Shown here: in pieces, positions 1 to 64,000 of the stretch
Numbering within the stretch: the first letter of the stretch is position 1
Layout: every line of letters begins with the position of its first letter
From: Nocardioides marmoriginsengisoli
GTDB taxonomy: Bacteria > Actinomycetota > Actinomycetes > Propionibacteriales > Nocardioidaceae
DNA length: 64,000 nucleotides
Direction of reading: 5' to 3'
NCBI RefSeq assembly: GCF_003725695.1
Contig: NZ_RJSE01000007.1
Span: 1,304,508 to 1,368,507 of the forward strand
Notes under the pieces: model-generated
The model's database searches: none
Told to the model about the DNA's origin: nothing
What the model saw: the letters and a program-made list of their open reading frames with translations, nothing else
Program-made: the position numbers and the translations under genes

Positions 1-50
1 GTGGGGGTTCTGAAAAGCCCCGAACGGACCGTGCTTGTCGCGGGGTCTCT

Positions 51-131
51 GCCCCCGGACCTCGAGCTTGTCGAGACGTGGTGACGTGTGTGCAGTCTGG
101 CCCGCCCCCGGACGTCGAGCTTGTCGAGACG
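51..131. repeat. Duplicated 28-bp element with GTCTCGAC-AAGCTCGAC core
   Basis: Two near-identical 28-bp copies lie at 51-78 and 104-131, differing at one base. Each starts with GCCCCCGGAC and carries TCGAGCTTGTCGAGAC, an imperfect palindrome that reads GTCTCGACAAGCTCGA on the other strand. They are in the non-coding stretch before the first gene, beyond the 3' end of the DUF1772 gene. Elements with this core are familiar as dispersed intergenic repeats in Nocardioides-type genomes (from memory). They may form hairpins at a 3' end. Confidence 0.6.
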
Positions 132-190
132 CCATGAGGTGCGCGGGCTGCGCGAGCCTCGCAACCTGGCGACCTTCGCGCCGTCGGTGG

Positions 191-670
191 TCACGCGGGC
201 TGTGCGACGACCAGTGCCCAGGCGAGTGCGATGGCGGCGCTGCAGCTGATCAGCACTCGGAGGAGGTTCCAGCGGGCCCAGCGGAGCTCGTTGAAGTCCG
301 TGCGGACCTCGGTGGGGTCGGCGTCGGGGGGAGCGGCTTTGAGGGCGTCGTTGCGGGGCACGTTCACTGCGCCGGTGATCAGCACCATCAGCAGGTGGAG
401 CGCCAGGGCGGCGTACGTCCAGCGCCGGACGTCCCCGTCGGTGGTGAGGGCTGCGGCGAGGGTGAGGGCCGGGGCGCCGAGGAAGCCGGTGAGCATGAAG
501 ACCGGGTTGATGATCGCTCGGTCGAGGCGGCGGAAGGTGTCGACGAACGCGCGGTCGTCGGCCTGGCGCAGCGCCGGCATCACGGTGTGGGCGTAGAGCA
601 GGAACGCGCCGGCCAGCACGCCGGACGTCACCGTCGCGGCGACCAGCAGGCCGAGCCCCACCGCGTCCAT
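191..670 (-). CDS. DUF1772 (anthrone oxygenase-like) membrane protein
   Basis: A 159-residue protein with four likely membrane segments: about 5-25 (GLGLLVAATVTSGVLAGAFLL), 50-75, 80-105 and 135-157. An NVPRND motif in the third loop and a conserved NELRWARWN stretch match DUF1772, a family that includes anthrone oxygenase-like proteins. It is the last gene of the deoC operon, and its ATG overlaps the stop of the preceding truncated aldehyde dehydrogenase (ATGA at 670). That start was chosen because upstream in-frame sequence is low-complexity antisense. The biochemical role is unknown. Placement suggests co-translation with the aldehyde-processing genes, but DUF1772 proteins are common and this may be coincidental. 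Confidence 0.75.
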   Translation of the reverse strand: MDAVGLGLLVAATVTSGVLAGAFLLYAHTVMPALRQADDRAFVDTFRRLDRAIINPVFMLTGFLGAPALTLAAALTTDGDVRRWTYAALALHLLMVLITGAVNVPRNDALKAAPPDADPTEVRTDFNELRWARWNLLRVLISCSAAIALAWALVVAQPA

Positions 671-1530
671 CACAGCCCCATCGGGTGCCAGACGGTCTTG
701 GTCTCCAGGAACTTGGTCATCCGGTCCAGCGGCGGCGCCGCGAGCAGGTCCTCGAGGCCGGGACGGCGGACCCGCTTGAGGTTCTCCGCCGCGGACTCCT
801 CCAGGGTGCGCGCCAGGTCGGCGTCGGTGACTCCGGTCAGGTCCAGGCCGTTGACGTCGAGGTGCGAGGCCAGCCACGGCGCGATCTCGGCGACCGACCC
901 GGTCAGCACGTTGACGACCCCGCCGGGCAGGTCGCTGGTGGCCATCACCTCGGCGAGGGTGATCGAGGTCAGCGGGTGCGGCTCGCTGGCGATCACGACG
1001 CAGGTGTTGCCGGTCGTGATCACCGGGGCGACCACGCTGACCAGGCCGAGCAGCGGGCCCTTCGGCGCGACGACCGCGACCACGCCGCTGGGTTCCGGGG
1101 CGGAGTGGTTGAAGTACGGGCCGGCGACCGGGTTGGCGCCCCCGGTGACCTGGGCGATCTTGTCGGCCCAGCCGGCGTAGAAGACCAGCCGGTCGATCGC
1201 AGCGCTGACGAAGTCGCGGGCCTTGGCGGCGGTGACGCCCTCGGAGCTGCGCAGCTCCGCCTCGAACTGGTCGCGCCGCGACTCCAGCACCTCGGCGATC
1301 CGGTAGACCACCTGGCCGCGGTTGTAGGCCGTCTTCCCGGACCAGCCGGGGAAGGCAGTCCGGGCTGCGCGGACCGCGTCCCGGGCGTCCTTGCGGGAGG
1401 CCTGCGAGGCGTTGGCGAGGAACCGGCCCTTGGCGTCGTTGACGACGTAGCTGCGCCCGGACTCCGAGCGCGGGAAGTCGCCGCCGATGTAGAGCTTGTA
1501 GGTCTTCTTCACGTCGAGTCTCGCGCTCAT
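670..1530 (-). CDS. Truncated aldehyde dehydrogenase-family protein lacking the catalytic domain
   Basis: This 286-residue protein aligns with the N-terminal half of NAD-dependent aldehyde dehydrogenases: an N-terminal segment (YKLYIGGDF), the helical region around FYAGWADKI and the co-factor-binding part (VVAPKGPLLGLVSVVAPVI, then GNTCVVIASEPHPLT and LPGGVVNVLTG). The family is usually about 480 residues. Here the protein stops after a short divergent tail and has no ELGGK glutamate and no GQxC nucleophile. The ATG overlaps the stop of the full-length ALDH (1527-1530), and its own stop overlaps the next ATG. Clean coupling at both ends argues against a decayed pseudogene. It may be a structural or regulatory partner of the full-length enzyme; that is inference. 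Confidence 0.8.
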   Translation of the reverse strand: MSARLDVKKTYKLYIGGDFPRSESGRSYVVNDAKGRFLANASQASRKDARDAVRAARTAFPGWSGKTAYNRGQVVYRIAEVLESRRDQFEAELRSSEGVTAAKARDFVSAAIDRLVFYAGWADKIAQVTGGANPVAGPYFNHSAPEPSGVVAVVAPKGPLLGLVSVVAPVITTGNTCVVIASEPHPLTSITLAEVMATSDLPGGVVNVLTGSVAEIAPWLASHLDVNGLDLTGVTDADLARTLEESAAENLKRVRRPGLEDLLAAPPLDRMTKFLETKTVWHPMGL

Positions 1531-2975
1531 CGCAGGTACGCCTCCAGTCCGTGGCGGCCGCCCTCGCGGCCGTAGCCCGACTCCTTGTAGCCGCCGAACG
1601 GCGAGGCCGGGTCGAAGCGGTTGAACGTGTTGGACCAGACCACGCCGGCGCGCAGCTGGGAGGCGGTCCAGAGGATCAGCGAGCCCTTCTCGGTCCAGAT
1701 GCCGGCGGAGAGCCCGAACGGGGTGTTGTTGGCCTTCTCGACGGCCTCCTTCGGCGTCCGGAAGGTCAGCACCGAGAGGACCGGTCCGAAGATCTCCTCG
1801 CGGGCGATCCGGTGCGCCTGGCTGACTCCGGTGAAGATCGTCGGCGGGAACCAGAACCCGGTGCTCGGCAGGTCGCACTTCGGCGCCCAGCGCTCGGCGC
1901 CCTCGGCCTCGCCGATCTCGGAGAGCTCGCGGATCTTGGCGAGCTGCTCCGCGGAGTTGATCGCGCCGATGTCCGTGTTCTTGTCGAGCGGGTCGCCCAC
2001 CCGCAGCGTCTTCATCCGGCGCTTCAGCTTGGCGAGCACCTCCTCGGCGATCGACTCCTGGACCAGCAGCCGCGACCCGGCGCAGCAGACGTGGCCCTGG
2101 TTGAAGAAGATGCCGTTGACGATGCCTTCGACGGCCTGGTCGACCGGGGCGTCGTCGTACACGATGTTGGCGGCCTTGCCGCCGAGCTCGAGGGTGACCC
2201 GCTTGTCCGAGCCGGCGACTGCCTTCGCGATCGCCCGGCCGACGTCGGTCGAGCCGGTGAACGCCACCTTGTTCACGTCCGGGTGCGAGACGATCGCGCG
2301 ACCGGTCTCACCGGCACCGGTGAGGATGTTGACCACACCCGGCGGCAGGTCCGCCTGCTGACAGACCTCGGCGAAGAGCAGCGCGGTCAGCGGAGTGGTC
2401 TCGGCGGGCTTCAGGACGACGGTGTTGCCGCAGGCGAGCGCCGGGGCGATCTTCCAGGCCAGCATCAGCAGCGGGAAGTTCCACGGGATCACCTGGCCGG
2501 CGACGCCGAGGGGCTGCGGGTCCTCGCCGTAGCCGGCGTAGCCGAGCTTGTCGGCCCAGCCCGCGTAGTAGAAGAAGTGCGCGGCGACCGTCGGTACGTC
2601 GACGTCGCGGGTCTCCTTGATCGGCTTGCCGTTGTCGATCGACTCCAGCACCGCGAACTCTCGGGCCCGCTCCTGGATGATCCGGGCGATCCGGAAGAGG
2701 TACTTCCCGCGCTCCGCGCCGGACATCTTCGACCAGACCCGGGTGTAGGCACGGCGGGCGGCCTTGACGGCCAGGTCCACGTCCGCGGCGTCGCCCTCGG
2801 CGATCTCGGCGAGCACCTCTTCGGTGCTGGGGCTGATCGTCTTGAAGGACTTGCCGCGACCGTCGACGAACTCGCCGTCGATGAACAGCCCGTACGACGG
2901 CTTGATGTCGACGATGCTGCGCGACTCGGGTGCGGGGGCGTACTCGAACGCCGTTGACTTCTTCGCCATGGTCAT
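1527..2975 (-). CDS. NAD(P)-dependent aldehyde dehydrogenase
   Basis: A 482-residue, full-length aldehyde dehydrogenase. The Rossmann-type binding region has IPWNFPLLM near residue 163, then VLKPAETTP and FTGSTDVGR. The general base sits in LELGGK (Glu about 263) and the nucleophile in GHVCCAG (Cys about 297; a second Cys follows). It oxidises an aldehyde to the acid. Directly downstream of deoC, with its ATG overlapping the deoC stop, its most sensible substrate is the acetaldehyde released by DeoC, giving acetate. An alternative ATG lies two codons in (2969). Substrate preference cannot be read from sequence; membership in the family is certain. Confidence 0.92.
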   Translation of the reverse strand: MTMAKKSTAFEYAPAPESRSIVDIKPSYGLFIDGEFVDGRGKSFKTISPSTEEVLAEIAEGDAADVDLAVKAARRAYTRVWSKMSGAERGKYLFRIARIIQERAREFAVLESIDNGKPIKETRDVDVPTVAAHFFYYAGWADKLGYAGYGEDPQPLGVAGQVIPWNFPLLMLAWKIAPALACGNTVVLKPAETTPLTALLFAEVCQQADLPPGVVNILTGAGETGRAIVSHPDVNKVAFTGSTDVGRAIAKAVAGSDKRVTLELGGKAANIVYDDAPVDQAVEGIVNGIFFNQGHVCCAGSRLLVQESIAEEVLAKLKRRMKTLRVGDPLDKNTDIGAINSAEQLAKIRELSEIGEAEGAERWAPKCDLPSTGFWFPPTIFTGVSQAHRIAREEIFGPVLSVLTFRTPKEAVEKANNTPFGLSAGIWTEKGSLILWTASQLRAGVVWSNTFNRFDPASPFGGYKESGYGREGGRHGLEAYLR

Positions 2976-3931
2976 CAGTCCAACGTCACGTAGTCGGGGC
3001 CGGAGTATGCGCCTGTCTTCAGCTTGGAGCGCTGCATCAGCAGGTCGTTCAGCAGGGTCGAGGCACCGAACCGGAACCAGTGCGGGTCCAGCCAGTCCTC
3101 GCCGGCGATCTCGTTGACCATCACCAGGTACTTGATCGCGTCCTTGCTGTGCCGGATCCCGCCGGCCGGCTTCACGCCGACCTGCTGCCCGGTGAGCTCG
3201 CGGAAGTCGCGGACCGCCTCCAGCATGATCAGCGTGACCGGGAGGGTCGCGGCCGGCTGCACCTTGCCGGTCGAGGTCTTGATGAAGTGCGCGCCGGCCA
3301 TCATCGCCAGCCAGCTGGCCCGCCGTACGTTGTCGTAGGTCTGCAGCTCGCCGGTCTCGAAGATCACCTTGAGGTGGGCCTTCTTGGAGGCTTCGCGGAC
3401 CGCGACGATCTCCTCGTAGACGTCCAGGTAGCGACCGGCCAGGAACGCCCCGCGGTCGATCACCATGTCGATCTCGTCGGCACCGGCCTCGACGGCGTCG
3501 GTGGTGTCGGCCAGCTTGATGTCCAGGGCGGCGCGGCCGCTCGGGAACGCGGTGGCGACGGCGGCGACGTTGACGCCGGAACCCTTCAGCGCCTTCTTCG
3601 CGGTCGCCACCATGTCCGGGTAGACGCAGACCGCGGCGGTCGGCGGGCAGGTCGCGTCGGTCGGGTCCGGGCGCATCGCCTTCGCGGCCAGCGTGCGGAC
3701 CTTGCCCGGGGTGTCCGAGCCCTCCAGCGTGGTCAGGTCGACCATCCGGATGGCCAGGTCGATCGCGAAGGCCTTCGCCGTCGTCTTGATCGACCGGGTG
3801 CCGAGCGCGGCGGCTCGTTGCTCGGCCCCCACCTGGTCGACACCGGGGAGCCCGTGCAGGAAGCGGCGGAGCGCAGCGTCGGAGGCCGTGGCCTCCGCCA
3901 GTGAACTCGCCGTTGAGTTCAAGGTCGTCAC
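2975..3931 (-). CDS. deoC: Deoxyribose-phosphate aldolase
   Basis: A 318-residue class I aldolase that cleaves 2-deoxy-D-ribose 5-phosphate to glyceraldehyde 3-phosphate and acetaldehyde in the cytoplasm. The Schiff-base lysine lies in FIKTSTGK (about Lys218) and the second essential lysine in VKPAGGIR. The upstream DEIDMVIDRG stretch and FETGEL are also typical. An N-terminal extension of roughly 40 residues is usual for actinobacterial forms. The GTG start at 3931 is preceded by TAGACT with 6 nt between, so the mRNA is probably leaderless. It heads a four-gene coupled operon with two ALDH-family genes and a DUF1772 gene. Confidence 0.95.
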   Translation of the reverse strand: MTTLNSTASSLAEATASDAALRRFLHGLPGVDQVGAEQRAAALGTRSIKTTAKAFAIDLAIRMVDLTTLEGSDTPGKVRTLAAKAMRPDPTDATCPPTAAVCVYPDMVATAKKALKGSGVNVAAVATAFPSGRAALDIKLADTTDAVEAGADEIDMVIDRGAFLAGRYLDVYEEIVAVREASKKAHLKVIFETGELQTYDNVRRASWLAMMAGAHFIKTSTGKVQPAATLPVTLIMLEAVRDFRELTGQQVGVKPAGGIRHSKDAIKYLVMVNEIAGEDWLDPHWFRFGASTLLNDLLMQRSKLKTGAYSGPDYVTLD

Positions 3932-3937
3932 CCTCGC

Positions 3938-3992
3938 AGTCTAGGAGCCCCGGAGGACCACGGCTAATCCCCGGACCGCGCCGCCGTAGGGT
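3938..3992. promoter_or_regulatory. Divergent leaderless promoters of deoC and the 3999 gene
   Basis: The 67-nt gap between deoC (minus strand) and the membrane-protein gene (plus strand) holds two -10 elements. TAGACT on the minus strand (3938-3943) is followed by 6 nt and the deoC GTG. TAGGGT on the plus strand (3987-3992) is followed by 6 nt and the GTG at 3999. No Shine-Dalgarno fits in either gap, so both transcripts probably begin at or next to the start codon. No obvious operator dyad was seen. Confidence 0.6.
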
Positions 3993-3998
3993 GGTGCC

Positions 3999-4613
3999 GT
4001 GAGCGATTCTGTCCCGGCCCAGCGCTTCGGCCCGACCTCGGGCACCGTCACGGGGGTCCTCGGGCTGGTGCTGTGCGCCGGTGCCGCGGCGGCGCTGCTG
4101 GTCGACGACGTCAGCGCCGCCCACGTCCGGACGGTCCTGGTGCTGCTCGCGGTAGCGGTGCTGATCTGGGCCTTCATGCTCCGGCCGCGGGTGCTGATCG
4201 AGCCGGCCGGGACGCTGCTGCTGCGCAACGGCTTCACCGACTGGCGGATCCCGCTCGCCTCGGTCACCGACGTCGAGGTCCGCGCGGTGATGACGGTTCG
4301 CACCTCGGACGACGGCAGGTACCAGGGCGCCGGGGTCGGGAAGTCGGTGCGCCAGCTGGCCCGCGCCAACCGCCCGGCGACGGGCGGCGGGTTCTTCCGC
4401 CTCGGACCGCCGCCGGCACCGGAGGCCCCGGGCAAGCCCAAGCCGACAGACCAGTCCGACGCCGACTTCGCCGCGGCGCAGGTGCTCGCGGCAGCGCAGC
4501 GCGCCCGTGACCTCGGCCTGGCCGAGGGCCCGGGATTTCGCCTGTACGCCGTCCTGGAGATCGTCGCGTTCGCGGCGGCGGTGCTGGCTGCCGTGATCGC
4601 GTTCGTGGTCTGA
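3999..4613 (+). CDS. Small PH-like membrane protein of unknown function
   Basis: A 204-residue protein with two N-terminal membrane helices (about 18-35 and 45-62), a soluble beta-rich part starting RPRVLIEPAGTLLLRNGFTDWRIPL, and one C-terminal helix (about 183-203). The soluble part resembles bacterial PH-like domains, in which a short membrane anchor is followed by a fold reading a lipid or protein partner. No catalytic motif is visible. The GTG start follows TAGGGT by 6 nt. It is divergent from deoC and ends one base before the convergent methyltransferase gene. Function is unknown. Confidence 0.75.
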   Translation: MSDSVPAQRFGPTSGTVTGVLGLVLCAGAAAALLVDDVSAAHVRTVLVLLAVAVLIWAFMLRPRVLIEPAGTLLLRNGFTDWRIPLASVTDVEVRAVMTVRTSDDGRYQGAGVGKSVRQLARANRPATGGGFFRLGPPPAPEAPGKPKPTDQSDADFAAAQVLAAAQRARDLGLAEGPGFRLYAVLEIVAFAAAVLAAVIAFVV

Positions 4614-4614
4614 C

Positions 4615-5286
4615 CTAGACCGGTGTCGCGCGCCCGACCGTCATCCAGCTGAACGGCCGCATGAACCGGGGCCCCGGCATCCAGAACGCGTCGAGCTCGT
4701 GGACGGTGAACCCGCCGTCGGCCACCAGGTTCGGGATGTCCCGGCCGAGGTGGCAGCCGCCGGCGATCCGGCCCCAGAGCGGCTGCAGCTTGTCCTGCCG
4801 CGCGGCCACCTTCGGGTTCGGCGGCTTCGCGTGCTCGACGAAGTGCAGCGCCCCGTCCGGGCGCAGCACCCGGCGCATCTCGGCGAGCGCCGAGTCCAGG
4901 TCCGGGATCGTGCACATCGTGTACGACGACACCACCGCGTCCATGGTGCCGTCCGCCAGCGCGATCGCGGCGCCGTCCAGGCCGATCCGCTCGACCGGGC
5001 GCCCGAAGGCCCGGATCGCCGGCTGGGCCCGTTCCCAGGCGAGGTCGGACGGCTCGACTGCGTGCACCCGCTGCACCGCGTCGCCGTAGTGCCGGAGGTT
5101 GGTCCCGGAGCCGAAGCCGACCTCGAGCACCTCGCCGGCCACCGGCGCGCAGACCTGGTCGCGCCAGGTCCCGGTGACCTTGTCCGAGCAGGTGACGTCG
5201 ATGACCCGGGGGAGCAGCCGCTGTTCCCAGAGGTCGCCCAGCCGCGAACCCAGCCGTGAATCCGGCCGCGAACCCGGGCGGCTCAC
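4615..5286 (-). CDS. Class I SAM-dependent methyltransferase
   Basis: A 223-residue Rossmann-type methyltransferase. Motif I is EVLEVGFGSGTNLRHY (SAM glycine loop), an acidic VEPSD follows beta-2, and a LRPDGALHFVEH stretch corresponds to the post-motif III region. It resembles UbiE/phosphatidylethanolamine-methyltransferase-like proteins annotated only at family level. The GTG start overlaps the stop of the phosphosugar mutase (5283-5286), so the two genes are translationally coupled. The N-terminus is an Arg/Ser/Pro-rich repeat-like stretch (residues 2-16), which makes the exact start less certain. The substrate is not predictable. Confidence 0.85.
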   Translation of the reverse strand: MSRPGSRPDSRLGSRLGDLWEQRLLPRVIDVTCSDKVTGTWRDQVCAPVAGEVLEVGFGSGTNLRHYGDAVQRVHAVEPSDLAWERAQPAIRAFGRPVERIGLDGAAIALADGTMDAVVSSYTMCTIPDLDSALAEMRRVLRPDGALHFVEHAKPPNPKVAARQDKLQPLWGRIAGGCHLGRDIPNLVADGGFTVHELDAFWMPGPRFMRPFSWMTVGRATPV

Positions 5287-6941
5287 AGCCCGGCCGCCGT
5301 CTGCAGGTCCCCGCGGATCGCGTCCAGCCGGCCGGCCGCCGCGATCCTGGCCGCGTCGACGCCGCCGTCCTCCTCGGCCCCCACCGGGACCACGACCTCC
5401 AGGTAGCACTTCACCTTGGGTTCGGTGCCCGACGGGCGCACGATCACCCGGGCGTGGTCGGCGAGCTGGTAGCGCAGCCCGTCGGTCGGGGGCAGGTCGG
5501 CCGATCCGGTCGCCAGGTCGACGACGTGCTCCACGGCGAGGCCGCCGAGACTGGTCGGCGGCTGCTCCCGGAGCCGCTGCATCGTGGCCGGGATCTGGGC
5601 CAGGTCGGTGAACCGGACGCTGAGCTGGTCGGTGGCGTAGAGCCCGTGCGTGCGGGCGATGTCGTCGAGCAGGTCGCGGACCGTGCGGCCGGCGGCCTTC
5701 GCCTCGGCCGCGAGCTCGCAGATCAGCAGCAGCGCCGAGACGCCGTCCTTGTCCTTCACGGCCGCCGGGTCGACGCAGTAGCCGAGGGCCTCCTCGTAGC
5801 CGAAGGCGAGCCCGGGGATCCGGCCGATCCACTTGAAGCCGGTGAGCGTCTCCTGGTGCGGCTGCCCGGCCGCGGCAGCCATCGCGCCGAGCAGGCTGGA
5901 GGAGACGATCGACTGGGCGAAGACGCCCTGCGCCCCCTTGGCGAGCAGGTGCTGGGCGAGCAGGGCGCCGACCTCGTCGCCGCGCAGCATCTGCCAGCCC
6001 TGCCCGGTCCCTCCGACAGGCACCGCGACCGCGCACCGGTCGGCGTCCGGGTCGTTGGCGACCACGATGTCGGCGCCCACCTCGGCGGCCAGCGCCATCG
6101 CCTGGTCCATCGCCCCGGGCTCCTCGGGGTTGGGGAAGGCCACCGTCGGGAACTCCGGGTCCGGGTCGGCCTGGGCCGGCGGCTCGTGCGGTGCGCTGAA
6201 CCCGGCCTGCGCCAGCACCCGCTGGACGGTCGTCCCGCCGACGCCGTGCAGCGGGGTGTAGACCATCGTCAGGTCGCGCGGGCCGGGTCCGACCAGCGAG
6301 GCGACCCGGGCCTCGTAGCGCTCGACCACGTCCTCGCCGAGCACCTCGCCGCCGTCGCCGCGCGGGATGTCCGCCAGCGCTCCGACGGCAGCGATCTGCG
6401 CGGCGATCCCGGTGTCCGCCGGCGGCACGATCTGGCTGCCGTCGCCGAGGTAGACCTTGTAGCCGTTGTCCTGCGGCGGGTTGTGGCTGGCGGTGACCAT
6501 CACCCCGGCGACGCAGTCCAGGTCGCGGATCGCGAAGGCCAGCAACGGGGTCGGCAGCGGCCGGGGCAGCAGCAGGGCGCGCAGGCCGGCGCCGGTGACG
6601 ACCTCGGCGGTGTCCCGGGCGAAGACGTCGGAGTTGTGCCGGGCGTCGTACCCGATCACGACGGCGTCGCCGGGGCCGGCCCCGTTCGCCTTCAGGTAGG
6701 CGACCAGCCCGGCGGCGGCGCGAAGCACGACCACCCGGTTCATCCGGTTCGAGCCGGCGCCGAGGGCTCCGCGCAGGCCCGCGGTCCCGAACTCCAGGGT
6801 GCCGGCGAAGCGGTCCGCGAGGTCGGCGCTCGGACCGGCGGCGATCAGCGCCTCCAGCTCCGCGCGGGTCTGCGGATCGGGGTCCTCGGCGGCCCAGGCC
6901 CGGGCCGCGGTGAGCAGGTCGTCGTCGGAGAGGGACGTCAT
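5283..6941 (-). CDS. Phospho-sugar mutase (phosphomannomutase/phosphopentomutase-type, PmmB-like)
   Basis: A 552-residue alpha-D-phosphohexomutase superfamily member. The phosphoserine loop is MVTASHNPP (Ser about 152), the metal site NDPDADRCAVA, the sugar-binding loop GYEEALGY and the phosphate-binding loop RPSGTEPK. It interconverts sugar 1- and 6- (or 5-) phosphates. In M. tuberculosis the homologue pmmB lies next to deoD, and with deoC and PNP in this window a role as phosphopentomutase (deoxyribose 1-P to 5-P) is attractive. That assignment is inference; phosphoglucomutase or phosphomannomutase activity is equally possible. The ATG follows TAGGGT by 6 nt, in a divergent promoter shared with the SRPBCC gene. 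Confidence 0.9.
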   Translation of the reverse strand: MTSLSDDDLLTAARAWAAEDPDPQTRAELEALIAAGPSADLADRFAGTLEFGTAGLRGALGAGSNRMNRVVVLRAAAGLVAYLKANGAGPGDAVVIGYDARHNSDVFARDTAEVVTGAGLRALLLPRPLPTPLLAFAIRDLDCVAGVMVTASHNPPQDNGYKVYLGDGSQIVPPADTGIAAQIAAVGALADIPRGDGGEVLGEDVVERYEARVASLVGPGPRDLTMVYTPLHGVGGTTVQRVLAQAGFSAPHEPPAQADPDPEFPTVAFPNPEEPGAMDQAMALAAEVGADIVVANDPDADRCAVAVPVGGTGQGWQMLRGDEVGALLAQHLLAKGAQGVFAQSIVSSSLLGAMAAAAGQPHQETLTGFKWIGRIPGLAFGYEEALGYCVDPAAVKDKDGVSALLLICELAAEAKAAGRTVRDLLDDIARTHGLYATDQLSVRFTDLAQIPATMQRLREQPPTSLGGLAVEHVVDLATGSADLPPTDGLRYQLADHARVIVRPSGTEPKVKCYLEVVVPVGAEEDGGVDAARIAAAGRLDAIRGDLQTAAGL

Positions 6942-6947
6942 GGGACG

Positions 6948-6965
6948 ACCCTAGTCGCCTAACCT
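6948..6965. promoter_or_regulatory. Very short divergent leaderless promoter
   Basis: Only 30 nt separate the phosphosugar mutase ATG (minus) and the SRPBCC GTG (plus). The minus-strand -10 TAGGGT covers 6948-6953 and the plus-strand -10 TAACCT covers 6960-6965; each is 6 nt from its start codon. The -35 region of each promoter must therefore lie at the other gene's 5' end. Confidence 0.6.
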
Positions 6966-6971
6966 CGAGGT

Positions 6972-7418
6972 GTGAGCGCCGTCGACTACGCCTTCTCGCA
7001 CACCTCCGAGGTGGCCGCCTCGCCCGAGCAGGTGCACGCCGTCCTGCTCGACCTGGAGCGGTACGTCGACTGGTGGCCGCAGGTCCGGGCGGTGGCGAGC
7101 GCCGGGCCGGACGACGCCGTGGTGGTCTGCCGCTCGCGGCTGCCGTACGACCTGGAGCTGCACCTGCACGCGGTCAGCCGGGACCCGGGGCACCTGCGGG
7201 TGGAGATCGACGGGCCGATCCGCGGCCACGCCGCGTGGACCCTGTCCCGAACGCACAACGGCACCCGGCTCGAGTTCGAGCAACGGGTGCACGCTGTGGA
7301 TCGGAAGTTCGTGCTGGCGTCGTACCTGATCAAGCCGGTCCTGCGCTGGAACCACGCGGTGATGATGCGCGGTGCCGACGAGGGCCTGCGGGACTACGTC
7401 AGGACAGCGACGCGATAG
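6972..7418 (+). CDS. SRPBCC-family (polyketide cyclase/START-like) protein
   Basis: A 148-residue protein with the helix-grip signature: the N-terminal SHTSEVAASPEQVHAVLLDL, then YVDWWPQVRAV, and a C-terminal amphipathic helix (LRWNHAVMMRGADEGLRDYV). Members bind small hydrophobic ligands. In actinobacteria many such proteins are uncharacterised. The GTG is 6 nt after a TAACCT -10. The 3' end overlaps that of tpx on the opposite strand by 20 bp (7399-7418). No ligand can be inferred. Confidence 0.85.
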   Translation: MSAVDYAFSHTSEVAASPEQVHAVLLDLERYVDWWPQVRAVASAGPDDAVVVCRSRLPYDLELHLHAVSRDPGHLRVEIDGPIRGHAAWTLSRTHNGTRLEFEQRVHAVDRKFVLASYLIKPVLRWNHAVMMRGADEGLRDYVRTATR

Positions 7419-7893
7419 CGGCGTCGTAGTCGGGCTCCTGGCCGACGGCCGGCACGAGCTCGCTGTGCAGGACGGTGCCGTCCGCGTCGACCACGACCAC
7501 GCCGCGGCCGTACAGGCCCTGGAACTTGCTGTCGGTCAGCGTGATGCCGTAGTCCTGGCCGAAGGTCGAGCGGAAGCCGGAGGCCACCGAGACGTTCTCC
7601 AGGCCCTCGGCCGCGCAGAAGCCGGCGAGCGCGAACGGCAGGTCCATCGAGACGTTGAGAACGGTGGTGTTCTCCAGGCCGGAGGCCAGCTCGTTGAACT
7701 TCCGGACGCTGGCCTGGCAGACGCCGGTGCCGATGCTCGGGAAGATGCTGATCACGGTGCGACCGGTGAGGTCGGCCGAGGACAGCTCGGACAGGTCGGC
7801 GCCGACGAGCGTGAAGGACGGAGCCTTGCTGCCCTGGGCGGGGAGGTCGCCGACAGTGTTTGCGGTGGAGTCACCGAACGCGATGGTTGCCAT
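7399..7893 (-). CDS. tpx: Thiol peroxidase (atypical 2-Cys peroxiredoxin)
   Basis: A 164-residue Tpx, which reduces hydrogen and organic hydroperoxides using thioredoxin. The peroxidatic Cys is about residue 59 in PSIGTGVCQASVRKFN, with the required Thr three residues before it. The resolving Cys is about 93 in GFCAAEGLENV. The common family motif at the active site is PSIDTPVC; here Asp and Pro are both replaced by Gly, a mild oddity. A purine-rich AAAGGGG lies just before the ATG, so this gene has a conventional ribosome-binding site, unlike many neighbours. It is convergent with the SRPBCC gene. Confidence 0.93.
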   Translation of the reverse strand: MATIAFGDSTANTVGDLPAQGSKAPSFTLVGADLSELSSADLTGRTVISIFPSIGTGVCQASVRKFNELASGLENTTVLNVSMDLPFALAGFCAAEGLENVSVASGFRSTFGQDYGITLTDSKFQGLYGRGVVVVDADGTVLHSELVPAVGQEPDYDAAIASLS

Positions 7894-7936
7894 GACCCCT
7901 TTCTACACGGTGTCCGGGCGCGGTCCGCGGGCGGTC

Positions 7937-8608
7937 TCAGCCGAGGTGCTTGAGAGCCTCGCGCCGGGACAGCGGGCTGAGCTCGGTGGTCGCGACGAAG
8001 TCGAGGACCCAGGCGGCACGGACCCGGGCGGCGTCGCGCAGCGCCCAGCCGATCGCCTTGCGGATGAAGAACTCCCGGTCCGCGGTGTTCGGCTCGATCA
8101 CCGCGGCGAGCAGGTCGAGGTCCACCCGCTCGCGGCGGCCGAGCTGCCCGATGATGGCCAGTCGTCGCAACCAGAGGTCCTCCGACGTGGACCACTCCCG
8201 CAGGGTCGCCGAGACCTCGACCGGGTGCGTGTCCAGCAGGTCGGCGATTCGGTGCGCGACCTCGTCGACGTGGTCCCACCAGGCACCTGTCTGCGCCATC
8301 TCCCGGTGCAGGTCGAGCAGGTCCAGCCGGCCGGCCGACCAGCGCAGGCCGAGGATGTCCTGGGCGGCGTACCGCTCCTCCCGGTAGTCGGCGTTCTCCC
8401 AGAGATCCCGGACCGTCGCCACCAGCAGCTCCGGCGAGGCGCCCTTCGCGGCGGCACGGGCGAGTCGTCGTACGGCGGGACGGCGGATGCCGAGGAACGG
8501 CAGGGTGCCGTTCTCGGCGACCTTCATGTACGCCGCCATCGCCGGCGCCAGCTCCGGGTCGGCGGCCTCGTGCAGCTCGCGGTGCAGCCGGTCCGCCAGC
8601 TCGGTCAC
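7937..8608 (-). CDS. DNA alkylation repair (AlkD-like) HEAT-repeat protein
   Basis: A 223-residue, all-helical protein matching the AlkC/AlkD family: LGIRRPAVRRLAR near the N-terminus, LWENADYREERYAA, WWDHVDEVAHRI, and EFFIRKAIGWALRDAARV near the C-terminus. AlkD-type enzymes excise N3- and N7-alkylated bases. The FIRKAIGWALR helix and the WWD element are characteristic of the DNA-binding cleft. The GTG overlaps the stop of the upstream enoyl-CoA hydratase gene (8605-8608), so the two are coupled although functionally unrelated. Many family members remain untested, so activity is assumed from the family. Confidence 0.85.
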   Translation of the reverse strand: MTELADRLHRELHEAADPELAPAMAAYMKVAENGTLPFLGIRRPAVRRLARAAAKGASPELLVATVRDLWENADYREERYAAQDILGLRWSAGRLDLLDLHREMAQTGAWWDHVDEVAHRIADLLDTHPVEVSATLREWSTSEDLWLRRLAIIGQLGRRERVDLDLLAAVIEPNTADREFFIRKAIGWALRDAARVRAAWVLDFVATTELSPLSRREALKHLG

Positions 8609-9408
8609 GGCAGCAGGCGCCTGCTGAACTGCGGGACCACCTTCTGGAAGGCAGCCGTCCGAGCCGCCTTGGTGTTCGCCGCGGTCAGCAGCACCAGCTG
8701 CTCAAGCCGCTCCCGGGCGAAGGTCGCCCGCGGCGAGGACGTCCAGGTGCGGTTGAACAACCGCTTCGCCGCGGCCACCGAGTCGGGGGAGCGCTGCGCG
8801 ATCTCCCGAGCCAGGTCCAGCGCCGCCACGACCGGGTCGGCGGCCAGCTCGGTGACCAGGCCGAGGTCGGCGGCCTCCTTGCCGCTGAGCAGCTGCGCGG
8901 TCATGGTCAGGCGCTTGGCGGTGTCGATGCCGACCAGCTCGGCCAGGCTGCGGATGCCGGTCATGTCCGGGATCAGGCCCCAGCGCGCCTCCAGCACCGA
9001 CCACTCCGAGTCCGGGGTGGCGATCCGGAAGTCCGCGGCCAGGGCGAGCTGGAGCCCGCCGCCGTAGCAGTGCCCGTCGACCGCCGCGATCACCGGGACC
9101 GGCAGCCGGCGCCAGGCCCAGCAGGCCTCCTGGAAGGCGTTCGTGCCGCGCCAGGGGAGCGGCACGAACGCCTTGACGATCCCGGCCGGCGAGGACATCG
9201 CCGAGGCGAAGTCGAGCCCGGCGCAGAACGAGTCGCCCTCGCCGCTGATCACGACCGCCCGCAGCGTCCGGTCCTTGCGGAGCTCGGCGGCCGTGGCGAT
9301 CAGCTCGTCGAGCGTCTGCAGGGTCAGGGCGTTGAGCTTGTCCGGACGGGTCAGGCGCACCTGCGCGATGCCGTCGGCGATGGTGTGGGAGACGTAGCGG
9401 CGGGTCAT
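8605..9408 (-). CDS. Enoyl-CoA hydratase/isomerase (crotonase) family protein
   Basis: A 267-residue crotonase. The oxyanion-hole region is SGEGDSFCAGLDF and the second backbone amide lies in DGHCYGGGLQLALAADFRI. In the catalytic region SEWSVLEARWGLIPDM there is a Glu (LEARWG), and the following helix carries ITGIRSL-like sequence (MTGIRSLAELVG), as in many actinobacterial EchA proteins. It acts on a CoA thioester, probably in fatty-acid or aromatic degradation. The ATG is 6 nt after a TAACAT -10, which suggests a leaderless transcript covering the AlkD gene too. The precise reaction is unknown. Confidence 0.9.
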   Translation of the reverse strand: MTRRYVSHTIADGIAQVRLTRPDKLNALTLQTLDELIATAAELRKDRTLRAVVISGEGDSFCAGLDFASAMSSPAGIVKAFVPLPWRGTNAFQEACWAWRRLPVPVIAAVDGHCYGGGLQLALAADFRIATPDSEWSVLEARWGLIPDMTGIRSLAELVGIDTAKRLTMTAQLLSGKEAADLGLVTELAADPVVAALDLAREIAQRSPDSVAAAKRLFNRTWTSSPRATFARERLEQLVLLTAANTKAARTAAFQKVVPQFSRRLLP

Positions 9409-9431
9409 GCCGCCATGTTACCCGTGGGTAC

Positions 9432-10424
9432 TCATCGGTCGATGTGACTCATGTCGCCGTACCGGTCGCCCTGGACCGCGTCGCGGGGGACGACCTGGTC
9501 CAGGTGGGCGAGCTCGGCACCGGTCAGCGTGACCGCGGCTGCACCGACGTTCTCCTCGAGGTACTTCACCCGCTTGGTGCCGGGGATCGGCGCGACGTCG
9601 TCGCCCTGGGCCAGTACCCAGGCGAGCGCCAGCTGGCCGGGGGTGCAGCCCTTCTCGGCCGCGACCTTGCCGATCTCGTCGACCAGCCGGAGGTTGGCGT
9701 CGAGCGCCTCGCCCTGGAAGCGGGGGAAGTAGGCCGACGCGCGGCCGTCGCCGTTCTCCAGGGTGGTCCACTCCTGCTTGCCGGTGAGCATGCCGCGGCC
9801 GAGCGGGGAGTAGGGCACCAGCCCGATGCCGAGCTCGCGGAGGACCGGCAGGATCTCGTCCTCCAGGTCGCGGGAGAACAGCGAGTACTCGCTCTGCAGC
9901 GCGGTGATCGGGTGCACGGCGTGGGCCTTGCGGATGTTCGCGGCGGACGCCTCGGAGAGCCCGAGGAAGCGCACCTTGCCGGCCTCGACGAGCTCGGCCA
10001 TCGCGCCGACGGTCTCCTCGATCGGGACGGTCCGGTCGACGCGGTGCTGGTAGTAGAGGTCGATGTGGTCGACGCCCAGGCGCTGCAACGATGCGTCGCA
10101 GGCGGCCCGGACGTACTCGGGGCTGCCGTTGATGCCGACCCGGGTGCCGTCGGCGAGGCGCTCGTTGCCGAACTTGGTGGCGAGCTGGACCTGGTCGCGG
10201 CGGCCGGCGATGGCCTTGCCGACCAGCTGCTCGTTGGTGAACGGGCCGTACATGTCGGCGGTGTCCAGGAAGGTCACCCCGAGGTCGAGGGCGCGGTGGA
10301 TGGTGGCGATGCCGTCGGCCTCGTCGGCGTTGCCGTAGAACTCCGACATGCCCATGCAGCCGAGGCCGAGGGTGGAGACGGTGAGCGGGCGCGTGGTTCC
10401 AAGGGTGCGGGTTGAGAGGTTCAT
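9432..10424 (-). CDS. Aldo/keto reductase
   Basis: A 330-residue (beta/alpha)8 NADPH-dependent oxidoreductase of the AKR13/YajO-like type. Visible motifs are [31 protein letters not shown] (catalytic Asp and Tyr), LATKFGNE (catalytic Lys), the substrate-pocket [10 protein letters not shown] (catalytic His), and a C-terminal NADP-binding [13 protein letters not shown]. It follows merR on the same strand with a 33-nt gap and has its own MerR-type dyad promoter. It is therefore probably induced by electrophiles or aldehydes through that regulator (inference from known MerR-AKR pairs). Confidence 0.93.
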
Positions 10425-10439
10425 GCGACCAGCGAACTA

Positions 10440-10461
10440 CTGAGAGCGCACTCTAAGTCAA
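10440..10461 (-). promoter_or_regulatory. MerR-type operator/promoter of the aldo/keto reductase gene
   Basis: On the minus strand TTGACT (10456-10461) acts as the -35 and is directly followed by the dyad CTTAGAGTGCGCTCTCAG (10440-10457). A weak -10, TAGTTC, follows. The -35 overlaps the TGA stop of merR (10458-10460). A long dyad between -35 and -10 is the hallmark of promoters remodelled by MerR-family activators. Confidence 0.7.
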
Positions 10462-10832
10462 CCCGTCGGCGCGACCTTGCCCTCGTAGATCCCGATCTTG
10501 TGGTCGATCGCGCGCAGGTGACCGGTCACCTCGGCGAGCTGGGCCTCGACCCGTTCACGGTGCGCTTTGAGGAGCGCGAGCCGCTCGGCCTCGTTCCCGT
10601 CGCCGTCGCGGACCAGGCCCGCGTACCGCCGTACGTCACGGATCGGCATCCCGGTGGACCGGAGCCGGTTGATCAGCTCGATCCAGGTGAGGTCGCGCTC
10701 GGAGTAGCGCCGGTGCCCCGAGGCAGCCCGCTCGGGCGCGGCGAGCATCAGCCCGTCGCGCTCGTAGTACCGCAGGGTGTGCGCAGTCAGGCCGGTCTGC
10801 GCGGCTGCCTCGGCGATGGTCAGGGAGGTCAC
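10458..10832 (-). CDS. MerR-family transcriptional regulator
   Basis: A 124-residue regulator with an N-terminal winged helix-turn-helix (LTIAEAAAQTGLTAHTLRYY, then ERDGLMLAAPERAASGHRRY), an ERDLTWIELINRLRSTGMPI segment, and a C-terminal dimerisation coiled coil (LLKAHRERVEAQLAEVTGHL). There are no metal-binding cysteines, so it is not a metal sensor of the classical kind; it resembles AdhR/NmlR-type regulators of alcohol or aldehyde stress. The GTG start has a dyad promoter upstream that matches the one before the adjacent aldo/keto reductase, so autoregulation and co-activation are likely. Confidence 0.9.
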   Translation of the reverse strand: MTSLTIAEAAAQTGLTAHTLRYYERDGLMLAAPERAASGHRRYSERDLTWIELINRLRSTGMPIRDVRRYAGLVRDGDGNEAERLALLKAHRERVEAQLAEVTGHLRAIDHKIGIYEGKVAPTG

Positions 10833-10848
10833 CCGCCCATCTTCAACC

Positions 10849-10872
10849 TTCGAGTGCGCTCCAAGTCAACCG
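10849..10872 (-). promoter_or_regulatory. MerR-type operator/promoter of merR itself
   Basis: Reading the minus strand upstream of the merR GTG, TTGACT is followed directly by CTTGGAGCGCACTCGAAG-type dyad sequence sharing the CTT-GAG-GC-CTC-AAG symmetry of the site before the aldo/keto reductase. Two copies of one dyad in front of two adjacent genes indicate a single regulator bound at both. Exact -10 placement is uncertain (about 20 nt downstream). Confidence 0.65.
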
Positions 10873-10884
10873 GGAGGCGGGCAC

Positions 10885-11559
10885 CTAGGAGGCCGGGGTC
10901 CGCTTCCAGGCGTCGAGGTTGCCGCTCAGCTCGGCGAAGAGCTGCTGGTTGAGGTTGAACGCGACCTTCACCTCGTCCACGACCCGGGTGACCTGGCCGG
11001 AGTCCAGGCCGAGGGCGTCCAGGCGGGCCCGGTAGGCGTCCTTGTACGGCTTCGGCTTGGGGATCTCGGTGAAGGTGTAGAACGCGGTCCCGGTCGCGCC
11101 GGTCAGGCCGAACTCGCGGCGCAGCACGGCGCCGAAGGCCTGGCCGCCGGAGAGGTCGCCGAGGTAGCGGGTGTAGTGGTGGGCGAGGAACAGGCCGCCC
11201 CACGCGGTGCTGTCCTCGAGGCGGGCGACGTAGGCGTCGGCGGCGGGGCTGCTGATCACCGGCGGGTGCCCGGCCGACCAGTGGTCGAGGTCGGCGTCGA
11301 GGTGGTCGAGACGCTCGAGCAGCGGGTCGTAGACCGCCGCCACGATCGGGTCGCCCTGCAGCTCGCGGCCGGCCGTCTCCATCGCGGCGTAGATCATCCG
11401 CAGCCGGCCGAGGAACTGCACGTACCCGCGCTCGTCGACCTCGCCGCCGAGGAGGCGTTCGACGAAGGCCGAGCCCTCGGCCTGCTTGTGCTCGGCCATC
11501 GAGCCCTCGCGCATGGCGGCGGACAGGGGGGCGTCGACGGTGGATTCGAGCAAGGTCAT
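10885..11559 (-). CDS. Haem oxygenase (biliverdin-producing)
   Basis: A 224-residue HmuO/HO-family enzyme that opens haem to biliverdin, CO and ferrous iron. The proximal haem ligand is the His in MAEHKQAE (about 24). The flexible distal helix motif is YLGDLSGGQAFG. A KPKPYKDAYR stretch and FNLNQQLFAEL near the C-terminus are also typical. AGGAG lies 5 nt before the ATG. It is divergent from the HtaA-type surface protein across a pair of iron-box-like sequences, so iron repression by a DtxR/IdeR regulator is expected. It completes the locus: haem is captured outside, imported by HmuTUV and opened here. Confidence 0.95.
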   Translation of the reverse strand: MTLLESTVDAPLSAAMREGSMAEHKQAEGSAFVERLLGGEVDERGYVQFLGRLRMIYAAMETAGRELQGDPIVAAVYDPLLERLDHLDADLDHWSAGHPPVISSPAADAYVARLEDSTAWGGLFLAHHYTRYLGDLSGGQAFGAVLRREFGLTGATGTAFYTFTEIPKPKPYKDAYRARLDALGLDSGQVTRVVDEVKVAFNLNQQLFAELSGNLDAWKRTPAS

Positions 11560-11578
11560 CGGAACTCCTGAGTATGGG

Positions 11579-11619
11579 TTAAGGTAAGGCTGCCCTTAGT
11601 AAGTACAGCCTTACCTTAT
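11579..11619. promoter_or_regulatory. Double DtxR/IdeR-like iron box forming a large inverted repeat
   Basis: Between haem oxygenase and the HtaA gene lie AAGGTAAGGCTG (11581-11592) and its exact reverse complement CAGCCTTACCTT (11606-11617), separated by 13 nt. Each arm with its flank (TTAAGGTAAGGCTGCCCTTA; GTACAGCCTTACCTTAT) resembles the DtxR/IdeR consensus TTAGGTTAGSCTAACCTAA. The symmetric arrangement could repress both divergent genes. The assignment rests on consensus similarity and haem-iron context. Confidence 0.75.
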
Positions 11620-11698
11620 CAAGGATCGGGACCGTTCTGGTGCGCGGCTCAAGAACCGCAGCGCCGGGGATCCGGATCACCGAGAGAGGAACCACTTC

Positions 11699-14230
11699 AT
11701 GACCACCCATCGTTCGCGCCTCGGACGGCGGCTTCTCGCCGCGGTGTCCGCCGGCGCACTCGCTGTCGGAGTCCTGGCGACCGTCGCCGGTCCGGCTCAG
11801 GCGGCACCCGACGCCGTACCGGTGACCACGACCGGCTCCGGTCCGTCGTACGTCGACGACGCCACCTTCACCTGGGGTGTCAGCGGCTACGCCCAGAAGG
11901 GCATCTTCGGCCCGTGGACCTTCAAGGACGCCACCGGCAACGTGACCCTGCTCCAGGGCTCCACCCAGACCGAGTACACCGCGTCGCCGGTCCCGGCGAC
12001 CTCGATGCCGCCGGCAGGTGGCACCGTTCCGGCGAACCCGAACGCCGTGAAGTTCTCCTCCGGCACCGGCGTCGTGGACACCGCGACCGGTGCCGGCAAG
12101 CTGAGCTGGACGGGTAGCTACACGGTCAACGCCTACCCGCCGCAGTTCAACGCGCCCAACGAGATCTACCAGGACCCGATCCTGACGATCGCGGCCGACG
12201 GCTCGGGCACCCTGACCGCGAACTTCGGCATCGGTGCCGGCGTCGACATGCAGGGCAACCCGTTCGACGCCATCGACTACGGCCGCCTGAACCTGGCGAA
12301 CTTCGACGCCGGCTCGCTCTCGAACAAGACCGCCACCGGCTACCGCGCCACCCCGAAGTACCAGGGCGTGACGAACGGCCTCGCGGGTCAGAACACCACC
12401 TGCACCACCGACAGTGGCGCCACGGGGTGGTGGGGATCGTGGCCGACCGCGTTCATCACCGCGCTGAACTCGTCCTCGGCCGGGCAGTCGGTGCTCCCGC
12501 ACTTCTACTCGACCGGGTGCGGCGGCATGCAGGACTTCAAGCCGCAGCTGCCGATCGACGTGAAGTACACCGCCGAGCCCGCCCCGCAGGTGACGGTCTC
12601 GAACACCCGCGTCGACGCTGAGGGCACCACCACCGTCACGGTGTCCGGCACGGGCTTCCACTACCCGATGTCGATCGGTACCCGTCCGCCGCTGAGCGGC
12701 CAGACCGCGGGCAGCTACATCACCTTCGGCAAGTTCGCGGAGGTCTGGCGCCCGTCGCTGGGATCCACGCTGGCTCCCTCCGGCAACCGCAAGACGGCCA
12801 CGGCCGGCAACGGCGGCCTCAAGTGGGCGGTTCCGGCCGCGAACATGGTCGGGATCGGCGGCGCCAACGCCGGTGCCATCGAGCTGACCCCCAGCGGCAC
12901 CTTCACCACCGACCTGGTCATCAACAAGGCCGCCCTCGACGCGTCGGCCGGTGCCGGCACGGAAGCATTCCGCTACGGCATCTACACCTACGGCGGCAGC
13001 GGCGCGGTTGCTCCGGCGTACGAGACCTACACGCCGATCACCTTCCTGCCGGTCGCCTCGACCGTCGCCCTGGACAAGGCGTCCTACGCCGGTACCGCCG
13101 GTGCGACCACCCCGGTCGTGGTGACCGTCTCGGGCGCGAACGAGCCGGAGAAGGCCACGGGTGCGGTCACCCTGTCGATCACTCCCGAGGGTGGCTCGGC
13201 CACGCAGGTCGACACCGGCACCCTCGCCAACGGCACGGCCACGCTCGACCTTCCGGCCGACCTCGACGGCGGTACGGCGGGCGCGCTCTCGGTGTCCTAT
13301 GAGGGTGACGAGATCTACGCCGCGGGGACCAAGACGGCGACCTACTCCGTTGCCGAGAACCCGGCCACGGTCTCGCTGGACAAGGCCAGCTACACCGGCA
13401 CCGTCGGCTCGGCGGTCCCGGTGGCGATCACCGTCGGCGGTGTCGCCGGCAAGCCGACGCCGACAGGCTCGGTGGTACTGACCTACACCCCCGCGGGTGG
13501 CGCCGCCACGCCGCTGCCGGCGGCCGACCTCGTCGCGGGTGAGGCCGTGGTCTCGCTGCCCGGCTCGCTCGGGGTCGGAAGCGGTTCCATCAGCGTGGCT
13601 TACTCCGGCGACGACCTGTACGGCCCCGACGCCGAGACGGCGACGTACGCGATCGCCAAGAACGCGTCCGTGGTCTCGATCACCGGCGGGCCGTCCTCGG
13701 TGGCCTACCGGACGGCTGCGACCTACACTGCGACCGTCTCTGCGGGCACCGGGAACGTCGTGGTCAAGGTCGCGGGCAAGAACGTCAACGCCCCGATCGT
13801 GGGCGGCAAGGCGACCTTCAAGCTGCCGGCAACGCTGCCGGCCGGTCCGCTGACCCTGACCTTCAGCTACGCGGGCGACGCCAGCACCAGCGCGGCGACG
13901 CCGGTGAACAAGAAGGTCACCATCGCTCCGGGTGCGTCGGCGGTCGCCGCGAAGGTGACCTCGAAGTGGACGGCCAAGAAGGCCGGCAAGCTCACCGTGA
14001 CCGTCAGGTCGGTCAAGGGTGGCCCGGTCCCGACCGGCAAGGTCAAGCTCGTCCTGAAGAAGGGCAAGGTCACCAGGACCGTCGCCGCGAAGGTGCTGAG
14101 GAACGGCAAGGTGGTCCTCGCGCTGCCGAAGGCCGCCAAGGGCACCTGGTCGGTCAGGGCGACCTACCTCGGCTCGACGCAGCACAAGACCGTGACCCGG
14201 GCCTGGACGGTCAAGGTCCCGGCCAAGTAG
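11699..14230 (+). CDS. Secreted HtaA-domain haem-binding protein with Ig-like repeats
   Basis: An 843-residue exported protein. The signal peptide ends near AQAAPDA (about 36). A HtaA domain follows (about 45-290, starting FTWGVSGYAQKGIFG), then a domain with a WRPS motif (about 297-447) that recurs in the protein at 17331. Ig-like repeats begin near 454 and 557 (both with LDKASY), near 656, and a Lys-rich terminal one near 747. HtaA domains in Corynebacterium bind haem and pass it to HmuT. There is no LPXTG or C-terminal membrane segment, so it is released or held by other contacts. GAGAGGAA precedes the ATG. A perfect hairpin follows the stop. Confidence 0.88.
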   Translation: MTTHRSRLGRRLLAAVSAGALAVGVLATVAGPAQAAPDAVPVTTTGSGPSYVDDATFTWGVSGYAQKGIFGPWTFKDATGNVTLLQGSTQTEYTASPVPATSMPPAGGTVPANPNAVKFSSGTGVVDTATGAGKLSWTGSYTVNAYPPQFNAPNEIYQDPILTIAADGSGTLTANFGIGAGVDMQGNPFDAIDYGRLNLANFDAGSLSNKTATGYRATPKYQGVTNGLAGQNTTCTTDSGATGWWGSWPTAFITALNSSSAGQSVLPHFYSTGCGGMQDFKPQLPIDVKYTAEPAPQVTVSNTRVDAEGTTTVTVSGTGFHYPMSIGTRPPLSGQTAGSYITFGKFAEVWRPSLGSTLAPSGNRKTATAGNGGLKWAVPAANMVGIGGANAGAIELTPSGTFTTDLVINKAALDASAGAGTEAFRYGIYTYGGSGAVAPAYETYTPITFLPVASTVALDKASYAGTAGATTPVVVTVSGANEPEKATGAVTLSITPEGGSATQVDTGTLANGTATLDLPADLDGGTAGALSVSYEGDEIYAAGTKTATYSVAENPATVSLDKASYTGTVGSAVPVAITVGGVAGKPTPTGSVVLTYTPAGGAATPLPAADLVAGEAVVSLPGSLGVGSGSISVAYSGDDLYGPDAETATYAIAKNASVVSITGGPSSVAYRTAATYTATVSAGTGNVVVKVAGKNVNAPIVGGKATFKLPATLPAGPLTLTFSYAGDASTSAATPVNKKVTIAPGASAVAAKVTSKWTAKKAGKLTVTVRSVKGGPVPTGKVKLVLKKGKVTRTVAAKVLRNGKVVLALPKAAKGTWSVRATYLGSTQHKTVTRAWTVKVPAK

Positions 14231-14239
14231 CACGACCGG

Positions 14240-14277
14240 TCTGGCAGGTCCGGCCCTCGGGGACCGGACCTGCCAGA
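14240..14277 (+). terminator. Perfect 14-bp stem hairpin after the HtaA gene
   Basis: TCTGGCAGGTCCGG (14240-14253) pairs exactly with CCGGACCTGCCAGA (14264-14277). The 10-nt loop (CCCTCGGGGA) can itself add C-G pairs. No T-run follows, as is usual for actinobacterial terminators. It starts 10 nt after the stop of the HtaA gene and ends before the iron box of hmuT, so it isolates the two transcription units. Confidence 0.85.
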
Positions 14278-14283
14278 GCTATG

Positions 14284-14302
14284 TAAACTAAGGCTTACCT
14301 AA
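14284..14302. promoter_or_regulatory. DtxR/IdeR-like iron box upstream of hmuT
   Basis: The 19-mer at 14284-14302 matches the DtxR/IdeR consensus at 13 of 19 positions by eye, and its right half (TTACCTAA) is very close. It abuts AACTAT (14301-14306), a plausible -10 for hmuT, so bound regulator would block transcription of hmuTUV and the genes behind them. Confidence 0.7.
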
Positions 14303-14318
14303 CTATGTTCTGGGAGTT

Positions 14319-15425
14319 GTGATGCGGAACCGTGGAAGCGGGATCACGCGATTCGTGCTGGTCGGGCTGGTTCTGACGGTGCTGGCGGCCTGCGGGACGG
14401 CGACCCAGGGCCACGGCGACGGCGACGAGGTCGCGGCGCCGACGCTGGCGAACGTGAAGCCGCTCGCCGACCCGAAGACCTGGACCGGCGTCGCCCACGC
14501 CGGCCTCCCGCCGGTCGCGATCGACCCGGTCACGGACGACCCGGCCCCGAAGCTCCCGGTCACCGTCACCGATTCCCAGGGCACCAAGGTCACCGTCACC
14601 GACACCAGCCGGATCCTGGCGCTGGACATCTACGGGACGCTCGCGCAGACCGTCTTCGAGCTCGGCCTGGGGGACTCGGTCGTCGGACGTGACCTGTCCA
14701 CCCAGTTCCCCGAGGCGCGCGACCTCCCGATGGTCACCAGCGACAAGGGCCATGACCTGATCGCCGAGCAGATCCTCGCCACCAACCCGAGCGTGATCCT
14801 CACCGACACCTCGCTCGGCCCGTGGGACGTGATCCTGCAGATGCGCGACTCCGGGATCCCGGTGGTCGTGGTCGACTCGAAGCGCAGCCTGGACAACCTG
14901 GCCTCGTTGACCGAGGAGGTCGCGACCGCGCTGGGCGTGCCCGCGGAGGGCAAGAAGCTCGGCGCGCGGATCCAGGCGGACGCGAAGGCGACCGCGGCCC
15001 AGATCGCCGAGGTCGCCCCGACCGCGCTCGAGGACAAGCTGCGGATGGTCTTCCTCTACGTGCGCGGACAGGCCGGCGTCTACTACATGTTCGGCGAGGG
15101 CTCGGGCGCGGACAGCCTGATCGAGACCCTGGGCGGGTACGACGTCGCCGCCGAGATCGACTGGAGCGGCATGAAACCGGTCACCGACGAGGCGATCGTG
15201 GCGGCCCAGCCCGACCTGATCCTGATGATGACCAAGGGCCTGGAGTCGGTCGGCGGGATCGACGGCCTGCTCGACCGGATCCCGGCGATCGCGAACACTC
15301 CCGCCGGTCAGAACAAGCGCATCGTCGACATGGTCGACACCGGCATCCTGTCCTACGGCCCGCGGACCGCCGAGGTGCTCAACTCCCTGGCCGTCGCCGT
15401 GTACGCGCCCGAGGCACTGCAGTGA
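14319..15425 (+). CDS. hmuT: Haem ABC transporter substrate-binding lipoprotein
   Basis: A 368-residue periplasmic-binding-type protein. The signal sequence ends in a lipobox, LAAC, with the lipidated Cys near residue 25. The PeripBP_2 fold starts around VTVTDTSRILALDIYGTLAQ, with a long middle helix and the C-terminal lobe (LGGYDVAAEIDWSGMKPV, AAQPDLILMMTKGLES). It binds haem at the membrane face and delivers it to HmuU. Start is GTG (14319) immediately followed by ATG (14322); either is possible, with GGGAG nearby. It begins a run of five overlapping genes ending at 19689. Confidence 0.93.
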   Translation: MMRNRGSGITRFVLVGLVLTVLAACGTATQGHGDGDEVAAPTLANVKPLADPKTWTGVAHAGLPPVAIDPVTDDPAPKLPVTVTDSQGTKVTVTDTSRILALDIYGTLAQTVFELGLGDSVVGRDLSTQFPEARDLPMVTSDKGHDLIAEQILATNPSVILTDTSLGPWDVILQMRDSGIPVVVVDSKRSLDNLASLTEEVATALGVPAEGKKLGARIQADAKATAAQIAEVAPTALEDKLRMVFLYVRGQAGVYYMFGEGSGADSLIETLGGYDVAAEIDWSGMKPVTDEAIVAAQPDLILMMTKGLESVGGIDGLLDRIPAIANTPAGQNKRIVDMVDTGILSYGPRTAEVLNSLAVAVYAPEALQ

Positions 15426-16528
15426 CCACGACCCTGACCGCTCCGGAGCGCGCCGCTGCGGGAGAGCGGGCTCGCCCTGACGGGGACCGGCGCCTCCGCG
15501 CCCGGGTGGTCCTGCTCTTCGGGGTGCTCGGCGCCGCGCTGCTCGCCTTCATGGTCCTCTCGGCGGGCCGCGGACAGCTCGACATCCCCGCGGACCAGGT
15601 CCTCGGGTCGTTCCTGCACCACTTCGGCGTGAACCTCGGTCCGATGCCCGAGCACCCGCAGGGCGACAACACCCTCTGGCAGGTGCGGTTCCCGCGGGTG
15701 GCGATGGCGGTCGTCGTGGGGGCCTCGCTGGCTGCGGCCGGCGCGCTGATGCAGGGCGTCTTCGGCAACCCGCTCGCCGAGCCGAGCATCGTCGGCGTCT
15801 CCACCGGTGCGGCCCTGGCTGCCGCCGTCGTGATCGTCTACCAGCTCACCTTCTTCGGCACCTGGACGGTTGCCGCGTTCGCGTTCGCCGGTGGCCTGAT
15901 CACCACCCTCCTGGTGTACGCGCTGTCCCGGGCGGACGGCCGTACCGAGGTGGTCACCCTGGTGCTGATGGGCATCGCCGTGAACGCGGTCTGCGCCGCG
16001 GGCCTGGCGTTCATGCTCTTCATCGCCGACACCCAGGCGCGTGAGGAGATCGTCTTCTGGCAGCTCGGCAGCCTCAACGGCACCCGCTGGCAGTACGTCG
16101 CCGTGGTGGCGCCGTTCTGCGCGGTCGGCCTGGCCGGTGCCGTGCTCGCGTCCCGGCGGCTCGACGTGCTCTCGCTCGGGGACCGTGCCGCCCGCCACGT
16201 CGGCATCAACGTCGAACGGCTGCGGATCGGCGTGATCGCCCTGGTCGCGCTGCTGACCGCAGCAGGGGTGGCCTTCGCCGGCATCATCGCCTTCGTCGGG
16301 CTCGTCATCCCGCACCTGATCCGGATGATCGCCGGTCCCGGGCACCGGGTGCTGATCCCGGCCAGTGCCCTCGGCGGTGCCGTGCTGCTGCTCGTGGCCG
16401 ACCTCTGCGCGCGGACCCTGATGGTCGGTGCCGACCTCCCGATCGGGATGCTGACCTCGCTGGTCGGAGGCCCGTTCTTCTTCTGGCTGCTGCGCCGCAC
16501 CCGCCGCCAGGCCGGGGGCTGGGCATGA
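15422..16528 (+). CDS. hmuU: Haem ABC transporter permease
   Basis: A 368-residue FecCD/BtuC-type permease with about nine to ten membrane helices from residue 26 on. Family motifs seen are RFPRVAMAVVVGASLAAAGALMQGVFGNPLAEPSIVGVSTGAALAA (split by helices) and the coupling region GDRAARHVGINVERLR followed by GIIAFVGLVIPHLIRMIAGPGHR. It carries haem across the cytoplasmic membrane with HmuV as its ATPase. The GTG overlaps the hmuT stop (GTGA, 15422-15425). The cytoplasmic N-terminal 25 residues are charged and poorly conserved. Confidence 0.95.
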   Translation: MTTTLTAPERAAAGERARPDGDRRLRARVVLLFGVLGAALLAFMVLSAGRGQLDIPADQVLGSFLHHFGVNLGPMPEHPQGDNTLWQVRFPRVAMAVVVGASLAAAGALMQGVFGNPLAEPSIVGVSTGAALAAAVVIVYQLTFFGTWTVAAFAFAGGLITTLLVYALSRADGRTEVVTLVLMGIAVNAVCAAGLAFMLFIADTQAREEIVFWQLGSLNGTRWQYVAVVAPFCAVGLAGAVLASRRLDVLSLGDRAARHVGINVERLRIGVIALVALLTAAGVAFAGIIAFVGLVIPHLIRMIAGPGHRVLIPASALGGAVLLLVADLCARTLMVGADLPIGMLTSLVGGPFFFWLLRRTRRQAGGWA

Positions 16529-17334
16529 GCATCGAGGTCAGGAACGCGAGCGTGCTGATCGACGGCCGGGCGATCCTCGACGACGTCTCGCTGACCGTCG
16601 TCCCCGGCGAGCTGCTGGTGGTGGTCGGACCCAACGGTGCCGGCAAGTCGACCCTGCTCGGCGTCATCTCCGGAGACCTGGTGCCGACCAGCGGGACGGT
16701 GCTGCTCGAGGGCGAGTCGATCCGCAGCCGCAAGCCGCTGGCGCTGGCCCGGAAGCGGTCGGTGCAGCTCCAGGAGCAGCAGCTCGCCTTCGGGTTCCGG
16801 GTGATCGAGGTCGTCCGGATGGGACGCACGCCGTGGGCCGGCACCGCCGCCGAGGACCGCGACGACGAGGCGGTCGCCGAGGCGATCGGCCGCGTCGACA
16901 TCGCGCCCTTCGTGGATCGCTCGTTCCCGACCCTGTCCGGCGGCGAGAAGGCCCGCACCGGGTTCGCCCGCGCGACCGCGCAGGAGGCGGGTGTGCTGCT
17001 CCTCGACGAGCCCACCGCCGCCCTCGACATCAAGTACCAGCAGCGGGTACTCGGCGAGGCCGTCCGGCTCGCGCGGGCCGGCCACGCGGTGGTCGCCGTC
17101 CTGCACGACCTGACCCTGGCGGCGACCCACGCCGACCGGATCTGCGTCGTCAGCCGCGGCCGGATCGTCGCCCACGGCACCCCGGGCGAGGTACTGACCC
17201 CGGAACGGCTCACCGAGGTGTACGACCACCCGGTGGACGTCGTCGTGCACCACGGCGTGCCCGTCGTGATCCCGCGTCCCGGGGACCTGCCCGACGGTGC
17301 GCACGCCTTCGAGGACAAGGAGGTCCGGGTATGA
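16525..17334 (+). CDS. hmuV: Haem ABC transporter ATP-binding protein
   Basis: A 269-residue ABC ATPase. Walker A is GPNGAGKST (about 43-51), the Q-loop lies in LQEQQLAF, the signature is LSGGEKAR, Walker B is VLLLDEPTAALD and the switch His is in VLHDLTLA. The LSGGEKAR form and the following RATAQEAGVLLLDEPTAALD are typical of HmuV. The ATG overlaps the hmuU stop (16525-16528). It powers haem import through HmuU, and its stop in turn overlaps the start of the next surface-protein gene. Confidence 0.95.
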   Translation: MSIEVRNASVLIDGRAILDDVSLTVVPGELLVVVGPNGAGKSTLLGVISGDLVPTSGTVLLEGESIRSRKPLALARKRSVQLQEQQLAFGFRVIEVVRMGRTPWAGTAAEDRDDEAVAEAIGRVDIAPFVDRSFPTLSGGEKARTGFARATAQEAGVLLLDEPTAALDIKYQQRVLGEAVRLARAGHAVVAVLHDLTLAATHADRICVVSRGRIVAHGTPGEVLTPERLTEVYDHPVDVVVHHGVPVVIPRPGDLPDGAHAFEDKEVRV

Positions 17335-18443
17335 GGACCAGGATTCTGATCACTGCCGGGATCGTCGCGGCAGCCACCCTGCTGATCCCCGGCAGCGCCG
17401 AGGCCGCCGCCCGGGTCACCGCGACCAACGAGTTCGGTACCGCGCAGGCGGACCCGACGTACGCGACCACGCTGACCCTGCGCGGCAAGGGCTTCCAGTC
17501 GATCAAGAACGGCCACGGCGGGGTCTACGTGTTCTTCGGGACCGTGAAGGGCACCTGGCGGCCGAGCAAGGGCGGCCAGACCGGCACCGACTACCTCTAC
17601 GTCCCGGACTCCGAGGCGAAGAACAACCAGGGCTACCAGCGCTTCATCGCGTTCCCGGGCTCGGACACCGCGGCTTCGGCCCAGGGCATCCTCAAGGCCG
17701 ACGGTTCCTGGTCGACCACGATCACCGTCCCGGGCGCGAAGTTCAACGCGGTCGACCGCGACGGCAAGGCGGTCGCGGTGGACTGCCTCAAGGTCACCTG
17801 CGGCATCATCACGATCGGGGCGCACGGCGTGAAGAACGCCCGCAACGAGTCCTTCTCGCCGGTCAGGTTCGCCAAGATCTACGATCGGGCCCCGACCACC
17901 ACGGCCCCGACGACCACTGGCCCGACCACCACTGCCCCGACGACGGGTGCCACGACGGCGGCCGCCCCGCAGGCCGGAGTAGCTCCGCGCTCCCAGTCGG
18001 CCGCCAAGCCGGTCGCCGCCGTCGACCAGGACACCGCCGTCGTGGGTCGGGTCCTCTCGTTCACCGGGACCGGGTTCACCCCGGGCGAGCAGGTGACGGC
18101 GTCCTTCGACGACGGCAGGGCCGCCGTCGGGCCGCTGGCCGCGGGACCCAGCGGTGAGGTCGCCGGCGTGCTCCAGCTGCCAGCCGAGGTCCGGTCGGGG
18201 ACCCACACCCTCCGGCTGACCGGCGCCGCGTCCAGCACCCGGGCCGACGTCAACTTCCCGATCCGGGCCGCCGAGCCGACTGCCGCTGCCGACGAGTCCG
18301 ACGACTCCGGCCTTCCGGCCTGGGCCGGCTGGACCTTCCTGGGTACGGCGGTCCTGGTCCTGGGCGCGGCCGTCCTCTTCGCCGTACGCCGGATCTCCGG
18401 AGTGCGTCGTCGCGCCGAGCAGGGGGCTGCTCATGCGTCGTGA
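17331..18443 (+). CDS. Membrane-anchored surface protein, haem-locus associated
   Basis: A 370-residue exported protein. The signal peptide ends about residue 26 (SAEAAA). A domain at about 26-184 with GVYVFFGTVKGTWRPSKGG matches the WRPS-containing domain of the HtaA protein at 11699. A Thr/Pro linker (about 185-205, APTTTAPTTTG repeats), a second beta-rich domain (about 220-320; SFTGTGFTPGEQVTASFDDG), one membrane helix (about 333-355) and an Arg-rich tail follow. Its ATG overlaps the hmuV stop. It presumably takes part in haem capture or relay, as HtaB/HtaC-type partners do, but no haem ligand can be named. Confidence 0.82.
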   Translation: MRTRILITAGIVAAATLLIPGSAEAAARVTATNEFGTAQADPTYATTLTLRGKGFQSIKNGHGGVYVFFGTVKGTWRPSKGGQTGTDYLYVPDSEAKNNQGYQRFIAFPGSDTAASAQGILKADGSWSTTITVPGAKFNAVDRDGKAVAVDCLKVTCGIITIGAHGVKNARNESFSPVRFAKIYDRAPTTTAPTTTGPTTTAPTTGATTAAAPQAGVAPRSQSAAKPVAAVDQDTAVVGRVLSFTGTGFTPGEQVTASFDDGRAAVGPLAAGPSGEVAGVLQLPAEVRSGTHTLRLTGAASSTRADVNFPIRAAEPTAAADESDDSGLPAWAGWTFLGTAVLVLGAAVLFAVRRISGVRRRAEQGAAHAS

Positions 18444-19689
18444 GCTCCGCGTCCTGGTGCTGTTCGTGGTCACCCTCCTGGCCGGGGCAGTGCTCGCGGT
18501 CCCGAGCCTCCCCGCGGCTGGGGCGGACGAACCGCCCGCCGGCGCCTTCGAGGTCGACGACGCGCTCTTGCGCTGGGGGATCAACAACGAGACCAACAAC
18601 CGGGGCGCCGCTCCGGGCACCTTCAACTTCGTCTCGGCCGGGAAGATCGGCAATCCCGGCGAGGGCGGACAGGTGCTGACCGAAGCCTCCGCCGGCGCGA
18701 AGTGGGCCAACGGCAAGCCCGCCGGCTGGAAGGCGTCGGAGGGCGCCGTCCGGGTCGAGAAGCTGCGCCCCGACGGCGACTACGGGCTGGCGACCTGGGC
18801 CGGTCTCCAGACCGACCGCGACGGCACCGCGCTCGGCGGCTACGCGGTCAACACCAAGTTCTCCGACCACCAGGTGGTGCTCTCCGGCGGCACCGGCTCG
18901 GTCGACCGGACGACGAAGACCGCGACGATCTCCTGGGACGGCGACTTCACCATCGTCTACTACTCGGGGTACACGTTCTTCTACGTCTCCGACCCGGTGC
19001 TCACCGTCACCCAGGGCGTCGGCCGGCTCACGGGAACCATGAGCGGCTACTCCTCGGACATGGTGGACCTCACCAAGTGGGCCGCCGTACCGACGAGGAC
19101 GAACGTCGTGATCGCCGACCTGGGCACCGTCGACCTGGACAAGGACCTCGGCTTCACCGCGTCCCCGAAGTACCTCGGCGTCAAGGTGACCGGCTTCGAC
19201 CAGGTCACCTCCGGCCAGTACTTCGGGTCCTTCCCGCAGTCCTTCATGAACTTCCTGAAGACGGTCGGCATCGGTGCCTACTTCCACTCCAGCGGCGGCA
19301 GCATCGACCGGAACAAGGTGCCCCTCGACCTGGCGGTCAGCTACGCCGCCGGCAGCCCGATCATCCCGAAGACGCCGGAGGGCGAGGGCGAGAACCCGCC
19401 GGTCACCAACACGCCACCGCCTCCGCCGCCGTCACCGCCTGCCCGGGTGGTCCAGCCCCCCGGACCGGTGCTGCCGCAGCAGCCGGCCCCGGTTGCCGCC
19501 CCGGCCGCGGCCCCGGTCCTGGCCGGCGTGCAGCCCGTCGCCACCGTGATGCCGGCCCTCGTGCTCGTCAGCGCCGAGACCGACGACGGGGGAGCCGGCG
19601 GCCCCTGGGTCGCCGGTACGGCGCTGCTCGTGCTGGCGGCCCTGATCGGTGCCTTCCCGTTCCTGTACCAGCGTCTCCGCCGGGCCTGA
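18433..19689 (+). CDS. HtaA-domain membrane-anchored haem-binding protein
   Basis: A 418-residue protein. The signal peptide ends near residue 33 (PAAGADE). One HtaA domain covers about 38-300 (DALLRWGINNETNNRG; WDGDFTIVYYSGYTFFYVSDPVLTV; LGSVDL-type sites; FGSFPQSFMNFLKTVG). A Pro-rich linker (about 318-350) precedes a membrane helix (about 392-410) and a basic tail. The ATG overlaps the preceding gene by 11 bp, so the operon is hmuT-U-V-surface-HtaA. A tethered HtaA protein beside a soluble, larger one suggests that haem passes along cell-surface proteins to HmuT (family knowledge from Corynebacterium; the route here is inference). Confidence 0.87.
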   Translation: MRRELRVLVLFVVTLLAGAVLAVPSLPAAGADEPPAGAFEVDDALLRWGINNETNNRGAAPGTFNFVSAGKIGNPGEGGQVLTEASAGAKWANGKPAGWKASEGAVRVEKLRPDGDYGLATWAGLQTDRDGTALGGYAVNTKFSDHQVVLSGGTGSVDRTTKTATISWDGDFTIVYYSGYTFFYVSDPVLTVTQGVGRLTGTMSGYSSDMVDLTKWAAVPTRTNVVIADLGTVDLDKDLGFTASPKYLGVKVTGFDQVTSGQYFGSFPQSFMNFLKTVGIGAYFHSSGGSIDRNKVPLDLAVSYAAGSPIIPKTPEGEGENPPVTNTPPPPPPSPPARVVQPPGPVLPQQPAPVAAPAAAPVLAGVQPVATVMPALVLVSAETDDGGAGGPWVAGTALLVLAALIGAFPFLYQRLRRA

Positions 19690-19693
19690 CCGG

Positions 19694-20488
19694 TCAGATC
19701 CGCGGTACGACGGCCCCGAGCAGCTCGCCCATCCGGGTAGCCGCCGCGCGGCCGGCTTCGAGGACCTCCTCGTGGTTCAGCGGCTCGCCGGTCATCCCGG
19801 CCGCGAGATTGGTGACCAGCGAGATGCCGAGCACCTCCAGCCCGGCCTCGCGGGCGGCGATCGCCTCCAGGGTGGTGCTCATCCCGACCAGGTCGCCGCC
19901 GATCGCGCGGACCATCCGGATCTCCGCCGGGGTCTCGTAGTGCGGCCCGGGGAACTGCACGTAGACGCCCTCGTCGAGGGTGGGTTCGATCTCCCGGCAG
20001 AGCGCCCGCAGCCGCGGGCTGTAGAGGTCGGTGACGTCGACGAAGTTCGCGCCCTCGATCGGCGAGGTGGCGGTCAGGTTGATGTGGTCGCTGATCAGCA
20101 CCGGCGTCCCCGGGGACCAGGTCTCCTTCAGGCCGCCGCAGCCGTTGGTCAGCACGACCGTCGAGCAGCCGGCGGCGGCCGCGGTCCGGACGCCGTGCAC
20201 GACCGCGCGGACGCCGTGGCCCTCGTAGAAGTGGGTGCGGCCGAGGAAGACCAGCAGGTTCTTGTCGCCGGCGCGCACCGAGCGGAGCTTGCCGCCGTGA
20301 CCGGCCACGGACGGTGCCGCGAAGCCGGGCAGGTCGGCGATGGCGATCTCGGCGGTCGCCTCGCCGAGCGCGTCGACGGCGGGCAACCAGCCCGACCCCA
20401 TCACCAGGGCGACGTCGTGGCGTTCGACGCCGGTCTTCTCGGCTAGGACGCGGGCGGCTTCGGACGCGGCTTCGGCTGGAATACTCAC
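19694..20488 (-). CDS. punA: Purine nucleoside phosphorylase (trimeric type)
   Basis: A 264-residue PNP-I family enzyme (annotated deoD in M. tuberculosis). It splits purine (deoxy)nucleosides with phosphate to base and (deoxy)ribose 1-phosphate. Motifs: [10 protein letters not shown] phosphate loop, [42 protein letters not shown] and [14 protein letters not shown], with the purine-site Asn in [10 protein letters not shown]. The GTG follows TAAGGT by 6 nt; that -10 overlaps the stop of the upstream cyclotransferase gene. It feeds the phosphosugar mutase and deoC, which lie 13 kb away on the same strand, beyond the haem locus. Confidence 0.95.
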
Positions 20489-20497
20489 CCGACGACC

Positions 20498-20953
20498 TTA
20501 TCCGCCGAAGGTGCTCCGGCAGGGCCGCTGGCGCAGGGCGGCGACGTAGTCCGCGGGGGCGTCCGCCGCCTCGGCCGCGTCGGCCAGGGTGCCGAGGTAG
20601 GTCGCCGACGGCAGGCCGCCCTCGAAGGCGTCCAGCACGTAGACCCAGGCGACGACCTCGTCGGTCAGCGTCGAGACCCGCACCTTGGCCTTGCGGAAGA
20701 GACCGGTGTCGGCGGACTCCCAGCCGTCCAGGGTCACCTCGTCCTCGGGGGTGACGTCGTAGATCGCCACGAAGACCTGCTCGAACGGGTCCTGGACGAT
20801 CGTGCCGAGAGCGCCGTCCCAGCCGTGGTCCTCGCCGCCGAAGGTCAGCCGCCAGCCCTGCAGCCAGCCGGTGTCGCGCAACGGCGAGTGCGGGCAGCGC
20901 TCACTCATCCGAGCCGGATCCAGGTTGGTCCCGTAGGCGGCGTAGAGCGTCAC
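20498..20953 (-). CDS. Gamma-glutamylcyclotransferase-like protein
   Basis: A 151-residue GGCT-fold protein. The glycine-tyrosine loop YAAYGTNLDPARM and LQGWRLTFGGEDHG are the family hallmarks, and the acidic residue that acts as base lies in the following TPEDEVTLDGWES region. Such proteins process gamma-glutamyl or related amide substrates; an M. tuberculosis homologue lies between lpdA and deoD too. The GTG at 20953 (TACTCT plus 7 nt) was preferred to an upstream ATG because that upstream part lies inside the divergent lpdA promoter. Its TAA stop is inside the -10 of punA. Confidence 0.8.
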   Translation of the reverse strand: MTLYAAYGTNLDPARMSERCPHSPLRDTGWLQGWRLTFGGEDHGWDGALGTIVQDPFEQVFVAIYDVTPEDEVTLDGWESADTGLFRKAKVRVSTLTDEVVAWVYVLDAFEGGLPSATYLGTLADAAEAADAPADYVAALRQRPCRSTFGG

Positions 20954-21008
20954 GGTGCCCAGAGTAGGGGAGAAACGACGCGGCCCGATGTACGACACAA
21001 TGGGACGC

Positions 21009-22403
21009 GTGACTCGAGTAGTGATCATCGGTGGTGGACCCGGCGGCTACGAATCCGCCCTGGTGGCGGCGCAGCTCGGCGCGGAGGTCGTCGTCGTCGA
21101 CTCCGACGGGCTCGGCGGCTCGGCCGTGCTCACCGACTGCGTGCCGAGCAAGACCCTGATCGCCACCGCCGAGCTGATGACCGACCTGGCGACCGCGCCG
21201 GAGCTCGGCATCGGCCTGGTCGACCACACCGCTCCTGCCTCCCAGGTCGAGGTCGACCTGGCCCGGGTCAACGCCCGGGTGCTGCGGCTCGCGGCCGAGC
21301 AGTCGAGCGACATCGGCCGCCGGCTGGAGCGCGAGGGCGTCCGGGTCGTCCGCGGCCGCGGCCACCTGGACGGCCCGGAGCGGGTCGTCGTCACCGGTGC
21401 CGACGGGGAGACCGAGACCATCGAGGCGGACGCCGTCCTGGTCGCGACCGGCGCCGCTCCGCGCACCCTGCCCACCGCGGAGCCGGACGGCGAGCGGATC
21501 CTGACCTGGGAGCAGGTCTACGACCTCACCGAGACCCCCGAGAAGCTGATCGTGGTCGGCTCCGGCGTCACCGGCGCCGAGTTCGCCAGCGCCTACATGG
21601 CGCTCGGCATCGAGGTCGTCCTGGTCTCCTCGCGGGACCGGGTGCTGCCCGGAGAGGATGCCGACGCCGCCGAGGTGCTGGAGCAGGTGCTCACCCGTCG
21701 CGGCATGGCCGTGATGAACAAGTCCCGGATGGAGTCGGTCACCCGCGAGGGCGACGTCGTGACCGTCCGGCTCACCGACGGCCGGTCGGTCAGCGGGTCG
21801 CACTGCCTGCTCGCGCTCGGCTCGATCCCGAACACCGCCGGCCTCGGCCTGGAATCGGCGGGCATCGCCGTCGACGAGGGCGGCTTCGTGAAGGTCGACC
21901 GGGTGTCCCGGACGACCGCCCGGGGCGTGTACGCCGCCGGCGACTGCACCGGGGTGCTGATGCTGGCCTCGGTCGCGGCGATGCAGGGCCGGATCGCGAT
22001 GTGGCACTTCCTCGGCGACGCGGTGGCGCCGCTGGACCTGAAGAAGGTCTCCTCGAACGTCTTCACCGCCCCCGAGATCGCCACCGTCGGCTGGTCCCAG
22101 CAAGCCGTCGACGCCGGCGAGATCGTGGCCGAGGCGGTCCGGCTGCCGCTGGCCGGCAACCCGCGCGCCAAGATGCAGGGCGTCCGGGACGGTTTCGTGA
22201 AGCTCTTCTGCCGTCCCGGCACCGGGATCGTCGTCGGGGGAGTGGTGGTCGGACCGCGGGCCAGCGAGCTGATCCACCCGATCTCGATCGCGGTCGCGGA
22301 GTCGCTCACCGCGGACCAGCTGGCGAACGCGTTCACCGTCTACCCCTCGAACAGCGGCTCCGTCGCGGAGGCCGCACGTCGGCTTCACCACCCGAAAGTC
22401 TGA
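21009..22403 (+). CDS. lpdA: LpdA-type flavoprotein, NAD(P)H quinone reductase
   Basis: A 464-residue pyridine-nucleotide disulfide oxidoreductase-fold protein. FAD is bound by IIGGGPGGYE and NAD(P) by VVGSGVTGAEFASAY; the FAD-ribityl motif is GVYAAGDCTG. The usual redox pair CxxxxC is GGSAVLTDCVPSK here: the first Cys is replaced by Ala (about 39). The C-terminal His-Pro is VYPSNSG. Both changes match LpdA (Rv3303c), which reduces quinones rather than lipoamide (family knowledge). GTG 21009 follows CACAAT by 7 nt; an ATG at 21000 is an alternative start. Confidence 0.9.
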   Translation: MTRVVIIGGGPGGYESALVAAQLGAEVVVVDSDGLGGSAVLTDCVPSKTLIATAELMTDLATAPELGIGLVDHTAPASQVEVDLARVNARVLRLAAEQSSDIGRRLEREGVRVVRGRGHLDGPERVVVTGADGETETIEADAVLVATGAAPRTLPTAEPDGERILTWEQVYDLTETPEKLIVVGSGVTGAEFASAYMALGIEVVLVSSRDRVLPGEDADAAEVLEQVLTRRGMAVMNKSRMESVTREGDVVTVRLTDGRSVSGSHCLLALGSIPNTAGLGLESAGIAVDEGGFVKVDRVSRTTARGVYAAGDCTGVLMLASVAAMQGRIAMWHFLGDAVAPLDLKKVSSNVFTAPEIATVGWSQQAVDAGEIVAEAVRLPLAGNPRAKMQGVRDGFVKLFCRPGTGIVVGGVVVGPRASELIHPISIAVAESLTADQLANAFTVYPSNSGSVAEAARRLHHPKV

Positions 22404-22426
22404 TTTGTCTGCCTAAGATGGCGACC

Positions 22427-23617
22427 ATGCGCACTCGGATCGTCCTGGTTCTGACCGCCTTCGCGGTCACCTTCGCCGGCCTGCCCGCCGCCGACGCGCG
22501 CGGGCGCGGCGTGCCGGCGTCCGACCCGCCGGTGAACCCGTCGGCCAGCCTGCTGGTCACCGGCGAGGGGTACGGGCACGGTCGCGGCATGTCCCAGTGG
22601 GGTGCCGTCAACGCAGCGATCCAGGGCAAGGACTACAAGACGATCCTGAAGTTCTACTACCCCGGTACGGCGTTCGCCTCGGTCTCCGCGCGCCTCCGGG
22701 TGCTGATCACCGGCGACAGGGACAACAACACCACGGTCAAGGCCGCCAAGGGTCTCAGCGTGTACGACTTCGGCAGCCGCAAGGCGTACCGGCTGACCAA
22801 GGCCACGGCACGGGCCTGGCAGCTGCGCACCGTCCAGGGGAAGACCCGGGTCTACTACCGCACGGCGAAGTGGCACCTGTACCGGACCGGTGGCCGGGTC
22901 GCGCTCAAGGGCATCGGCGAGTTCCGCAGCTCCACCGGCATCCTCGTTCTCCGCCTCCCGAGCGGCGACCGGAAGTACCGCGGAGCGCTGCGGTTCGCGG
23001 GCTCCGACACCGTGAACGTGCTCAGCCTGGAGAACTACCTCAAGGGCGTCGTGCCCGCCGAGATGCCGGCCGGCTGGCGCCCCCAGGCGCTCCAGGCGCA
23101 GGCGGTCGCGGCGCGGTCCTACGCGCTCAACAAGCGGGACCGGTTCCTCAGCCGCTACTACCAGATCTGCGACACCACGGCCTGCCAGGTGTACAAGGGC
23201 GTCGGCGTCGAGGACTCCCGGACCAACCAGGCCGTGGCGGCGACGGCGGGCCAGGTCCTGACGTACGGCGGCAAGCCCGCGTTCACCGAGTTCTCCGCGA
23301 GCAGCGGCGGGTGGACCTCGGCCGGCGACGTGCCCTACCTGAAGGCGCAGCAGGACATCTACTCGGTCGCCGACAACGACCCGTACGTCCCCTGGTCGCC
23401 GGAGGTCCGGATCAACACCGCGACGCTGGCGAAGAAGTACCCGCAGATCGGCACGTTGAAGAAGCTCCAGATCACGACCCGCGAGGGTCTGGGCGACTGG
23501 GGCGGCCGGGTCCAGACGATCCTGCTGGACGGGACCGCGAAGGACCTCGTGATCAGCGGCGACGACTTCCGATCGCTCTACGGGCTCCGGTCCACGCTGT
23601 TCAAGTTCGGCCCGTAG
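22427..23617 (+). CDS. SpoIID/LytB-domain secreted protein
   Basis: A 396-residue exported protein with a signal peptide ending near residue 24 (PAADARG). The SpoIID/LytB signature starts at GEGYGHGRGMSQWGA, with further conserved parts at VNVLSLENYLKGVVPAEMP and WRPQALQAQAVAARSYAL and the catalytic-type region FTEFSASSGGWT. SpoIID family members cleave denuded peptidoglycan glycan strands or bind to cell wall; in non-sporulating actinobacteria their role is in wall turnover. The ATG at 22427 follows TAAGAT by 7 nt; an in-frame ATG at 22418 lies inside that -10 and is less likely. Confidence 0.88.
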   Translation: MRTRIVLVLTAFAVTFAGLPAADARGRGVPASDPPVNPSASLLVTGEGYGHGRGMSQWGAVNAAIQGKDYKTILKFYYPGTAFASVSARLRVLITGDRDNNTTVKAAKGLSVYDFGSRKAYRLTKATARAWQLRTVQGKTRVYYRTAKWHLYRTGGRVALKGIGEFRSSTGILVLRLPSGDRKYRGALRFAGSDTVNVLSLENYLKGVVPAEMPAGWRPQALQAQAVAARSYALNKRDRFLSRYYQICDTTACQVYKGVGVEDSRTNQAVAATAGQVLTYGGKPAFTEFSASSGGWTSAGDVPYLKAQQDIYSVADNDPYVPWSPEVRINTATLAKKYPQIGTLKKLQITTREGLGDWGGRVQTILLDGTAKDLVISGDDFRSLYGLRSTLFKFGP

Positions 23618-23650
23618 GCAGGCAGGGGCTCCTGGTCGTACCGTTCCGGT

Positions 23651-24451
23651 ATGACCCTTCCCTCGCCCGGCGCCGACCGCGCCGCCGTCGTCACCGGTGC
23701 CTCCTCCGGGATCGGTGTCGAGTTCGCCCGTGACCTGGTCGCCCGCGGCCACCAGGTGGTCCTGGTGGCGCGCACCGAGTCCAAGCTGGCCGAGCTCGCC
23801 GAGGAGCTCGGCGACCAGGCGCACGTGCTGCCGGCCGACCTCTCCGACCGCTCCGCCCGGGCCGGGCTGCTGGACCGGATCACCGCGCTCGGCCTGGTCC
23901 CCGACATCCTGATCAACAACGCCGGGCTCTCCACCCTCGGCCCCGTGCACCGCAGTGATCCGGACGCCGAGCTGCGGATGGTCGAGGTCGACGTCCTGGC
24001 GGTCGTCGACCTGTGCAGCCGGTTCCTGCCGGGGATGGTCGAGCGCGGCTGCGGCGCCGTGCTCAACGTCGCCTCGACGGCCGCGTTCCAACCGCTTCCC
24101 GGCCAGGCGGGGTACGGCGCAGGCAAGGTCTTCGTGCTCTCCTACACCCAGAGCCTCTCGGCCGAGCTCAAGGGCACCGGGGTGAGCGCGACGGTGCTCT
24201 GCCCCGGCCCGGTGGACACCGGCTTCGGTGCGGCGGCCGGGTTCACCAAGGAGCAGGCCGACGAGGCGCTACCGGCGTTCATGTGGATCCCGGCGGACCG
24301 GGTCGCCCGGACCGCGCTGGACGGTCTGGACAGCGGCAAGCTGGTGGTGATTCCCGGCGTCGGCAACAAGGTCGGCGCCGCGTTCTCCAAGCTGGCCCCG
24401 CGCCGGCTCCTGCTGCCGATCCTCGCCAAGCAGCACCCCGGCCTCCCGTGA
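23651..24451 (+). CDS. Short-chain dehydrogenase/reductase
   Basis: A 266-residue classical SDR. Cofactor motif VVTGASSGIGVEFA is at residues 14-27, the structural NNAG is in DILINNAGLS, and the catalytic Ser and YxxxK are in NVASTAAFQPLPGQAGYGAGK. It resembles the DltE/YqjQ-type SDRs, which carry a C-terminal basic stretch (here KLAPRRLLLPILAKQHPGLP). It reduces an unknown carbonyl with NAD(P)H. The ATG follows TACCGT by 6 nt. It converges on the MpaB-family gene with a 10-nt gap. Confidence 0.9.
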   Translation: MTLPSPGADRAAVVTGASSGIGVEFARDLVARGHQVVLVARTESKLAELAEELGDQAHVLPADLSDRSARAGLLDRITALGLVPDILINNAGLSTLGPVHRSDPDAELRMVEVDVLAVVDLCSRFLPGMVERGCGAVLNVASTAAFQPLPGQAGYGAGKVFVLSYTQSLSAELKGTGVSATVLCPGPVDTGFGAAAGFTKEQADEALPAFMWIPADRVARTALDGLDSGKLVVIPGVGNKVGAAFSKLAPRRLLLPILAKQHPGLP

Positions 24452-24461
24452 ACCGCGGGCG

Positions 24462-25664
24462 CTAGGCGGGGACCGGGGCGATCGGCGGGCGGCTGCCGGC
24501 GTACTGGAGGCGCTCCATTCGGCCCAGGGCGCGCTCCGCGCGGCGATCCAGGAGGCCGGTCCCGCCGGGCAGCCTCCCGACGACGTGGGACCAGAGCACG
24601 TTCGAGACCACCCGGTACGCCGGATACCACGGCAACCGGGCCGGCTGCCCGACGTCCTTCATGCCGTAGCCGAGGTTCAGGTACGTCGCCATGCTCAGCG
24701 ACCGCTCGCGCTCGTACCGGCGGCGCAGCGGGCTGATCCCGGGGGCGTGGTCGTGCATCCCGATCAGGCCGGCGCCGAGCAGCTTGCTGGACTCCTCGGG
24801 CGCGGAGAACCCGGCGATCACGTTGCCCAGGACCCGGCGGCCGATCCGCTCGGTGCGCGGCAGCCAGCGCTCCTCGACCCCCATCAGCCAGCCGACGTAC
24901 GACCACAGGTGCATGATCGCGTCGGCATCGGCGGCCGGGATCCGGATGCCGAGGGAGCGCGCCTGGAGCAGGTAGCTGGTGCTGAACGACCCGATGGTGC
25001 CGGCCTGGTCGTGGGCGTTGATCGGGACGCCGCGGAACTCCGCGTCCCAGCTCGGGTCGCGCTCGAGCTGGTAGTTGACGAAGCCGTGCATGGCGCGGAC
25101 GTGCACGCTCAGCTTCCATCCCTCGCCGTCGCGCTGCATCCCGCCGGGGGAGGTGCAGGCCAGCCACCACTGGCCGGTCTCGCCGACCCGCTGCAGGGTC
25201 ATCTCGCCGATCCGGCCGGTGCGGACCAGCGGTTGCAGCGCCCCGCCGCTGCGGTAGCCGCCGAGCAGCGAGCCGAAGGCGAGGATGTCGAACCCGTCCT
25301 TGCCGATCCGGCGGGCGGCGGCACCGCCGCGCTCGAGCAGCTCGTCGTCGACCCAGTCGGGCCGCGCCTCGAGCGCGGCGAAGAAGCGGGTGAGCGCGGC
25401 GGGCGCGTCCGGCTCGACGCCATCGGCGAGCGCGGCGCGGAACTGCGGCATCGTGACCGCGTGCTCCTCCCGGACCGCGCGCACCAGGTCGGCCGCGAGC
25501 TCGTCGCGGCGGAGCAGTGCCGACTCCAGGTCGGCGAGCTCCTCGCCGCGCATCCGGGCACCGCGCCCGGCGAGGGCGAGCATCGGCTTGGCGAACCGCT
25601 CGGACCACTCGGTCGCGGAGCGGTAGCGCGTCGGGAGGGCGGGCGAAGTCACGTCTGCGGACAT
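24462..25664 (-). CDS. MpaB-family (DUF2236) oxygenase
   Basis: A 400-residue all-helical protein of the oxygenase MpaB/DUF2236 family, which includes latex-clearing protein Lcp and bacterial b-type haem oxygenases. Conserved segments include FGSLLGGYRSGG, RVGETGQWW, VRAMHGFVNYQL, INAHDQAGTIGSFSTSYL and LWSYVGWLMGVEERWLP; the His residues in VRAMHG and NAHDQ are probable haem-pocket residues. The substrate is unknown. The ATG is 6 nt downstream of TATCGT. A 14-bp palindrome beside this promoter and a divergent TetR gene point to repressor control. Confidence 0.85.
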   Translation of the reverse strand: MSADVTSPALPTRYRSATEWSERFAKPMLALAGRGARMRGEELADLESALLRRDELAADLVRAVREEHAVTMPQFRAALADGVEPDAPAALTRFFAALEARPDWVDDELLERGGAAARRIGKDGFDILAFGSLLGGYRSGGALQPLVRTGRIGEMTLQRVGETGQWWLACTSPGGMQRDGEGWKLSVHVRAMHGFVNYQLERDPSWDAEFRGVPINAHDQAGTIGSFSTSYLLQARSLGIRIPAADADAIMHLWSYVGWLMGVEERWLPRTERIGRRVLGNVIAGFSAPEESSKLLGAGLIGMHDHAPGISPLRRRYERERSLSMATYLNLGYGMKDVGQPARLPWYPAYRVVSNVLWSHVVGRLPGGTGLLDRRAERALGRMERLQYAGSRPPIAPVPA

Positions 25665-25679
25665 GCCTCTACGATAAAG

Positions 25680-25693
25680 TGAGCAAATGCTCA
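25680..25693. promoter_or_regulatory. TetR operator palindrome
   Basis: TGAGCAAATGCTCA has perfect 6-bp arms around an AA centre. It lies between the MpaB-family gene and the tetR gene. On the minus strand it is just upstream of the -10 TATCGT (25671-25676), inside the spacer of that promoter, so binding would block it. It also lies in the probable promoter region of tetR, allowing autoregulation. The regulator assignment is by adjacency. Confidence 0.65.
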
Positions 25694-25721
25694 GGTTCTA
25701 CTCGCGTTCTGCGGGAGTGTC

Positions 25722-26330
25722 GTGACGGTCGCGCGGCGGCGGAAGGCCCCGGTCCAGGCGCGTTCGCGCGCGATGGTCGAGCAGATCCTCGACGCCAGCA
25801 TTCGCGTTCTCTCGACCAGCGGCTATGCCCAGATGAGCACGAACCGGATCGCTGACGAGGCGGAGGTGAGCGTCGGATCGCTCTACCGGTACTTCGCCGA
25901 CAAGGACGAGATCTTCGACGAGCTCCGGGCGCGGGTGACCGACGCGATCCTCGGCGACCTCACCGGAGCGATCACCGACGCCGCCGGCCGGCCCCCGTAC
26001 GACGGGGTGCGCGCCGTCGTCGCCGCGCTGGTGGCGTCGCTGCAGCGGCACGAACCGGTGATGCGCGCGCTGGTCAACGAGCTGCCCCTCGGGACCCAGT
26101 CCAACGTGCTCCCGGAGATCGAGCGCGGGCTGGCCCAGTTCACCCGGATCTACGCCGTCCAGCAGCTGCCGGACCTGCCGCGCGCCGAGCTCGACGCCCG
26201 GATCTACCTGGCGATGGGGGTGACCCTCAACAGCTGCCTGCGGATCGCCCTGGAGCGCCCCGCCGACCTCGACGAGGACCACCTGATCGACCTGGTCGCC
26301 GGGATGCTGGCGATCGGGCTGACGGCCTGA
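25722..26330 (+). CDS. TetR-family transcriptional regulator
   Basis: A 202-residue regulator with an N-terminal HTH (AMVEQILDASIRVLSTSGYA followed by MSTNRIADEAEVSVGSLYRYFADKDEI) and a variable helical ligand domain. Divergent from the MpaB-family oxygenase gene with the 14-bp palindrome between them, it likely represses that gene and itself in the absence of a hydrophobic ligand. GTG start with GGGAG just upstream. Its stop codon (26328-26330) touches the stop of accA on the opposite strand with no spacer, so the two transcripts must overlap. Confidence 0.9.
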   Translation: MTVARRRKAPVQARSRAMVEQILDASIRVLSTSGYAQMSTNRIADEAEVSVGSLYRYFADKDEIFDELRARVTDAILGDLTGAITDAAGRPPYDGVRAVVAALVASLQRHEPVMRALVNELPLGTQSNVLPEIERGLAQFTRIYAVQQLPDLPRAELDARIYLAMGVTLNSCLRIALERPADLDEDHLIDLVAGMLAIGLTA

Positions 26331-28118
26331 TCAGTCCTTGATCTCGCACAGGACCTCGCCGTTGCTGACGGTGACGCCGACCTCGGCGCTTAGGCCGGTG
26401 ATCGTCCCGGCCTTGTGCGCCTTCAGCGGCTGCTCCATCTTCATCGCCTCGAGGACCACCACGACGTCGCCCTCGGCCACGGTGTCACCCTCGGCGACGG
26501 CGACCTTGACGATGGTGCCCTGCATCGGGCTGGTCACGGCGTCGCCCGAGGCGGCCGCACCGGCCTTCTTGCCGGCCGCGCGCTTGGGCTTCTTGGCACC
26601 GCCCGCGGGAGCGGAGCCGATGCCGCCGAGACCGGCCGGCAGGACGACCTCGAGGCGGCGGCCGCCGACCTCGACGGTGACCTTCTGGCGCTCGCCGGCT
26701 TCCTCGGCCTCACCCGCGGCGCCGCCGTACGGGGTGATGGTGTTGTCGAAGTCGGTCTCGATCCAGGTCGTGTAGACGTCGAAGGACCCCTCGCCCGAAG
26801 GGTTCGACGCCGCGACCCAGGCCGGGTCGCGGGTGATGACCTCGTGGAAGGTGATCGCGGTCGGCATCCCGTCGACCTCGAACTCGGAGAGCGCGCGGCG
26901 CGAGCGCTCGATCGCCTGGGTGCGGTCGCGACCGGTGACGATCAGCTTCGCGATCAGCGAGTCGAAGGCGCCCGGGACGGTCTCGCCCTTGTCGTAGCCG
27001 CCGTCGACGCGGACGCCGGGGCCCTGCGGCGGGTTCCACTCGGTCAGCGTGCCGGGGGCGGGCATGAAGTTGTTGCCGCCGTCCTCGGCGTTGATCCGGT
27101 ACTCGATCGAGTGGCCGATGATCTCCGGGTCGTCGTACCCGAGCTCCTCGCCGGCCGCGATCCGGAACATCTCCCGGACCAGGTCGATCCCGGTGACCTC
27201 CTCGGAGACGCAGTGCTCGACCTGGAGGCGGGTGTTGACCTCGAGGAAGGAGATGGTGCCGTCGGCGGCGACCAGGAACTCGCAGGTCCCGGCGCCGACG
27301 TAGCCGGCCTCCTTGAGGATCGCCTTCGAGGAGTCGTAGAGGCGCTTGACCTGGTCGTCGGTCAGGAACGGCGCGGGGGCCTCCTCGACCAGCTTCTGGT
27401 GGCGACGCTGCAGCGAGCAGTCCCGGGTGGAGACCACCACGACGTTGCCGTGGGAGTCGGCCAGGCACTGGGTCTCGACGTGCCGCGGCTTGTCGAGGAA
27501 CTTCTCGACCAGGCACTCGCCGCGGCCGAAGGCGCTGATCGCCTCGCGGGTCGCCGACTCGTACAGCTCGGGGATCTCCTCGAGGGTGCGGGCCACCTTC
27601 AGGCCGCGCCCGCCGCCGCCGAAGACCGCCTTGATCGCGACCGGCAGGCCGTGCTCGGTGGCGAAGGCGACGATCTCGTCGGCGTCCTTGACGGCGTCCT
27701 TGAGGCCGGGCGCGAGCGGGGCTCCGGCGGCCAGGGCGATCTGCTTGGCCTTGGCCTTGTCTCCGAGTCCCTCGATCGCGTCGGGGGAGGGGCCGATCCA
27801 GATCAGCCCGGCGTCGATGACGGCCTGGGCGAAGAGCGCGTTCTCGGCGAGGAAGCCGTAGCCGGGGTGCACCGAGTCGGCGCCCGACTCCTGGGCGACC
27901 TTGATGATCTTCTCGATGTCCAGGTAGGTCTCGGCCGGCGTGGCGCCGCCGAGGGCGTAGGCCTCGTCGGCGAGCCGCACGAACAGCGCGTCCCGGTCCG
28001 GGTCGGCGTACACGGCGACGCTGCCGATCCCGGCGTCCTTGCACGCGCGGACGACGCGGACAGCGATCTCGCCGCGGTTGGCGATCAGAACCTTCTGCAA
28101 CGGACGAATCTCGGGCAC
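26331..28118 (-). CDS. accA3: Acyl-CoA carboxylase alpha subunit (biotin carboxylase + BCCP)
   Basis: A 595-residue fused biotin carboxylase and biotin carboxyl carrier protein for acetyl/propionyl-CoA carboxylase. The N-terminal [19 protein letters not shown] leads a biotin carboxylase domain with [10 protein letters not shown], the ATP-grasp glycine loop [10 protein letters not shown], and the catalytic [15 protein letters not shown]. After an Ala-rich linker (about 490-525) the biotinyl domain carries [10 protein letters not shown], with the modified Lys. AGGAG sits 6 nt before the GTG at 28118; an in-frame TTG at 28124 is less likely. The beta and epsilon subunits and the biotin ligase that modifies this Lys are at 33.8-36.5 kb. 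Confidence 0.94.
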
Positions 28119-28194
28119 GCTCAACTCCTGAAGTCTGAAGAATCCTTCGGGAGTCTATTGGTCCCGGGGGCCGGTCGGTCTCGGGGTCTCAGTT

Positions 28195-28211
28195 ACCGGC
28201 GCGTAGCCGGT
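28195..28211 (-). terminator. Short inverted repeat behind the 28211 gene
   Basis: ACCGGC (28195-28200) and GCCGGT (28206-28211) form a 6-bp stem with a 5-nt loop that starts at the stop codon of the membrane-protein gene on the minus strand. It is GC-rich but short, without a T-run. It may help end that transcript before accA, or be chance. Confidence 0.3.
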
Positions 28212-28660
28212 CAGGAGCCGGGCTTGTAGACCATCAGGAAGACGATCCCGGCGAAGATCAGGCCGACGATGCCGCCGGAGGCCGCCACCTTGCCGACCAT
28301 CGCGTCCACCGCCTCGCCGGCACCGATCCTGGTGGTGGCCTGCTGCAGCGCGGGGGCGATCACGCCGAGCGCCAGGCCGACGGCGACCAGCCAGAGCAGC
28401 GCCGAGAGCCAGATCCAGGCCTCGCTGAACTCGGCGACCTTGCCGGGGCCGTACGGGTTGTCCATCGACATCACGCCGAAGCCGAAGACGACCACGGCGA
28501 GCGAGACGTAGGAGTACAACGTCACCGTGCGGGCCGCTGCCGCGGTCGCGCCGGCGTCCGCGGTGCGCAGTCCCCGCGAGGCGGTGGTGGCGGCGTGGAC
28601 CAGCGGCCCGATCGCGAAGATCGCGGTCAGCAGGTGCAGGGCGAAGAGGATCTTGAACAC
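28211..28660 (-). CDS. DUF2269-like integral membrane protein
   Basis: A 149-residue protein with four membrane helices: about 3-23 (ILFALHLLTAIFAIGPLVH), 45-65, 80-103 and 125-145. The N-terminal F..LH......GP..HA pattern and the later ALLWL segment resemble DUF2269/membrane proteins with a conserved His in helix 1. The function is unknown. The GTG follows TAGGGT by 6 nt. It is upstream of accA on the same strand but separated by about 90 nt with a small hairpin, so I do not join them in an operon. Confidence 0.7.
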   Translation of the reverse strand: MFKILFALHLLTAIFAIGPLVHAATTASRGLRTADAGATAAAARTVTLYSYVSLAVVVFGFGVMSMDNPYGPGKVAEFSEAWIWLSALLWLVAVGLALGVIAPALQQATTRIGAGEAVDAMVGKVAASGGIVGLIFAGIVFLMVYKPGS

Positions 28661-28684
28661 GGGCTCACCCTACTCGGGCGTCGT

Positions 28685-29431
28685 TCAGGCTCCCGCGGAC
28701 ATCAGTGCGTCGAGGTCGACGGCCTTCAGGTCGAGCGGCTCCAGGTCGGGGACGTCCTTGCCGTCCAGGATCGGCGAGAGCCGGTCGAAGGCGCGCTGGG
28801 CGAGTGCGTCCGCCTCGGGCCCGACCTCCTCGGCCATCGTCACGAACCCGACGACGGTGACGTGGTTGCCGAGCTGGATGGCGCTGAACCGCAGGCTGAA
28901 CGGGATGGTCAGCGTCTGCACCGTGATCGATCCGGCCGCCTCCAGGTTCATCTGGCCGGTCGCGTCGGCGTCGGTCTCGCGGGTGTCGCTGCTGACAGCG
29001 AGCTGGATCCGGGCGCCGTCCTCGTCGGTGACGTCGACCGACTTGCAGCTGGAGACCGCCTTGCCGAGGTCGGTGAGGACCTTGGCCGCGTCGGCGTCGC
29101 TCTTGAAGGCCCCGACGGTGTTGAAGACACCGGGGAGCTCGGGCTCGGCCTTCGCCTCGAAGGAGATCTCCTCGTCGCGCTCCGGGTCGTTGCTGTCGCC
29201 GCCGAGCTCGTCCAGGCCGTCGAGGCAGCCGAGCTCCTGGTCGCTGTCGTCATCGTCGTCGGACTCGTCGACCTTGAACGCCGACCCGACGTCGTCCAGC
29301 GAGATCAGCGACGACTTGAGGTCGGCGCGGCTGAGCATGGTGGTCGCGTCGTCGTCCTCGGAGCTGCCGCAGCCGGCGAGGGCGGTCACGGCGAGCAGGG
29401 ACAGCAGGGAGAGCGTGGTCCGGGTGCGCAT
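28685..29431 (-). CDS. Putative lipoprotein
   Basis: A 248-residue exported lipoprotein. The signal peptide has a lipobox, TALAGC, with Cys about residue 21, followed by an Asp-rich stretch (GSSEDDD) and a second acidic run near residue 58 (DESDDDDDSDQE). The body resembles the PknH-like sensor/lipoprotein fold of actinobacterial surface proteins, with paired cysteines (ELGCLD; SSCKSV). No enzyme motif is visible. The start at 29431 was preferred to 29437 because it gives the usual MRTRTT signal n-region; no ribosome-binding site is seen. Its role at the membrane is unknown. Confidence 0.75.
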   Translation of the reverse strand: MRTRTTLSLLSLLAVTALAGCGSSEDDDATTMLSRADLKSSLISLDDVGSAFKVDESDDDDDSDQELGCLDGLDELGGDSNDPERDEEISFEAKAEPELPGVFNTVGAFKSDADAAKVLTDLGKAVSSCKSVDVTDEDGARIQLAVSSDTRETDADATGQMNLEAAGSITVQTLTIPFSLRFSAIQLGNHVTVVGFVTMAEEVGPEADALAQRAFDRLSPILDGKDVPDLEPLDLKAVDLDALMSAGA

Positions 29432-29496
29432 GGCCATACTTTGGGGGATCGGGTCCAGGGTTAACAAACGCTAACTTCACCGACTAGGATTGGTTC

Positions 29497-30690
29497 ATGA
29501 GCTTCCAGCTGTCGACCGAGCACGAGCAATTCCGACGTACCGTCCGGGACTTCGCCGAGAAGGAGGTCGCGCCGCACGCCGCCCAGTGGGACCGCGACCA
29601 CTACTTCCCGGTCGAGCTGGTGCAGAAGATGGGCGACCTCGGTCTGTTCGGGCTGACCAGCCCCGAGGAGTACGGCGGCGCCGGGCTGACCGGCGAGGAC
29701 GGCGGCTTCACCAGCCTCTGCCTCGCGATCGAGGAGCTCGGCCGGATCGACCAGTCGATCGGGATCACCCTGGAGGCGGCCGTCGGGCTCGGTATCAACC
29801 CGATCCTCACCTACGGCACCGAGGAGCAGAAGCAGCAGTGGCTGCCCGACCTGGTCGCCGGCCGGACCCTCGCCGGTTTCGGCCTGACCGAGCCGGGCGC
29901 GGGCTCGGACGCCGGCGCCACCAAGACCCGGGCCGAGCTCGCCAACGGGGAGTGGGTGCTCAACGGGGCCAAGCAGTTCATCACCAACTCCGGCTCGAGC
30001 CTGACCTCGGTGGTCGCGGTCACCGCGCGGACCGGCACGGTCACCGACTCGAAGGGCAACGAGAAGGCGGAGATCTCGGCGCTGCTGGTGCCCGCGGGCA
30101 CTCCCGGCTTCACCGCCGAGAAGGCCTACGACAAGCTCGGCTGGCACGCCTCGGACACGCACCCGCTCTCCTTCGACGACGTGCACGTCCCGGCCGCCAA
30201 CCTGCTCGGCGAGCGCGGTCGCGGCTACGCCCAGTTCCTGGCGACGCTCGACGACGGCCGGGTGGCGATCGCCGCGCTCGCGGTCGGGCTGCTGCAGGGC
30301 TGCCTCGACGAGTGCGTCCGGTACGCCGGCGAGCGCACCACCTTCGGGGTGCCGATCGGCCGCAAGCAGGGCGTCGCGTTCCAGATCGCCGACCTCCAGG
30401 TGATGCTCGAGGCCAGCCGGCTGCTCACCTACAAGGCCGCGGCCATGAAGGACGCCGGGAACACCGGCCCGGCCTTCAAGCAGGCGGCGGCGATCGCCAA
30501 GCTCTACGCCACCGAGTCCGCGGTCACCGGGACCCGGATCGCGACCCAGGTGTTCGGCGGCTACGGCTTCATGGAGGAGTACCCGGTGGCGCGCTTCTAC
30601 CGGGACGCCAAGATCCTGGAGATCGGTGAGGGCACCTCCGAGGTGCAGCGGATGCTGATCGCGCGGGGGCTCGGCCTGCCGGTCGAGTAG
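29497..30690 (+). CDS. Acyl-CoA dehydrogenase
   Basis: A 397-residue FAD-dependent dehydrogenase that introduces the alpha-beta double bond in acyl-CoA. Conserved blocks are GFGLTEPGAGSDAGATKTRA (FAD/substrate loop), KQFITNSG, FGVPIGRKQGVAFQIADL, QVFGGYGFMEEYPVARFYRDAKI and EIGEGTSEVQRMLIAR. The catalytic base is the Glu in the GEGTSE motif. A second homologue (fadE25-like) is at 40.97 kb; the two differ clearly at the N-terminus. The ATG is 6 nt after TAGGAT. The substrate chain is unknown; branched-chain acyl-CoA is possible given nearby carboxylase genes (inference). Confidence 0.93.
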   Translation: MSFQLSTEHEQFRRTVRDFAEKEVAPHAAQWDRDHYFPVELVQKMGDLGLFGLTSPEEYGGAGLTGEDGGFTSLCLAIEELGRIDQSIGITLEAAVGLGINPILTYGTEEQKQQWLPDLVAGRTLAGFGLTEPGAGSDAGATKTRAELANGEWVLNGAKQFITNSGSSLTSVVAVTARTGTVTDSKGNEKAEISALLVPAGTPGFTAEKAYDKLGWHASDTHPLSFDDVHVPAANLLGERGRGYAQFLATLDDGRVAIAALAVGLLQGCLDECVRYAGERTTFGVPIGRKQGVAFQIADLQVMLEASRLLTYKAAAMKDAGNTGPAFKQAAAIAKLYATESAVTGTRIATQVFGGYGFMEEYPVARFYRDAKILEIGEGTSEVQRMLIARGLGLPVE

Positions 30691-30795
30691 GCCCCGTCGG
30701 GGGTTCGCCGATGGGTTCTCAGGGGGGTTCTCCGGGTGCCGGGGCGCGCCGAAGGTTAGTCTGCGGCGTGTACTCGGCTGGCGGGAAGGAATCTG

Positions 30796-31785
30796 ATGAG
30801 GCTCTTGGTCACTGGTGGTGCCGGTTTCATCGGTAGCCACTACGTGCGCTCGGTGCTGACCGGCGCCTGGGGCGGACCGGTTCCCGACCAGGTTGTCATG
30901 CTGGACAAGTTCACCTACGCCGGCAACCGGGCGAACCTGGCTCCGGTGCTCGACGACCCGCGGCTGGAAATCGTCGAGGGCGACATCCTGGACCGCGAGC
31001 TGGTCGACGCGCTGATCGCCCGCGTCGACGCGGTCGTGCACTTCGCGGCCGAGAGCCACGTGGACCGCTCGATCCTGGGCGCCCGCGACTTCGTGATGAC
31101 CAACGTGGTCGGCACCCAGACCCTGCTGGACTCGGCGCTGGCGCTCGGCATCGACAAGTTCGTGCACGTCTCCACCGACGAGGTCTACGGCTCCATCGAC
31201 GAGGGCAGCTGGGACGAGTCCGAGCCGTTGCTGCCGAACTCGCCGTACTCCGCGTCGAAGGCGTCCAGCGACCTGCTCGCCCGGGCCTACTTCCGCACCC
31301 ACGGCCTGCCGGTCTGCATCACCCGCTGCTCGAACAACTACGGGCCGTACCAGTACCCGGAGAAGGTCATCCCGCTCTTCGTCACCCACCTGGTCGACGG
31401 CGCGAACGTCCCGCTCTACGGCGAGGGCACCAACGTCCGCGACTGGCTGCACGTCGACGACCACTGCCGGGGCATCCACCTGGTGCTGGCCGGCGGGCGC
31501 GCCGGTGAGGTCTACAACATCGGCGGCGGCACCGAGCTGACCAACAAGGAGCTGACCGGGCTGCTGCTCGAGGCCACCGGCGCCGGCTGGGAGCGCGTCG
31601 ACCGGGTCGCCGACCGGCTCGGCCACGACCGGCGCTACTCGGTCGACATCTCCAAGATCGCCGGCGAGCTCGGCTACAAGCCGGAGGTCGGTTTCGAGCA
31701 GGGGCTGGCCGACACGGTGCAGTGGTACCGCGACAACCGCGACTGGTGGGAACCGCTCAAGAAGAGCGCATCGGCGAAGGGCTGA
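30796..31785 (+). CDS. rmlB: dTDP-glucose 4,6-dehydratase
   Basis: A 329-residue SDR-superfamily dehydratase. The NAD loop is VTGGAGFIGSHYVRS, followed by the active-site STDEVYGSI (Thr, Asp and Glu) and the catalytic YSASK. The dTDP-binding part is NNYGPYQYPEKVIPLF with LYGEGTNVRDWLHVDDH. It converts dTDP-glucose to dTDP-4-keto-6-deoxyglucose, the second step towards dTDP-L-rhamnose. GAAGGA lies just upstream of the ATG and a -10 TTAGTCT about 40 nt before it. A GtrA-family gene follows immediately and rmlA converges downstream; rmlC and rmlD are not in the window. Confidence 0.94.
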   Translation: MRLLVTGGAGFIGSHYVRSVLTGAWGGPVPDQVVMLDKFTYAGNRANLAPVLDDPRLEIVEGDILDRELVDALIARVDAVVHFAAESHVDRSILGARDFVMTNVVGTQTLLDSALALGIDKFVHVSTDEVYGSIDEGSWDESEPLLPNSPYSASKASSDLLARAYFRTHGLPVCITRCSNNYGPYQYPEKVIPLFVTHLVDGANVPLYGEGTNVRDWLHVDDHCRGIHLVLAGGRAGEVYNIGGGTELTNKELTGLLLEATGAGWERVDRVADRLGHDRRYSVDISKIAGELGYKPEVGFEQGLADTVQWYRDNRDWWEPLKKSASAKG

Positions 31786-31791
31786 GCGCTG

Positions 31792-32277
31792 GTGGGTCGA
31801 CGTCTACGCCGTGTCTCCGGGGAGATCGCACGATTCTCCGCGGTCAATGTTGTCGCGACCATCATCGCGCTGATCATCTTCAACCTGCTCGTGCACGGCG
31901 TGAAGGGCTGGTTCGACGGGCCCGGGCACGACCGGCCGCTGACGGTCTACCTGATCGCCAACAGCGTCGGCATGTTCGTCAGCTACTACGGGAGCCGGTA
32001 CTACGCCTTCCGGCACCGGCACGCGGCCGGACCGGGAGGCGGGCTGCTGATCTACGTCGTCATCAACCTGACGTCGTTCGTGATCCCGATCAGCTGCCTG
32101 TGGATCTCCCGCAACGTCTTCGAGTGGTCCTCGATCTACGCGGACAACATCGCCGGCAACGTGGTCGGCGCGATCCTCGGCAACATCTTCCGCTTCTACT
32201 TCTTCCGCCGGTTCGTCTTCACCAAGCACCCGACCGGCGTCCGGCCCAAGCAGGTCCCGGCCGAGCCCCAGGCCTGA
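31792..32277 (+). CDS. GtrA-family membrane protein
   Basis: A 161-residue protein with four membrane helices (about 17-38, 45-63, 78-100, 112-132) and a basic C-terminus (FRFYFFRRFVFTKHP), the GtrA/DPMS signature. Such proteins are thought to flip or present undecaprenyl-linked sugars to membrane glycosyltransferases. It begins 6 nt after rmlB stops, so it is probably translated with it, linking it to rhamnose or glycan assembly at the membrane. GTG start at 31792. It is convergent with rmlA. Confidence 0.85.
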   Translation: MGRRLRRVSGEIARFSAVNVVATIIALIIFNLLVHGVKGWFDGPGHDRPLTVYLIANSVGMFVSYYGSRYYAFRHRHAAGPGGGLLIYVVINLTSFVIPISCLWISRNVFEWSSIYADNIAGNVVGAILGNIFRFYFFRRFVFTKHPTGVRPKQVPAEPQA

Positions 32278-32287
32278 GCCCGGCCCG

Positions 32288-33163
32288 TCAGCGGTAGGCG
32301 TCGAGCTCGAGCAGCTGGAGCAGGTACTCGCCGTACCCGGACTTGGCCAGCTTCTCGCCGCGGAGCCGGAGCTCGTCGTCGCTGAGGAACCCCTGGCGCC
32401 AGGCGACCTCCTCGGGAGCGCCGACCTTGAGGCCCTGGCGCTTCTCGACGGTGCGGATGTAGTTGCTGGCCTCGTTGAGGGTCTCGAAGGTGCCGGTGTC
32501 GAGCCAGGCGGTGCCGCGGGGGAGCACCTCGACCCGCAGCCGCCCCTGCTCGAGGTAGGCCCGGTTCACGTCGGTGATCTCGTACTCGCCGCGGTCGGAC
32601 GGCTTGAGGTCCTTGGCGATCTCGATGACGTCGTTGTCGTAGAAGTACAGGCCGGGGACGGCGTAGTGGCTGCGCGGGTTCGCCGGCTTCTCCTCCAGCG
32701 AGATCGCGTTCCGGTCCTGGTCGAACTCGACGACGCCGTAGTCCTGCGGCTCGGCGACCCAGTAGGCGAAGACGGTGGCGCCGTCCACGTTCTGGATCTC
32801 CTTGAAGTTCCGGCCGAACGTCGGGCCGTGGAAGAGGTTGTCGCCCAGCGCCAGGGCGCAGGTCTCGGAGCCGACGAACTCCTCGCCGATGGTGAACGCC
32901 TGCGCCAGGCCCTCGGGCTTCGGCTGCTGGGCGTAGCTGATGTTGATCCCGAACGAGCTGCCGTCGCCGAGGAGCTCCTCGAACCGGCTCGCCTCCTGCG
33001 GGCTGGTGATGATCAGGATGTCGCGGATGCCCGCCATCATCAGGGTCGACAGCGGGTAGTAGATCATCGGCTTGTCGTAGACCGGGACCAGCTGCTTGCT
33101 GGTCACCAGGGTGATCGGGTGAAGTCGGGAGCCGGTACCTCCGGCCAGAATGATTCCGCGCAT
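32288..33163 (-). CDS. rmlA: Glucose-1-phosphate thymidylyltransferase
   Basis: A 291-residue nucleotidyltransferase that makes dTDP-glucose from dTTP and glucose 1-phosphate, the first committed step of dTDP-rhamnose synthesis. The nucleotide-binding loop is [13 protein letters not shown], followed by [27 protein letters not shown], and the metal-binding region [16 protein letters not shown]. Length and motifs match RmlA. ATG 33163 is supported by the conserved MRGIILAGG start; AATACT lies 7 nt upstream on the minus strand. The enzyme is usually inhibited by dTDP-rhamnose, but this cannot be seen here. Confidence 0.95.
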
Positions 33164-33182
33164 GGGCGTCAGTATTCCGTGT

Positions 33183-33797
33183 TCAGGAGTGGCCGTTGGC
33201 AGGACGCCAGAACTCGTGCCACACAAAGCCCAGTTCGTCGAACATCAGCCGCAGCAACGGGACGCTGATGCCGACGACGTTGTGCGGATCGCCGGTGATC
33301 CCGGACACGTAGGCGCCGCCGAGACCGTCGAGGGTGAAGGCGCCGGCGACCCGCAACGGCTCACCGGTCGCGACGTAGGCGTCGATCTCGTCGTCGTCGA
33401 GGTGGGCGAAGCGGACCTGGGTCGCCGCCGAGCGGCCGAGCCAGACCTCCCGGTGGGTGTCGATCAGGCAGTGCCCCGTGTGCAGCACGCCGGCCTTGCC
33501 GCGCATCCGCTGCCAGCGCTCGGTGGCGTCGGCCGCGTCGTCGGGCTTGCCGAGGACCTCGCCCTCGAACTCGAGCACCGAGTCGCAGCCGATCACCAGC
33601 GCCCGCGGCTGGTCGGCCGCGACCGCGACCGCCTTGAGCTGGGCCAGCTTGAGGGCGTACTCGGCCGGCTCGAACACCTCGACCTCGTCCTCGTCGACCC
33701 CGCTGACGATCACCTCGGGGTCGAGCCCGGCAGCCCGCAGCGTCGCCAGCCGAGCGGGGCTGGCGGAGGCGAGGATCAGCCGGGTGGGGGCGCCCAT
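33183..33797 (-). CDS. maf: Maf-family nucleotide pyrophosphatase
   Basis: A 204-residue Maf/HAM1-fold protein. Motif [18 protein letters not shown] at the N-terminus, the middle [17 protein letters not shown] and the C-terminal [17 protein letters not shown] with the Thr/Ser-rich region [11 protein letters not shown] are diagnostic. Maf proteins hydrolyse modified or non-canonical NTPs to prevent misincorporation. It is placed directly after accE (2-nt gap) and accD, as in the M. tuberculosis accD5-accE5-Rv3282 order. The ATG at 33797 was selected since the sequence upstream is non-conserved. Confidence 0.92.
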
Positions 33798-33799
33798 GA

Positions 33800-34006
33800 C
33801 TAGCGGGACTGGCCGCTCGCGCGCCAGCCGCCGGGTCCGTGCGGGTGCGCCGGGCGGAGCCGGCGCTGGTGCGAGGCCCACGCGGCGACCGGCTTCTTCG
33901 CCGGCGCGGCAGCCGAACCCATCGCCGAGAACACCGCGACCAGGGCCGCGATCTCCTCGGGAGTGGCGTCCGGGGTGACGACCCGCAGGACCGGCTGCTC
34001 GCTCAC
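33800..34006 (-). CDS. accE: Acyl-CoA carboxylase epsilon subunit
   Basis: A 68-residue protein, too small to stand out but recognisable: [20 protein letters not shown] near the start, an Ala/Lys linker, and the C-terminal [12 protein letters not shown] followed by a Gly-Trp-Arg-Ser tail. This W...R...W pattern is characteristic of actinobacterial AccE/PccE subunits, which stabilise the alpha-beta complex. GTG overlaps the accD stop (34003-34006). The gene sits between accD and maf exactly as in other actinobacteria. Confidence 0.85.
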
Positions 34007-35622
34007 AGCGGGATGTTCCCGTGCTTGCGCGGCGGCAGCGTCTCGCGCTTGCTGGCCAGCAGCCGCATCGCCCGGACGATCTCGACCCGGGACTCGTGCG
34101 GGGCGATCACGGCGTCGACGTAGCCGCGCTCGGCCGCGATGTACGGGTTGGCGAGGGTGTCGTCGTACTCGGTGATCAGCTCGGCGCGCCGGGCCTCGAC
34201 GTCGCCGCCGTCCTTCTCGACCTGCGCCAGCTCCTTGCGGTGGATGATGTTCGCCGCGCCGGAGGCGCCCATCACCGCGATCTGGGCGGTCGGCCAGGCC
34301 AGGTTGATGTCGGCGCCGAGGTGCTTGGAGGCCATCACGTCGTACGCGCCGCCGTACGCCTTCCGGGTGATCAGGGTGATCAGCGGGACGGTGGCCTCCG
34401 CGTAGGCGTAGATCAGCTTGGCGCCGCGGCGGATGATGCCGTTCCACTCCTGGTCGGTGCCGGGCAGGAAGCCGGGGACGTCGACCAGGGTGATCACCGG
34501 GATGTTGAAGGCGTCGCAGGTCCGGACGAAGCGGGCGGCCTTCTCGGAGGCGTCGATGTCCAGGCAGCCGGCGAACTGCATCGGCTGGTTGGCGACGATG
34601 CCGACCGACTTGCCCTCGACGCGGCCGTAGCCGATCAGGATGTTCGGGGCGAACAGCGGCATCACCTCGAGGAACTCCTGGTCGTCCAGGATCGCCTCGA
34701 TGACCTCGTGCATGTCGTACGGCTGGTTCGGGGAGTCCGGGATGATCACGTCGAGCGAGCGGTCCAGGTCGCTGACCTCGAGGTCGGCGACGTCGTCGTA
34801 CGACGGCACCTCGTCCAGGTTGTTCTGCGGCAGGTAGCCCAGCAGTGCCTTGACGTACTCGATCGCGTCGTCCTCGTCCGCGCCCATGTAGTGCGCGTTG
34901 CCGGACTTGGTGTTGTGGGTCCGGGCGCCGCCCAGGTCCTCCATCGTGACGTCCTCGCCGGTGACGGTCTTGATCACGTCGGGCCCGGTGATGAACATGT
35001 TCGAGGTGCCGTCGACCATGATCGTGAAGTCGGTGACGGCCGGCGAGTAGACGTGGCCGCCGGCGCACGAGCCCATGATCAGGCTGATCTGCGGGATGAC
35101 GCCCGAGGCGTGCACGTTGCGGCGGAAGATCTCGCCGTACAGGCCGAGGCTGACGACGCCCTCCTGGATCCGGGCGCCGGCGCCTTCGTTGATGCCGATG
35201 ATCGGGCAGCCCATCTTCATGGCCAGGTCCATCACCTTGGTGATCTTCTCGCCGTACACCTCGCCGAGCGAGCCGCCGAAGATGGTGAAGTCCTGGGAGA
35301 AGACGCAGACCTGGCGGCCGTCGATGGTGCCGAAGCCGGTGATCACGCCGTCGCCGTACGGACGGTTCTTCTCCAGCCCGAAGGCCACCGAGCGGTGCCG
35401 GGCGAGCTCGTCGAGCTCGACGAAGGAACCCTCGTCGAACAAGGTCTCGATGCGCTCGCGGGCGGTCTTCTTGCCCTTGGCGTGCTGCTTCTCGACGGCC
35501 TTGTCGGAGGCGGCGTGCACGGCCAGGTCGATGCGACGCTCCAGGTCGGCGAGCTTGCCGGCCGTGGTGTGGATGTCGATGTCGCTCGGCACCTCGGTGC
35601 CCTGCCCTGGAACTGCGCTCAC
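34003..35622 (-). CDS. accD5: Acyl-CoA carboxylase beta subunit (carboxyltransferase)
   Basis: A 539-residue carboxyltransferase of the AccD5/PccB type. Biotin-binding elements are GAGARIQEG and [20 protein letters not shown]; the acyl-CoA part includes [45 protein letters not shown] and [18 protein letters not shown]. It transfers CO2 from biotin on AccA3 to acetyl- or propionyl-CoA; residue-level substrate choice was not resolved. GTG start with AAAGGAG upstream. The three-gene unit accD-accE-maf is transcribed away from birA, from a shared intergenic region. Confidence 0.94.
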
Positions 35623-35698
35623 GCTGACGACTCCTTTTCACTGGCCCCCAGGAGGTGCGGGTGGCCCAACGGGTGGAACGTGGGCCAATCTAGTGGGT

Positions 35699-36484
35699 AT
35701 GTCGACACCTGAACCCGCCTGGTCACCCCTCGAACTCGACGCACTCTCCGCCGCGGCCGGTCCGGGCTGGTCGGTGACGTTGCACGGGACCGCCGCCTCG
35801 ACCAATGCGCTGGCCGCCCAGGATCCGGTCGCGGACACCATCGTGGTGGCCGATCACCAGACCGCCGGGCGCGGCCGGCTGGACCGTTCCTGGGAGACCC
35901 CGCCCGGTTCGGCGCTGACCTTCTCGGTGGTCGTCGACCCCGGGATCGCCGACCACGACTGGCCCCTGCTCCCGCTGGCGGTGGCGCTCGCGGTGGCCGA
36001 CGGGGTGCGCCGCGAGGCGGACGTCCCGGTCGTCCTCAAGTGGCCCAACGACCTGCTGGTGCGCTCGTCGGCGGGGGACGATCTCAAGGTCTGCGGGATC
36101 CTGCTCGAACGGGTCCAGAGCGCCGCCGGGGTGCCGCTGGCGGTGATCGGGATCGGGATCAACGTCGGGCTGCGGGCCGAGGACCTGCCGGTGCCGACCG
36201 CGACCTCGCTGGCGATCGCCGGCTCCTCGGTGAGCCGCACCGCCGTCTTCGGGTCCGTGGTGCCGGCGCTCGCGACGATCCTGGACGCGCTGCGGACCGA
36301 GCCGGGTGCGGTCCTGGAGCGGTACCGCACCGAGTGCGACACCATCGGCCGGGAGGTGACCGTCAGCCTCCCCGACGGCGAGGAGCTCACCGGCACCGCG
36401 ACCGGACTGGACCGGAGCGGCCGGCTGCTGGTCGGGGAGCGTCCGATCGGTGCCGGAGACGTCGTGCACGTGCGCCCCACGTGA
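35699..36484 (+). CDS. birA: Biotin-[acetyl-CoA-carboxylase] ligase
   Basis: A 261-residue group I biotin protein ligase (no N-terminal DNA-binding domain). Motifs: STNALAAQDP, the biotinyl-AMP loop TAGRGRLDRSWETPPGSAL, LKWPNDLLV, the GILLERV segment and GIGINVGLRAEDLP. A C-terminal SH3-like domain follows (GREVTVSLPDGEELTGTATG). It biotinylates the Lys of AccA3. The ATG at 35699 is preceded by CAATCT at 7 nt, an acceptable -10. It is divergent from accD, so the beta subunit and the ligase share their intergenic promoter region. Confidence 0.93.
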   Translation: MSTPEPAWSPLELDALSAAAGPGWSVTLHGTAASTNALAAQDPVADTIVVADHQTAGRGRLDRSWETPPGSALTFSVVVDPGIADHDWPLLPLAVALAVADGVRREADVPVVLKWPNDLLVRSSAGDDLKVCGILLERVQSAAGVPLAVIGIGINVGLRAEDLPVPTATSLAIAGSSVSRTAVFGSVVPALATILDALRTEPGAVLERYRTECDTIGREVTVSLPDGEELTGTATGLDRSGRLLVGERPIGAGDVVHVRPT

Positions 36485-36496
36485 CATGATTCGCGG

Positions 36497-37000
36497 GTGG
36501 TCAACAAACACCTGAATCCGGGCGAGAAGATCGTCTTCACGACGCGCACGCACGTGAAGGCCGTGGTGGTGCCGTCCTTGATCCTGATCGTCATCGCCGG
36601 TGTCGGCGGATTCCTGCTCAGCAAGGTGCCGGACATCACCGACGAGCACCGCGGCATCGGGTACGGCGTGGTGCTGGCGATCATGGCCGTGCTCGCACTG
36701 ATCTTCTTCGTCTGGCCGTTCCTGACCTGGCTGACCGCGACCTACACGGTGACCAACCGGCGGCTGACCACCCACCAGGGCGTGATCACCCGGACCGGCC
36801 ACGACATCCAGCTCGCCCGGATCAGCGACGTCTCCTACGAGAAGGGCCTCCTGGACCGGATCCTCGGCTGCGGCACGCTGGTCATCTCCGACGCGAGCGA
36901 CCTGGGTGTGAAGCTCCCCGACGTCCCGAAGGTGGAGGAGCGTCAGCGGATCATCGCGGACCTGCTGTTCCAGGGCGCCAACGACAATGACGGGACCTGA
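36497..37000 (+). CDS. PH-domain-containing membrane protein (bPH2-type)
   Basis: A 167-residue protein. NKHLNPGEKIVFTTRTHVKA begins the family pattern, two helices (about 22-42 and 58-80) form a hairpin, and the PH-like domain has TYTVTNRRLTTHQGVITRTGHDIQLARISDVSYEKGLLDRILG, split by a conserved Arg pair. It matches the family to which Rv3278c (between birA and purK in M. tuberculosis) belongs. The GTG is 6 nt after CATGAT. Its last 14 bases overlap the adenylate cyclase gene, so the two are coupled. The function is unknown. Confidence 0.85.
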   Translation: MVNKHLNPGEKIVFTTRTHVKAVVVPSLILIVIAGVGGFLLSKVPDITDEHRGIGYGVVLAIMAVLALIFFVWPFLTWLTATYTVTNRRLTTHQGVITRTGHDIQLARISDVSYEKGLLDRILGCGTLVISDASDLGVKLPDVPKVEERQRIIADLLFQGANDNDGT

Positions 37001-38003
37001 TCCCACGGCTGAGTCCCCGGACGGCCTCTCGATCTCGGACCTGGAGACGGCGATCCTCGGTGAGGCGCCGACGATGCGGGCCGGCGAGGTCGCGGAGGCG
37101 GCGGGGGTCAGCGGCGACGACGCCCGCCGGCTCTGGCGGGCACTCGGCTTCCCGGACGCCGGCGACCAGCCTGCGTTCAACTCGGCCGATCGCGAGGCCC
37201 TGGAGCTCGTCACCCGGACCGTCTCCGACTCCGGCATCGACTTCGAGACGATGCTTCGGCTCACCCGGGCGATCGGGCACACCGTCTCCCGGCTCGCCGA
37301 CTGGCAGATGGCGACCGTCTCGACCGCCCTGGAGGAGTTCGCCAGCGGCGACCTGTCCTCGCCGGAGGCCCTCCAGACCGCGCTCGACCTGGTCGAGAAC
37401 CAGGTGCCGAACTTCGACCAGCTGCTGGTCTACGCCTGGCGCCGGCACCTGGCCGCCGCGGTCAGCCGGATCGAGGTCCTCGGCGCGAACGACGACGACC
37501 TGCACGTGCCGCAGGCGACGGTCGGGTTCGCCGACCTGGTCTCGTTCACGGCGCTGAGCAACGAGCTGGACGAGCACGAGATCGGCGAGCTGGTCGAGGT
37601 CTTCGAGACCCGCTGCTCGGACGTGATCGCGGACCACAACGGGCGGGTGATCAAGACCCTCGGCGACTCGGTGCTGTTCATGGAGGCGGACCCGGTCCAG
37701 GCGATCGACATCGCGCTGGACATCATCGGCGTGATCGGCGGCGACGAGCGGCTGCCCGACGTTCGGCTCGGACTGGCGACCGGGCCGGTGGTGCTCCGGA
37801 TGGGCGACGTCTACGGCCCGCCGGTCAACCTGGCGGCGCGGTTCACCACGGTGGCCCGGCGCAACCGGGTGATCATCGACCAGCGCACCGCCGAGCTGCT
37901 GCCCGCGGTCGCCTTCGAGACCCGGCCGCTGCCGGCGCGCCCGATCCGCGGCTTCGGCGATCTTGAGCCGTTCACGGTACGCCGCACCCGCCCCCGCCAC
38001 TGA
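36987..38003 (+). CDS. Class III adenylate/guanylate cyclase with N-terminal HTH-like domain
   Basis: A 338-residue protein. Residues about 15-75 look like a MerR/excisionase-type helix-turn-helix (AGEVAEAAGVSGDDARRLWR...LGFPDAGDQPAFNSADRE), then a long helical linker (about 75-165), then the cyclase domain from 172. Metal Asp residues are in GFADLVSFT (183) and KTLGDSVLF (227); the transition-state Asn/Arg are in PPVNLAARF; the catalytic core is complete. The ATG overlaps the PH-like gene by 14 bp, so cyclase output may be tied to membrane sensing. Whether it makes cAMP or cGMP, and what the N-terminus binds, is not known. Confidence 0.88.
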   Translation: MTGPDPTAESPDGLSISDLETAILGEAPTMRAGEVAEAAGVSGDDARRLWRALGFPDAGDQPAFNSADREALELVTRTVSDSGIDFETMLRLTRAIGHTVSRLADWQMATVSTALEEFASGDLSSPEALQTALDLVENQVPNFDQLLVYAWRRHLAAAVSRIEVLGANDDDLHVPQATVGFADLVSFTALSNELDEHEIGELVEVFETRCSDVIADHNGRVIKTLGDSVLFMEADPVQAIDIALDIIGVIGGDERLPDVRLGLATGPVVLRMGDVYGPPVNLAARFTTVARRNRVIIDQRTAELLPAVAFETRPLPARPIRGFGDLEPFTVRRTRPRH

Positions 38004-38103
38004 GCGCCGCCATGCGCGGCACCGGGCCGCGTTGTCGTCGGTCGACAGCCCGCTCCGCAGGGCAGGCTGCATTCCTTGGTCCTTCCCTCCTCCGCCTTGC
38101 CCT

Positions 38104-38171
38104 GCACCACGCCTGACGACGCTCAGACGACGCCGCCACGCGCGGCACCACGCCTGGCGACGCTCAGACGA
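38104..38171. repeat. Direct repeat at the 3' end of the Mug-type gene
   Basis: A 27-bp block (GCACCACGCCTGACGACGCT followed by CAGACGA) at 38104-38130 recurs at 38145-38171 with one difference. The second copy includes the stop codon of the uracil-DNA glycosylase gene (38164-38166). A related CGCCGCCATGCGCGGCACC occurs near 38031 and CGCCGCCACGCGCGGCACC at 38131-38149. The 160-nt spacer therefore looks like partial tandem duplication of the gene's tail. Confidence 0.6.
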
Positions 38172-38733
38172 GAATCCCGGCCTCGAGCGCGGGCTCCCGG
38201 TAGGCAGCAGCCAAGGAGGCGGTGGTCGCGCTCGCGTTGAGTCCGGACGGGTTCGGCACCACCCAGAGGACCGAGCCGCCGAACGTCCCGGGTTGGCGGC
38301 CCACCTTCGCCGCCGGGACCTTGAACGCGGTCCGGTAGGCCGTGATCCCGGCGATCGCCACCACCGTCGGACGGCGCTCGGAGACGAACCGGTGCAGCGC
38401 CGCGCCACCGGCCCGGAGCTCGGCGGCGCTCAGCTCGTCGGCCCGCGCGGTCGCGCGCCGGACCACGTTGGTCAGGCCGAGGCCCCGACCGGTGAAGTGG
38501 TCCCGGTCCTCGGCGTCCATGCCGGCGGCCGGGTCGATCGGCCGGGTGATGATGCCGGCGGCGTACAGCGCCGGGTAGAAGCGGTTGGTCGGGTGCGCGA
38601 AGTGGGTCTGGACGGCGGCGGTCCACAGCCCCGGGTTGATCCCGACGAAGAGCAGCCGCAGGTCCGCGCCGTACAGGTCGGGCACCTCGGTGTCGCGGAA
38701 GGCGTCCAGTTCGGCACGGGTGAAGGCAGCCAC
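38164..38733 (-). CDS. mug: Mismatch-specific uracil-DNA glycosylase (Mug/TDG type)
   Basis: A 189-residue family 2 uracil-DNA glycosylase. Motif 1 is LLFVGINPGLWTAA and the C-terminal motif VVPNPSGLNAS supplies the second catalytic loop; AIAGITAYR lies between them. It removes uracil or ethenocytosine mispaired with guanine. I chose GTG 38733 because TAGGCT lies exactly 6 nt upstream on the minus strand; a GTG at 38739 lies inside that spacer. It is transcribed back-to-back with purK, their -10 elements forming one palindrome. Confidence 0.9.
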   Translation of the reverse strand: MAAFTRAELDAFRDTEVPDLYGADLRLLFVGINPGLWTAAVQTHFAHPTNRFYPALYAAGIITRPIDPAAGMDAEDRDHFTGRGLGLTNVVRRATARADELSAAELRAGGAALHRFVSERRPTVVAIAGITAYRTAFKVPAAKVGRQPGTFGGSVLWVVPNPSGLNASATTASLAAAYREPALEAGILV

Positions 38734-38739
38734 CCGCAC

Positions 38740-38753
38740 AGCCTAGATAGGCT
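38740..38753. promoter_or_regulatory. Palindromic pair of -10 elements between mug and purK
   Basis: AGCCTAGATAGGCT is a perfect palindrome. TAGGCT on the plus strand ends 6 nt before the purK GTG (38760), and the same hexamer on the minus strand ends 6 nt before the mug GTG (38733). The two start codons are only 26 nt apart. Both -35 regions must be placed in or beyond the other gene's start. Confidence 0.65.
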
Positions 38754-38759
38754 CCTTCC

Positions 38760-39920
38760 GTGACCGACGCGCTCGCCCCCAAGGTCGCCGTCATCGGCGG
38801 CGGACAACTGGCCCGGATGATGGCGGAGCCGGCCGCGGCGCTGGGCATCCCGCTCCGGCTGCTCGCCGAGGCCGAGGGCGTCTCCGCGGCCCAGGTGATC
38901 GTCGACCACGAGATCGGCGAGCACACCTCGCTCGCGGACCTGCGCCGGATCACCGCCGGCTGCGTCGCGGTCACCTTCGACCACGAGCACGTCCCGACCG
39001 AGCACCTGCACGCGCTGGAGGCCGACGGCCTCGCGGTGCGGCCGGGGCCGGACGCCCTGGTGCACGCCCAGGACAAGGGCGTGATGCGCGAGGCGCTCGC
39101 CAAGCTCGACGTGCCCTGTCCCCGGAACGCGATCGTCGAGTCCACCGCCGAGGTCGTCGACTTCGGCCTCCCGTGCGTGCTCAAGACCACCCGCGGCGGG
39201 TACGACGGCAAGGGCGTCTGGTTCGTGCGTTCCGCCGAGGACTGCGCCGAGGCCTTCGAGGCCGCGGCCGCTGCCGGTGTCCAGGTGCTCGCCGAGGAGC
39301 TCGTCGACTTCCGCCGCGAGCTCTCCGCGCTGGTCGCCCGCTCGCCCTCCGGTCAGGTGGCGGCCTGGCCGGTCGTGGCCTCGGAGCAGCGCGACGGGAT
39401 CTGCCGCGAGGTGATCGCCCCGGCGCCGGACCTGGCCCCGGAGCTCTCCACCCAGGCCCAGCAGATCGCGATGAAGGTCGCGGGCGAGCTCGGTGTCGTC
39501 GGCGTGCTCGCGGTCGAGCTCTTCGAGACCAACGACGGCCGGATCCTCGTCAACGAGCTGGCGATGCGGCCGCACAACACCGGGCACTGGACCCAGGACG
39601 GCTCGGTGACGTCGCAGTTCGAGAACCACCTGCGGGCGGTCCTGGACCTGCCGCTCGGCGCTCCCGATGCGCGAGCCCCCTGGACGGTGATGGTGAACAT
39701 CCTCGGTGGCTCGTCCGACACGGCGCGCCTGTACGACGGTTACCCGCACGCACTCGCCCGGGACCCACGGCTCCGGGTGCACCTGTACGGCAAGGGGATG
39801 CGCCCTGGCCGCAAGGTCGGTCACGTGAACGCGTACGGCGACGACCTCGAGGACTGTCTTGAACGCGCCCGCCATGCGGCAGCATGGTTCGCAGGCGACC
39901 TAGGAGAAGAGAGCGAATGA
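38760..39920 (+). CDS. purK: N5-carboxyaminoimidazole ribonucleotide synthase
   Basis: A 386-residue ATP-grasp enzyme of purine synthesis that carboxylates AIR to N5-CAIR. It starts [15 protein letters not shown], with [34 protein letters not shown] (ATP-binding Lys and Gly loop), and the metal-binding end [37 protein letters not shown]. The purE gene directly follows with overlapping stop/start, the classical pair. GTG 38760 follows TAGGCT by 6 nt. purK/purE are also adjacent to fadE25 in M. tuberculosis, as here with the acyl-CoA dehydrogenase at 40.97 kb. Confidence 0.95.
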
Positions 39921-40447
39921 ACCCCGTTGTAGGCCCTGTTGTAGGCATCGTGATGGGCTCCGACTCGGACTGGCCCGTGATGAAGGCGGCCGCCGAGGCG
40001 CTTGCCGAGTTCGACATCGCCTTCGAGGCCGACGTGGTCTCCGCGCACCGGATGCCGGACGAGATGCTGACCTACGGCCGCGAGGCCGCCGGCCGCGGGC
40101 TGAAGGCGATCATCGCCGGAGCCGGGGGAGCGGCCCACCTGCCGGGCATGCTGGCCGCGGTCACCCCGCTGCCGGTGATCGGCGTCCCGGTGCCGTTGAA
40201 GTACCTCGACGGGATGGACTCGCTGCTCTCGATCGTCCAGATGCCGGCCGGGGTCCCGGTCGCCACCGTCGCGATCGGCAACGCCCGCAACGCCGGCCTG
40301 CTCGCCGTCCGGATCCTGGCCGCCGGCGACGACGCGCTCCAGCAGAAGATGGTCGAGTTCCAGGAGTCGCTGCGCACGGTCGCGCACGACAAGGGCAAGG
40401 TGGTCCGTGACCAGGCCGCGAGCGGCCCGCGGAAGCTGGGCTTCTAG
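39917..40447 (+). CDS. purE: 5-(carboxyamino)imidazole ribonucleotide mutase
   Basis: A 176-residue class I PurE that moves the carboxylate from N5-CAIR to CAIR. Conserved: [13 protein letters not shown] (substrate Ser/Asp), [15 protein letters not shown] (catalytic His), [24 protein letters not shown] and [19 protein letters not shown]. The ATG overlaps the purK stop (ATGA, 39917-39920). Its last four bases (CTAG) are shared with the stop of the convergent CoA-binding protein gene, so there is no spacer between the two genes. Confidence 0.96.
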
Positions 40448-40860
40448 CTCCCTCGCTTGCGCCACTCGATCATCGGGCAGGTGTCCATCACCATCCGGAC
40501 TCCCGCCGCGCTGGTCCGGGTGAACGCCTCGGGGTCGACCACGCCGAGCTGGAACCACACCCCGCCCGCCCCGATTGCGACGGCCTCGTCGGCGTACGGG
40601 CCGGCCGCTTCGGACCTCCGGAAGACGTCGACCACGTCGATCGGGAACGGCACCTCGGCCAGCGACGCGTAGCCCTGCTCGCCGAGGACGGTGGGTGCGT
40701 CGGGGTGGATCGGGACGATCCGCTTGCCGGCCCGTTGCAGGGCGGCGGCGATCTGGTAGGCGGTCCTGCTCGGATCTCCGGAGAGCCCGACGATCGCCCA
40801 GGTCTTGCCTTCGTCGAGCATCCAGTCGACGTCCTCGCGCTGCTGCCAGTCGGTGGTCAT
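40444..40860 (-). CDS. CoA-binding-domain protein (YccU-like)
   Basis: A 138-residue Rossmann-like CoA_binding_2 protein. It has [19 protein letters not shown] near residue 20, [41 protein letters not shown] and the end [17 protein letters not shown]. It resembles E. coli YccU, whose function is still poorly known; the fold suggests CoA or acyl-CoA binding. It is convergent with purE (shared CTAG), and its 5' end faces the acyl-CoA dehydrogenase promoter at 40.96 kb, which hints at acyl-CoA metabolism only weakly. Confidence 0.85.
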
Positions 40861-40968
40861 GCCGGTGCAACGCCGCGCGCTGCGGCGCTGTTCCGGGGCC
40901 CGCGGGTGAGTCCGAGATCACGGCTCCAGGGGTTAGCGGACGTTCACCCGAGATTTAGTATGGACCCC

Positions 40969-42141
40969 ATGGATTCTGACTTCCCGCTGTACGGCCTGTC
41001 CGAGGAGCACCGCGAGATCCGCAAGGCGGTCCGTGACATCGCCGAGGCGAAGATTGCGCCGTACGCGACGGCCGTCGACGAGGAGGCGCGCTTCCCGGTC
41101 GAGGCGGCGCAGGCCCTGCTGGAGACCGACTTCCACGCCCCGCACGTGCCCGAGCAGTACGGCGGCGCCGGTGCGGACGCGCTCGCCACCGTGCTGGTGA
41201 TCGAGGAGATCGCGCGAGTCTGCGTCTCCTCCAGCCTGATCCCCGCGGTGAACAAGCTCGGCTCGCTGCCAGTGCAGATCGCCGGCTCCGAGGAGCTGAA
41301 GGCGACGTACCTGACCAAGCTCGCGAAGGGCGAGGGCGGCTTCTCCTACTGCCTGTCCGAGCCGGACGCCGGGTCGGACGCCGGCGGGATGACCACCCGC
41401 GCGGTCCGTGACGGCGACTTCTACGTCCTCAACGGCGTGAAGCGCTGGATCACGAACGCGGGCGAGTCCGAGTACTACACGGTGATGGCGGTGACGAACC
41501 CCGACTCGCGCACCCGCGGCATCTCGGCGTTCGTCGTCGAGAAGGCCGACGAGGGCGTCTCCTTCGGTGCGCCGGAGAAGAAGCTCGGCATCAAGGGCTC
41601 GCCGACCAAGGAGGTCTACCTCGACAACGTCCGGATCCCCGCGAGCCGGATGATCGGCGCCGAGGGCACCGGCTTCGAGACCGCGATGCGGACCCTGGAC
41701 CACACCCGGGTCACGATCGCCGCCCAGGCGGTCGGCGTCGCCCAGGGAGCGCTCGACTACGCGCTGGAGTACGCCGCGGAGCGCAAGCAGTTCGGCAAGT
41801 CCATCTCCGAGTTCCAGGGGATGCAGTTCCTGCTCGCCGACATGGGCATGAAGGTCGAGGCCGCCCGGCAGATGACCTACGCCGCCGCCGGCCGCTCGGA
41901 GCGCCAGGACCACGACCTGACCTTCTTCGGTGCCGCCGCCAAGTGCTTCGCGAGCGATGTCGCGATGGAGGTCACCACCAACGCGGTCCAGGTGCTCGGC
42001 GGCTACGGCTACACCCGGGACTACCCGGTCGAGCGGATGATGCGCGACGCCAAGATCACCCAGATCTACGAGGGCACCAACCAGGTCCAGCGGATCGTGA
42101 TGGCCCGCCAGCTGATCGCCGGGGTGCAGGCCGAGCTCTGA
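40969..42141 (+). CDS. Acyl-CoA dehydrogenase (FadE25-like)
   Basis: A 390-residue acyl-CoA dehydrogenase. Conserved blocks: EEHREIRKAVRDIAEAKIAP, PEQYGGAGADALATVLVIEE, FSYCLSEPDAGSDAGGMTTR, KRWITNAGESEYY, the FAD loop FGKSISEFQGMQFLLADMGM and VLGGYGYTRDYPVERMMRDAKITQIYEGTNQVQRIVMAR, whose YEGT Glu is the base. ATG 40969 follows TAGTAT by 7 nt; ATG 40960 in that -10 is not used. Its position just after purE matches fadE25 in M. tuberculosis. The substrate is probably a short- or branched-chain acyl-CoA. Confidence 0.93.
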   Translation: MDSDFPLYGLSEEHREIRKAVRDIAEAKIAPYATAVDEEARFPVEAAQALLETDFHAPHVPEQYGGAGADALATVLVIEEIARVCVSSSLIPAVNKLGSLPVQIAGSEELKATYLTKLAKGEGGFSYCLSEPDAGSDAGGMTTRAVRDGDFYVLNGVKRWITNAGESEYYTVMAVTNPDSRTRGISAFVVEKADEGVSFGAPEKKLGIKGSPTKEVYLDNVRIPASRMIGAEGTGFETAMRTLDHTRVTIAAQAVGVAQGALDYALEYAAERKQFGKSISEFQGMQFLLADMGMKVEAARQMTYAAAGRSERQDHDLTFFGAAAKCFASDVAMEVTTNAVQVLGGYGYTRDYPVERMMRDAKITQIYEGTNQVQRIVMARQLIAGVQAEL

Positions 42142-42224
42142 GCCTCGCGGCCGTGAATCCTGAATATCGAGAACATCACATCTCGTAAAGCCGGATTTAG
42201 TCCCTTCCTCCCCAAAACGCCCGA

Positions 42225-42230
42225 TATAGT
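42225..42230 (+). promoter_or_regulatory. Candidate -10 of the giant surface-protein gene
   Basis: TATAGT at 42225-42230 is the best -10 in the 191-nt gap before the surface-protein gene, in a comparatively AT-rich stretch. The untranslated leader would be about 95 nt, unlike the leaderless units elsewhere in the window. A possible leader reading frame begins at GTG 42238, 7 nt after this hexamer, and overlaps the surface-protein start. No clear -35 was found. Confidence 0.4.
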
Positions 42231-42332
42231 CCTCGGCGTGATGCGTCCTGGTACTGGAACCGGGGCGCGACCTGCATGCCTGACGTCGGCTGGCCGTGCT
42301 GTGTATCTCGGGGGGCCGGCAAGGAGTTCGGC

Positions 42333-45300
42333 GTGTCTGCAGGTGTGCACAAGCGGGTCAAGCGGGTTAAGCGGATCAGTGTCTTCAGCGTCTTCCTGAT
42401 GGTCCTCGGGGCCGTCTCGATGGGCTCGGTACTCACCCCGGCCCACGCTGCCGACGAGCTGCTCCAGGTCGTCAAGCTGGTGGACAACGCCACCCCGGAG
42501 CCCGGGGAGACGTTCACGTACACGATCCAGATGACCTGCTCCGAGCAGGACTGCCTGGACGCCCAGCTGACCGACGTGCTCCCGGCGGGCCTCGAGGGCT
42601 TCGGCATCGACAACGCCACCTTCACCCCGAACGCCGCGACCGTTCCGCGCTCGGTGACCTGGACTCCCGGGAACACCACTACGCCGCCGGCGACCGTGCA
42701 GCCGGGGACCGGGTTCACCGTCGACTTCCAGCAGGGGACCGACGACCCGGTCGGTACCGGCCTGGTGGCCGGGCAGACCTTCACCGTGACGCTCTCCCTG
42801 CGGGTGCCCGACGACTACCCGCCGGGCTCGGGCCCGGACATCGTGAACACCGCGCGCGCCACCGCGACCAACTCGGACCCGGCGCAGAGCAGTGCGACGG
42901 TGAACATCGACTCCGAGATCCGGATCGCCGTCGCCGTCGACAAGACCTGGGCGCCGGCCACCCAGTCCTTCCTGCCCGGTGCGGTCTCGACGATCGGGCT
43001 CTCGGCACGGAACACCTCGAACGTCCCGGTCGACACGATCACGATCCAGGAGCCCAAGGCCGCTCCCGACGGCGCCGCCGAGCTCGACCCGAGCAACCCG
43101 TTCACGATCACCGACTTCACCGGGTTCGACGACGTGTCCCTGCCGGCCGGCTTCACCGGCGTCCAGGTGGACGCCTACGTGTTCTCCGGGAGCACCTGGT
43201 CGTGGGTTGCCGGCGACCCGATCGCCACCCCGGGGGCGCTCGCGCTTCCCGACGGCGTCACCAAGGCGGAGGTCGGCGGCGTCCGGATCACCTGCACCGG
43301 CACGATCGCGCCCGGAGCCACCATGTCCCTGGACCTCGGGCTCGAGCAGCGGGCCACCGACCGTGACGACGACTCCGACCTGTCCACGGCGGCGCACCGC
43401 GTCGACAACGTGGCCACCGGATCGGTCGACGCGGACGGCCAGGACCCGGCCACCGACGACGGCGCGGCGACGCACGCGATCGCACCGCTGATCCCGTCGG
43501 TCGATGCCTCCAAGAACATCACCCCGGCCCGGATCACCGCCGGGCAGAGCAGCACCGCCACCATCGCCGGGACCAACGGTGACGACCCGGTCACCCGGTT
43601 GCACATCGCCGACTTGGATTTCTTCACCGAGGACATCGTGTTCGGCGGCTTCACCGCGCCTCCCACCTGGCCGGACGCCGCCAGCACGGCCACGATCGTC
43701 TACCACCACCTCGACGGTTCCTCGGAGACGGTGGACTTCGACGAGGGCGACCTCCCGGCGGACCCGAGCGAACCGATCTCCGGGTTCGAGATCACCTGGA
43801 CCGGCCCGATCGCGCCCAGCGAGAGCGGCGGGGCGGCCTTCCGGATCGACACCACCGAGGACGCCACCGGCGGCGCCCCCGAGCTCTCCCTGACGAACAA
43901 GGTCGACGCCGACGTGACCGCGGCGAACGGACTGACCGACGACGCGACCGCCAGCGACGGCCTGGAGATCACCGACCCCAGCGTCGACGTGACCCTGACC
44001 AAGAAGGTGCGTCCCTCCAGCGCGGTCGAGCCGGGCGAGACGGTGATCTCCTCGCTGACGACCCGGGCCACCGCGACCGGTGACGGGGCCGTCGTCGAGG
44101 ACATCGTCATCGAGGACGCCTGGGCGGAGGACTGCTCCGGGTTCTGGAACGCCTTCGACGCGACCGCGATCGCGCCGACCCAGGTGCCAGCGGGCGCCGA
44201 GCTGACCGTCGAGTTCCAGGCCCCGGACGGCAGCTGGCAACAGCTGGCGGTCTACGGCCCCGAGCCGACCGCCACCGTCTTCGAGCTCGCGGCGATCCCC
44301 GCCGTCGCCCAGGGCATCCGGTTCAGGCTGCACGACGCCGACGGCTTCCCGGCGGACACCACGGTGACGCCGAACATCGTCTTCGCCGCGCGCGCGGACC
44401 TTCGGGACCCGTCCTGCCCCGACCCGCAGCCGGACACCCCGACGACGTACGTCAACGCCGCGACCGCCGACGTCGCCGGGACGACCGCGGGCGGCAAGAA
44501 CCTGACCGCGGACGACGACGACACCGACGACGCGACCGTCACCTACCCGGCGGACGGCGGCGACGGGCCGGGGCCGGACGTCGACGTGGACAAGGCCTGG
44601 GACCGGATCGCGGTCAGCTCGCAGTCCGGTGAGCAGGCCGGTACGACGCTCACCTGGGACGTCACCGCCGGGTTCGGCTCGGTGCTGATCTCCGACGCCG
44701 CCACCGACCCCGCGACCGCCGACGTCGCCGGCACCGTCTTCGACGCGTTCGACCTGCTCCGGGTCGGCCACGCCGACGCCTCGGACGAGCCGTACTCCAA
44801 GGGCTGGTACCTCAAGTACGACACCGTCACCAAGGTCGAGCTCTTCCGCGGCGGCGGCTGGCAGGAGGTCGCCGCGCCCGGCGGCTCCTGGATGCGCGCC
44901 GACCGCGGCTTCAAGGGCTACTCGCTCACCGGTCCCGAGTCGGCCGGCACCACCGGCGTCCGGTTCACCCTGACCGAGACCGCCGCGGACACGGCCGCGC
45001 GCACCGCGGCCCGTCAGCCCGGCGCCGCCTTCGACCCGTTCGCACCCGCACCCGGCTCCGGGGTCGGCTCCGGGAGCAGCCCCCGCTCCTTCGACCTGGG
45101 CTGGCAGGTCCGCGACAAGACCCGCTCCGACGGCGGGTTCGTGATCGAGGACCGGGTGTTCAACAGCGCCGACGAGGGCGTCGTGACCAACACCGTCGCG
45201 ATCGAGGGCACCCCGATCGGCGGTGGCACCGTCGACCGGGAGACAGCGGCCGACACCATCCAGATCCTCGACCCGGACCCGGTCGTCGAGGTCACCAAGT

Positions 45301-48300
45301 CGGTCACGCCGACCGCCAACATCCACACGCCGCCGACCGGGACGCCCGCTGCCGAGTACCCGACGGCGACCTGGACGATCAGCGGCCACAACGGGTCCGT
45401 CGCGCGCGCGTCGTACGTCCGGATCACCGACCCGGCCACCTGCACCGACACCGCGCTGGGTGGCTGCCAGAGCGCCGGTACGCCGGCCGGTGCCCTCGCG
45501 AACCCGTTCGCCCTCGCGCGCGACTACCTGACCGACGCGGGCGCGCCGAACCCGTTCGAACGGTTCGACGTGCGCGGCCTGGCCATCGCGGCGAGCATCC
45601 CCGGCCAGGTGGACCTGGCCGCGACCAAGGTCTGGCTGCTCCGCTTCGAGGCCGGGACCTACACGCACGAGGAGACCACCGCGGCCGCGGTGAACGCGAT
45701 GACCCCGGCGCAGCTGGCGACCGTGGTCGGCTTCAGCGTCACCTTCCAGGACACCGATCCGGCCACCTCGGGCGGCACCCTCACCCAGGACAACGACCTC
45801 ACGATCACCGTCGACTCCCGGTTGCGGGCGACGTTGCGCAGCAGCGGCGCTCCCCAGGTGCTGCCGGCCCCGTCCACCCACGACGTCACCAACCGGGCCT
45901 TCGCCCAGTCCTACGACCCGGTCGGCAACCCCGGCACGGTCACCGGTGACGTCGACGACGCCACCACGGTGCTGACCGGCGGCATCGTCAACATCGCGCC
46001 GACCAAGTCGGTGTCGCCGGCGACGATCACCGAGCCGAAGCACGACGCCGGCGACGACCAGGTCACGGTCGTCCTGGGCGCCAACCAGGGCGCGAACCCG
46101 CGGAGCACGCTCTCCCCGGCACGCGTCGTGATCGAGGACCAGGCCGACTCCCCGGAGTTCTGGAACGCCTTCGACTTCACCGGGCTGGGGGTGATCTCGT
46201 TCCCGAGCGGCGCGAACCGCGTCCAGGTCGACCTGTACGACGGCACCACCTGGCACGAGGGCACGGCCGGCTCGACCGCGGTGCTCCCGGGCGGGGTGGC
46301 GAACGCCGACGTCCAGGGCATCCGGTTCACCTTCACCCGTGCCGACGGCGGGCTGTTCTCCTCGGCGGTCCCGGCTCAGAACTGGTCGGCCAGCGCGGCG
46401 ATCACGGTGGACCTGCGGTCGTCGTACCGGGACTCGGGGGAGCAGGTCGACTTCCCGAGCACGGTGCGCAACACCCAGACGTCGCAGTCCTTCCGGCCCG
46501 ACGGCAACGACTCGGACCCGGTCGACGCGACGGCCACCGTCACGCTGACCCCCGGGACCCACGAGCTCGAGGTCAACAAGCTCACCAACGACGGCAACCG
46601 GCTCGCCTCGGTCGGCGACGCGGTCCCGTTCAAGCTGACCCTGCGCAACTCGGGGACCGGCTACGTCACCCTGGCCGAGCTGCGCGACGCGCTGCCGTCC
46701 CAGCTCACCTACACCGGAGACCCGGCCCCGACCTTCACCGGATCTCCGCAGGGGACCCTGGGTGAGAACGTCGACGTCGCGGCCAGCCCGGACGGGTCGG
46801 CGCTGACCTTCGCCTGGCCCGAGGGCGGCCGGCGGATGCAGCCGGGGGAGACGTTCACGATCCATCTCTCCCTGGTCCTTCAGCCGGGCCTGGGCACCGG
46901 GCAGACGGCCACGAACACCATCACCGCGCAGACCGAGGAGCCGCTGACCCGTTGCGCGAACACGGCGTCCGGCGGCTCGATCACGACGGACTGGTCGACG
47001 GATCCGTACACCTGCGGAACCAGTGACTTCGTCGGCGTCGTCACCGGCCCGAACCTCTACACCGTGAAGGGGGTCCGAGGCTCGCTCCCGGGCGCCTACC
47101 AGCCGGGCAGCCCGGCGGCGGTCTGCACCCAGAACCTGACCGCGACCGGCGGCAGCTACTTCCGGTCGCCGTGCGTCGCGAACAGCCAGCTCGGCGGGAC
47201 CGACGACTGGGTGCTCAGCACCGCCAACGCCGGCACCGTGAACGTCGACGAGATGACGATCTTCGACCAGCTCCCGGTCGCCGGGGACCGGCAGATCATC
47301 TCCGGCGCGTCCCGCGGGTCGCAGTACCGGCCCGAGCTGGTGGCCGGGTCGCTGAACGTCGCGGCCCCGGCCGGGACCACGGTCACGACCCAGGTCACCA
47401 CCAGCGCCGACGTGTGCGTCGGCACCTGGACCAACCTGACCACGCAGCCGGTCTGCGAGCAGCAGGGCGAGAGCTGGACGACCGCTGACGGCAGCACCGA
47501 CTGGTCGAAGGTCACCGGCCTCCGGGTGCACCTGGACTTCACCACGACCGCGAGCGGCAACCTGCGTCCGGGTCAGTCCGCAGACGTGACCTACTCGACG
47601 ACCAACGAGCCGCGCACCGATGCGGACCCGAGCGGGGCGTCCACCGTCGTGCCGGCGGCGGACCAGCTCGCCTGGAACCAGTTCGGCGTCAAGTTCCGCT
47701 ACAGCGGCGTCGGCCAGTTCAGCAAGATCGCGCCGAGCCGGGTCGGGGTGCACCTGCGCTTCGGGTCGATCAAGGTCGTCAAGGAGATCACCGGTCCGGC
47801 GGCGCAGTACGCCGCGGACGAGTTCCGTGTCGAGGTCGCCTGCACCGTCGGTGACGTCGCGCTGGACCTCGGCTCCGATGCCGTGGTCGAGCTGAACGAG
47901 GGCAACGACTTCGAGGTCCGGATCGACGGCATCCCGCTCGGGGTCGACGGCACCGAGTGCGTCGTCACCGAGCAGGGCGACGTCGGCGAGTTCGGCGAAG
48001 CGTCCCGGACCGGGTCCCCGGCGACGTTGCTGATCACCCAGCCGACCGACCCGTCGCGGCCGATCGAGGGCCAGGCGGTGCCGGTGGCGCAGGTCGCCAC
48101 GATCACCAACGACTACCGCTACACCGGCCTGTCGGTGACCAAGCGGGTCGTCACGACGGCGACCACCCCGGTGCTCGGTCCGTTCACCTTCACGCTGTCC
48201 TGCACGACGGCCACCGGCATCCCGGTGACCTTCGACGACGACGGCACGACCGAGATCGAGTTCGTCCTCGAGGCGGGCCAGACCTACGACGCGCCCGCGA

Positions 48301-49286
48301 ACCGGATCCCGGTCGGCGCGGCGTGCGAGCTGACCGAGACGGACACGTTCTTCGCCGGCGAGATCGTGGTCACCGGTGACGACGTCGCGGACAACGGCGA
48401 CGGGACCGCGACGATCACCCCGGGGATCGACCCGGCCGAGGTCGTGGTCGCGAACGCCTACGACGCCGGCACGGTGACGCTGGAGAAGGTCGTCGACGGG
48501 GACGGAGCGGCGCGCTACGGCACCGGTGTCTTCGGTTTCGTGGTGACCTGCGACTTCCACGGCCGCAACGCCTTCGACGACGAGGTCGCGCTCCGGGCCG
48601 GTCAGTCCCGGACCCTCGGGCCGTTCCCGGTCGGGACCGTGTGCACCGTCGCGGAGCCCCGGACCGCGGGTGCGACCACGAGCGTGCTCGACCCGGCGGA
48701 CGGCGTGGTCACGATCGCCGCGCCGCTGCCGGACGAGGCGGTCTCCCAGGTCAAGGTCACCGCGACCAACACGTTCGACCTCTCCTCGATCGACGTCCGC
48801 AAGGTCGTCCGCGGCGACCGGTCGGCCGAGGGTGCCGCCGGTCCCTTCCGGGTCGGACTCGTCTGCACCTGGCAGGTCGACGGCGTCACCACCCCGGTGA
48901 CGATCCCCGGCGGCTCGGAGCGCCGGCTCAGCCGGGCGAACGGCTACCGGGCGTCGTACGCCGACCTGCCGGCGGCCGCGCGCTGCCGGCTGACCGAGCT
49001 GACCGTGCTGCCGCGGGTCTCGACCGAGGTGACCGCCGACGTCAACGGCGAGGTCACCACCGTCGACGGTCGCTCGGTGGCGATCGACCTGGGGAAGACC
49101 GACGGGCCGGGTCAGGCCTCGGTGACGGTGGTCAACACCTTCGCCGGGCCGTCGATCCACCCGCCGACCGACGGGGGACTCCCGAACACCGGGGCCCCGT
49201 TCGGTCGGGGACTGCTCCCCGCCGGGGTGCTGCTCCTGGTCGCCGGACTGGGTGCCGTCCTGTGGTCGCGACGGGCGAGGGCCTGA
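42333..49286 (+). CDS. Giant LPNTG-anchored surface protein with DUF5979 domains
   Basis: A 2317-residue exported protein. The signal peptide ends after about 32 residues (TPAHAADE). The body is a chain of beta-rich modules resembling DUF11/isopeptide-type domains, many starting with a VDVTLTKK-, VDKAW- or EVTKSV-type strand. About residues 1810-2270 hold four tandem DUF5979 modules, each with a Lys near its start and paired cysteines (GSIKVVKEIT, GLSVTKRV, GTVTLEKVVD, SIDVRKVVRG). The C-terminus has a sortase motif LPNTG (2283-2287), a hydrophobic segment and RRARA. AAGGAG precedes the GTG by 6 nt. It is a probable adhesin or fibre; no sortase gene lies in the window. Confidence 0.9.
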   Translation: MSAGVHKRVKRVKRISVFSVFLMVLGAVSMGSVLTPAHAADELLQVVKLVDNATPEPGETFTYTIQMTCSEQDCLDAQLTDVLPAGLEGFGIDNATFTPNAATVPRSVTWTPGNTTTPPATVQPGTGFTVDFQQGTDDPVGTGLVAGQTFTVTLSLRVPDDYPPGSGPDIVNTARATATNSDPAQSSATVNIDSEIRIAVAVDKTWAPATQSFLPGAVSTIGLSARNTSNVPVDTITIQEPKAAPDGAAELDPSNPFTITDFTGFDDVSLPAGFTGVQVDAYVFSGSTWSWVAGDPIATPGALALPDGVTKAEVGGVRITCTGTIAPGATMSLDLGLEQRATDRDDDSDLSTAAHRVDNVATGSVDADGQDPATDDGAATHAIAPLIPSVDASKNITPARITAGQSSTATIAGTNGDDPVTRLHIADLDFFTEDIVFGGFTAPPTWPDAASTATIVYHHLDGSSETVDFDEGDLPADPSEPISGFEITWTGPIAPSESGGAAFRIDTTEDATGGAPELSLTNKVDADVTAANGLTDDATASDGLEITDPSVDVTLTKKVRPSSAVEPGETVISSLTTRATATGDGAVVEDIVIEDAWAEDCSGFWNAFDATAIAPTQVPAGAELTVEFQAPDGSWQQLAVYGPEPTATVFELAAIPAVAQGIRFRLHDADGFPADTTVTPNIVFAARADLRDPSCPDPQPDTPTTYVNAATADVAGTTAGGKNLTADDDDTDDATVTYPADGGDGPGPDVDVDKAWDRIAVSSQSGEQAGTTLTWDVTAGFGSVLISDAATDPATADVAGTVFDAFDLLRVGHADASDEPYSKGWYLKYDTVTKVELFRGGGWQEVAAPGGSWMRADRGFKGYSLTGPESAGTTGVRFTLTETAADTAARTAARQPGAAFDPFAPAPGSGVGSGSSPRSFDLGWQVRDKTRSDGGFVIEDRVFNSADEGVVTNTVAIEGTPIGGGTVDRETAADTIQILDPDPVVEVTKSVTPTANIHTPPTGTPAAEYPTATWTISGHNGSVARASYVRITDPATCTDTALGGCQSAGTPAGALANPFALARDYLTDAGAPNPFERFDVRGLAIAASIPGQVDLAATKVWLLRFEAGTYTHEETTAAAVNAMTPAQLATVVGFSVTFQDTDPATSGGTLTQDNDLTITVDSRLRATLRSSGAPQVLPAPSTHDVTNRAFAQSYDPVGNPGTVTGDVDDATTVLTGGIVNIAPTKSVSPATITEPKHDAGDDQVTVVLGANQGANPRSTLSPARVVIEDQADSPEFWNAFDFTGLGVISFPSGANRVQVDLYDGTTWHEGTAGSTAVLPGGVANADVQGIRFTFTRADGGLFSSAVPAQNWSASAAITVDLRSSYRDSGEQVDFPSTVRNTQTSQSFRPDGNDSDPVDATATVTLTPGTHELEVNKLTNDGNRLASVGDAVPFKLTLRNSGTGYVTLAELRDALPSQLTYTGDPAPTFTGSPQGTLGENVDVAASPDGSALTFAWPEGGRRMQPGETFTIHLSLVLQPGLGTGQTATNTITAQTEEPLTRCANTASGGSITTDWSTDPYTCGTSDFVGVVTGPNLYTVKGVRGSLPGAYQPGSPAAVCTQNLTATGGSYFRSPCVANSQLGGTDDWVLSTANAGTVNVDEMTIFDQLPVAGDRQIISGASRGSQYRPELVAGSLNVAAPAGTTVTTQVTTSADVCVGTWTNLTTQPVCEQQGESWTTADGSTDWSKVTGLRVHLDFTTTASGNLRPGQSADVTYSTTNEPRTDADPSGASTVVPAADQLAWNQFGVKFRYSGVGQFSKIAPSRVGVHLRFGSIKVVKEITGPAAQYAADEFRVEVACTVGDVALDLGSDAVVELNEGNDFEVRIDGIPLGVDGTECVVTEQGDVGEFGEASRTGSPATLLITQPTDPSRPIEGQAVPVAQVATITNDYRYTGLSVTKRVVTTATTPVLGPFTFTLSCTTATGIPVTFDDDGTTEIEFVLEAGQTYDAPANRIPVGAACELTETDTFFAGEIVVTGDDVADNGDGTATITPGIDPAEVVVANAYDAGTVTLEKVVDGDGAARYGTGVFGFVVTCDFHGRNAFDDEVALRAGQSRTLGPFPVGTVCTVAEPRTAGATTSVLDPADGVVTIAAPLPDEAVSQVKVTATNTFDLSSIDVRKVVRGDRSAEGAAGPFRVGLVCTWQVDGVTTPVTIPGGSERRLSRANGYRASYADLPAAARCRLTELTVLPRVSTEVTADVNGEVTTVDGRSVAIDLGKTDGPGQASVTVVNTFAGPSIHPPTDGGLPNTGAPFGRGLLPAGVLLLVAGLGAVLWSRRARA

Positions 49287-49322
49287 CCCGTAACCTCAGG
49301 TGGGCCGGCTGGTTTACCGGGC

Positions 49323-52300
49323 GTGGATCGAGTCAAGCACCTCCCGGCCAAGCTGGCGGCCACGGCGATCGCGGCAGCCCTGATCGTCGGGACCCTGATG
49401 CAGCCGGTGTCGGCGGACACCGCGGCCGACCCGCTGGGGCTCCGGCCCTGGCTGGCCGAGCCCGGGCAGAACCACCGGCCGGGCGCGTTCTGGTGGTGGC
49501 CGGGCTCCGACGTGACCCCGGCCGGGCTCGACGCCGACATCAAGGCGCTGCGCGACTCCGGCTTCGGGTCGGCGCAGATCATCGACCTGGAGCCGGGGCC
49601 GCCGACGAACGGCACCCCGTCCTGGCAGTGGGGGACCAAGCCCTGGTACGCCGCGGTGAACGCCGCTCTCCGTAGCGGCATCAAGCACGGGGTCCGGCTG
49701 GACACGGCGCCGTACCCGGTCTGGCCGATGGCGAGCCCGACCGCCACCCTCGACAACGGCCTCTCCGCCCAGGCGGCCCACATCGCCCAGCTCCCGCTGA
49801 TCGGCGGCGTCCCGTACGTCGGCCCGGTGCCGGACCCGCTGGAGAAGGTCGGCCACAAGACCCTGGAATCGGTCTCCGCGGCCCGGGTGGTCGGCCTCGG
49901 CAAGAAAGGGTCCGTCGAGCTCGACCCGGCCTCGGCGATCGACCTGACCGGCCGGGTGCGCAACAAGCTGCTGACCTGGACGCCGCCGCGCGGGAACTGG
50001 ATGCTGTTCGGCGTCTGGCGGCGGCCCACCGGGCAGGTGCCGCAGACGGTGCCGGGCGGGGCGGTGATGAGCCTCGACGCCAACCTGAGCGCGCTCTTCG
50101 GAAAGAACCTGCTGGTGATCGACCCGTTCAGCAAGCGGGCCACCGGCGCCGCCCTGCGCTGGCTCGACCAGAACATGATGAGCCCGGCCCAGGAAGCGCT
50201 CTGGCGCCGCAACGGCGGGCAGTTCTACGAGGACTCCTTCGAGTACGCGGTGAACCTGACCGACGCGGTGCTGGTCGAGCTGATCAAGGACCTCGCCGAG
50301 AACGGGCTGTCGCTGCCGAACCGCAGCCTGGACGTGACCTCGCTGCACCGGCTGGGGGCGCACTGGTCGGCGGAGCTGATCGACCAGTTCGCGAACCGCC
50401 GCGGCTACTCGATCCGGCCGTTCCTGCCGGCGCTGTTCAACGGGCCCGCCGGCTTCGACTTCACCGGCGGTGTCGGGGAGCGGGTCCGCAACGACTACCG
50501 GCGGACGCTGACCGACCTGATCATCGCCCACCAGCGGCAGCTGCGGCGCTGGGCGCTGGATCACGGGTTCACCGAGATGCGGCACCAGAGCTACGGGCTG
50601 CCGATCGACTCGACGCGGGCGCAGGGGGCCTCCGGAGGCATCCCGGACAGCGAGACCCTGGAGGCCGGGTACCCGCAGCCGGCCGGCTCGGCCGGGTCCG
50701 AGGGCGCCCTGGACATGTACCGGACCGCCGCCGGGGCCGCCCACGTCTACGGCTCCAAGGAGGTGAACCTGGAGGCGGGCGACGTCTTCGGGCTCCCCGA
50801 TTGCAGCCACCTGGGCGACCCGAAGAATCGCCGGTTCTGCCTCTACGGCCAGCAACCGACGGACTACTGGCAGATCTTCAACCACGGATTCGCGGGCGGT
50901 GCCACCCACCTGCAGCTGCACGGCCTGGCCTACCAGCAGCCGCAGGCCGGCCTCAAGGCGGCGGGCTGGCTCGGGCCGCAGCTGCACCCGTGGCCCGGCT
51001 GGTCGCCGATGTGGTACTTCTTCTCCGAGTCCTGGAACCGGAACTGGCCGCAGTTCAAGTACTGGCGCGAGTTCAACACCTACCTCGGCCGGGCCAGCAA
51101 GGTGCTGACCGTCGGCAAGCCGCGGCTCGACGTGGCCGTCTTCCGCGACGACACCGTCCCGTTCGGTATCCCGGTCCTGCCCGGGCACACCCGCCGGCAG
51201 AACCTGGTCCGGGCCGGGTACACCTACGAGTTCGTCGACCCGGTGACCCTCGCCGAGCGCGGCACCGTGCGCGGCAAGCGGCTCTACCCGGACGGCCCCG
51301 GCTACCGCGCCCTGGTGATCGATCCGAGCGACATCGCGCCGACCGGCTTCTCCGGCGAGGCGGCCGTCCGGATCCTCGCCCTGGCCCGCCGCGGCCTCCC
51401 GGTGGTCGTGGTCGGCGCCCTGCCCAGCACCGGTACGTCGGCGATGGCCGCCCGGATCGAGGACACCCAGGTGCGGCAGAGCTTCGCCCGGCTGGTCCGG
51501 CTCGGCAACGTCGCCCGGGCCCGGACCTCCGCCGACGTCCTCGGTGCGCTGGGCCGGCTCGGGGTGCGACCCGATGCCGCGTTCGGCGCGCCCCGGCTGG
51601 TGCGTCCCGTGCACCGGGCGACCGCGACGCGGGACTACTGGTACTTCTGGAACGAGGACACCCGGCGGGTCCGGTTCGACGCGACCCTGCGGACCCGCGG
51701 GACGCCGTACGAGCTCGACCTGTGGAACAACCGCACGACCCCGATCGGTGAGTACCGGACCGGCAGGGGCGGGCTGGTGGTCCCGGTGGACCTGGGCCCG
51801 CAGGAAGCGATCACGATCGTCGTCGACCGGAGTCGTCCTGCGCGGCCGCACGTGCTGCGTACCACCGCGGACCGTGCGGTCCTGGACCGCGGCCGTCTGG
51901 TGCTCGAGGACGACCGGGGCGGCGTCCAGCGGGCCGTGCTGGCCGGCGGGAAGAAGGTCCGGGTCGCGCTACCGGCCGCGAAGGCGCCGCGCACGTTGTC
52001 GCGCTGGAATCTGACCGTCCGGGAGTTCACCCCCCGGGAGCCGCGGACGCACCGGATGGTGCTCGACGGGCTCCGGGACTGGCGGAAGATCCCGGCGCTG
52101 GCCAACGTCGCCGGCGACGCGACGTACACCACGACGTTCCGGCTGCCGGCCGGGTGGCGGTCCCGGAGCCACGGCGTCGACCTTCAGCTCGGCGAGGTGT
52201 ACGGCGCCGCCCGGGTCTGGCTGAACGGGCGCCGGGTGACGCAGTCGACGGTCCACCTCGCGGGTGCCCGCTACCGGATCAGCGGGCTGCTGCGCCGGGG

Positions 52301-52472
52301 CACCAACACGCTCCGGATCGACCTTGCCACGCCGCCGCGCAACGCCATGGTCGGCCAGGTGCGGTCCGGTGACCCGCGCTACGGGTACTTCGCGATGTCG
52401 CCGCCGCAGGCGAACGGCGTGGTCGGCCCGGTCCGGCTGCTGGCAGTGCCCCGGGCACGGTTGCCGCGCTGA
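49323..52472 (+). CDS. Secreted GH106-like alpha-L-rhamnosidase
   Basis: A 1049-residue exported hydrolase with a signal peptide ending near residue 32 (QPVSADT). Early conserved elements are FWWWPGSDVTPAGLDADIKALRDSGFGSAQIID, the usual GH106 opening, followed by an (alpha/beta)8 domain with FYEDSFEYAV (candidate acid residue), ALDHGFTEMRHQSYG and GSKEVNLEAGDVFG. The C-terminal half ends in a galactose-binding-like domain (YTTTFRLPAGW... LGEVYGAARVWLNGRRV). GH106 enzymes split terminal alpha-L-rhamnose. Placed near rmlA/rmlB, it might trim the organism's own wall glycan or scavenge plant rhamnan; both are speculation. No binding site is seen near the GTG. Confidence 0.8.
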   Translation: MDRVKHLPAKLAATAIAAALIVGTLMQPVSADTAADPLGLRPWLAEPGQNHRPGAFWWWPGSDVTPAGLDADIKALRDSGFGSAQIIDLEPGPPTNGTPSWQWGTKPWYAAVNAALRSGIKHGVRLDTAPYPVWPMASPTATLDNGLSAQAAHIAQLPLIGGVPYVGPVPDPLEKVGHKTLESVSAARVVGLGKKGSVELDPASAIDLTGRVRNKLLTWTPPRGNWMLFGVWRRPTGQVPQTVPGGAVMSLDANLSALFGKNLLVIDPFSKRATGAALRWLDQNMMSPAQEALWRRNGGQFYEDSFEYAVNLTDAVLVELIKDLAENGLSLPNRSLDVTSLHRLGAHWSAELIDQFANRRGYSIRPFLPALFNGPAGFDFTGGVGERVRNDYRRTLTDLIIAHQRQLRRWALDHGFTEMRHQSYGLPIDSTRAQGASGGIPDSETLEAGYPQPAGSAGSEGALDMYRTAAGAAHVYGSKEVNLEAGDVFGLPDCSHLGDPKNRRFCLYGQQPTDYWQIFNHGFAGGATHLQLHGLAYQQPQAGLKAAGWLGPQLHPWPGWSPMWYFFSESWNRNWPQFKYWREFNTYLGRASKVLTVGKPRLDVAVFRDDTVPFGIPVLPGHTRRQNLVRAGYTYEFVDPVTLAERGTVRGKRLYPDGPGYRALVIDPSDIAPTGFSGEAAVRILALARRGLPVVVVGALPSTGTSAMAARIEDTQVRQSFARLVRLGNVARARTSADVLGALGRLGVRPDAAFGAPRLVRPVHRATATRDYWYFWNEDTRRVRFDATLRTRGTPYELDLWNNRTTPIGEYRTGRGGLVVPVDLGPQEAITIVVDRSRPARPHVLRTTADRAVLDRGRLVLEDDRGGVQRAVLAGGKKVRVALPAAKAPRTLSRWNLTVREFTPREPRTHRMVLDGLRDWRKIPALANVAGDATYTTTFRLPAGWRSRSHGVDLQLGEVYGAARVWLNGRRVTQSTVHLAGARYRISGLLRRGTNTLRIDLATPPRNAMVGQVRSGDPRYGYFAMSPPQANGVVGPVRLLAVPRARLPR

Positions 52473-52481
52473 ACGGGCCGG

Positions 52482-54920
52482 CTACCAGCCGGCGCCGAAG
52501 CAGAGGAACGGGACGACGTCGTCGGTCTCTGCGCTGACCCGGGCCAGCGCGTCCGCGGGTGCGGCGCCGCCGGCGACCTGGTGGTGCCAGGACGCGAACA
52601 CCTCGCAGGCGAGGTCGTCGGCGACCAGGGCGAGCGACGAGAGCACCGCCCGGGCGCCGGCGTGCAACCAGACGGCGCTCATCCCGAGGGACTCCTCGCT
52701 GTGCAGGACCGAGCTCTGGCCCAGGTCGCACGCGGAGAGCACGACGACGTCGGGCACCCGGGGGAGCAGGTCGATGTCGTGCCCGAACCAGGGCCCGTCG
52801 GCGAGCTCCACCGCGGCGAACAAGGGGTGGTCGCCCGGATGGGTTCCGTGACCGGCCAGGTGCAGCAGGTCGACCCGGGCCGCGAGCCAGCCCGCCCGGA
52901 CCGAGTCGGCCTCGGCACCGGCCAGGACGTGGCCGCGCGGCCAGCTGTCGTGCGCGCGGCGTACCTCCTCCTCGGCGCGCGCCAGTCGCGGCCCGGCCAG
53001 GAAGCCGACCTCGCGCATCGCGCCGATCGGCTCCCGGGCCGATTCCAGCCACGCGGTCGCGGACGTCGGGACCGTGACCGGCCGTCCGATCAGTCCGGGG
53101 AGCTCGGTCCAGGGCGTCCCGGTCAGGAGGGCCGACGGGGTGAGCACCAGCCGTCGGTAGCCGACGGTGGACAAGGTCGGCCGGATCAGCAGGTCGGCGA
53201 CCTTGGCCAGGTCGGCGCGCAACGAGGTCCGGACGGCGTCGCCCATCGGGCCGGCGCGGTTCTGGGCGGCGAAGTCCAGGTCCGCGGCGATCCGGTCGAG
53301 CAGGGTGCGCACCGGGGCGGCCTCCCCGAGCGGGATCACGGTGGCATCGGTCGCGGTGACCGCGAGCGCGGTCAGGGAGCCGTCCAGGACGAGGTGCGCG
53401 ATCAGCGCGCTGTCGTCGACGGCGAGTCGTGCTTGCAGGGTGGCGAGGTCGGTCGGCTCGCCGACGGTGCCCTGGGTGGCGAACCAGCTGTGCGCGCGGA
53501 TGCGGTCGCGAAGGACGCGGCGGGCGGGCACGTCGGCCGGGTCGGCGAGGCGGAGTGCCGTCAGGTCCGCGGCGAGCCCCGGGTCCGGGGGCGGGCGCAG
53601 CGAGGTGACCCGTGAGGCGAGCGCGCGGGCCCGCTCGGACCACTCGAACAGAACCGCGGGGGACCCGTCGGCCATCGCCGCCCGCAGGCCGAGGCGGGCG
53701 AGGTGCTGGCCGTGCCCGACCGTCGAGGTCTGCAGGTCCAGGGAACCGAAGGTGGCCTGCCAGGAGTGCAGCTCACCGAGTCCCTGACGTGCGTACGAGC
53801 GCGACCTGCCGGGGTGGTTCCGCGCGGCGGCGTGCTCGGCGCGCAGCTCCCGGGTCAGCAGCCGGATGCTGATCGGGGAGTCGGCGTTCGTCCGCACCTT
53901 CGCCAGCCGGGCCGCCGCATCGGGCAGCTCGCGCCGGCGGATCGCCAGCCGGGCGGTGTGCAGGGCGAGCCGGTCGGCGTCGTGGCGGAGACCTGCCTTG
54001 CGGAGGTCGGCCGCCAGGGCGTCGGCGCGCGTGAGGAGCGACTTCGTCGTCGCGCCGCCCTCGATCTCGGCGATGACGACGGCGGCACGTGCCTGGGTCG
54101 CCGGGACCGGGCTGCCGTGGGCGTCGTACCGGCGGGAGGCGCGGGCCGCGAGCGCCCGGCTGCGTGCCGGGTCGTCGGCCAGCACGGTCCGGGCCAGGAT
54201 GATCTCGCAGTCGGCCTGGAACCGCCGCAGGCCGGCGTTCCCGTACGCCGTGACGGCGGCCTCCAGGGCGGCTGCCGCCTCCTGCGCCCGTCCCGACGCG
54301 AGCAGCACCTCGGCGCGGTCCTGCTCGACGATCGCCTGGTTGATCGGAGCCTCCTGGATCAGGACGGCGGCCGCCTCGTCCATGCCGCGGATCGCGGCGA
54401 CCAGGTCGGACCGGAGGAGCTGGGCGTAGGCCAGGTTGAACTGGGCCTTCGCGCGGAGCAGGGTCTCGCCGGCGGCGCCGTACAGGTCGGTGGCCCGGGT
54501 GAAGTCGTCGGCGGCGCGCAGCGGGTCGTTCAGCTTGAGGTACATGTAGCCGCGATTGGTGTGGACGCCGGCGAGGTGCTCGGGCAGGTCCTGCAGCGGT
54601 TCCAGGGCCGCAGCGAACTGGTCGCTGGCCTCGGCGGTGTCACCGTTGCGCATCAGCACCATGCCCAGCTGCGCGTGCGCCAGCCCGAGGGCGAGCCGTG
54701 ACACGCCCTCGCGGGCCAGCACGCCCTGGCACAGCGAGACGGCGCCGGCATGGTTCCCGAGCTCGCCCTCGCCCCAGGCCGCGGTGATGTCCAGGCGGTC
54801 GATCAGGTCGGCGTCCGCGGTTCTCGCGCGCGCCTGGGCGATCAGCTCCAGGGACCGCGCGTACTCGGAGGTGTTCGCGGCCTCGACGGCTCGTTGGTGG
54901 AGGTCCTCAGCGTCGCGCAC
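52482..54920 (-). CDS. TPR-CHAT caspase-like protease
   Basis: An 812-residue protein. Residues about 1-430 are tetratricopeptide-like helical repeats (AVEAANTSEYARSLELIAQA; HLAGVHTNRGYMYLKLNDPL; and similar). The C-terminal CHAT domain (about 520-812) carries the two caspase-type catalytic positions: His about 691 in LHLAGHGTH and Cys about 731 in VVLSACDLG. It is the last gene of a unit with an ECF-like sigma factor, a small protein and a subtilisin-like protease. TPR-CHAT proteins elsewhere are activated by partner binding and cut a specific substrate (Craspase). The substrate here is unknown. A target within the same operon is my inference. Confidence 0.88.
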   Translation of the reverse strand: MRDAEDLHQRAVEAANTSEYARSLELIAQARARTADADLIDRLDITAAWGEGELGNHAGAVSLCQGVLAREGVSRLALGLAHAQLGMVLMRNGDTAEASDQFAAALEPLQDLPEHLAGVHTNRGYMYLKLNDPLRAADDFTRATDLYGAAGETLLRAKAQFNLAYAQLLRSDLVAAIRGMDEAAAVLIQEAPINQAIVEQDRAEVLLASGRAQEAAAALEAAVTAYGNAGLRRFQADCEIILARTVLADDPARSRALAARASRRYDAHGSPVPATQARAAVVIAEIEGGATTKSLLTRADALAADLRKAGLRHDADRLALHTARLAIRRRELPDAAARLAKVRTNADSPISIRLLTRELRAEHAAARNHPGRSRSYARQGLGELHSWQATFGSLDLQTSTVGHGQHLARLGLRAAMADGSPAVLFEWSERARALASRVTSLRPPPDPGLAADLTALRLADPADVPARRVLRDRIRAHSWFATQGTVGEPTDLATLQARLAVDDSALIAHLVLDGSLTALAVTATDATVIPLGEAAPVRTLLDRIAADLDFAAQNRAGPMGDAVRTSLRADLAKVADLLIRPTLSTVGYRRLVLTPSALLTGTPWTELPGLIGRPVTVPTSATAWLESAREPIGAMREVGFLAGPRLARAEEEVRRAHDSWPRGHVLAGAEADSVRAGWLAARVDLLHLAGHGTHPGDHPLFAAVELADGPWFGHDIDLLPRVPDVVVLSACDLGQSSVLHSEESLGMSAVWLHAGARAVLSSLALVADDLACEVFASWHHQVAGGAAPADALARVSAETDDVVPFLCFGAGW

Positions 54921-54926
54921 GCGACC

Positions 54927-56627
54927 TCACGGCTGCAGCCGGTCCAGGGGTCCGGTGCCCTCGGTGATCCGCGTCCAGGCCCGGCTGACCGCGGCGGCGC
55001 TGTCGTCGTCCTGGGGGTCGATCGGCCCGAGCTCGGCCGCGAACAGCCCCGCCCACAGCGGTGCCGAGAACGACGTCCCGCTCCAGAGACCGAATCCGGC
55101 GCTGAAGTCGTCGGGGTCGATGGCTTCCCGGATCCGTCCGTCGAGCTCGACCCGGGCGATCGGCTCGTAGCCGCCCTGGAAGTTGGTCGGCATCGTGCTC
55201 ATCACCGCGGCCCCCGGGGCGAAGGCGCGCACCCAGGGACCGGCATTGCTGAACAGCGCGTCGCTGCCGTTCGGGTTGAGGGCGCCGATCGTCACCACCG
55301 GGACCGCGTCCGGGGTCGCTTGGTACGGGCCGGCGCCGGAGGTCCACGGGCTGAACGACGCCGGGAACCCGGGGCGGGCGGTGGAGTCGTTGCCCGCCGA
55401 GCAGGTCACCACCACGCCGGCCTTCCCGAGGACCTGCAGCGGCAGGTAGATCGTGGCGTCGAAGGCCAGGTCCGCGGGCGTCTCGTGGTAGTACCCCATC
55501 GACAGGTTCAGGACGTCGATCGCTCGGCCGCCCTGCTCGCCCTCGCGGTGCCGGCGGGCGAGCTCGGCGATCTGGGTGAGCGCGTCGATCAGGTCGCTCT
55601 CCGGGATCGGGCCGGCGGACGGGGTGATCCGCCAGGCGATGATGTCGGCGTCGGGGCAGGCCTGGTGGACGATCCCGGCGATGAAGGTGCCGTGGCCCGA
55701 GTCGGTGTCGATCTCGCCGTCGAGCATGCCCACCTGGTCCGGGACGATCTCCGGAGCCGTCAGCGGGTCGGTGTAGCCGATCGGATTGCCGTCGATCGTG
55801 ACGTCCTGCTGGACGATGTCGTCCAGCCAGGGGTGGGTGCCGCACCCGGTGTCCAGGAGGGCGACGACCGGTCGTCGCCCGGTGAACTGGTCCTTGTCGA
55901 GACGCCGCGGCGCAGGGCCGACGTACGCGATCGGCTGGCGTCCGCCGGACCCCGGGTAGCCGTAGGTGGCGACGGCGGCGCCGGAACCCTCGTACGGGTG
56001 TCCCACGGCGAACGGGTGGCCGACGGCGAACGGGTGGCCGACCGCGAACGGGTGCCCGACGGCGAACGGGTGCCCGACCGCGAACGGGTGCCCGACCGCG
56101 AACGGGTTCGCCTCGGTGTCGCCGAGGGTGAGGAGGTGGTCGAGGCCGACGCCCGCGACCGGCCCGCCGCGCAAGGTGCGGAGGTGCTGCAGGACGGTCC
56201 ACGCGTCCGGCGCCTCGGTGGCGTCGGGGCCTTCGGCGAGCAGCTCGACCCGGGCGATCCCGGTGTCGAGCTGGTACGCCGGCAGCTCCCGGTTCTCGGC
56301 ATCGCGGCGCTCGATCTGCCAGCCGAAGCGCTGCGCGATCCGGGACAGGTCGTCGAGCAGGTCGGTGTCCTCGCGGAGCACCGTCCGGCGCGCGACGATC
56401 AGGCGCGAGCTGCAGTACCAGGTCGGCCCCGGCCGGACGTCGGTGGCGCGGAGTGCGCTGGCCGGGTCGAGCGCCCGGGGCGCCAGCTTGTCGATCCGGG
56501 CCTGCTCGGCGGCCCGGGCTCGTGCGACCCGCGCGTCGCGGCGCCGCCGTCGCTCGATCCGGTCGCGCAGGGCTGTGAGCTCCTCGGCCGAGAGCTTGGT
56601 GGCGCGGGCGGGCTTCTCCTCGGGCAT
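54927..56627 (-). CDS. Cytoplasmic-type subtilisin-like (S8) protease with FAVGHP repeats
   Basis: A 566-residue S8 protease. The catalytic triad is Asp about 259 (VALLDTG), His about 312 (SGHGTFIAG) and Ser about 519 (GTSFSAP), with the oxyanion Asn near 413 (SAGND). The first 170 residues form a charged, Arg-rich N-terminal domain; residues 176-211 hold six exact FAVGHP hexapeptides. There is no signal peptide, so it appears to act inside the cell. It lies 6 nt before the TPR-CHAT gene and behind the sigma-factor unit. Repeats of this kind lack a known role; they may act as a flexible, aggregation-prone or pro-region linker. Confidence 0.9.
   Translation of the reverse strand: MPEEKPARATKLSAEELTALRDRIERRRRRDARVARARAAEQARIDKLAPRALDPASALRATDVRPGPTWYCSSRLIVARRTVLREDTDLLDDLSRIAQRFGWQIERRDAENRELPAYQLDTGIARVELLAEGPDATEAPDAWTVLQHLRTLRGGPVAGVGLDHLLTLGDTEANPFAVGHPFAVGHPFAVGHPFAVGHPFAVGHPFAVGHPYEGSGAAVATYGYPGSGGRQPIAYVGPAPRRLDKDQFTGRRPVVALLDTGCGTHPWLDDIVQQDVTIDGNPIGYTDPLTAPEIVPDQVGMLDGEIDTDSGHGTFIAGIVHQACPDADIIAWRITPSAGPIPESDLIDALTQIAELARRHREGEQGGRAIDVLNLSMGYYHETPADLAFDATIYLPLQVLGKAGVVVTCSAGNDSTARPGFPASFSPWTSGAGPYQATPDAVPVVTIGALNPNGSDALFSNAGPWVRAFAPGAAVMSTMPTNFQGGYEPIARVELDGRIREAIDPDDFSAGFGLWSGTSFSAPLWAGLFAAELGPIDPQDDDSAAAVSRAWTRITEGTGPLDRLQP
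55995..56102 (-). repeat. Six tandem 18-bp units encoding FAVGHP
   Basis: Within the subtilase gene, six 18-bp units run head to tail. On the plus strand each carries GAACGGGT, and units differ only by a few synonymous changes (GTGGCC/GTGCCC, CGACGG/CGACCG). The encoded peptide FAVGHP is the same in all six. The near-identical DNA suggests recent expansion by slippage, so copy number may vary between strains. Confidence 0.9.
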
Positions 56628-56636
56628 GGCGGAACC

Positions 56637-57122
56637 TCAGATCCAGAAGGGAGGGGTGACGAGCGGGCGGGTGCTGCTCGGATCCGAGACGAAGGTGAGC
56701 CGGCAGGCTCCTGTCGGGGTGACCGGGAACTCGAAGCGTCCGGACTCGCCGACCTGGGTTTCATCGGTGGTGGGCTTGGCGCCCATCGAGGTGAGGAAGA
56801 CGGTCATCGGCTGCGCCGGCACGACCCAGCCGTCCAGGCGCGCCTGGCGCTGGCTCCGGGAGATCCGGAGCTGGACCCGGAAGCCGGGCCCGAGGTACTC
56901 CAGCGACCAGGTGCCGACCTCGTCGGGGGCGCGCAGCATCGCGACCGAGCGGACCCCGGAGAGCTCCTTGTCCCACTCGACCAGGGTCAGCAGCTCGGCG
57001 TCGAGGTCGTTGGTCTCGATCCGGGCCAGGACGCCCTCGGCGAGGTCGTCGGGCGGTGGGTCGAGCTTCTCCCAGAGCGCGGCGATCGCGTCCAGGAGCT
57101 CGTCGTCGTCCGGGCCGGCCAT
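56637..57122 (-). CDS. Sigma-associated small protein of unknown function
   Basis: A 161-residue protein. The N-terminal helical part (LLDAIAALWEKLDPPPDDLAEGVLARIETNDLDAELLTLV) and C-terminal beta-rich part (VQLRISRSQRQARLDGWVVPAQP and ESGRFEFPVTPTGACRLTF) match a Streptomyces-type family found beside ECF sigma factors, from memory. The ATG overlaps the sigma-factor stop (ATGA, 57122), and a subtilase and TPR-CHAT protease follow. It has no membrane segment. It is a candidate regulator (anti-sigma-like) or protease substrate; neither can be shown from sequence. Confidence 0.7.
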   Translation of the reverse strand: MAGPDDDELLDAIAALWEKLDPPPDDLAEGVLARIETNDLDAELLTLVEWDKELSGVRSVAMLRAPDEVGTWSLEYLGPGFRVQLRISRSQRQARLDGWVVPAQPMTVFLTSMGAKPTTDETQVGESGRFEFPVTPTGACRLTFVSDPSSTRPLVTPPFWI

Positions 57123-57721
57123 CAGAACGCCCCCTCGCTGATCAGCTCGCCGCGGAGCTTGTCCAGGCAGCGGGCCCGGGTCGGGCCGATGCTGCCCACC
57201 GGCATGTCCAGCGCCTCGGAGACCTCGGCGTACTCGGGACGCGGGCCGGCCGCGAGCATCCGCAGCAACGACTGGCAGCGCTCGGAGATGCGGCTGAGGC
57301 AGCGCCGCAGGACGACCTGGTCGTCGGCCAGCACGATCCCGTCCTCGGGGCCGTCCACGGCGGGCAGCGCCCAGGACAGCACGTCGCCGTCGGTGGCGAC
57401 CTCGCGGCGTACCCGCTTGCTGACCTTCCACGCCTCCCGGCGCGCGGTGGTGCAGAGCCAGCCGGAGACCGCGAGCGGGCTGCTGATCGCCTCGGCGTTG
57501 TCGACCAGGGTCAGCCAGGTGTTCTGGACGACGTCCTCGGCCGTCGCCCGGTCCAGGCCGGTCGCGCGCACGACCTGCCAGAGGATCGGGCTGAGCAGCC
57601 GGACCAGCTCGTCGAGCGCGTCCCGGTCGCCGTCGCGCCAGGCCGTGAAGGCAGCGGCGGACGCGGTCCAGCGGGCGCTCGCAGGCACCTCGGTACCGAA
57701 CCCCTCAGAAACGCTGACCAC
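57122..57721 (-). CDS. ECF-like RNA polymerase sigma factor
   Basis: A 199-residue sigma-70 family protein. Region 2 (FTAWRDGDRDALDELVRLLSPILWQVVRATGLDRATAEDVVQNTWLTLVDN) is split by the usual helix junctions, and region 4 has CLSRISERCQSLLRMLAAGP and VSEALDMPVGSIGPTRARCLDKLR. It lacks regions 1 and 3, so it is extracytoplasmic-function-like. It heads the unit sigma, partner, subtilase and TPR-CHAT. The start is uncertain: GTG 57721 was chosen, but a more upstream in-frame region (to 57790) and a GTG near 57691 are possible. TAGATT lies about 20 nt upstream of GTG 57721. Confidence 0.85.
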   Translation of the reverse strand: MVSVSEGFGTEVPASARWTASAAAFTAWRDGDRDALDELVRLLSPILWQVVRATGLDRATAEDVVQNTWLTLVDNAEAISSPLAVSGWLCTTARREAWKVSKRVRREVATDGDVLSWALPAVDGPEDGIVLADDQVVLRRCLSRISERCQSLLRMLAAGPRPEYAEVSEALDMPVGSIGPTRARCLDKLRGELISEGAF

Positions 57722-57831
57722 ATCCCTGCACCCGTCGAATCTAGTGGAGGGTGCGGATGCGGGGCCAGAGCCCGCCCTGATCAGATCCATGCCGACCCAG
57801 AGCGCTCACCCGGGCCGGTGATACGTCCGGG

Positions 57832-58701
57832 TCAGTAGATTTCGGGCAGCTCGCTGGCCTTGCCGGTGAAGGTCGGCTCGCGCTTCTCCAGGAACGCGGC
57901 GACGCCCTCCTTGCCGTCGCCGACGGAGGCGTGCCACATCGCCAGGCTGTCGGCGCGGTGCGCCTCGATCGGGTGGGCGGCGGCGGAGTTGCGGTACAGC
58001 ATCTGCTTGGCCAGGCCGAGGGCGACCGGGGAGCGGCCGACGACGAACGAGCGGGCCAGCCCGTACGCCGCGTCGAGGAGCTCCTCGGGCTCGTGCACCG
58101 AGCGCAGCAGCCGGCCGGCGAGGGCCTGCTCCGCGGTCAGGATCTCGGCGGAGTACACCCACTCAAGGGCCTGCTGGATGCCGACGATCCGCGGCAGGAA
58201 CCAGGAGGACGCCGCCTCCGGGACGATGCCGAGCTTGCCGAACACGAAGCCGATCCGGGCCTTCGTCGAGGCCAGCCGGATGTCCATCGCCAGCGTCATG
58301 GTGGCGCCGATGCCGACCGCCGGGCCGTTGATCGCCGCGATCACCGGCTTGGGGCAGGCGTGGATGGCCAGGGTCACCTTGCCGCCGGTGTCCCGGACGC
58401 CGGACTGGACCGGCTCGTCGTACAGGCGGTCACCGGCGAGGTCGGCCGGGGTCGGCGCCACGGTCTCGTCGAGGCCGAAGACGTTGCCGGTGGCGGAGAG
58501 GTCCATGCCGGCGCAGAACGCGCGCCCGGAGCCGGTCACCACGATCGCCTTGATGCTGTCGTCGCCGGCGGCGTCGAGGAAGAACCGCTCGAGCTCGCGC
58601 GCCATCGTGACGGTGAACGAGTTCAGCGCGTCCGGGCGGTCCAGCAGCAGGGTGGCGATGCCGTCGTCGTCGACGGTCACGGAGAGGGTCTCGAAGGTCA
58701 C
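57832..58701 (-). CDS. Crotonase-family enoyl-CoA hydratase/isomerase
   Basis: A 289-residue crotonase. The oxyanion hole has VTGSGRAFCAGMDLSATG and INGPAVGIGATMTLAMDIRLAS, the glutamate region is FGKLGIVPEAASSWFLPRIVG (with both crotonase Glu positions possible), and a C-terminal helix carries FLEKREPTFTGK, common in actinobacterial EchA proteins. It acts on an acyl-CoA. The GTG overlaps the LCP-protein stop (GTGA, 58698-58701), so it is co-translated with that gene, which has no obvious metabolic link to it. Confidence 0.9.
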   Translation of the reverse strand: MTFETLSVTVDDDGIATLLLDRPDALNSFTVTMARELERFFLDAAGDDSIKAIVVTGSGRAFCAGMDLSATGNVFGLDETVAPTPADLAGDRLYDEPVQSGVRDTGGKVTLAIHACPKPVIAAINGPAVGIGATMTLAMDIRLASTKARIGFVFGKLGIVPEAASSWFLPRIVGIQQALEWVYSAEILTAEQALAGRLLRSVHEPEELLDAAYGLARSFVVGRSPVALGLAKQMLYRNSAAAHPIEAHRADSLAMWHASVGDGKEGVAAFLEKREPTFTGKASELPEIY

Positions 58702-59867
58702 TTGACGAATCCTGTCGGTGTGCAGAGGTCGGCGCCGACCTCGTCGGTTCGGTCTTCCTTGATGAGCTTGAGCAGCGCGAGCGCGCGGTCGCGGTCCCAG
58801 TTGATCGCCTGGTCGCGGATCGGCATCCCGCAGGTCAGTCCGTCCTTGCCGTTGACCTGCGTCATCGCCCGGGCGAACCTGCCGAGCGCGATGATGCCGG
58901 TGCCGTCGCTGACCTTCAGCGTCGAGGTGCCGGCGTTGATCACCCGGGAGTAGCGCCACGGGTTGATCACCGTCCACGGCGAGATCACCTTCTTGCCGAG
59001 CGCGGTCACCACCTCGCGCTGGTGCTGGGCCCGGGTGATGTCGCCGTACTTCTGGACGTACCGGGAGCGGGAGTAGGCCAGCGCGGTGACGCCGTTGGCG
59101 TTCTGGCAGCCCTTCTTGATGTTCAGGTTCGCCTTCTTGTCGCGCATCCGCTTGGTCGGGCAGATCTCGACCCCGCCGACCGCGTCGACCGCCTTCACCA
59201 GACCGCCGAAGCCGATCTCGACGTAGTGGTCGATCCGGACGCCGGTGTTGTTCTCGATCGTCCGGACCAGCAGCTTGGGGCCGCCGTACGCGAAGGCCGC
59301 GTTGATCTTCGTCCGTCCGTACCCGGGGATCGGGACCAGCGAGTCGCGGGGGATCGACATCAGCAGCGGCTTCCCGGAGCCGAGGTGCAGCATCATGATC
59401 GTGTCGGTGCGCTGGCCGATCTTGCCGACGCCGCCGGCGCCGTACTTCTTGAGCTCGGCCTTGGTCAGCCCGGCCCGGCTGTCCGACCCGACGATCAGGT
59501 AGGTGGTGCCGTCCTGCTCGGCCGGCCGGCCCTTCGCGGGGAACGCGTCCACCGAGTCGATCTTCTTGACCGCGATCACCGGGACCGCGACCAGGTAGGC
59601 GACCCAGGCGAGCAGCAGCAGCGGGAGCAGCAGCAGGATCCGGCGCGCGTACTTGACCGGCTTCGGGCGCGGCGGCAGGCCCGGCGTCGGCAGCCCCTTG
59701 CCGCCCGGCCTGCGCGGCGGCGGCCCGGAGTGTGCGGCGGACGGTGACCGGGGCGGAGCCGGGATCACCTGGGTGTGCTCGGGCTCGTCGGGAGTCCGGC
59801 CCACGGGACGACCCTTCTTCCCGTAGAGCCAGTCGTACTCCGGCTCGTCGGAGGGGCGGTCAGGCAT
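58698..59867 (-). CDS. LytR-CpsA-Psr (LCP) family wall-glycan transferase
   Basis: A 389-residue LCP protein. The cytoplasmic Pro-rich N-terminus (about 1-75) is followed by one membrane helix (about 80-102), then the LCP domain from about residue 125: YLIVGSDSRAGL, RTDTIMMLHLGSGKPLLMSIPRDS, INAAFAYGG and ALAYSRSRYVQKYGDITRAQHQREV. These Arg/Asp residues bind polyprenyl-phosphate; LCP enzymes attach polymers to peptidoglycan. ATG 59867 follows TACCGT by 7 nt. A longer reading upstream was rejected. It is divergent from a thioesterase gene. A second LCP protein starts at 60.5 kb. Confidence 0.93.
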   Translation of the reverse strand: MPDRPSDEPEYDWLYGKKGRPVGRTPDEPEHTQVIPAPPRSPSAAHSGPPPRRPGGKGLPTPGLPPRPKPVKYARRILLLLPLLLLAWVAYLVAVPVIAVKKIDSVDAFPAKGRPAEQDGTTYLIVGSDSRAGLTKAELKKYGAGGVGKIGQRTDTIMMLHLGSGKPLLMSIPRDSLVPIPGYGRTKINAAFAYGGPKLLVRTIENNTGVRIDHYVEIGFGGLVKAVDAVGGVEICPTKRMRDKKANLNIKKGCQNANGVTALAYSRSRYVQKYGDITRAQHQREVVTALGKKVISPWTVINPWRYSRVINAGTSTLKVSDGTGIIALGRFARAMTQVNGKDGLTCGMPIRDQAINWDRDRALALLKLIKEDRTDEVGADLCTPTGFVK

Positions 59868-59940
59868 GGCGACGACGGTACAGGGAGGTGCGAAGGTCAA
59901 CCGTGTACGGATCGGCCACCGGGACCCTAGGGTGCGACTC

Positions 59941-60438
59941 ATGGAGCCGTTGCCGCCGTCGTACGGGCGGGTCGTGCTGACCCTGCTCGCCAACCAGAAC
60001 CACGTGAACCTGCTCGGCAACGTGCACGGCGGCGAGGTGATGCGCCTGGTGGACTCGACCGCCGGGGCCGCCGCCGGCCGGCACAGCGGCGGGCCCGCGG
60101 TGACCGCCGCGATGGACGAGATGGCCTTCCTGGCCCCGGTCAAGGTCGGTGACATCCTGCGCGCTACCGCCCAGGTGAACTGGGCCGGCCGCACCTCGAT
60201 GGAGGTCGGCGTCCGGGTGGAGAGCGAGCCGTGGAACCAGGCCGGCACCGATCCGGTGCACGTCGCGTCGGCGTACCTGGTCTTCGTCGCGATCGACCCG
60301 GACGGCGAACCGCGCCCGGTTCCGCCGCTGCTCCCCGAGTCCCCGGACGAGGTACGACGGGCCCGCGAGGCCGAGATCCGGCGCGCTCACCGGCTCGCGC
60401 AGAAGCAGGAGATCCTGGCGGCGCGCGACAACGGATAG
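59941..60438 (+). CDS. Acyl-CoA thioesterase (hotdog fold)
   Basis: A 165-residue hotdog thioesterase. Conserved: NHVNLLGNVHGGEVMRLVDSTAGAAAGRH, with the Asp-containing catalytic helix (GEVMRLVDSTAG), and MDEMAFLAPVKVGDILRATAQVNWAGRTSMEVGVRVESE. It hydrolyses an acyl-CoA, as in the YciA/BFIT group. The ATG at 59941 follows TAGGGT by 7 nt; an upstream in-frame start at 59866 overlaps the LCP gene and lacks support. It is divergent from the first LCP gene and in line with the second. Confidence 0.88.
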   Translation: MEPLPPSYGRVVLTLLANQNHVNLLGNVHGGEVMRLVDSTAGAAAGRHSGGPAVTAAMDEMAFLAPVKVGDILRATAQVNWAGRTSMEVGVRVESEPWNQAGTDPVHVASAYLVFVAIDPDGEPRPVPPLLPESPDEVRRAREAEIRRAHRLAQKQEILAARDNG

Positions 60439-60496
60439 GCCGGATCTCGGCGCGGCGTGACCGGTGTGACGCTTGTGACTGGTGATACTGACGGCT

Positions 60497-61936
60497 ATGC
60501 AGTCCGCCCTTCCCCCGGACCATCGCCGCCAGCTAGGCCGCATCCGGTTCCGCCGTGCCGTGGCACTGATGCTGATGACCCTGGTGCTGCCCGGGTCGGC
60601 GCAGCTCGTCGCCGGTCGCAAGGAGACCGGACGGATCGCGATGCGGATCTGGTTCGGGCTGATCGTGTCGTTCGGGCTGCTGCTCCTGATCGGGCTGGTG
60701 AACAACACCTTCGTCATCGAGTTCTTCACCAACACCACGATCCTGACCCTGCTGCGGTTCGGCCTGATGGGCCTGGCGATCGGCTGGGCCTACCTGTTCA
60801 TCGACGCCTGGCGGATCGGTGAGCCGCTCGCGCTGGCGCAGAAGCAGCGACTGGCGATGGTCGGCATCAACGGCGTGCTCTGCTTCGCGGTCGCCGGAGC
60901 GCTGCTCTTCGCCTCGCACATCGTGACCGTCCAGAAGGACTGGATCACCACGATGTTCGGCACCGGCAAGGCCCAGGAGACGACGGACGGCCGCTACAAC
61001 GTGCTGCTGCTCGGCGGGGACTCGGGGGCCGACCGCTGGGGACTGCGGCCGGACAGCATCACCGTGGTCAGCATCGACGCCAAGACCGGCAAGTCGGTGC
61101 TCTTCGGGCTGCCCCGCAACATGCTGAACTTCCCGTTCGCCAAGGGCTCGATCATGGACATGCAGTTCCCGGACGGGTTCAACTGCGGCCCGGAGTGCGA
61201 GCTGAACTCGCTGGCGACCTGGGCGGCCGACCACAAGCCGCTCTTCAAGGGCGTCAAGAACCCCGGGGTCGAGGCCACCAGCGAGGCCGTCGAGGGCATC
61301 ACCGGCCTGAAGATCCACTACTTCGCGATGGTCAACCTGAAGGGCTTCCGCAAGATGGTCGACGCCGTCGGCGGCGTCACCCTGAACGTCCGCGACCGGA
61401 TCCCGATCGGCGGCGTCGGCGGCCCGGTGACCGGCTACATCGAGCCCGGGAAGCGGAAGCTCAACGGGTTCGACACCCTCTGGTTCGCCCGGTCGCGCGA
61501 GTCCGCCGACGACTACTCCCGGATGGCCCGGCAGAAGTGCGTGATGAACGCGATGCTGCACCAGCTGAGCCCGACCAAGGTGGTCACCAAGTTCGGGGAC
61601 ATCGCCAAGGCCAGTACCCAGCTGATCAAGACGAACATCCCGCGCTCCGAGATCAGCACCTTCACCGAGCTCGCCCTCAAGGCGCGGTCGCAGCCGGTCC
61701 GGACGGTGTCGTTCGTGCCGCCGATGATCAACACCGGCAAGCCCGACATCGCCAAGATCAAGAAGGCGGTGAAGCAGGCGATCCACCCGAAGAAGGCCAA
61801 GAAGGGCGCCGGCAAGAGCGGCACCGCGAAGGCGGGCTCACCGGCCAAGAACCAGGGCACCACCGGGGGAGCGATCGGCAGCCTGCGCTCCGGGTACGCC
61901 GCGAACCAGGCCGACGACCTCGGCGCAGCCTGCTGA
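60497..61936 (+). CDS. LCP-family protein with multi-helix N-terminus
   Basis: A 479-residue LCP protein that differs from its neighbour by carrying several N-terminal hydrophobic segments (about 24-43, 50-72, 85-105, 120-145) before the LCP domain. The domain starts at YNVLLLGGDSGADRWGLRPDSITVVSIDAKTGK and goes on with LFGLPRNM, GVTLNVRDRIPIGG and TLWFARSRESADDYSRMARQKCVM (polyprenyl-phosphate Arg/Asp residues). The C-terminal tail is Lys/Gly-rich. It probably transfers a glycopolymer to peptidoglycan. ATG 60497 follows GATACT by 7 nt. A glycosyltransferase and glf come next. Confidence 0.88.
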   Translation: MQSALPPDHRRQLGRIRFRRAVALMLMTLVLPGSAQLVAGRKETGRIAMRIWFGLIVSFGLLLLIGLVNNTFVIEFFTNTTILTLLRFGLMGLAIGWAYLFIDAWRIGEPLALAQKQRLAMVGINGVLCFAVAGALLFASHIVTVQKDWITTMFGTGKAQETTDGRYNVLLLGGDSGADRWGLRPDSITVVSIDAKTGKSVLFGLPRNMLNFPFAKGSIMDMQFPDGFNCGPECELNSLATWAADHKPLFKGVKNPGVEATSEAVEGITGLKIHYFAMVNLKGFRKMVDAVGGVTLNVRDRIPIGGVGGPVTGYIEPGKRKLNGFDTLWFARSRESADDYSRMARQKCVMNAMLHQLSPTKVVTKFGDIAKASTQLIKTNIPRSEISTFTELALKARSQPVRTVSFVPPMINTGKPDIAKIKKAVKQAIHPKKAKKGAGKSGTAKAGSPAKNQGTTGGAIGSLRSGYAANQADDLGAAC

Positions 61937-61962
61937 CACCGGGGTGACCTAGGGTTCTCGTC

Positions 61963-63747
61963 GTGTCCCCGAACCCAGACCCCACGTCGGCGCGCGTCGT
62001 CGCCGTGGTGGTCACCTGGAACCGCCAGGCGCTGCTGACCGAGGCGGTCGACGCCCTCCGGGCCCAGACGCACCCGCCGGCCGCGATCGTGGTGATCGAC
62101 AACGACTCCACGGACGGTACGGCGGCGCTGCTCGGCTCGGACTACGGCCGCGACCTGGACGTCCTGCGGCTGCGTGAGAACACCGGCGGGGCGGGCGGCT
62201 TCACCGTCGGCATCGAGCGGGCGCTCGCGCACCACCCGGACCTGATCTGGCTCCTCGACGACGACACCGTGCCGACGCCGACGGCGGCCGCCGAGCTGGT
62301 CGCCGCCTGGGCGGGGTACCCCGGGCAGCGCCCCGCGGTGCTGGCCAGCCGGGTCGTCTGGACCGACGGCCGCGACCACCCGATGAACACGCCGCGGACC
62401 AAGCCCGGCGCCACCGAGGCCGAGCGCGCCGACGCGGCGGCGGTCGGCGCGATCCCGATCCGGTCGGCCTCGTTCGTCTCGATCATGTGCGACGCGAGCA
62501 CGGTCCGCGAGCGCGGCCTGCCGATCGCCGACTACTTCCTCTGGAACGACGACTTCGAGTACTCCACCCGGCTGATCCGCGGCGGCGTCGGGCTGGCCTG
62601 CCCCTCCAGCGTGGTGGTGCACAAGACCAAGGTGTTCGGCTCCACCGACGCCGACCCGGGGGAGCGGTTCTTCTTCGAGGTCCGCAACAAGCTCTGGGTG
62701 TTCTCCCGCTCCAACGGCCTCAGCCTCTCCGAGCGCGGCCTGTACTCCGCCGCCACCGCCCGCCGCTGGTTCCGCACCTTCCGCGGGTCCTCGGACAAGG
62801 CGACGCTGCGACGAGCGCTGCGCCGCGGCGTGGTCGCGGGCGTGCGCCGGCCGCGCCCCAACGCCGACGTCCTGGCCGAGGCCCGCCCAGGACCGGTCCC
62901 CGCAGCGAGCCCGGAACCGTTCAGCCTGCTGATCAGCACCTACGGCAACGACGACCCCGGCTACCTGCGGCTGGCCTTCGAGTCCTCGGTGGTCGACCAG
63001 ACCCGGCCGCCGGCGGAGGTGGTGCTGGTCCAGGACGGTCCGGTGCCCGACGAGCTGGCCGAGGCGATCGCGGAGATCGTCGCGACCAGCCCGGTCCCGG
63101 TCCAGCACGTGGCCCTGGTCGACAACATCGGCCTCGGGCCGGCGCTGGACGCCGGCCTGGCGGCGAGCAGCCACGAGATCATCGCCCGGATGGACGCGGA
63201 CGACGTCAGCATGCCGGACCGGTTCGAGCGCCAGCTGCCGCTGATCGAGGCCGGCGCGGACATCGTCGGCTCCGGGCTGGTCGAGTTCGGTGAGGACACC
63301 GACGACGTCGTCGGCCGCCGTACGCCGCCCACGGACCCGGCCGAGATCCGCCGGGTGATCCGCTTCCGGGACCCGTTCAACCACCCGACCGTGGTCTACC
63401 GGCGCAGCGCCGTCCTGGCCGCCGGCGGGTACACCGACATGGCGCTGCTCGAGGACTACCTGCTGTTCACCCGGATGGTCGAGGGCGGCGCGGTGCCGGC
63501 CAACATCGGCGATCCGCTGGTCTACTACCGGGTCGGAGCCGGGGCCTACGCACGCCGCGGGGGACGGGACCTGCTGCGCAGCGAGCTGCGCCTCCAGCGG
63601 CGGTTCCGGCAGCTCGGGATCACCTCGCGGCTCGAGTACGCCCGCAACGTCTCGGTCCGCGGCGGCTACCGGCTGGTGCCGGAGGGTGTGAGAAAGGTCG
63701 CCTACCGACGCCTGTTGGCGAACCGGAGCGGTTCGCCGCGCCGCTAG
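61963..63747 (+). CDS. Double GT2 glycosyltransferase (probable galactofuranosyl/rhamnosyl-type)
   Basis: A 594-residue protein that contains two family-2 glycosyltransferase domains. The first (about 10-295) begins VVAVVVTWNRQALL and holds LLDDDTV and the FLWNDDFEYSTRLIRGG motif typical of GlfT1-like enzymes. The second (about 318-585) begins FSLLISTYGNDDPGYLR and has RMDADDVSMPDRFERQ, HPTVVYRRSA and LLEDYLLFTRMV. Each has a separate nucleotide-sugar (DXD-type) site. It lies directly upstream of glf, so it may assemble a galactofuranose-containing glycan. GTG 61963 follows TAGGGT by 7 nt. Whether the two domains act in sequence is unknown. Confidence 0.85.
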   Translation: MSPNPDPTSARVVAVVVTWNRQALLTEAVDALRAQTHPPAAIVVIDNDSTDGTAALLGSDYGRDLDVLRLRENTGGAGGFTVGIERALAHHPDLIWLLDDDTVPTPTAAAELVAAWAGYPGQRPAVLASRVVWTDGRDHPMNTPRTKPGATEAERADAAAVGAIPIRSASFVSIMCDASTVRERGLPIADYFLWNDDFEYSTRLIRGGVGLACPSSVVVHKTKVFGSTDADPGERFFFEVRNKLWVFSRSNGLSLSERGLYSAATARRWFRTFRGSSDKATLRRALRRGVVAGVRRPRPNADVLAEARPGPVPAASPEPFSLLISTYGNDDPGYLRLAFESSVVDQTRPPAEVVLVQDGPVPDELAEAIAEIVATSPVPVQHVALVDNIGLGPALDAGLAASSHEIIARMDADDVSMPDRFERQLPLIEAGADIVGSGLVEFGEDTDDVVGRRTPPTDPAEIRRVIRFRDPFNHPTVVYRRSAVLAAGGYTDMALLEDYLLFTRMVEGGAVPANIGDPLVYYRVGAGAYARRGGRDLLRSELRLQRRFRQLGITSRLEYARNVSVRGGYRLVPEGVRKVAYRRLLANRSGSPRR

Positions 63748-63773
63748 ACTGACCCGGGCCTGTCTGTCGTTGA

Positions 63774-64000
<227 letters not shown>

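What the first reader, a model, noticed from the sequence alone, without database searches (positions are those of the whole stretch)
52482..57790. Operon joining an ECF-like sigma factor, a partner protein, a subtilase and a TPR-CHAT protease
Four genes run in one direction with a stop/start overlap and short gaps. Visible: a complete S8 triad, CHAT His and Cys, TPR repeats and sigma regions 2 and 4. Known: in type III-E CRISPR (Craspase) a TPR-CHAT protease cleaves Csx30, releasing an ECF sigma factor. Inference: this CRISPR-free unit may be a protease-controlled transcription switch or abortive defence/stress module, with the small protein (56637-57122) as the sigma-holding substrate. The subtilase may activate the CHAT protein, or the reverse.
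Basis: partly seen in the sequence, partly recalled or inferred. Interest (0 to 1): 0.85.

Follow-up and report, generated by a model that had tools for sequence, protein, structure and literature searches.

The report
Protease-wired sigma factor switch in actinobacteria
Four neighbouring bacterial genes, a gene switch (sigma factor), a small partner protein and two protein-cutting enzymes, recur together in many actinobacteria and look like an internal alarm in which a fast-changing sensor enzyme frees the gene switch, though the key steps are still untested.

Summary
Four minus-strand genes (52482-57790) encode an ECF sigma factor (SIG), a 161-aa protein (SMALL), a subtilase (S8) and a TPR-CHAT protease (CHAT). 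They form a real unit: in 141 homologous loci SIG lies directly upstream of SMALL in 137, CHAT is present in 112, S8 in 102. Of 25 loci with neither protease, 18 genomes were searched and all 18 have this CHAT elsewhere. Both catalytic centres are conserved. A review already reports this association for sigma group ECF54 (PMC8999054). Added here: a promoter GTATCA-N16-CTC, 9 nt before the window's SIG start codon. In two genera it is enriched only where the system exists (72 vs 16 control; 20 vs 21 without). It precedes SIG and S8 but not CHAT (0 of 34) and marks a small regulon. In some close genome pairs S8-CHAT is an exchanged, divergent cassette. Distances couple roughly as SIG-SMALL-CHAT-S8. 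Best model: CHAT, made independently, senses a signal and cuts SMALL, an anti-sigma protein, releasing SIG. Binding and cleavage are inferred, not shown. Defence is possible but unproven.

The parts
57800..57824 (-). predicted SIG-dependent promoter GTATCA-N16-CTC; the ATG at 57790 begins 9 nt after it (leaderless start, inferred)
   Evidence: only exact match in 64 kb; 0.11 expected, 10 of 100 shuffles had at least one, so the case rests on its place and on the same motif and spacing at other SIG genes
57122..57790 (-). SIG, ECF-type sigma factor (regions 2 and 4)
   Evidence: PF04542 3.9e-7, TIGR02937 above cut-off
56637..57122 (-). SMALL, partner protein: three predicted N-terminal helices (low confidence), C-terminal beta-sandwich; candidate anti-sigma factor and protease substrate
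   Evidence: family alignment A1; model pLDDT 60 overall, block means 65-80 over residues 71-161
54927..56627 (-). S8, probably cytoplasmic subtilase with triad D259/H312/S519 and an N-terminal beta-alpha-beta region that may be a prodomain (inference)
   Evidence: PF00082 3.4e-18; triad 101 of 101; model low confidence
55994..56107 (-). 18-bp x 6.3 tandem array coding (PFAVGH)n between the N-terminal region and the S8 domain
   Evidence: Tandem Repeats Finder score 179; repeat unit differs between species
52482..54920 (-). CHAT, TPR-CHAT protease with H691/C731
   Evidence: PF12770 6.8e-17, TPR_2 1.8e-6; His and Cys 99 of 101, two gaps

Best explanation
A cytoplasmic signal-to-transcription switch of the ECF54 kind. 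CHAT is made independently of SIG and is the sensor: its TPR half takes up an unknown signal. Activated CHAT cuts SMALL, which holds SIG inactive, perhaps through its N-terminal helices. Freed SIG transcribes from GTATCA-N16-CTC promoters: its own unit, as positive feedback, S8, and a handful of further genes that differ between lineages. S8 is induced by SIG; CHAT and S8 act on each other (activation or shut-off). Supported by sequence evidence: the unit, the catalytic centres, the promoter, the different control of CHAT, exchange of the S8-CHAT cassette, and an approximate coupling order. Inferred: SMALL-SIG binding, SMALL cleavage by CHAT, the signal, the role of S8.
For: SIG directly upstream of SMALL in 137 of 141 loci, CHAT in 112, S8 in 102. 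Of 71 genomes with this CHAT type among 196, 70 have SMALL. 18 of the 25 genomes without either protease at the SIG-SMALL locus were searched; 18 of 18 have this CHAT elsewhere (in G075 split over two contigs), and S8 lies beside it in 11 of 11 unlinked loci read. Promoter: 142 of 225 GTATCA in 2.1 Mb (both strands scanned) carry CTC at 15-17 nt; start codon 8-10 nt downstream in 32 of 40 SIG sites; 72 sites vs 16 reversed-pattern control in 14 genomes with the system, 20 vs 21 in 14 of the same two genera without. Motif when first in unit: SIG 41 of 84, S8 36 of 68, CHAT 0 of 34. Partial correlations of distances in 83 loci: SIG-SMALL 0.39, SMALL-CHAT 0.52, CHAT-S8 0.54, SMALL-S8 -0.04. The CHAT domain is related to Csx29, which cleaves the sigma-holding Csx30.
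Against: No match of SMALL to an anti-sigma family turned up, and the fold look-up is not discriminating. No binding or cleavage data. 14 of 141 loci have CHAT but no S8 in the stretch read, so S8 may be dispensable. The motif is missing before 43 of 84 first-placed SIG genes and 32 of 68 S8 genes. Genome-wide the motif is not enriched in one large genome that has the system (G057: 8 vs 11 control). The coupling order is less clear in subsets: long S8 SIG-SMALL 0.29 and SIG-CHAT 0.28; short S8 SMALL-CHAT 0.34 and SIG-CHAT 0.32. Distances in a tree are not independent.
Confidence: 0.55

Rival explanations
1. The proteases keep SIG low by degrading it directly, with no anti-sigma factor (the proposal in print for ECF54); SMALL is an adaptor or accessory protein.
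For: The review section, read in full, reports this proposal from gene context (PMC8999054). SIG-S8 and SIG-CHAT partial correlations are weakly positive (0.15, 0.20).
Against: The 'carboxypeptidase' of that context is probably SMALL's regulatory-like beta-sandwich and not an enzyme: 15 of 19 members hit PF13620 weakly; this identification is inference, the primary papers were not seen. SMALL stays with SIG where both proteases are unlinked. S8 is itself often under the SIG-type promoter, odd for a constant brake.
Confidence: 0.18
2. SMALL is a positive co-factor of SIG (co-activator or stabiliser) and the proteases act on other targets.
For: Fixed SIG-SMALL pairing; a beta-sandwich domain suits protein binding (inference).
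Against: SMALL is coupled to CHAT about as strongly as to SIG (0.52, range 0.42-0.61, vs 0.39, 0.29-0.47; reversed in the short-S8 subset, 0.34 vs 0.55). Paralogues under the same promoter keep only the beta-sandwich part, which fits decoy or substrate at least as well.
Confidence: 0.15
3. An immune or kin-recognition (abortive) system: variable TPR and S8 parts recognise invader or non-self molecules, and the regulon holds effectors. This can hold together with the best explanation.
For: Gene-bounded drop of identity over S8-CHAT (51-78%) between two genomes 88-97% identical in flanks, SIG and SMALL, and over SMALL-S8-CHAT in a second pair of single-contig genomes; raised synonymous divergence in S8 clearly in 4 and partly in 2 of 10 close pairs; lineage-specific targets such as HopA1-family and STAND-like ATPase genes.
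Against: No match to system-specific defence models; no phage or defence-island test made; 4 of 10 close pairs show no raised S8 divergence and 6 of 10 no excess in the TPR half; other targets (hemerythrin, cNMP-binding proteins) suit ordinary stress.
Confidence: 0.3

Closest known systems
ECF54 sigma-factor group and its gene neighbourhood (Huang 2015; Casas-Pastor 2021, both known here only through PMC8999054)
   Same: ECF sigma factor beside subtilase, CHAT and a 'carboxypeptidase' domain protein
   Different: print proposes proteolytic control without an anti-sigma; here the 'carboxypeptidase' protein is read as a non-catalytic sigma partner, and promoter, targets, co-occurrence and cassette exchange are added (whether the primary papers give a promoter motif was not seen)
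Type III-E CRISPR Craspase / CASP system (Cas7-11, Csx29, Csx30, CASP-sigma)
   Same: TPR-CHAT protease and ECF sigma factor in one unit; CHAT domains related
   Different: no CRISPR effector among the four genes, subtilase added, SMALL without detected similarity to Csx30, sensor input unknown
EACC2/caspase conflict systems with ECF sigma and TPR protein (PMC8195603, passages read)
   Same: caspase domain, TPR protein and ECF sigma in one neighbourhood
   Different: other protein families (EACC2, TRADD-N, DUF1822); no S8-SMALL pair in the passages seen

Membership tests
ECF54 group | ECF sigma factor | tested here: met
   TIGR02937 above cut-off; ECF sigma factors are the best PDB hits of profile A5
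ECF54 group | subtilase, CHAT and 'carboxypeptidase'-type domain proteins in the neighbourhood | tested here: met
   the last only as a weak PF13620 match
ECF54 group | match to the published ECF54 model | not testable with these tools
Type III-E CASP/Craspase | TPR-CHAT protease homologous to Csx29 | tested here: met
   CHAT-domain profile vs chain named Csx29 (7y9x) 8e-4 and vs 'CHAT domain protein' chains 8d9f/7x8a 2e-8 (that the latter are Craspase proteins is recalled); distant
Type III-E CASP/Craspase | Csx30-type sigma-binding substrate | tested here: not met
   SMALL profile finds no chain named Csx30 among 13 hits up to E 10; 161 aa vs at least 565 residues (passages). A sequence test only
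Type III-E CASP/Craspase | Cas7-11 effector and CRISPR array next to it | not tested
   none among the four genes, but no CRISPR-specific scan was run
Type III-E CASP/Craspase | protease cleaves the sigma-holding protein | not testable with these tools
   needs biochemistry
Subtilase S8 | Asp/His/Ser triad | tested here: met
   101 of 101 homologues and the window
known anti-phage defence system (PADLOC) | match to a system-specific model | tested here: inconclusive
   generic subtilase 2e-5 and weak IetS, BovA and TPR hits only

The most novel reading that the evidence does not exclude
A phylum-wide, CRISPR-free counterpart of Craspase: a variable TPR-CHAT sensor recognises invaders or non-self, cuts a dedicated anti-sigma protein and releases an ECF sigma factor that switches on lineage-specific effectors from one conserved promoter, with a co-exchanged subtilase as induced second protease.
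Probability: 0.28. Interest if true: 0.88.

Novelty: new variant of a known kind. Interest (0 to 1): 0.72.

Why it matters
In the review seen, ECF54 is a group whose protease neighbours are listed but whose control is only proposed. A predicted promoter, a short list of target genes, a candidate anti-sigma substrate and a predicted order of events make that control directly testable. If CHAT cuts SMALL, protease-released sigma switching would be a wider bacterial strategy and not only a feature of type III-E CRISPR. Exchange of the S8-CHAT cassette points to an unknown, fast-changing signal.

Tried and rejected
Tried without result: the SMALL model (pLDDT 60, 5 sequences) gives no Foldseek match at E below 1e-3 and only middling Z (at most 7.8) to many unrelated beta-sandwiches, so no fold-based function. 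The S8 model is poor (pLDDT 48); it retrieves subtilisins, but the prodomain reading of residues about 69-169 is inference. PDB searches with single proteins were uninformative. Paper searches for an earlier description gave only the ECF54 review as directly relevant; 'ECF' with 'GTATCA' gave 0 papers. The two primary ECF54 papers are not held, so whether they give a promoter motif is unknown.

Rejected or limited: a TGGAGCGGC...TCGTTCGCC element upstream of SIG is probably coding sequence of the S8 active-site motif (my reading). CACTAGATT, seen in six close relatives and the window, was not pursued. The site GTATCACCAGTCAC...CTC in three same-genus genomes has no close downstream gene in the L023 gene call and may be chance. 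In the family with unlinked loci no shared promoter was found: GTATCA in 0 of 15 SIG-upstream and 0 of 11 S8-upstream stretches. Genome-wide motif counts outside the two test genera were mixed (with the system G064 15 vs 5 control, G106 12 vs 3, G209 8 vs 1, G063 and G156 2 vs 0, G057 8 vs 11; G142 4 vs 11 and G180 15 vs 12, which I put in by confusing locus with genome numbers, are not among the SMALL-positive genomes). Many of the 52 motif sites without a family gene downstream and of the 96 sites lie inside called genes or lack a convincing gene; for the cNMP-binding targets the open frame runs through the motif and the start is assumed downstream. The first distance-correlation run gave undefined values and was redone. 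Rows dropped: L119 and L120 (duplicates of L024, L023); SIG of L139/L143 is misaligned and not used. On re-checking I lowered two odds slightly (best 0.58 to 0.55, novel 0.30 to 0.28) for the G057 count and the subset correlations.
Full report
What is there. Four genes run on the minus strand: SIG 57790-57122, SMALL 57122-56637, S8 56627-54927 and CHAT 54920-52482, with a 1-nt overlap and gaps of 9 and 6 nt. SIG is an ECF-type sigma factor, S8 a subtilase, CHAT a TPR-CHAT protease. SMALL has no family above threshold. All four lack transmembrane-like stretches, so the pathway is probably cytoplasmic.

It is a unit. SMALL homologues were found in 129 of 393 class genomes, 38 of 100 of the family and 28 of 296 of the phylum at a stricter cut-off, 20 of those 28 outside the class. 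Neighbourhoods of 141 non-duplicate loci, window included, were read (some genomes give several). SIG lies directly upstream of SMALL in 137, CHAT is present in 112, S8 in 102, both in 98, neither in 25. In 33 of the 141 the stretch is short on one side; of the 108 others 76 have both, 19 neither. There are 15 arrangements, incomplete ones included, and by my count 8 different orders among complete ones, so shared function explains the link better than frozen order. Of the 25 'neither' genomes 18 were searched whole: all 18 have this CHAT type elsewhere, in G075 split over two contigs. Twelve of those CHAT loci were read: S8 lies beside CHAT in all 12; one (L221) is G390's second copy, linked to SIG and SMALL, the other 11 are unlinked. 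Of 71 genomes with this CHAT type among 196, 70 have SMALL, the exception being G084; of the 125 CHAT-negative genomes 20 were listed, and none of the 20 is SMALL-positive. In 20 genomes of other classes picked for SMALL, SIG is found in 20, directly upstream of a SMALL in 18 by coordinates, CHAT in 19, within 10 kb of a SMALL in 12 (positions only).

Both proteases look active: S8 triad 101 of 101, CHAT His/Cys 99 of 101 with two gaps.

The promoter. Upstream of SIG the hexamer GTATCA occurs in 36 of 94 non-redundant stretches against 0.9 expected. At 45 such sites CTC follows at 16 nt in 28 and at 17 nt in 12. In the loci (2.1 Mb, both strands) 142 of 225 GTATCA carry CTC at 15-17 nt: 44 before SIG, 39 before S8, 7 before SMALL or a SMALL paralogue, 52 elsewhere. 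In 40 SIG sites (N16-17) the first in-frame start codon comes 8-10 nt after CTC in 32, 23 of them at 9 nt, which implies a leaderless message. The window has one match, 57800-57824, with ATG 57790 at 9 nt; 0.11 expected, and 10 of 100 shuffles also had one, so position and conservation carry the case. Control: 14 genomes of two genera with the system hold 72 matches against 16 for the reversed pattern; 14 genomes of the same genera without it hold 20 against 21 (sums are mine). Outside these genera results are mixed: with the system G064, G106, G209, G063 and G156 exceed their controls, G057 does not (8 vs 11). The motif precedes SIG in 41 of 84, S8 in 36 of 68 and CHAT in 0 of 34 cases where the gene is first in its unit. 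So SIG probably drives itself and S8 in many lineages, while CHAT is made independently, as expected of a sensor. The motif is missing in several families, above all those with unlinked loci.

Targets. The window's genome has three sites: the operon, one inside a called gene, and one 9 nt before a 169-aa gene on contig 14 without Pfam match. Homologues (32-40% identical) in two other same-genus genomes have the motif 8-9 nt before the start. Other recurring targets: a cNMP-binding protein (three genomes, 62-69%), a hemerythrin protein (three genomes, 74-94%), HopA1-like proteins (four loci, 28-46%; PF17914 1.5e-18 for the one scanned), STAND-like ATPases 8 nt after the motif (four loci; AAA_16 1.2e-6, below the curated cut-off), and a 105-aa gene after CHAT in two genomes that have just two sites each. 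The regulon seems small and lineage-specific.

Exchange. L021 and L022 are 88-97% identical in flanks, SIG and SMALL, but 51-78% over S8-CHAT, with edges near the gene ends. L026 and L140, from single-contig genomes, are 87-97% in flanks and SIG but 55-81% from SMALL to the end of CHAT. In all 10 pairs with SIG at least 92% identical and all four genes, S8 synonymous divergence is clearly above the flanks in four, partly in two (L139/L143, L202/L203) and not in four. Raised synonymous divergence points to import of divergent alleles. The TPR half has about twice or more the amino-acid-changing divergence of the CHAT domain in 4 of 10 pairs and not in 6.

S8 carries a hexapeptide array (55994-56107). 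38 of 102 S8 proteins, window included, have at least three tandem 5-7-residue units; the unit is near-uniform within a gene but differs between species, 35 strings in all, some the same unit in another phase. Its role is unknown; it lies where a prodomain would join the enzyme (inference).

Order of contacts. In 83 loci with all four genes, partial correlations of pairwise distances (bootstrap range) are SIG-SMALL 0.39 (0.29-0.47), SMALL-CHAT 0.52 (0.42-0.61), CHAT-S8 0.54 (0.44-0.63), SIG-CHAT 0.20 (0.05-0.36), SIG-S8 0.15 (0.01-0.29) and SMALL-S8 -0.04 (-0.16 to 0.06). This chain suits CHAT acting on SMALL, SMALL on SIG, and CHAT with S8. It is correlational and blurs in subsets: long S8 (35 loci) SIG-SMALL 0.29, SIG-CHAT 0.28, SMALL-CHAT 0.59; short S8 (48) SIG-SMALL 0.55, SMALL-CHAT 0.34, SIG-CHAT 0.32.

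SMALL. Three low-confidence N-terminal helices and a beta-sandwich. 15 of 19 members weakly match the carboxypeptidase regulatory-like domain. This probably explains the 'carboxypeptidase' in the ECF54 literature and would make it no protease (inference). Paralogues in close relatives, four of them with the motif in front, lack the conserved N-terminal part, perhaps decoys.

Known work. A 2022 review (PMC8999054; section 3.3 read in full, other passages) says that proteolytic control without anti-sigma has been proposed for ECF54 because carboxypeptidase, subtilase and CHAT proteins lie nearby; the primary papers were not readable. Csx29 cutting Csx30, which inhibits an ECF sigma factor, is shown for type III-E CRISPR (PMC10028731, passages). 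The CHAT domains are related; SMALL and Csx30 show no similarity by sequence. So this may work like that system but is not filed as a member of it.

Noticed in passing
window 55994-56107: 18-bp tandem array in the subtilase gene; species-specific, internally near-uniform hexapeptide repeats occur at this place in 38 of 102 S8 proteins, window included.
   Followed up: partly
L021 1121-1564, L022 1509-1952, L023 5187-5531 and 6671-7180, L121 about 9590-9925: SMALL paralogues that keep the beta-sandwich but not the conserved N-terminal part; one in each of these four loci has its own GTATCA-N16-CTC site.
   Followed up: partly
L258 (G000 contig 14, site 320644-320668), L237, L277: Unlinked 169-170-aa protein of unknown family, 32-40% identical between three same-genus genomes, starting 8-9 nt after the motif.
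   Followed up: partly
L128, L133, L134, L154: Related proteins downstream of the motif; the one scanned (L133) is HopA1 family, PF17914 1.5e-18.
   Followed up: partly
L178, L180, L185, L193: Genes of STAND-like ATPase regulators start 8 nt after the motif near the four-gene locus.
   Followed up: partly
genomes G360, G271, G408, G303, G515, G563: Three or four SMALL matches per genome, so several parallel systems may coexist.
   Followed up: no
L122 (S8), L128 and L139 (SIG), L157 (SIG and CHAT), L165 (CHAT): Genes matched in two pieces, by frameshift, insertion or assembly error.
   Followed up: no
window 42276-49286: A 2336-aa open frame whose translation looks like a repetitive surface protein with an LPxTG-like end lies near the operon; by eye only.
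   Followed up: no
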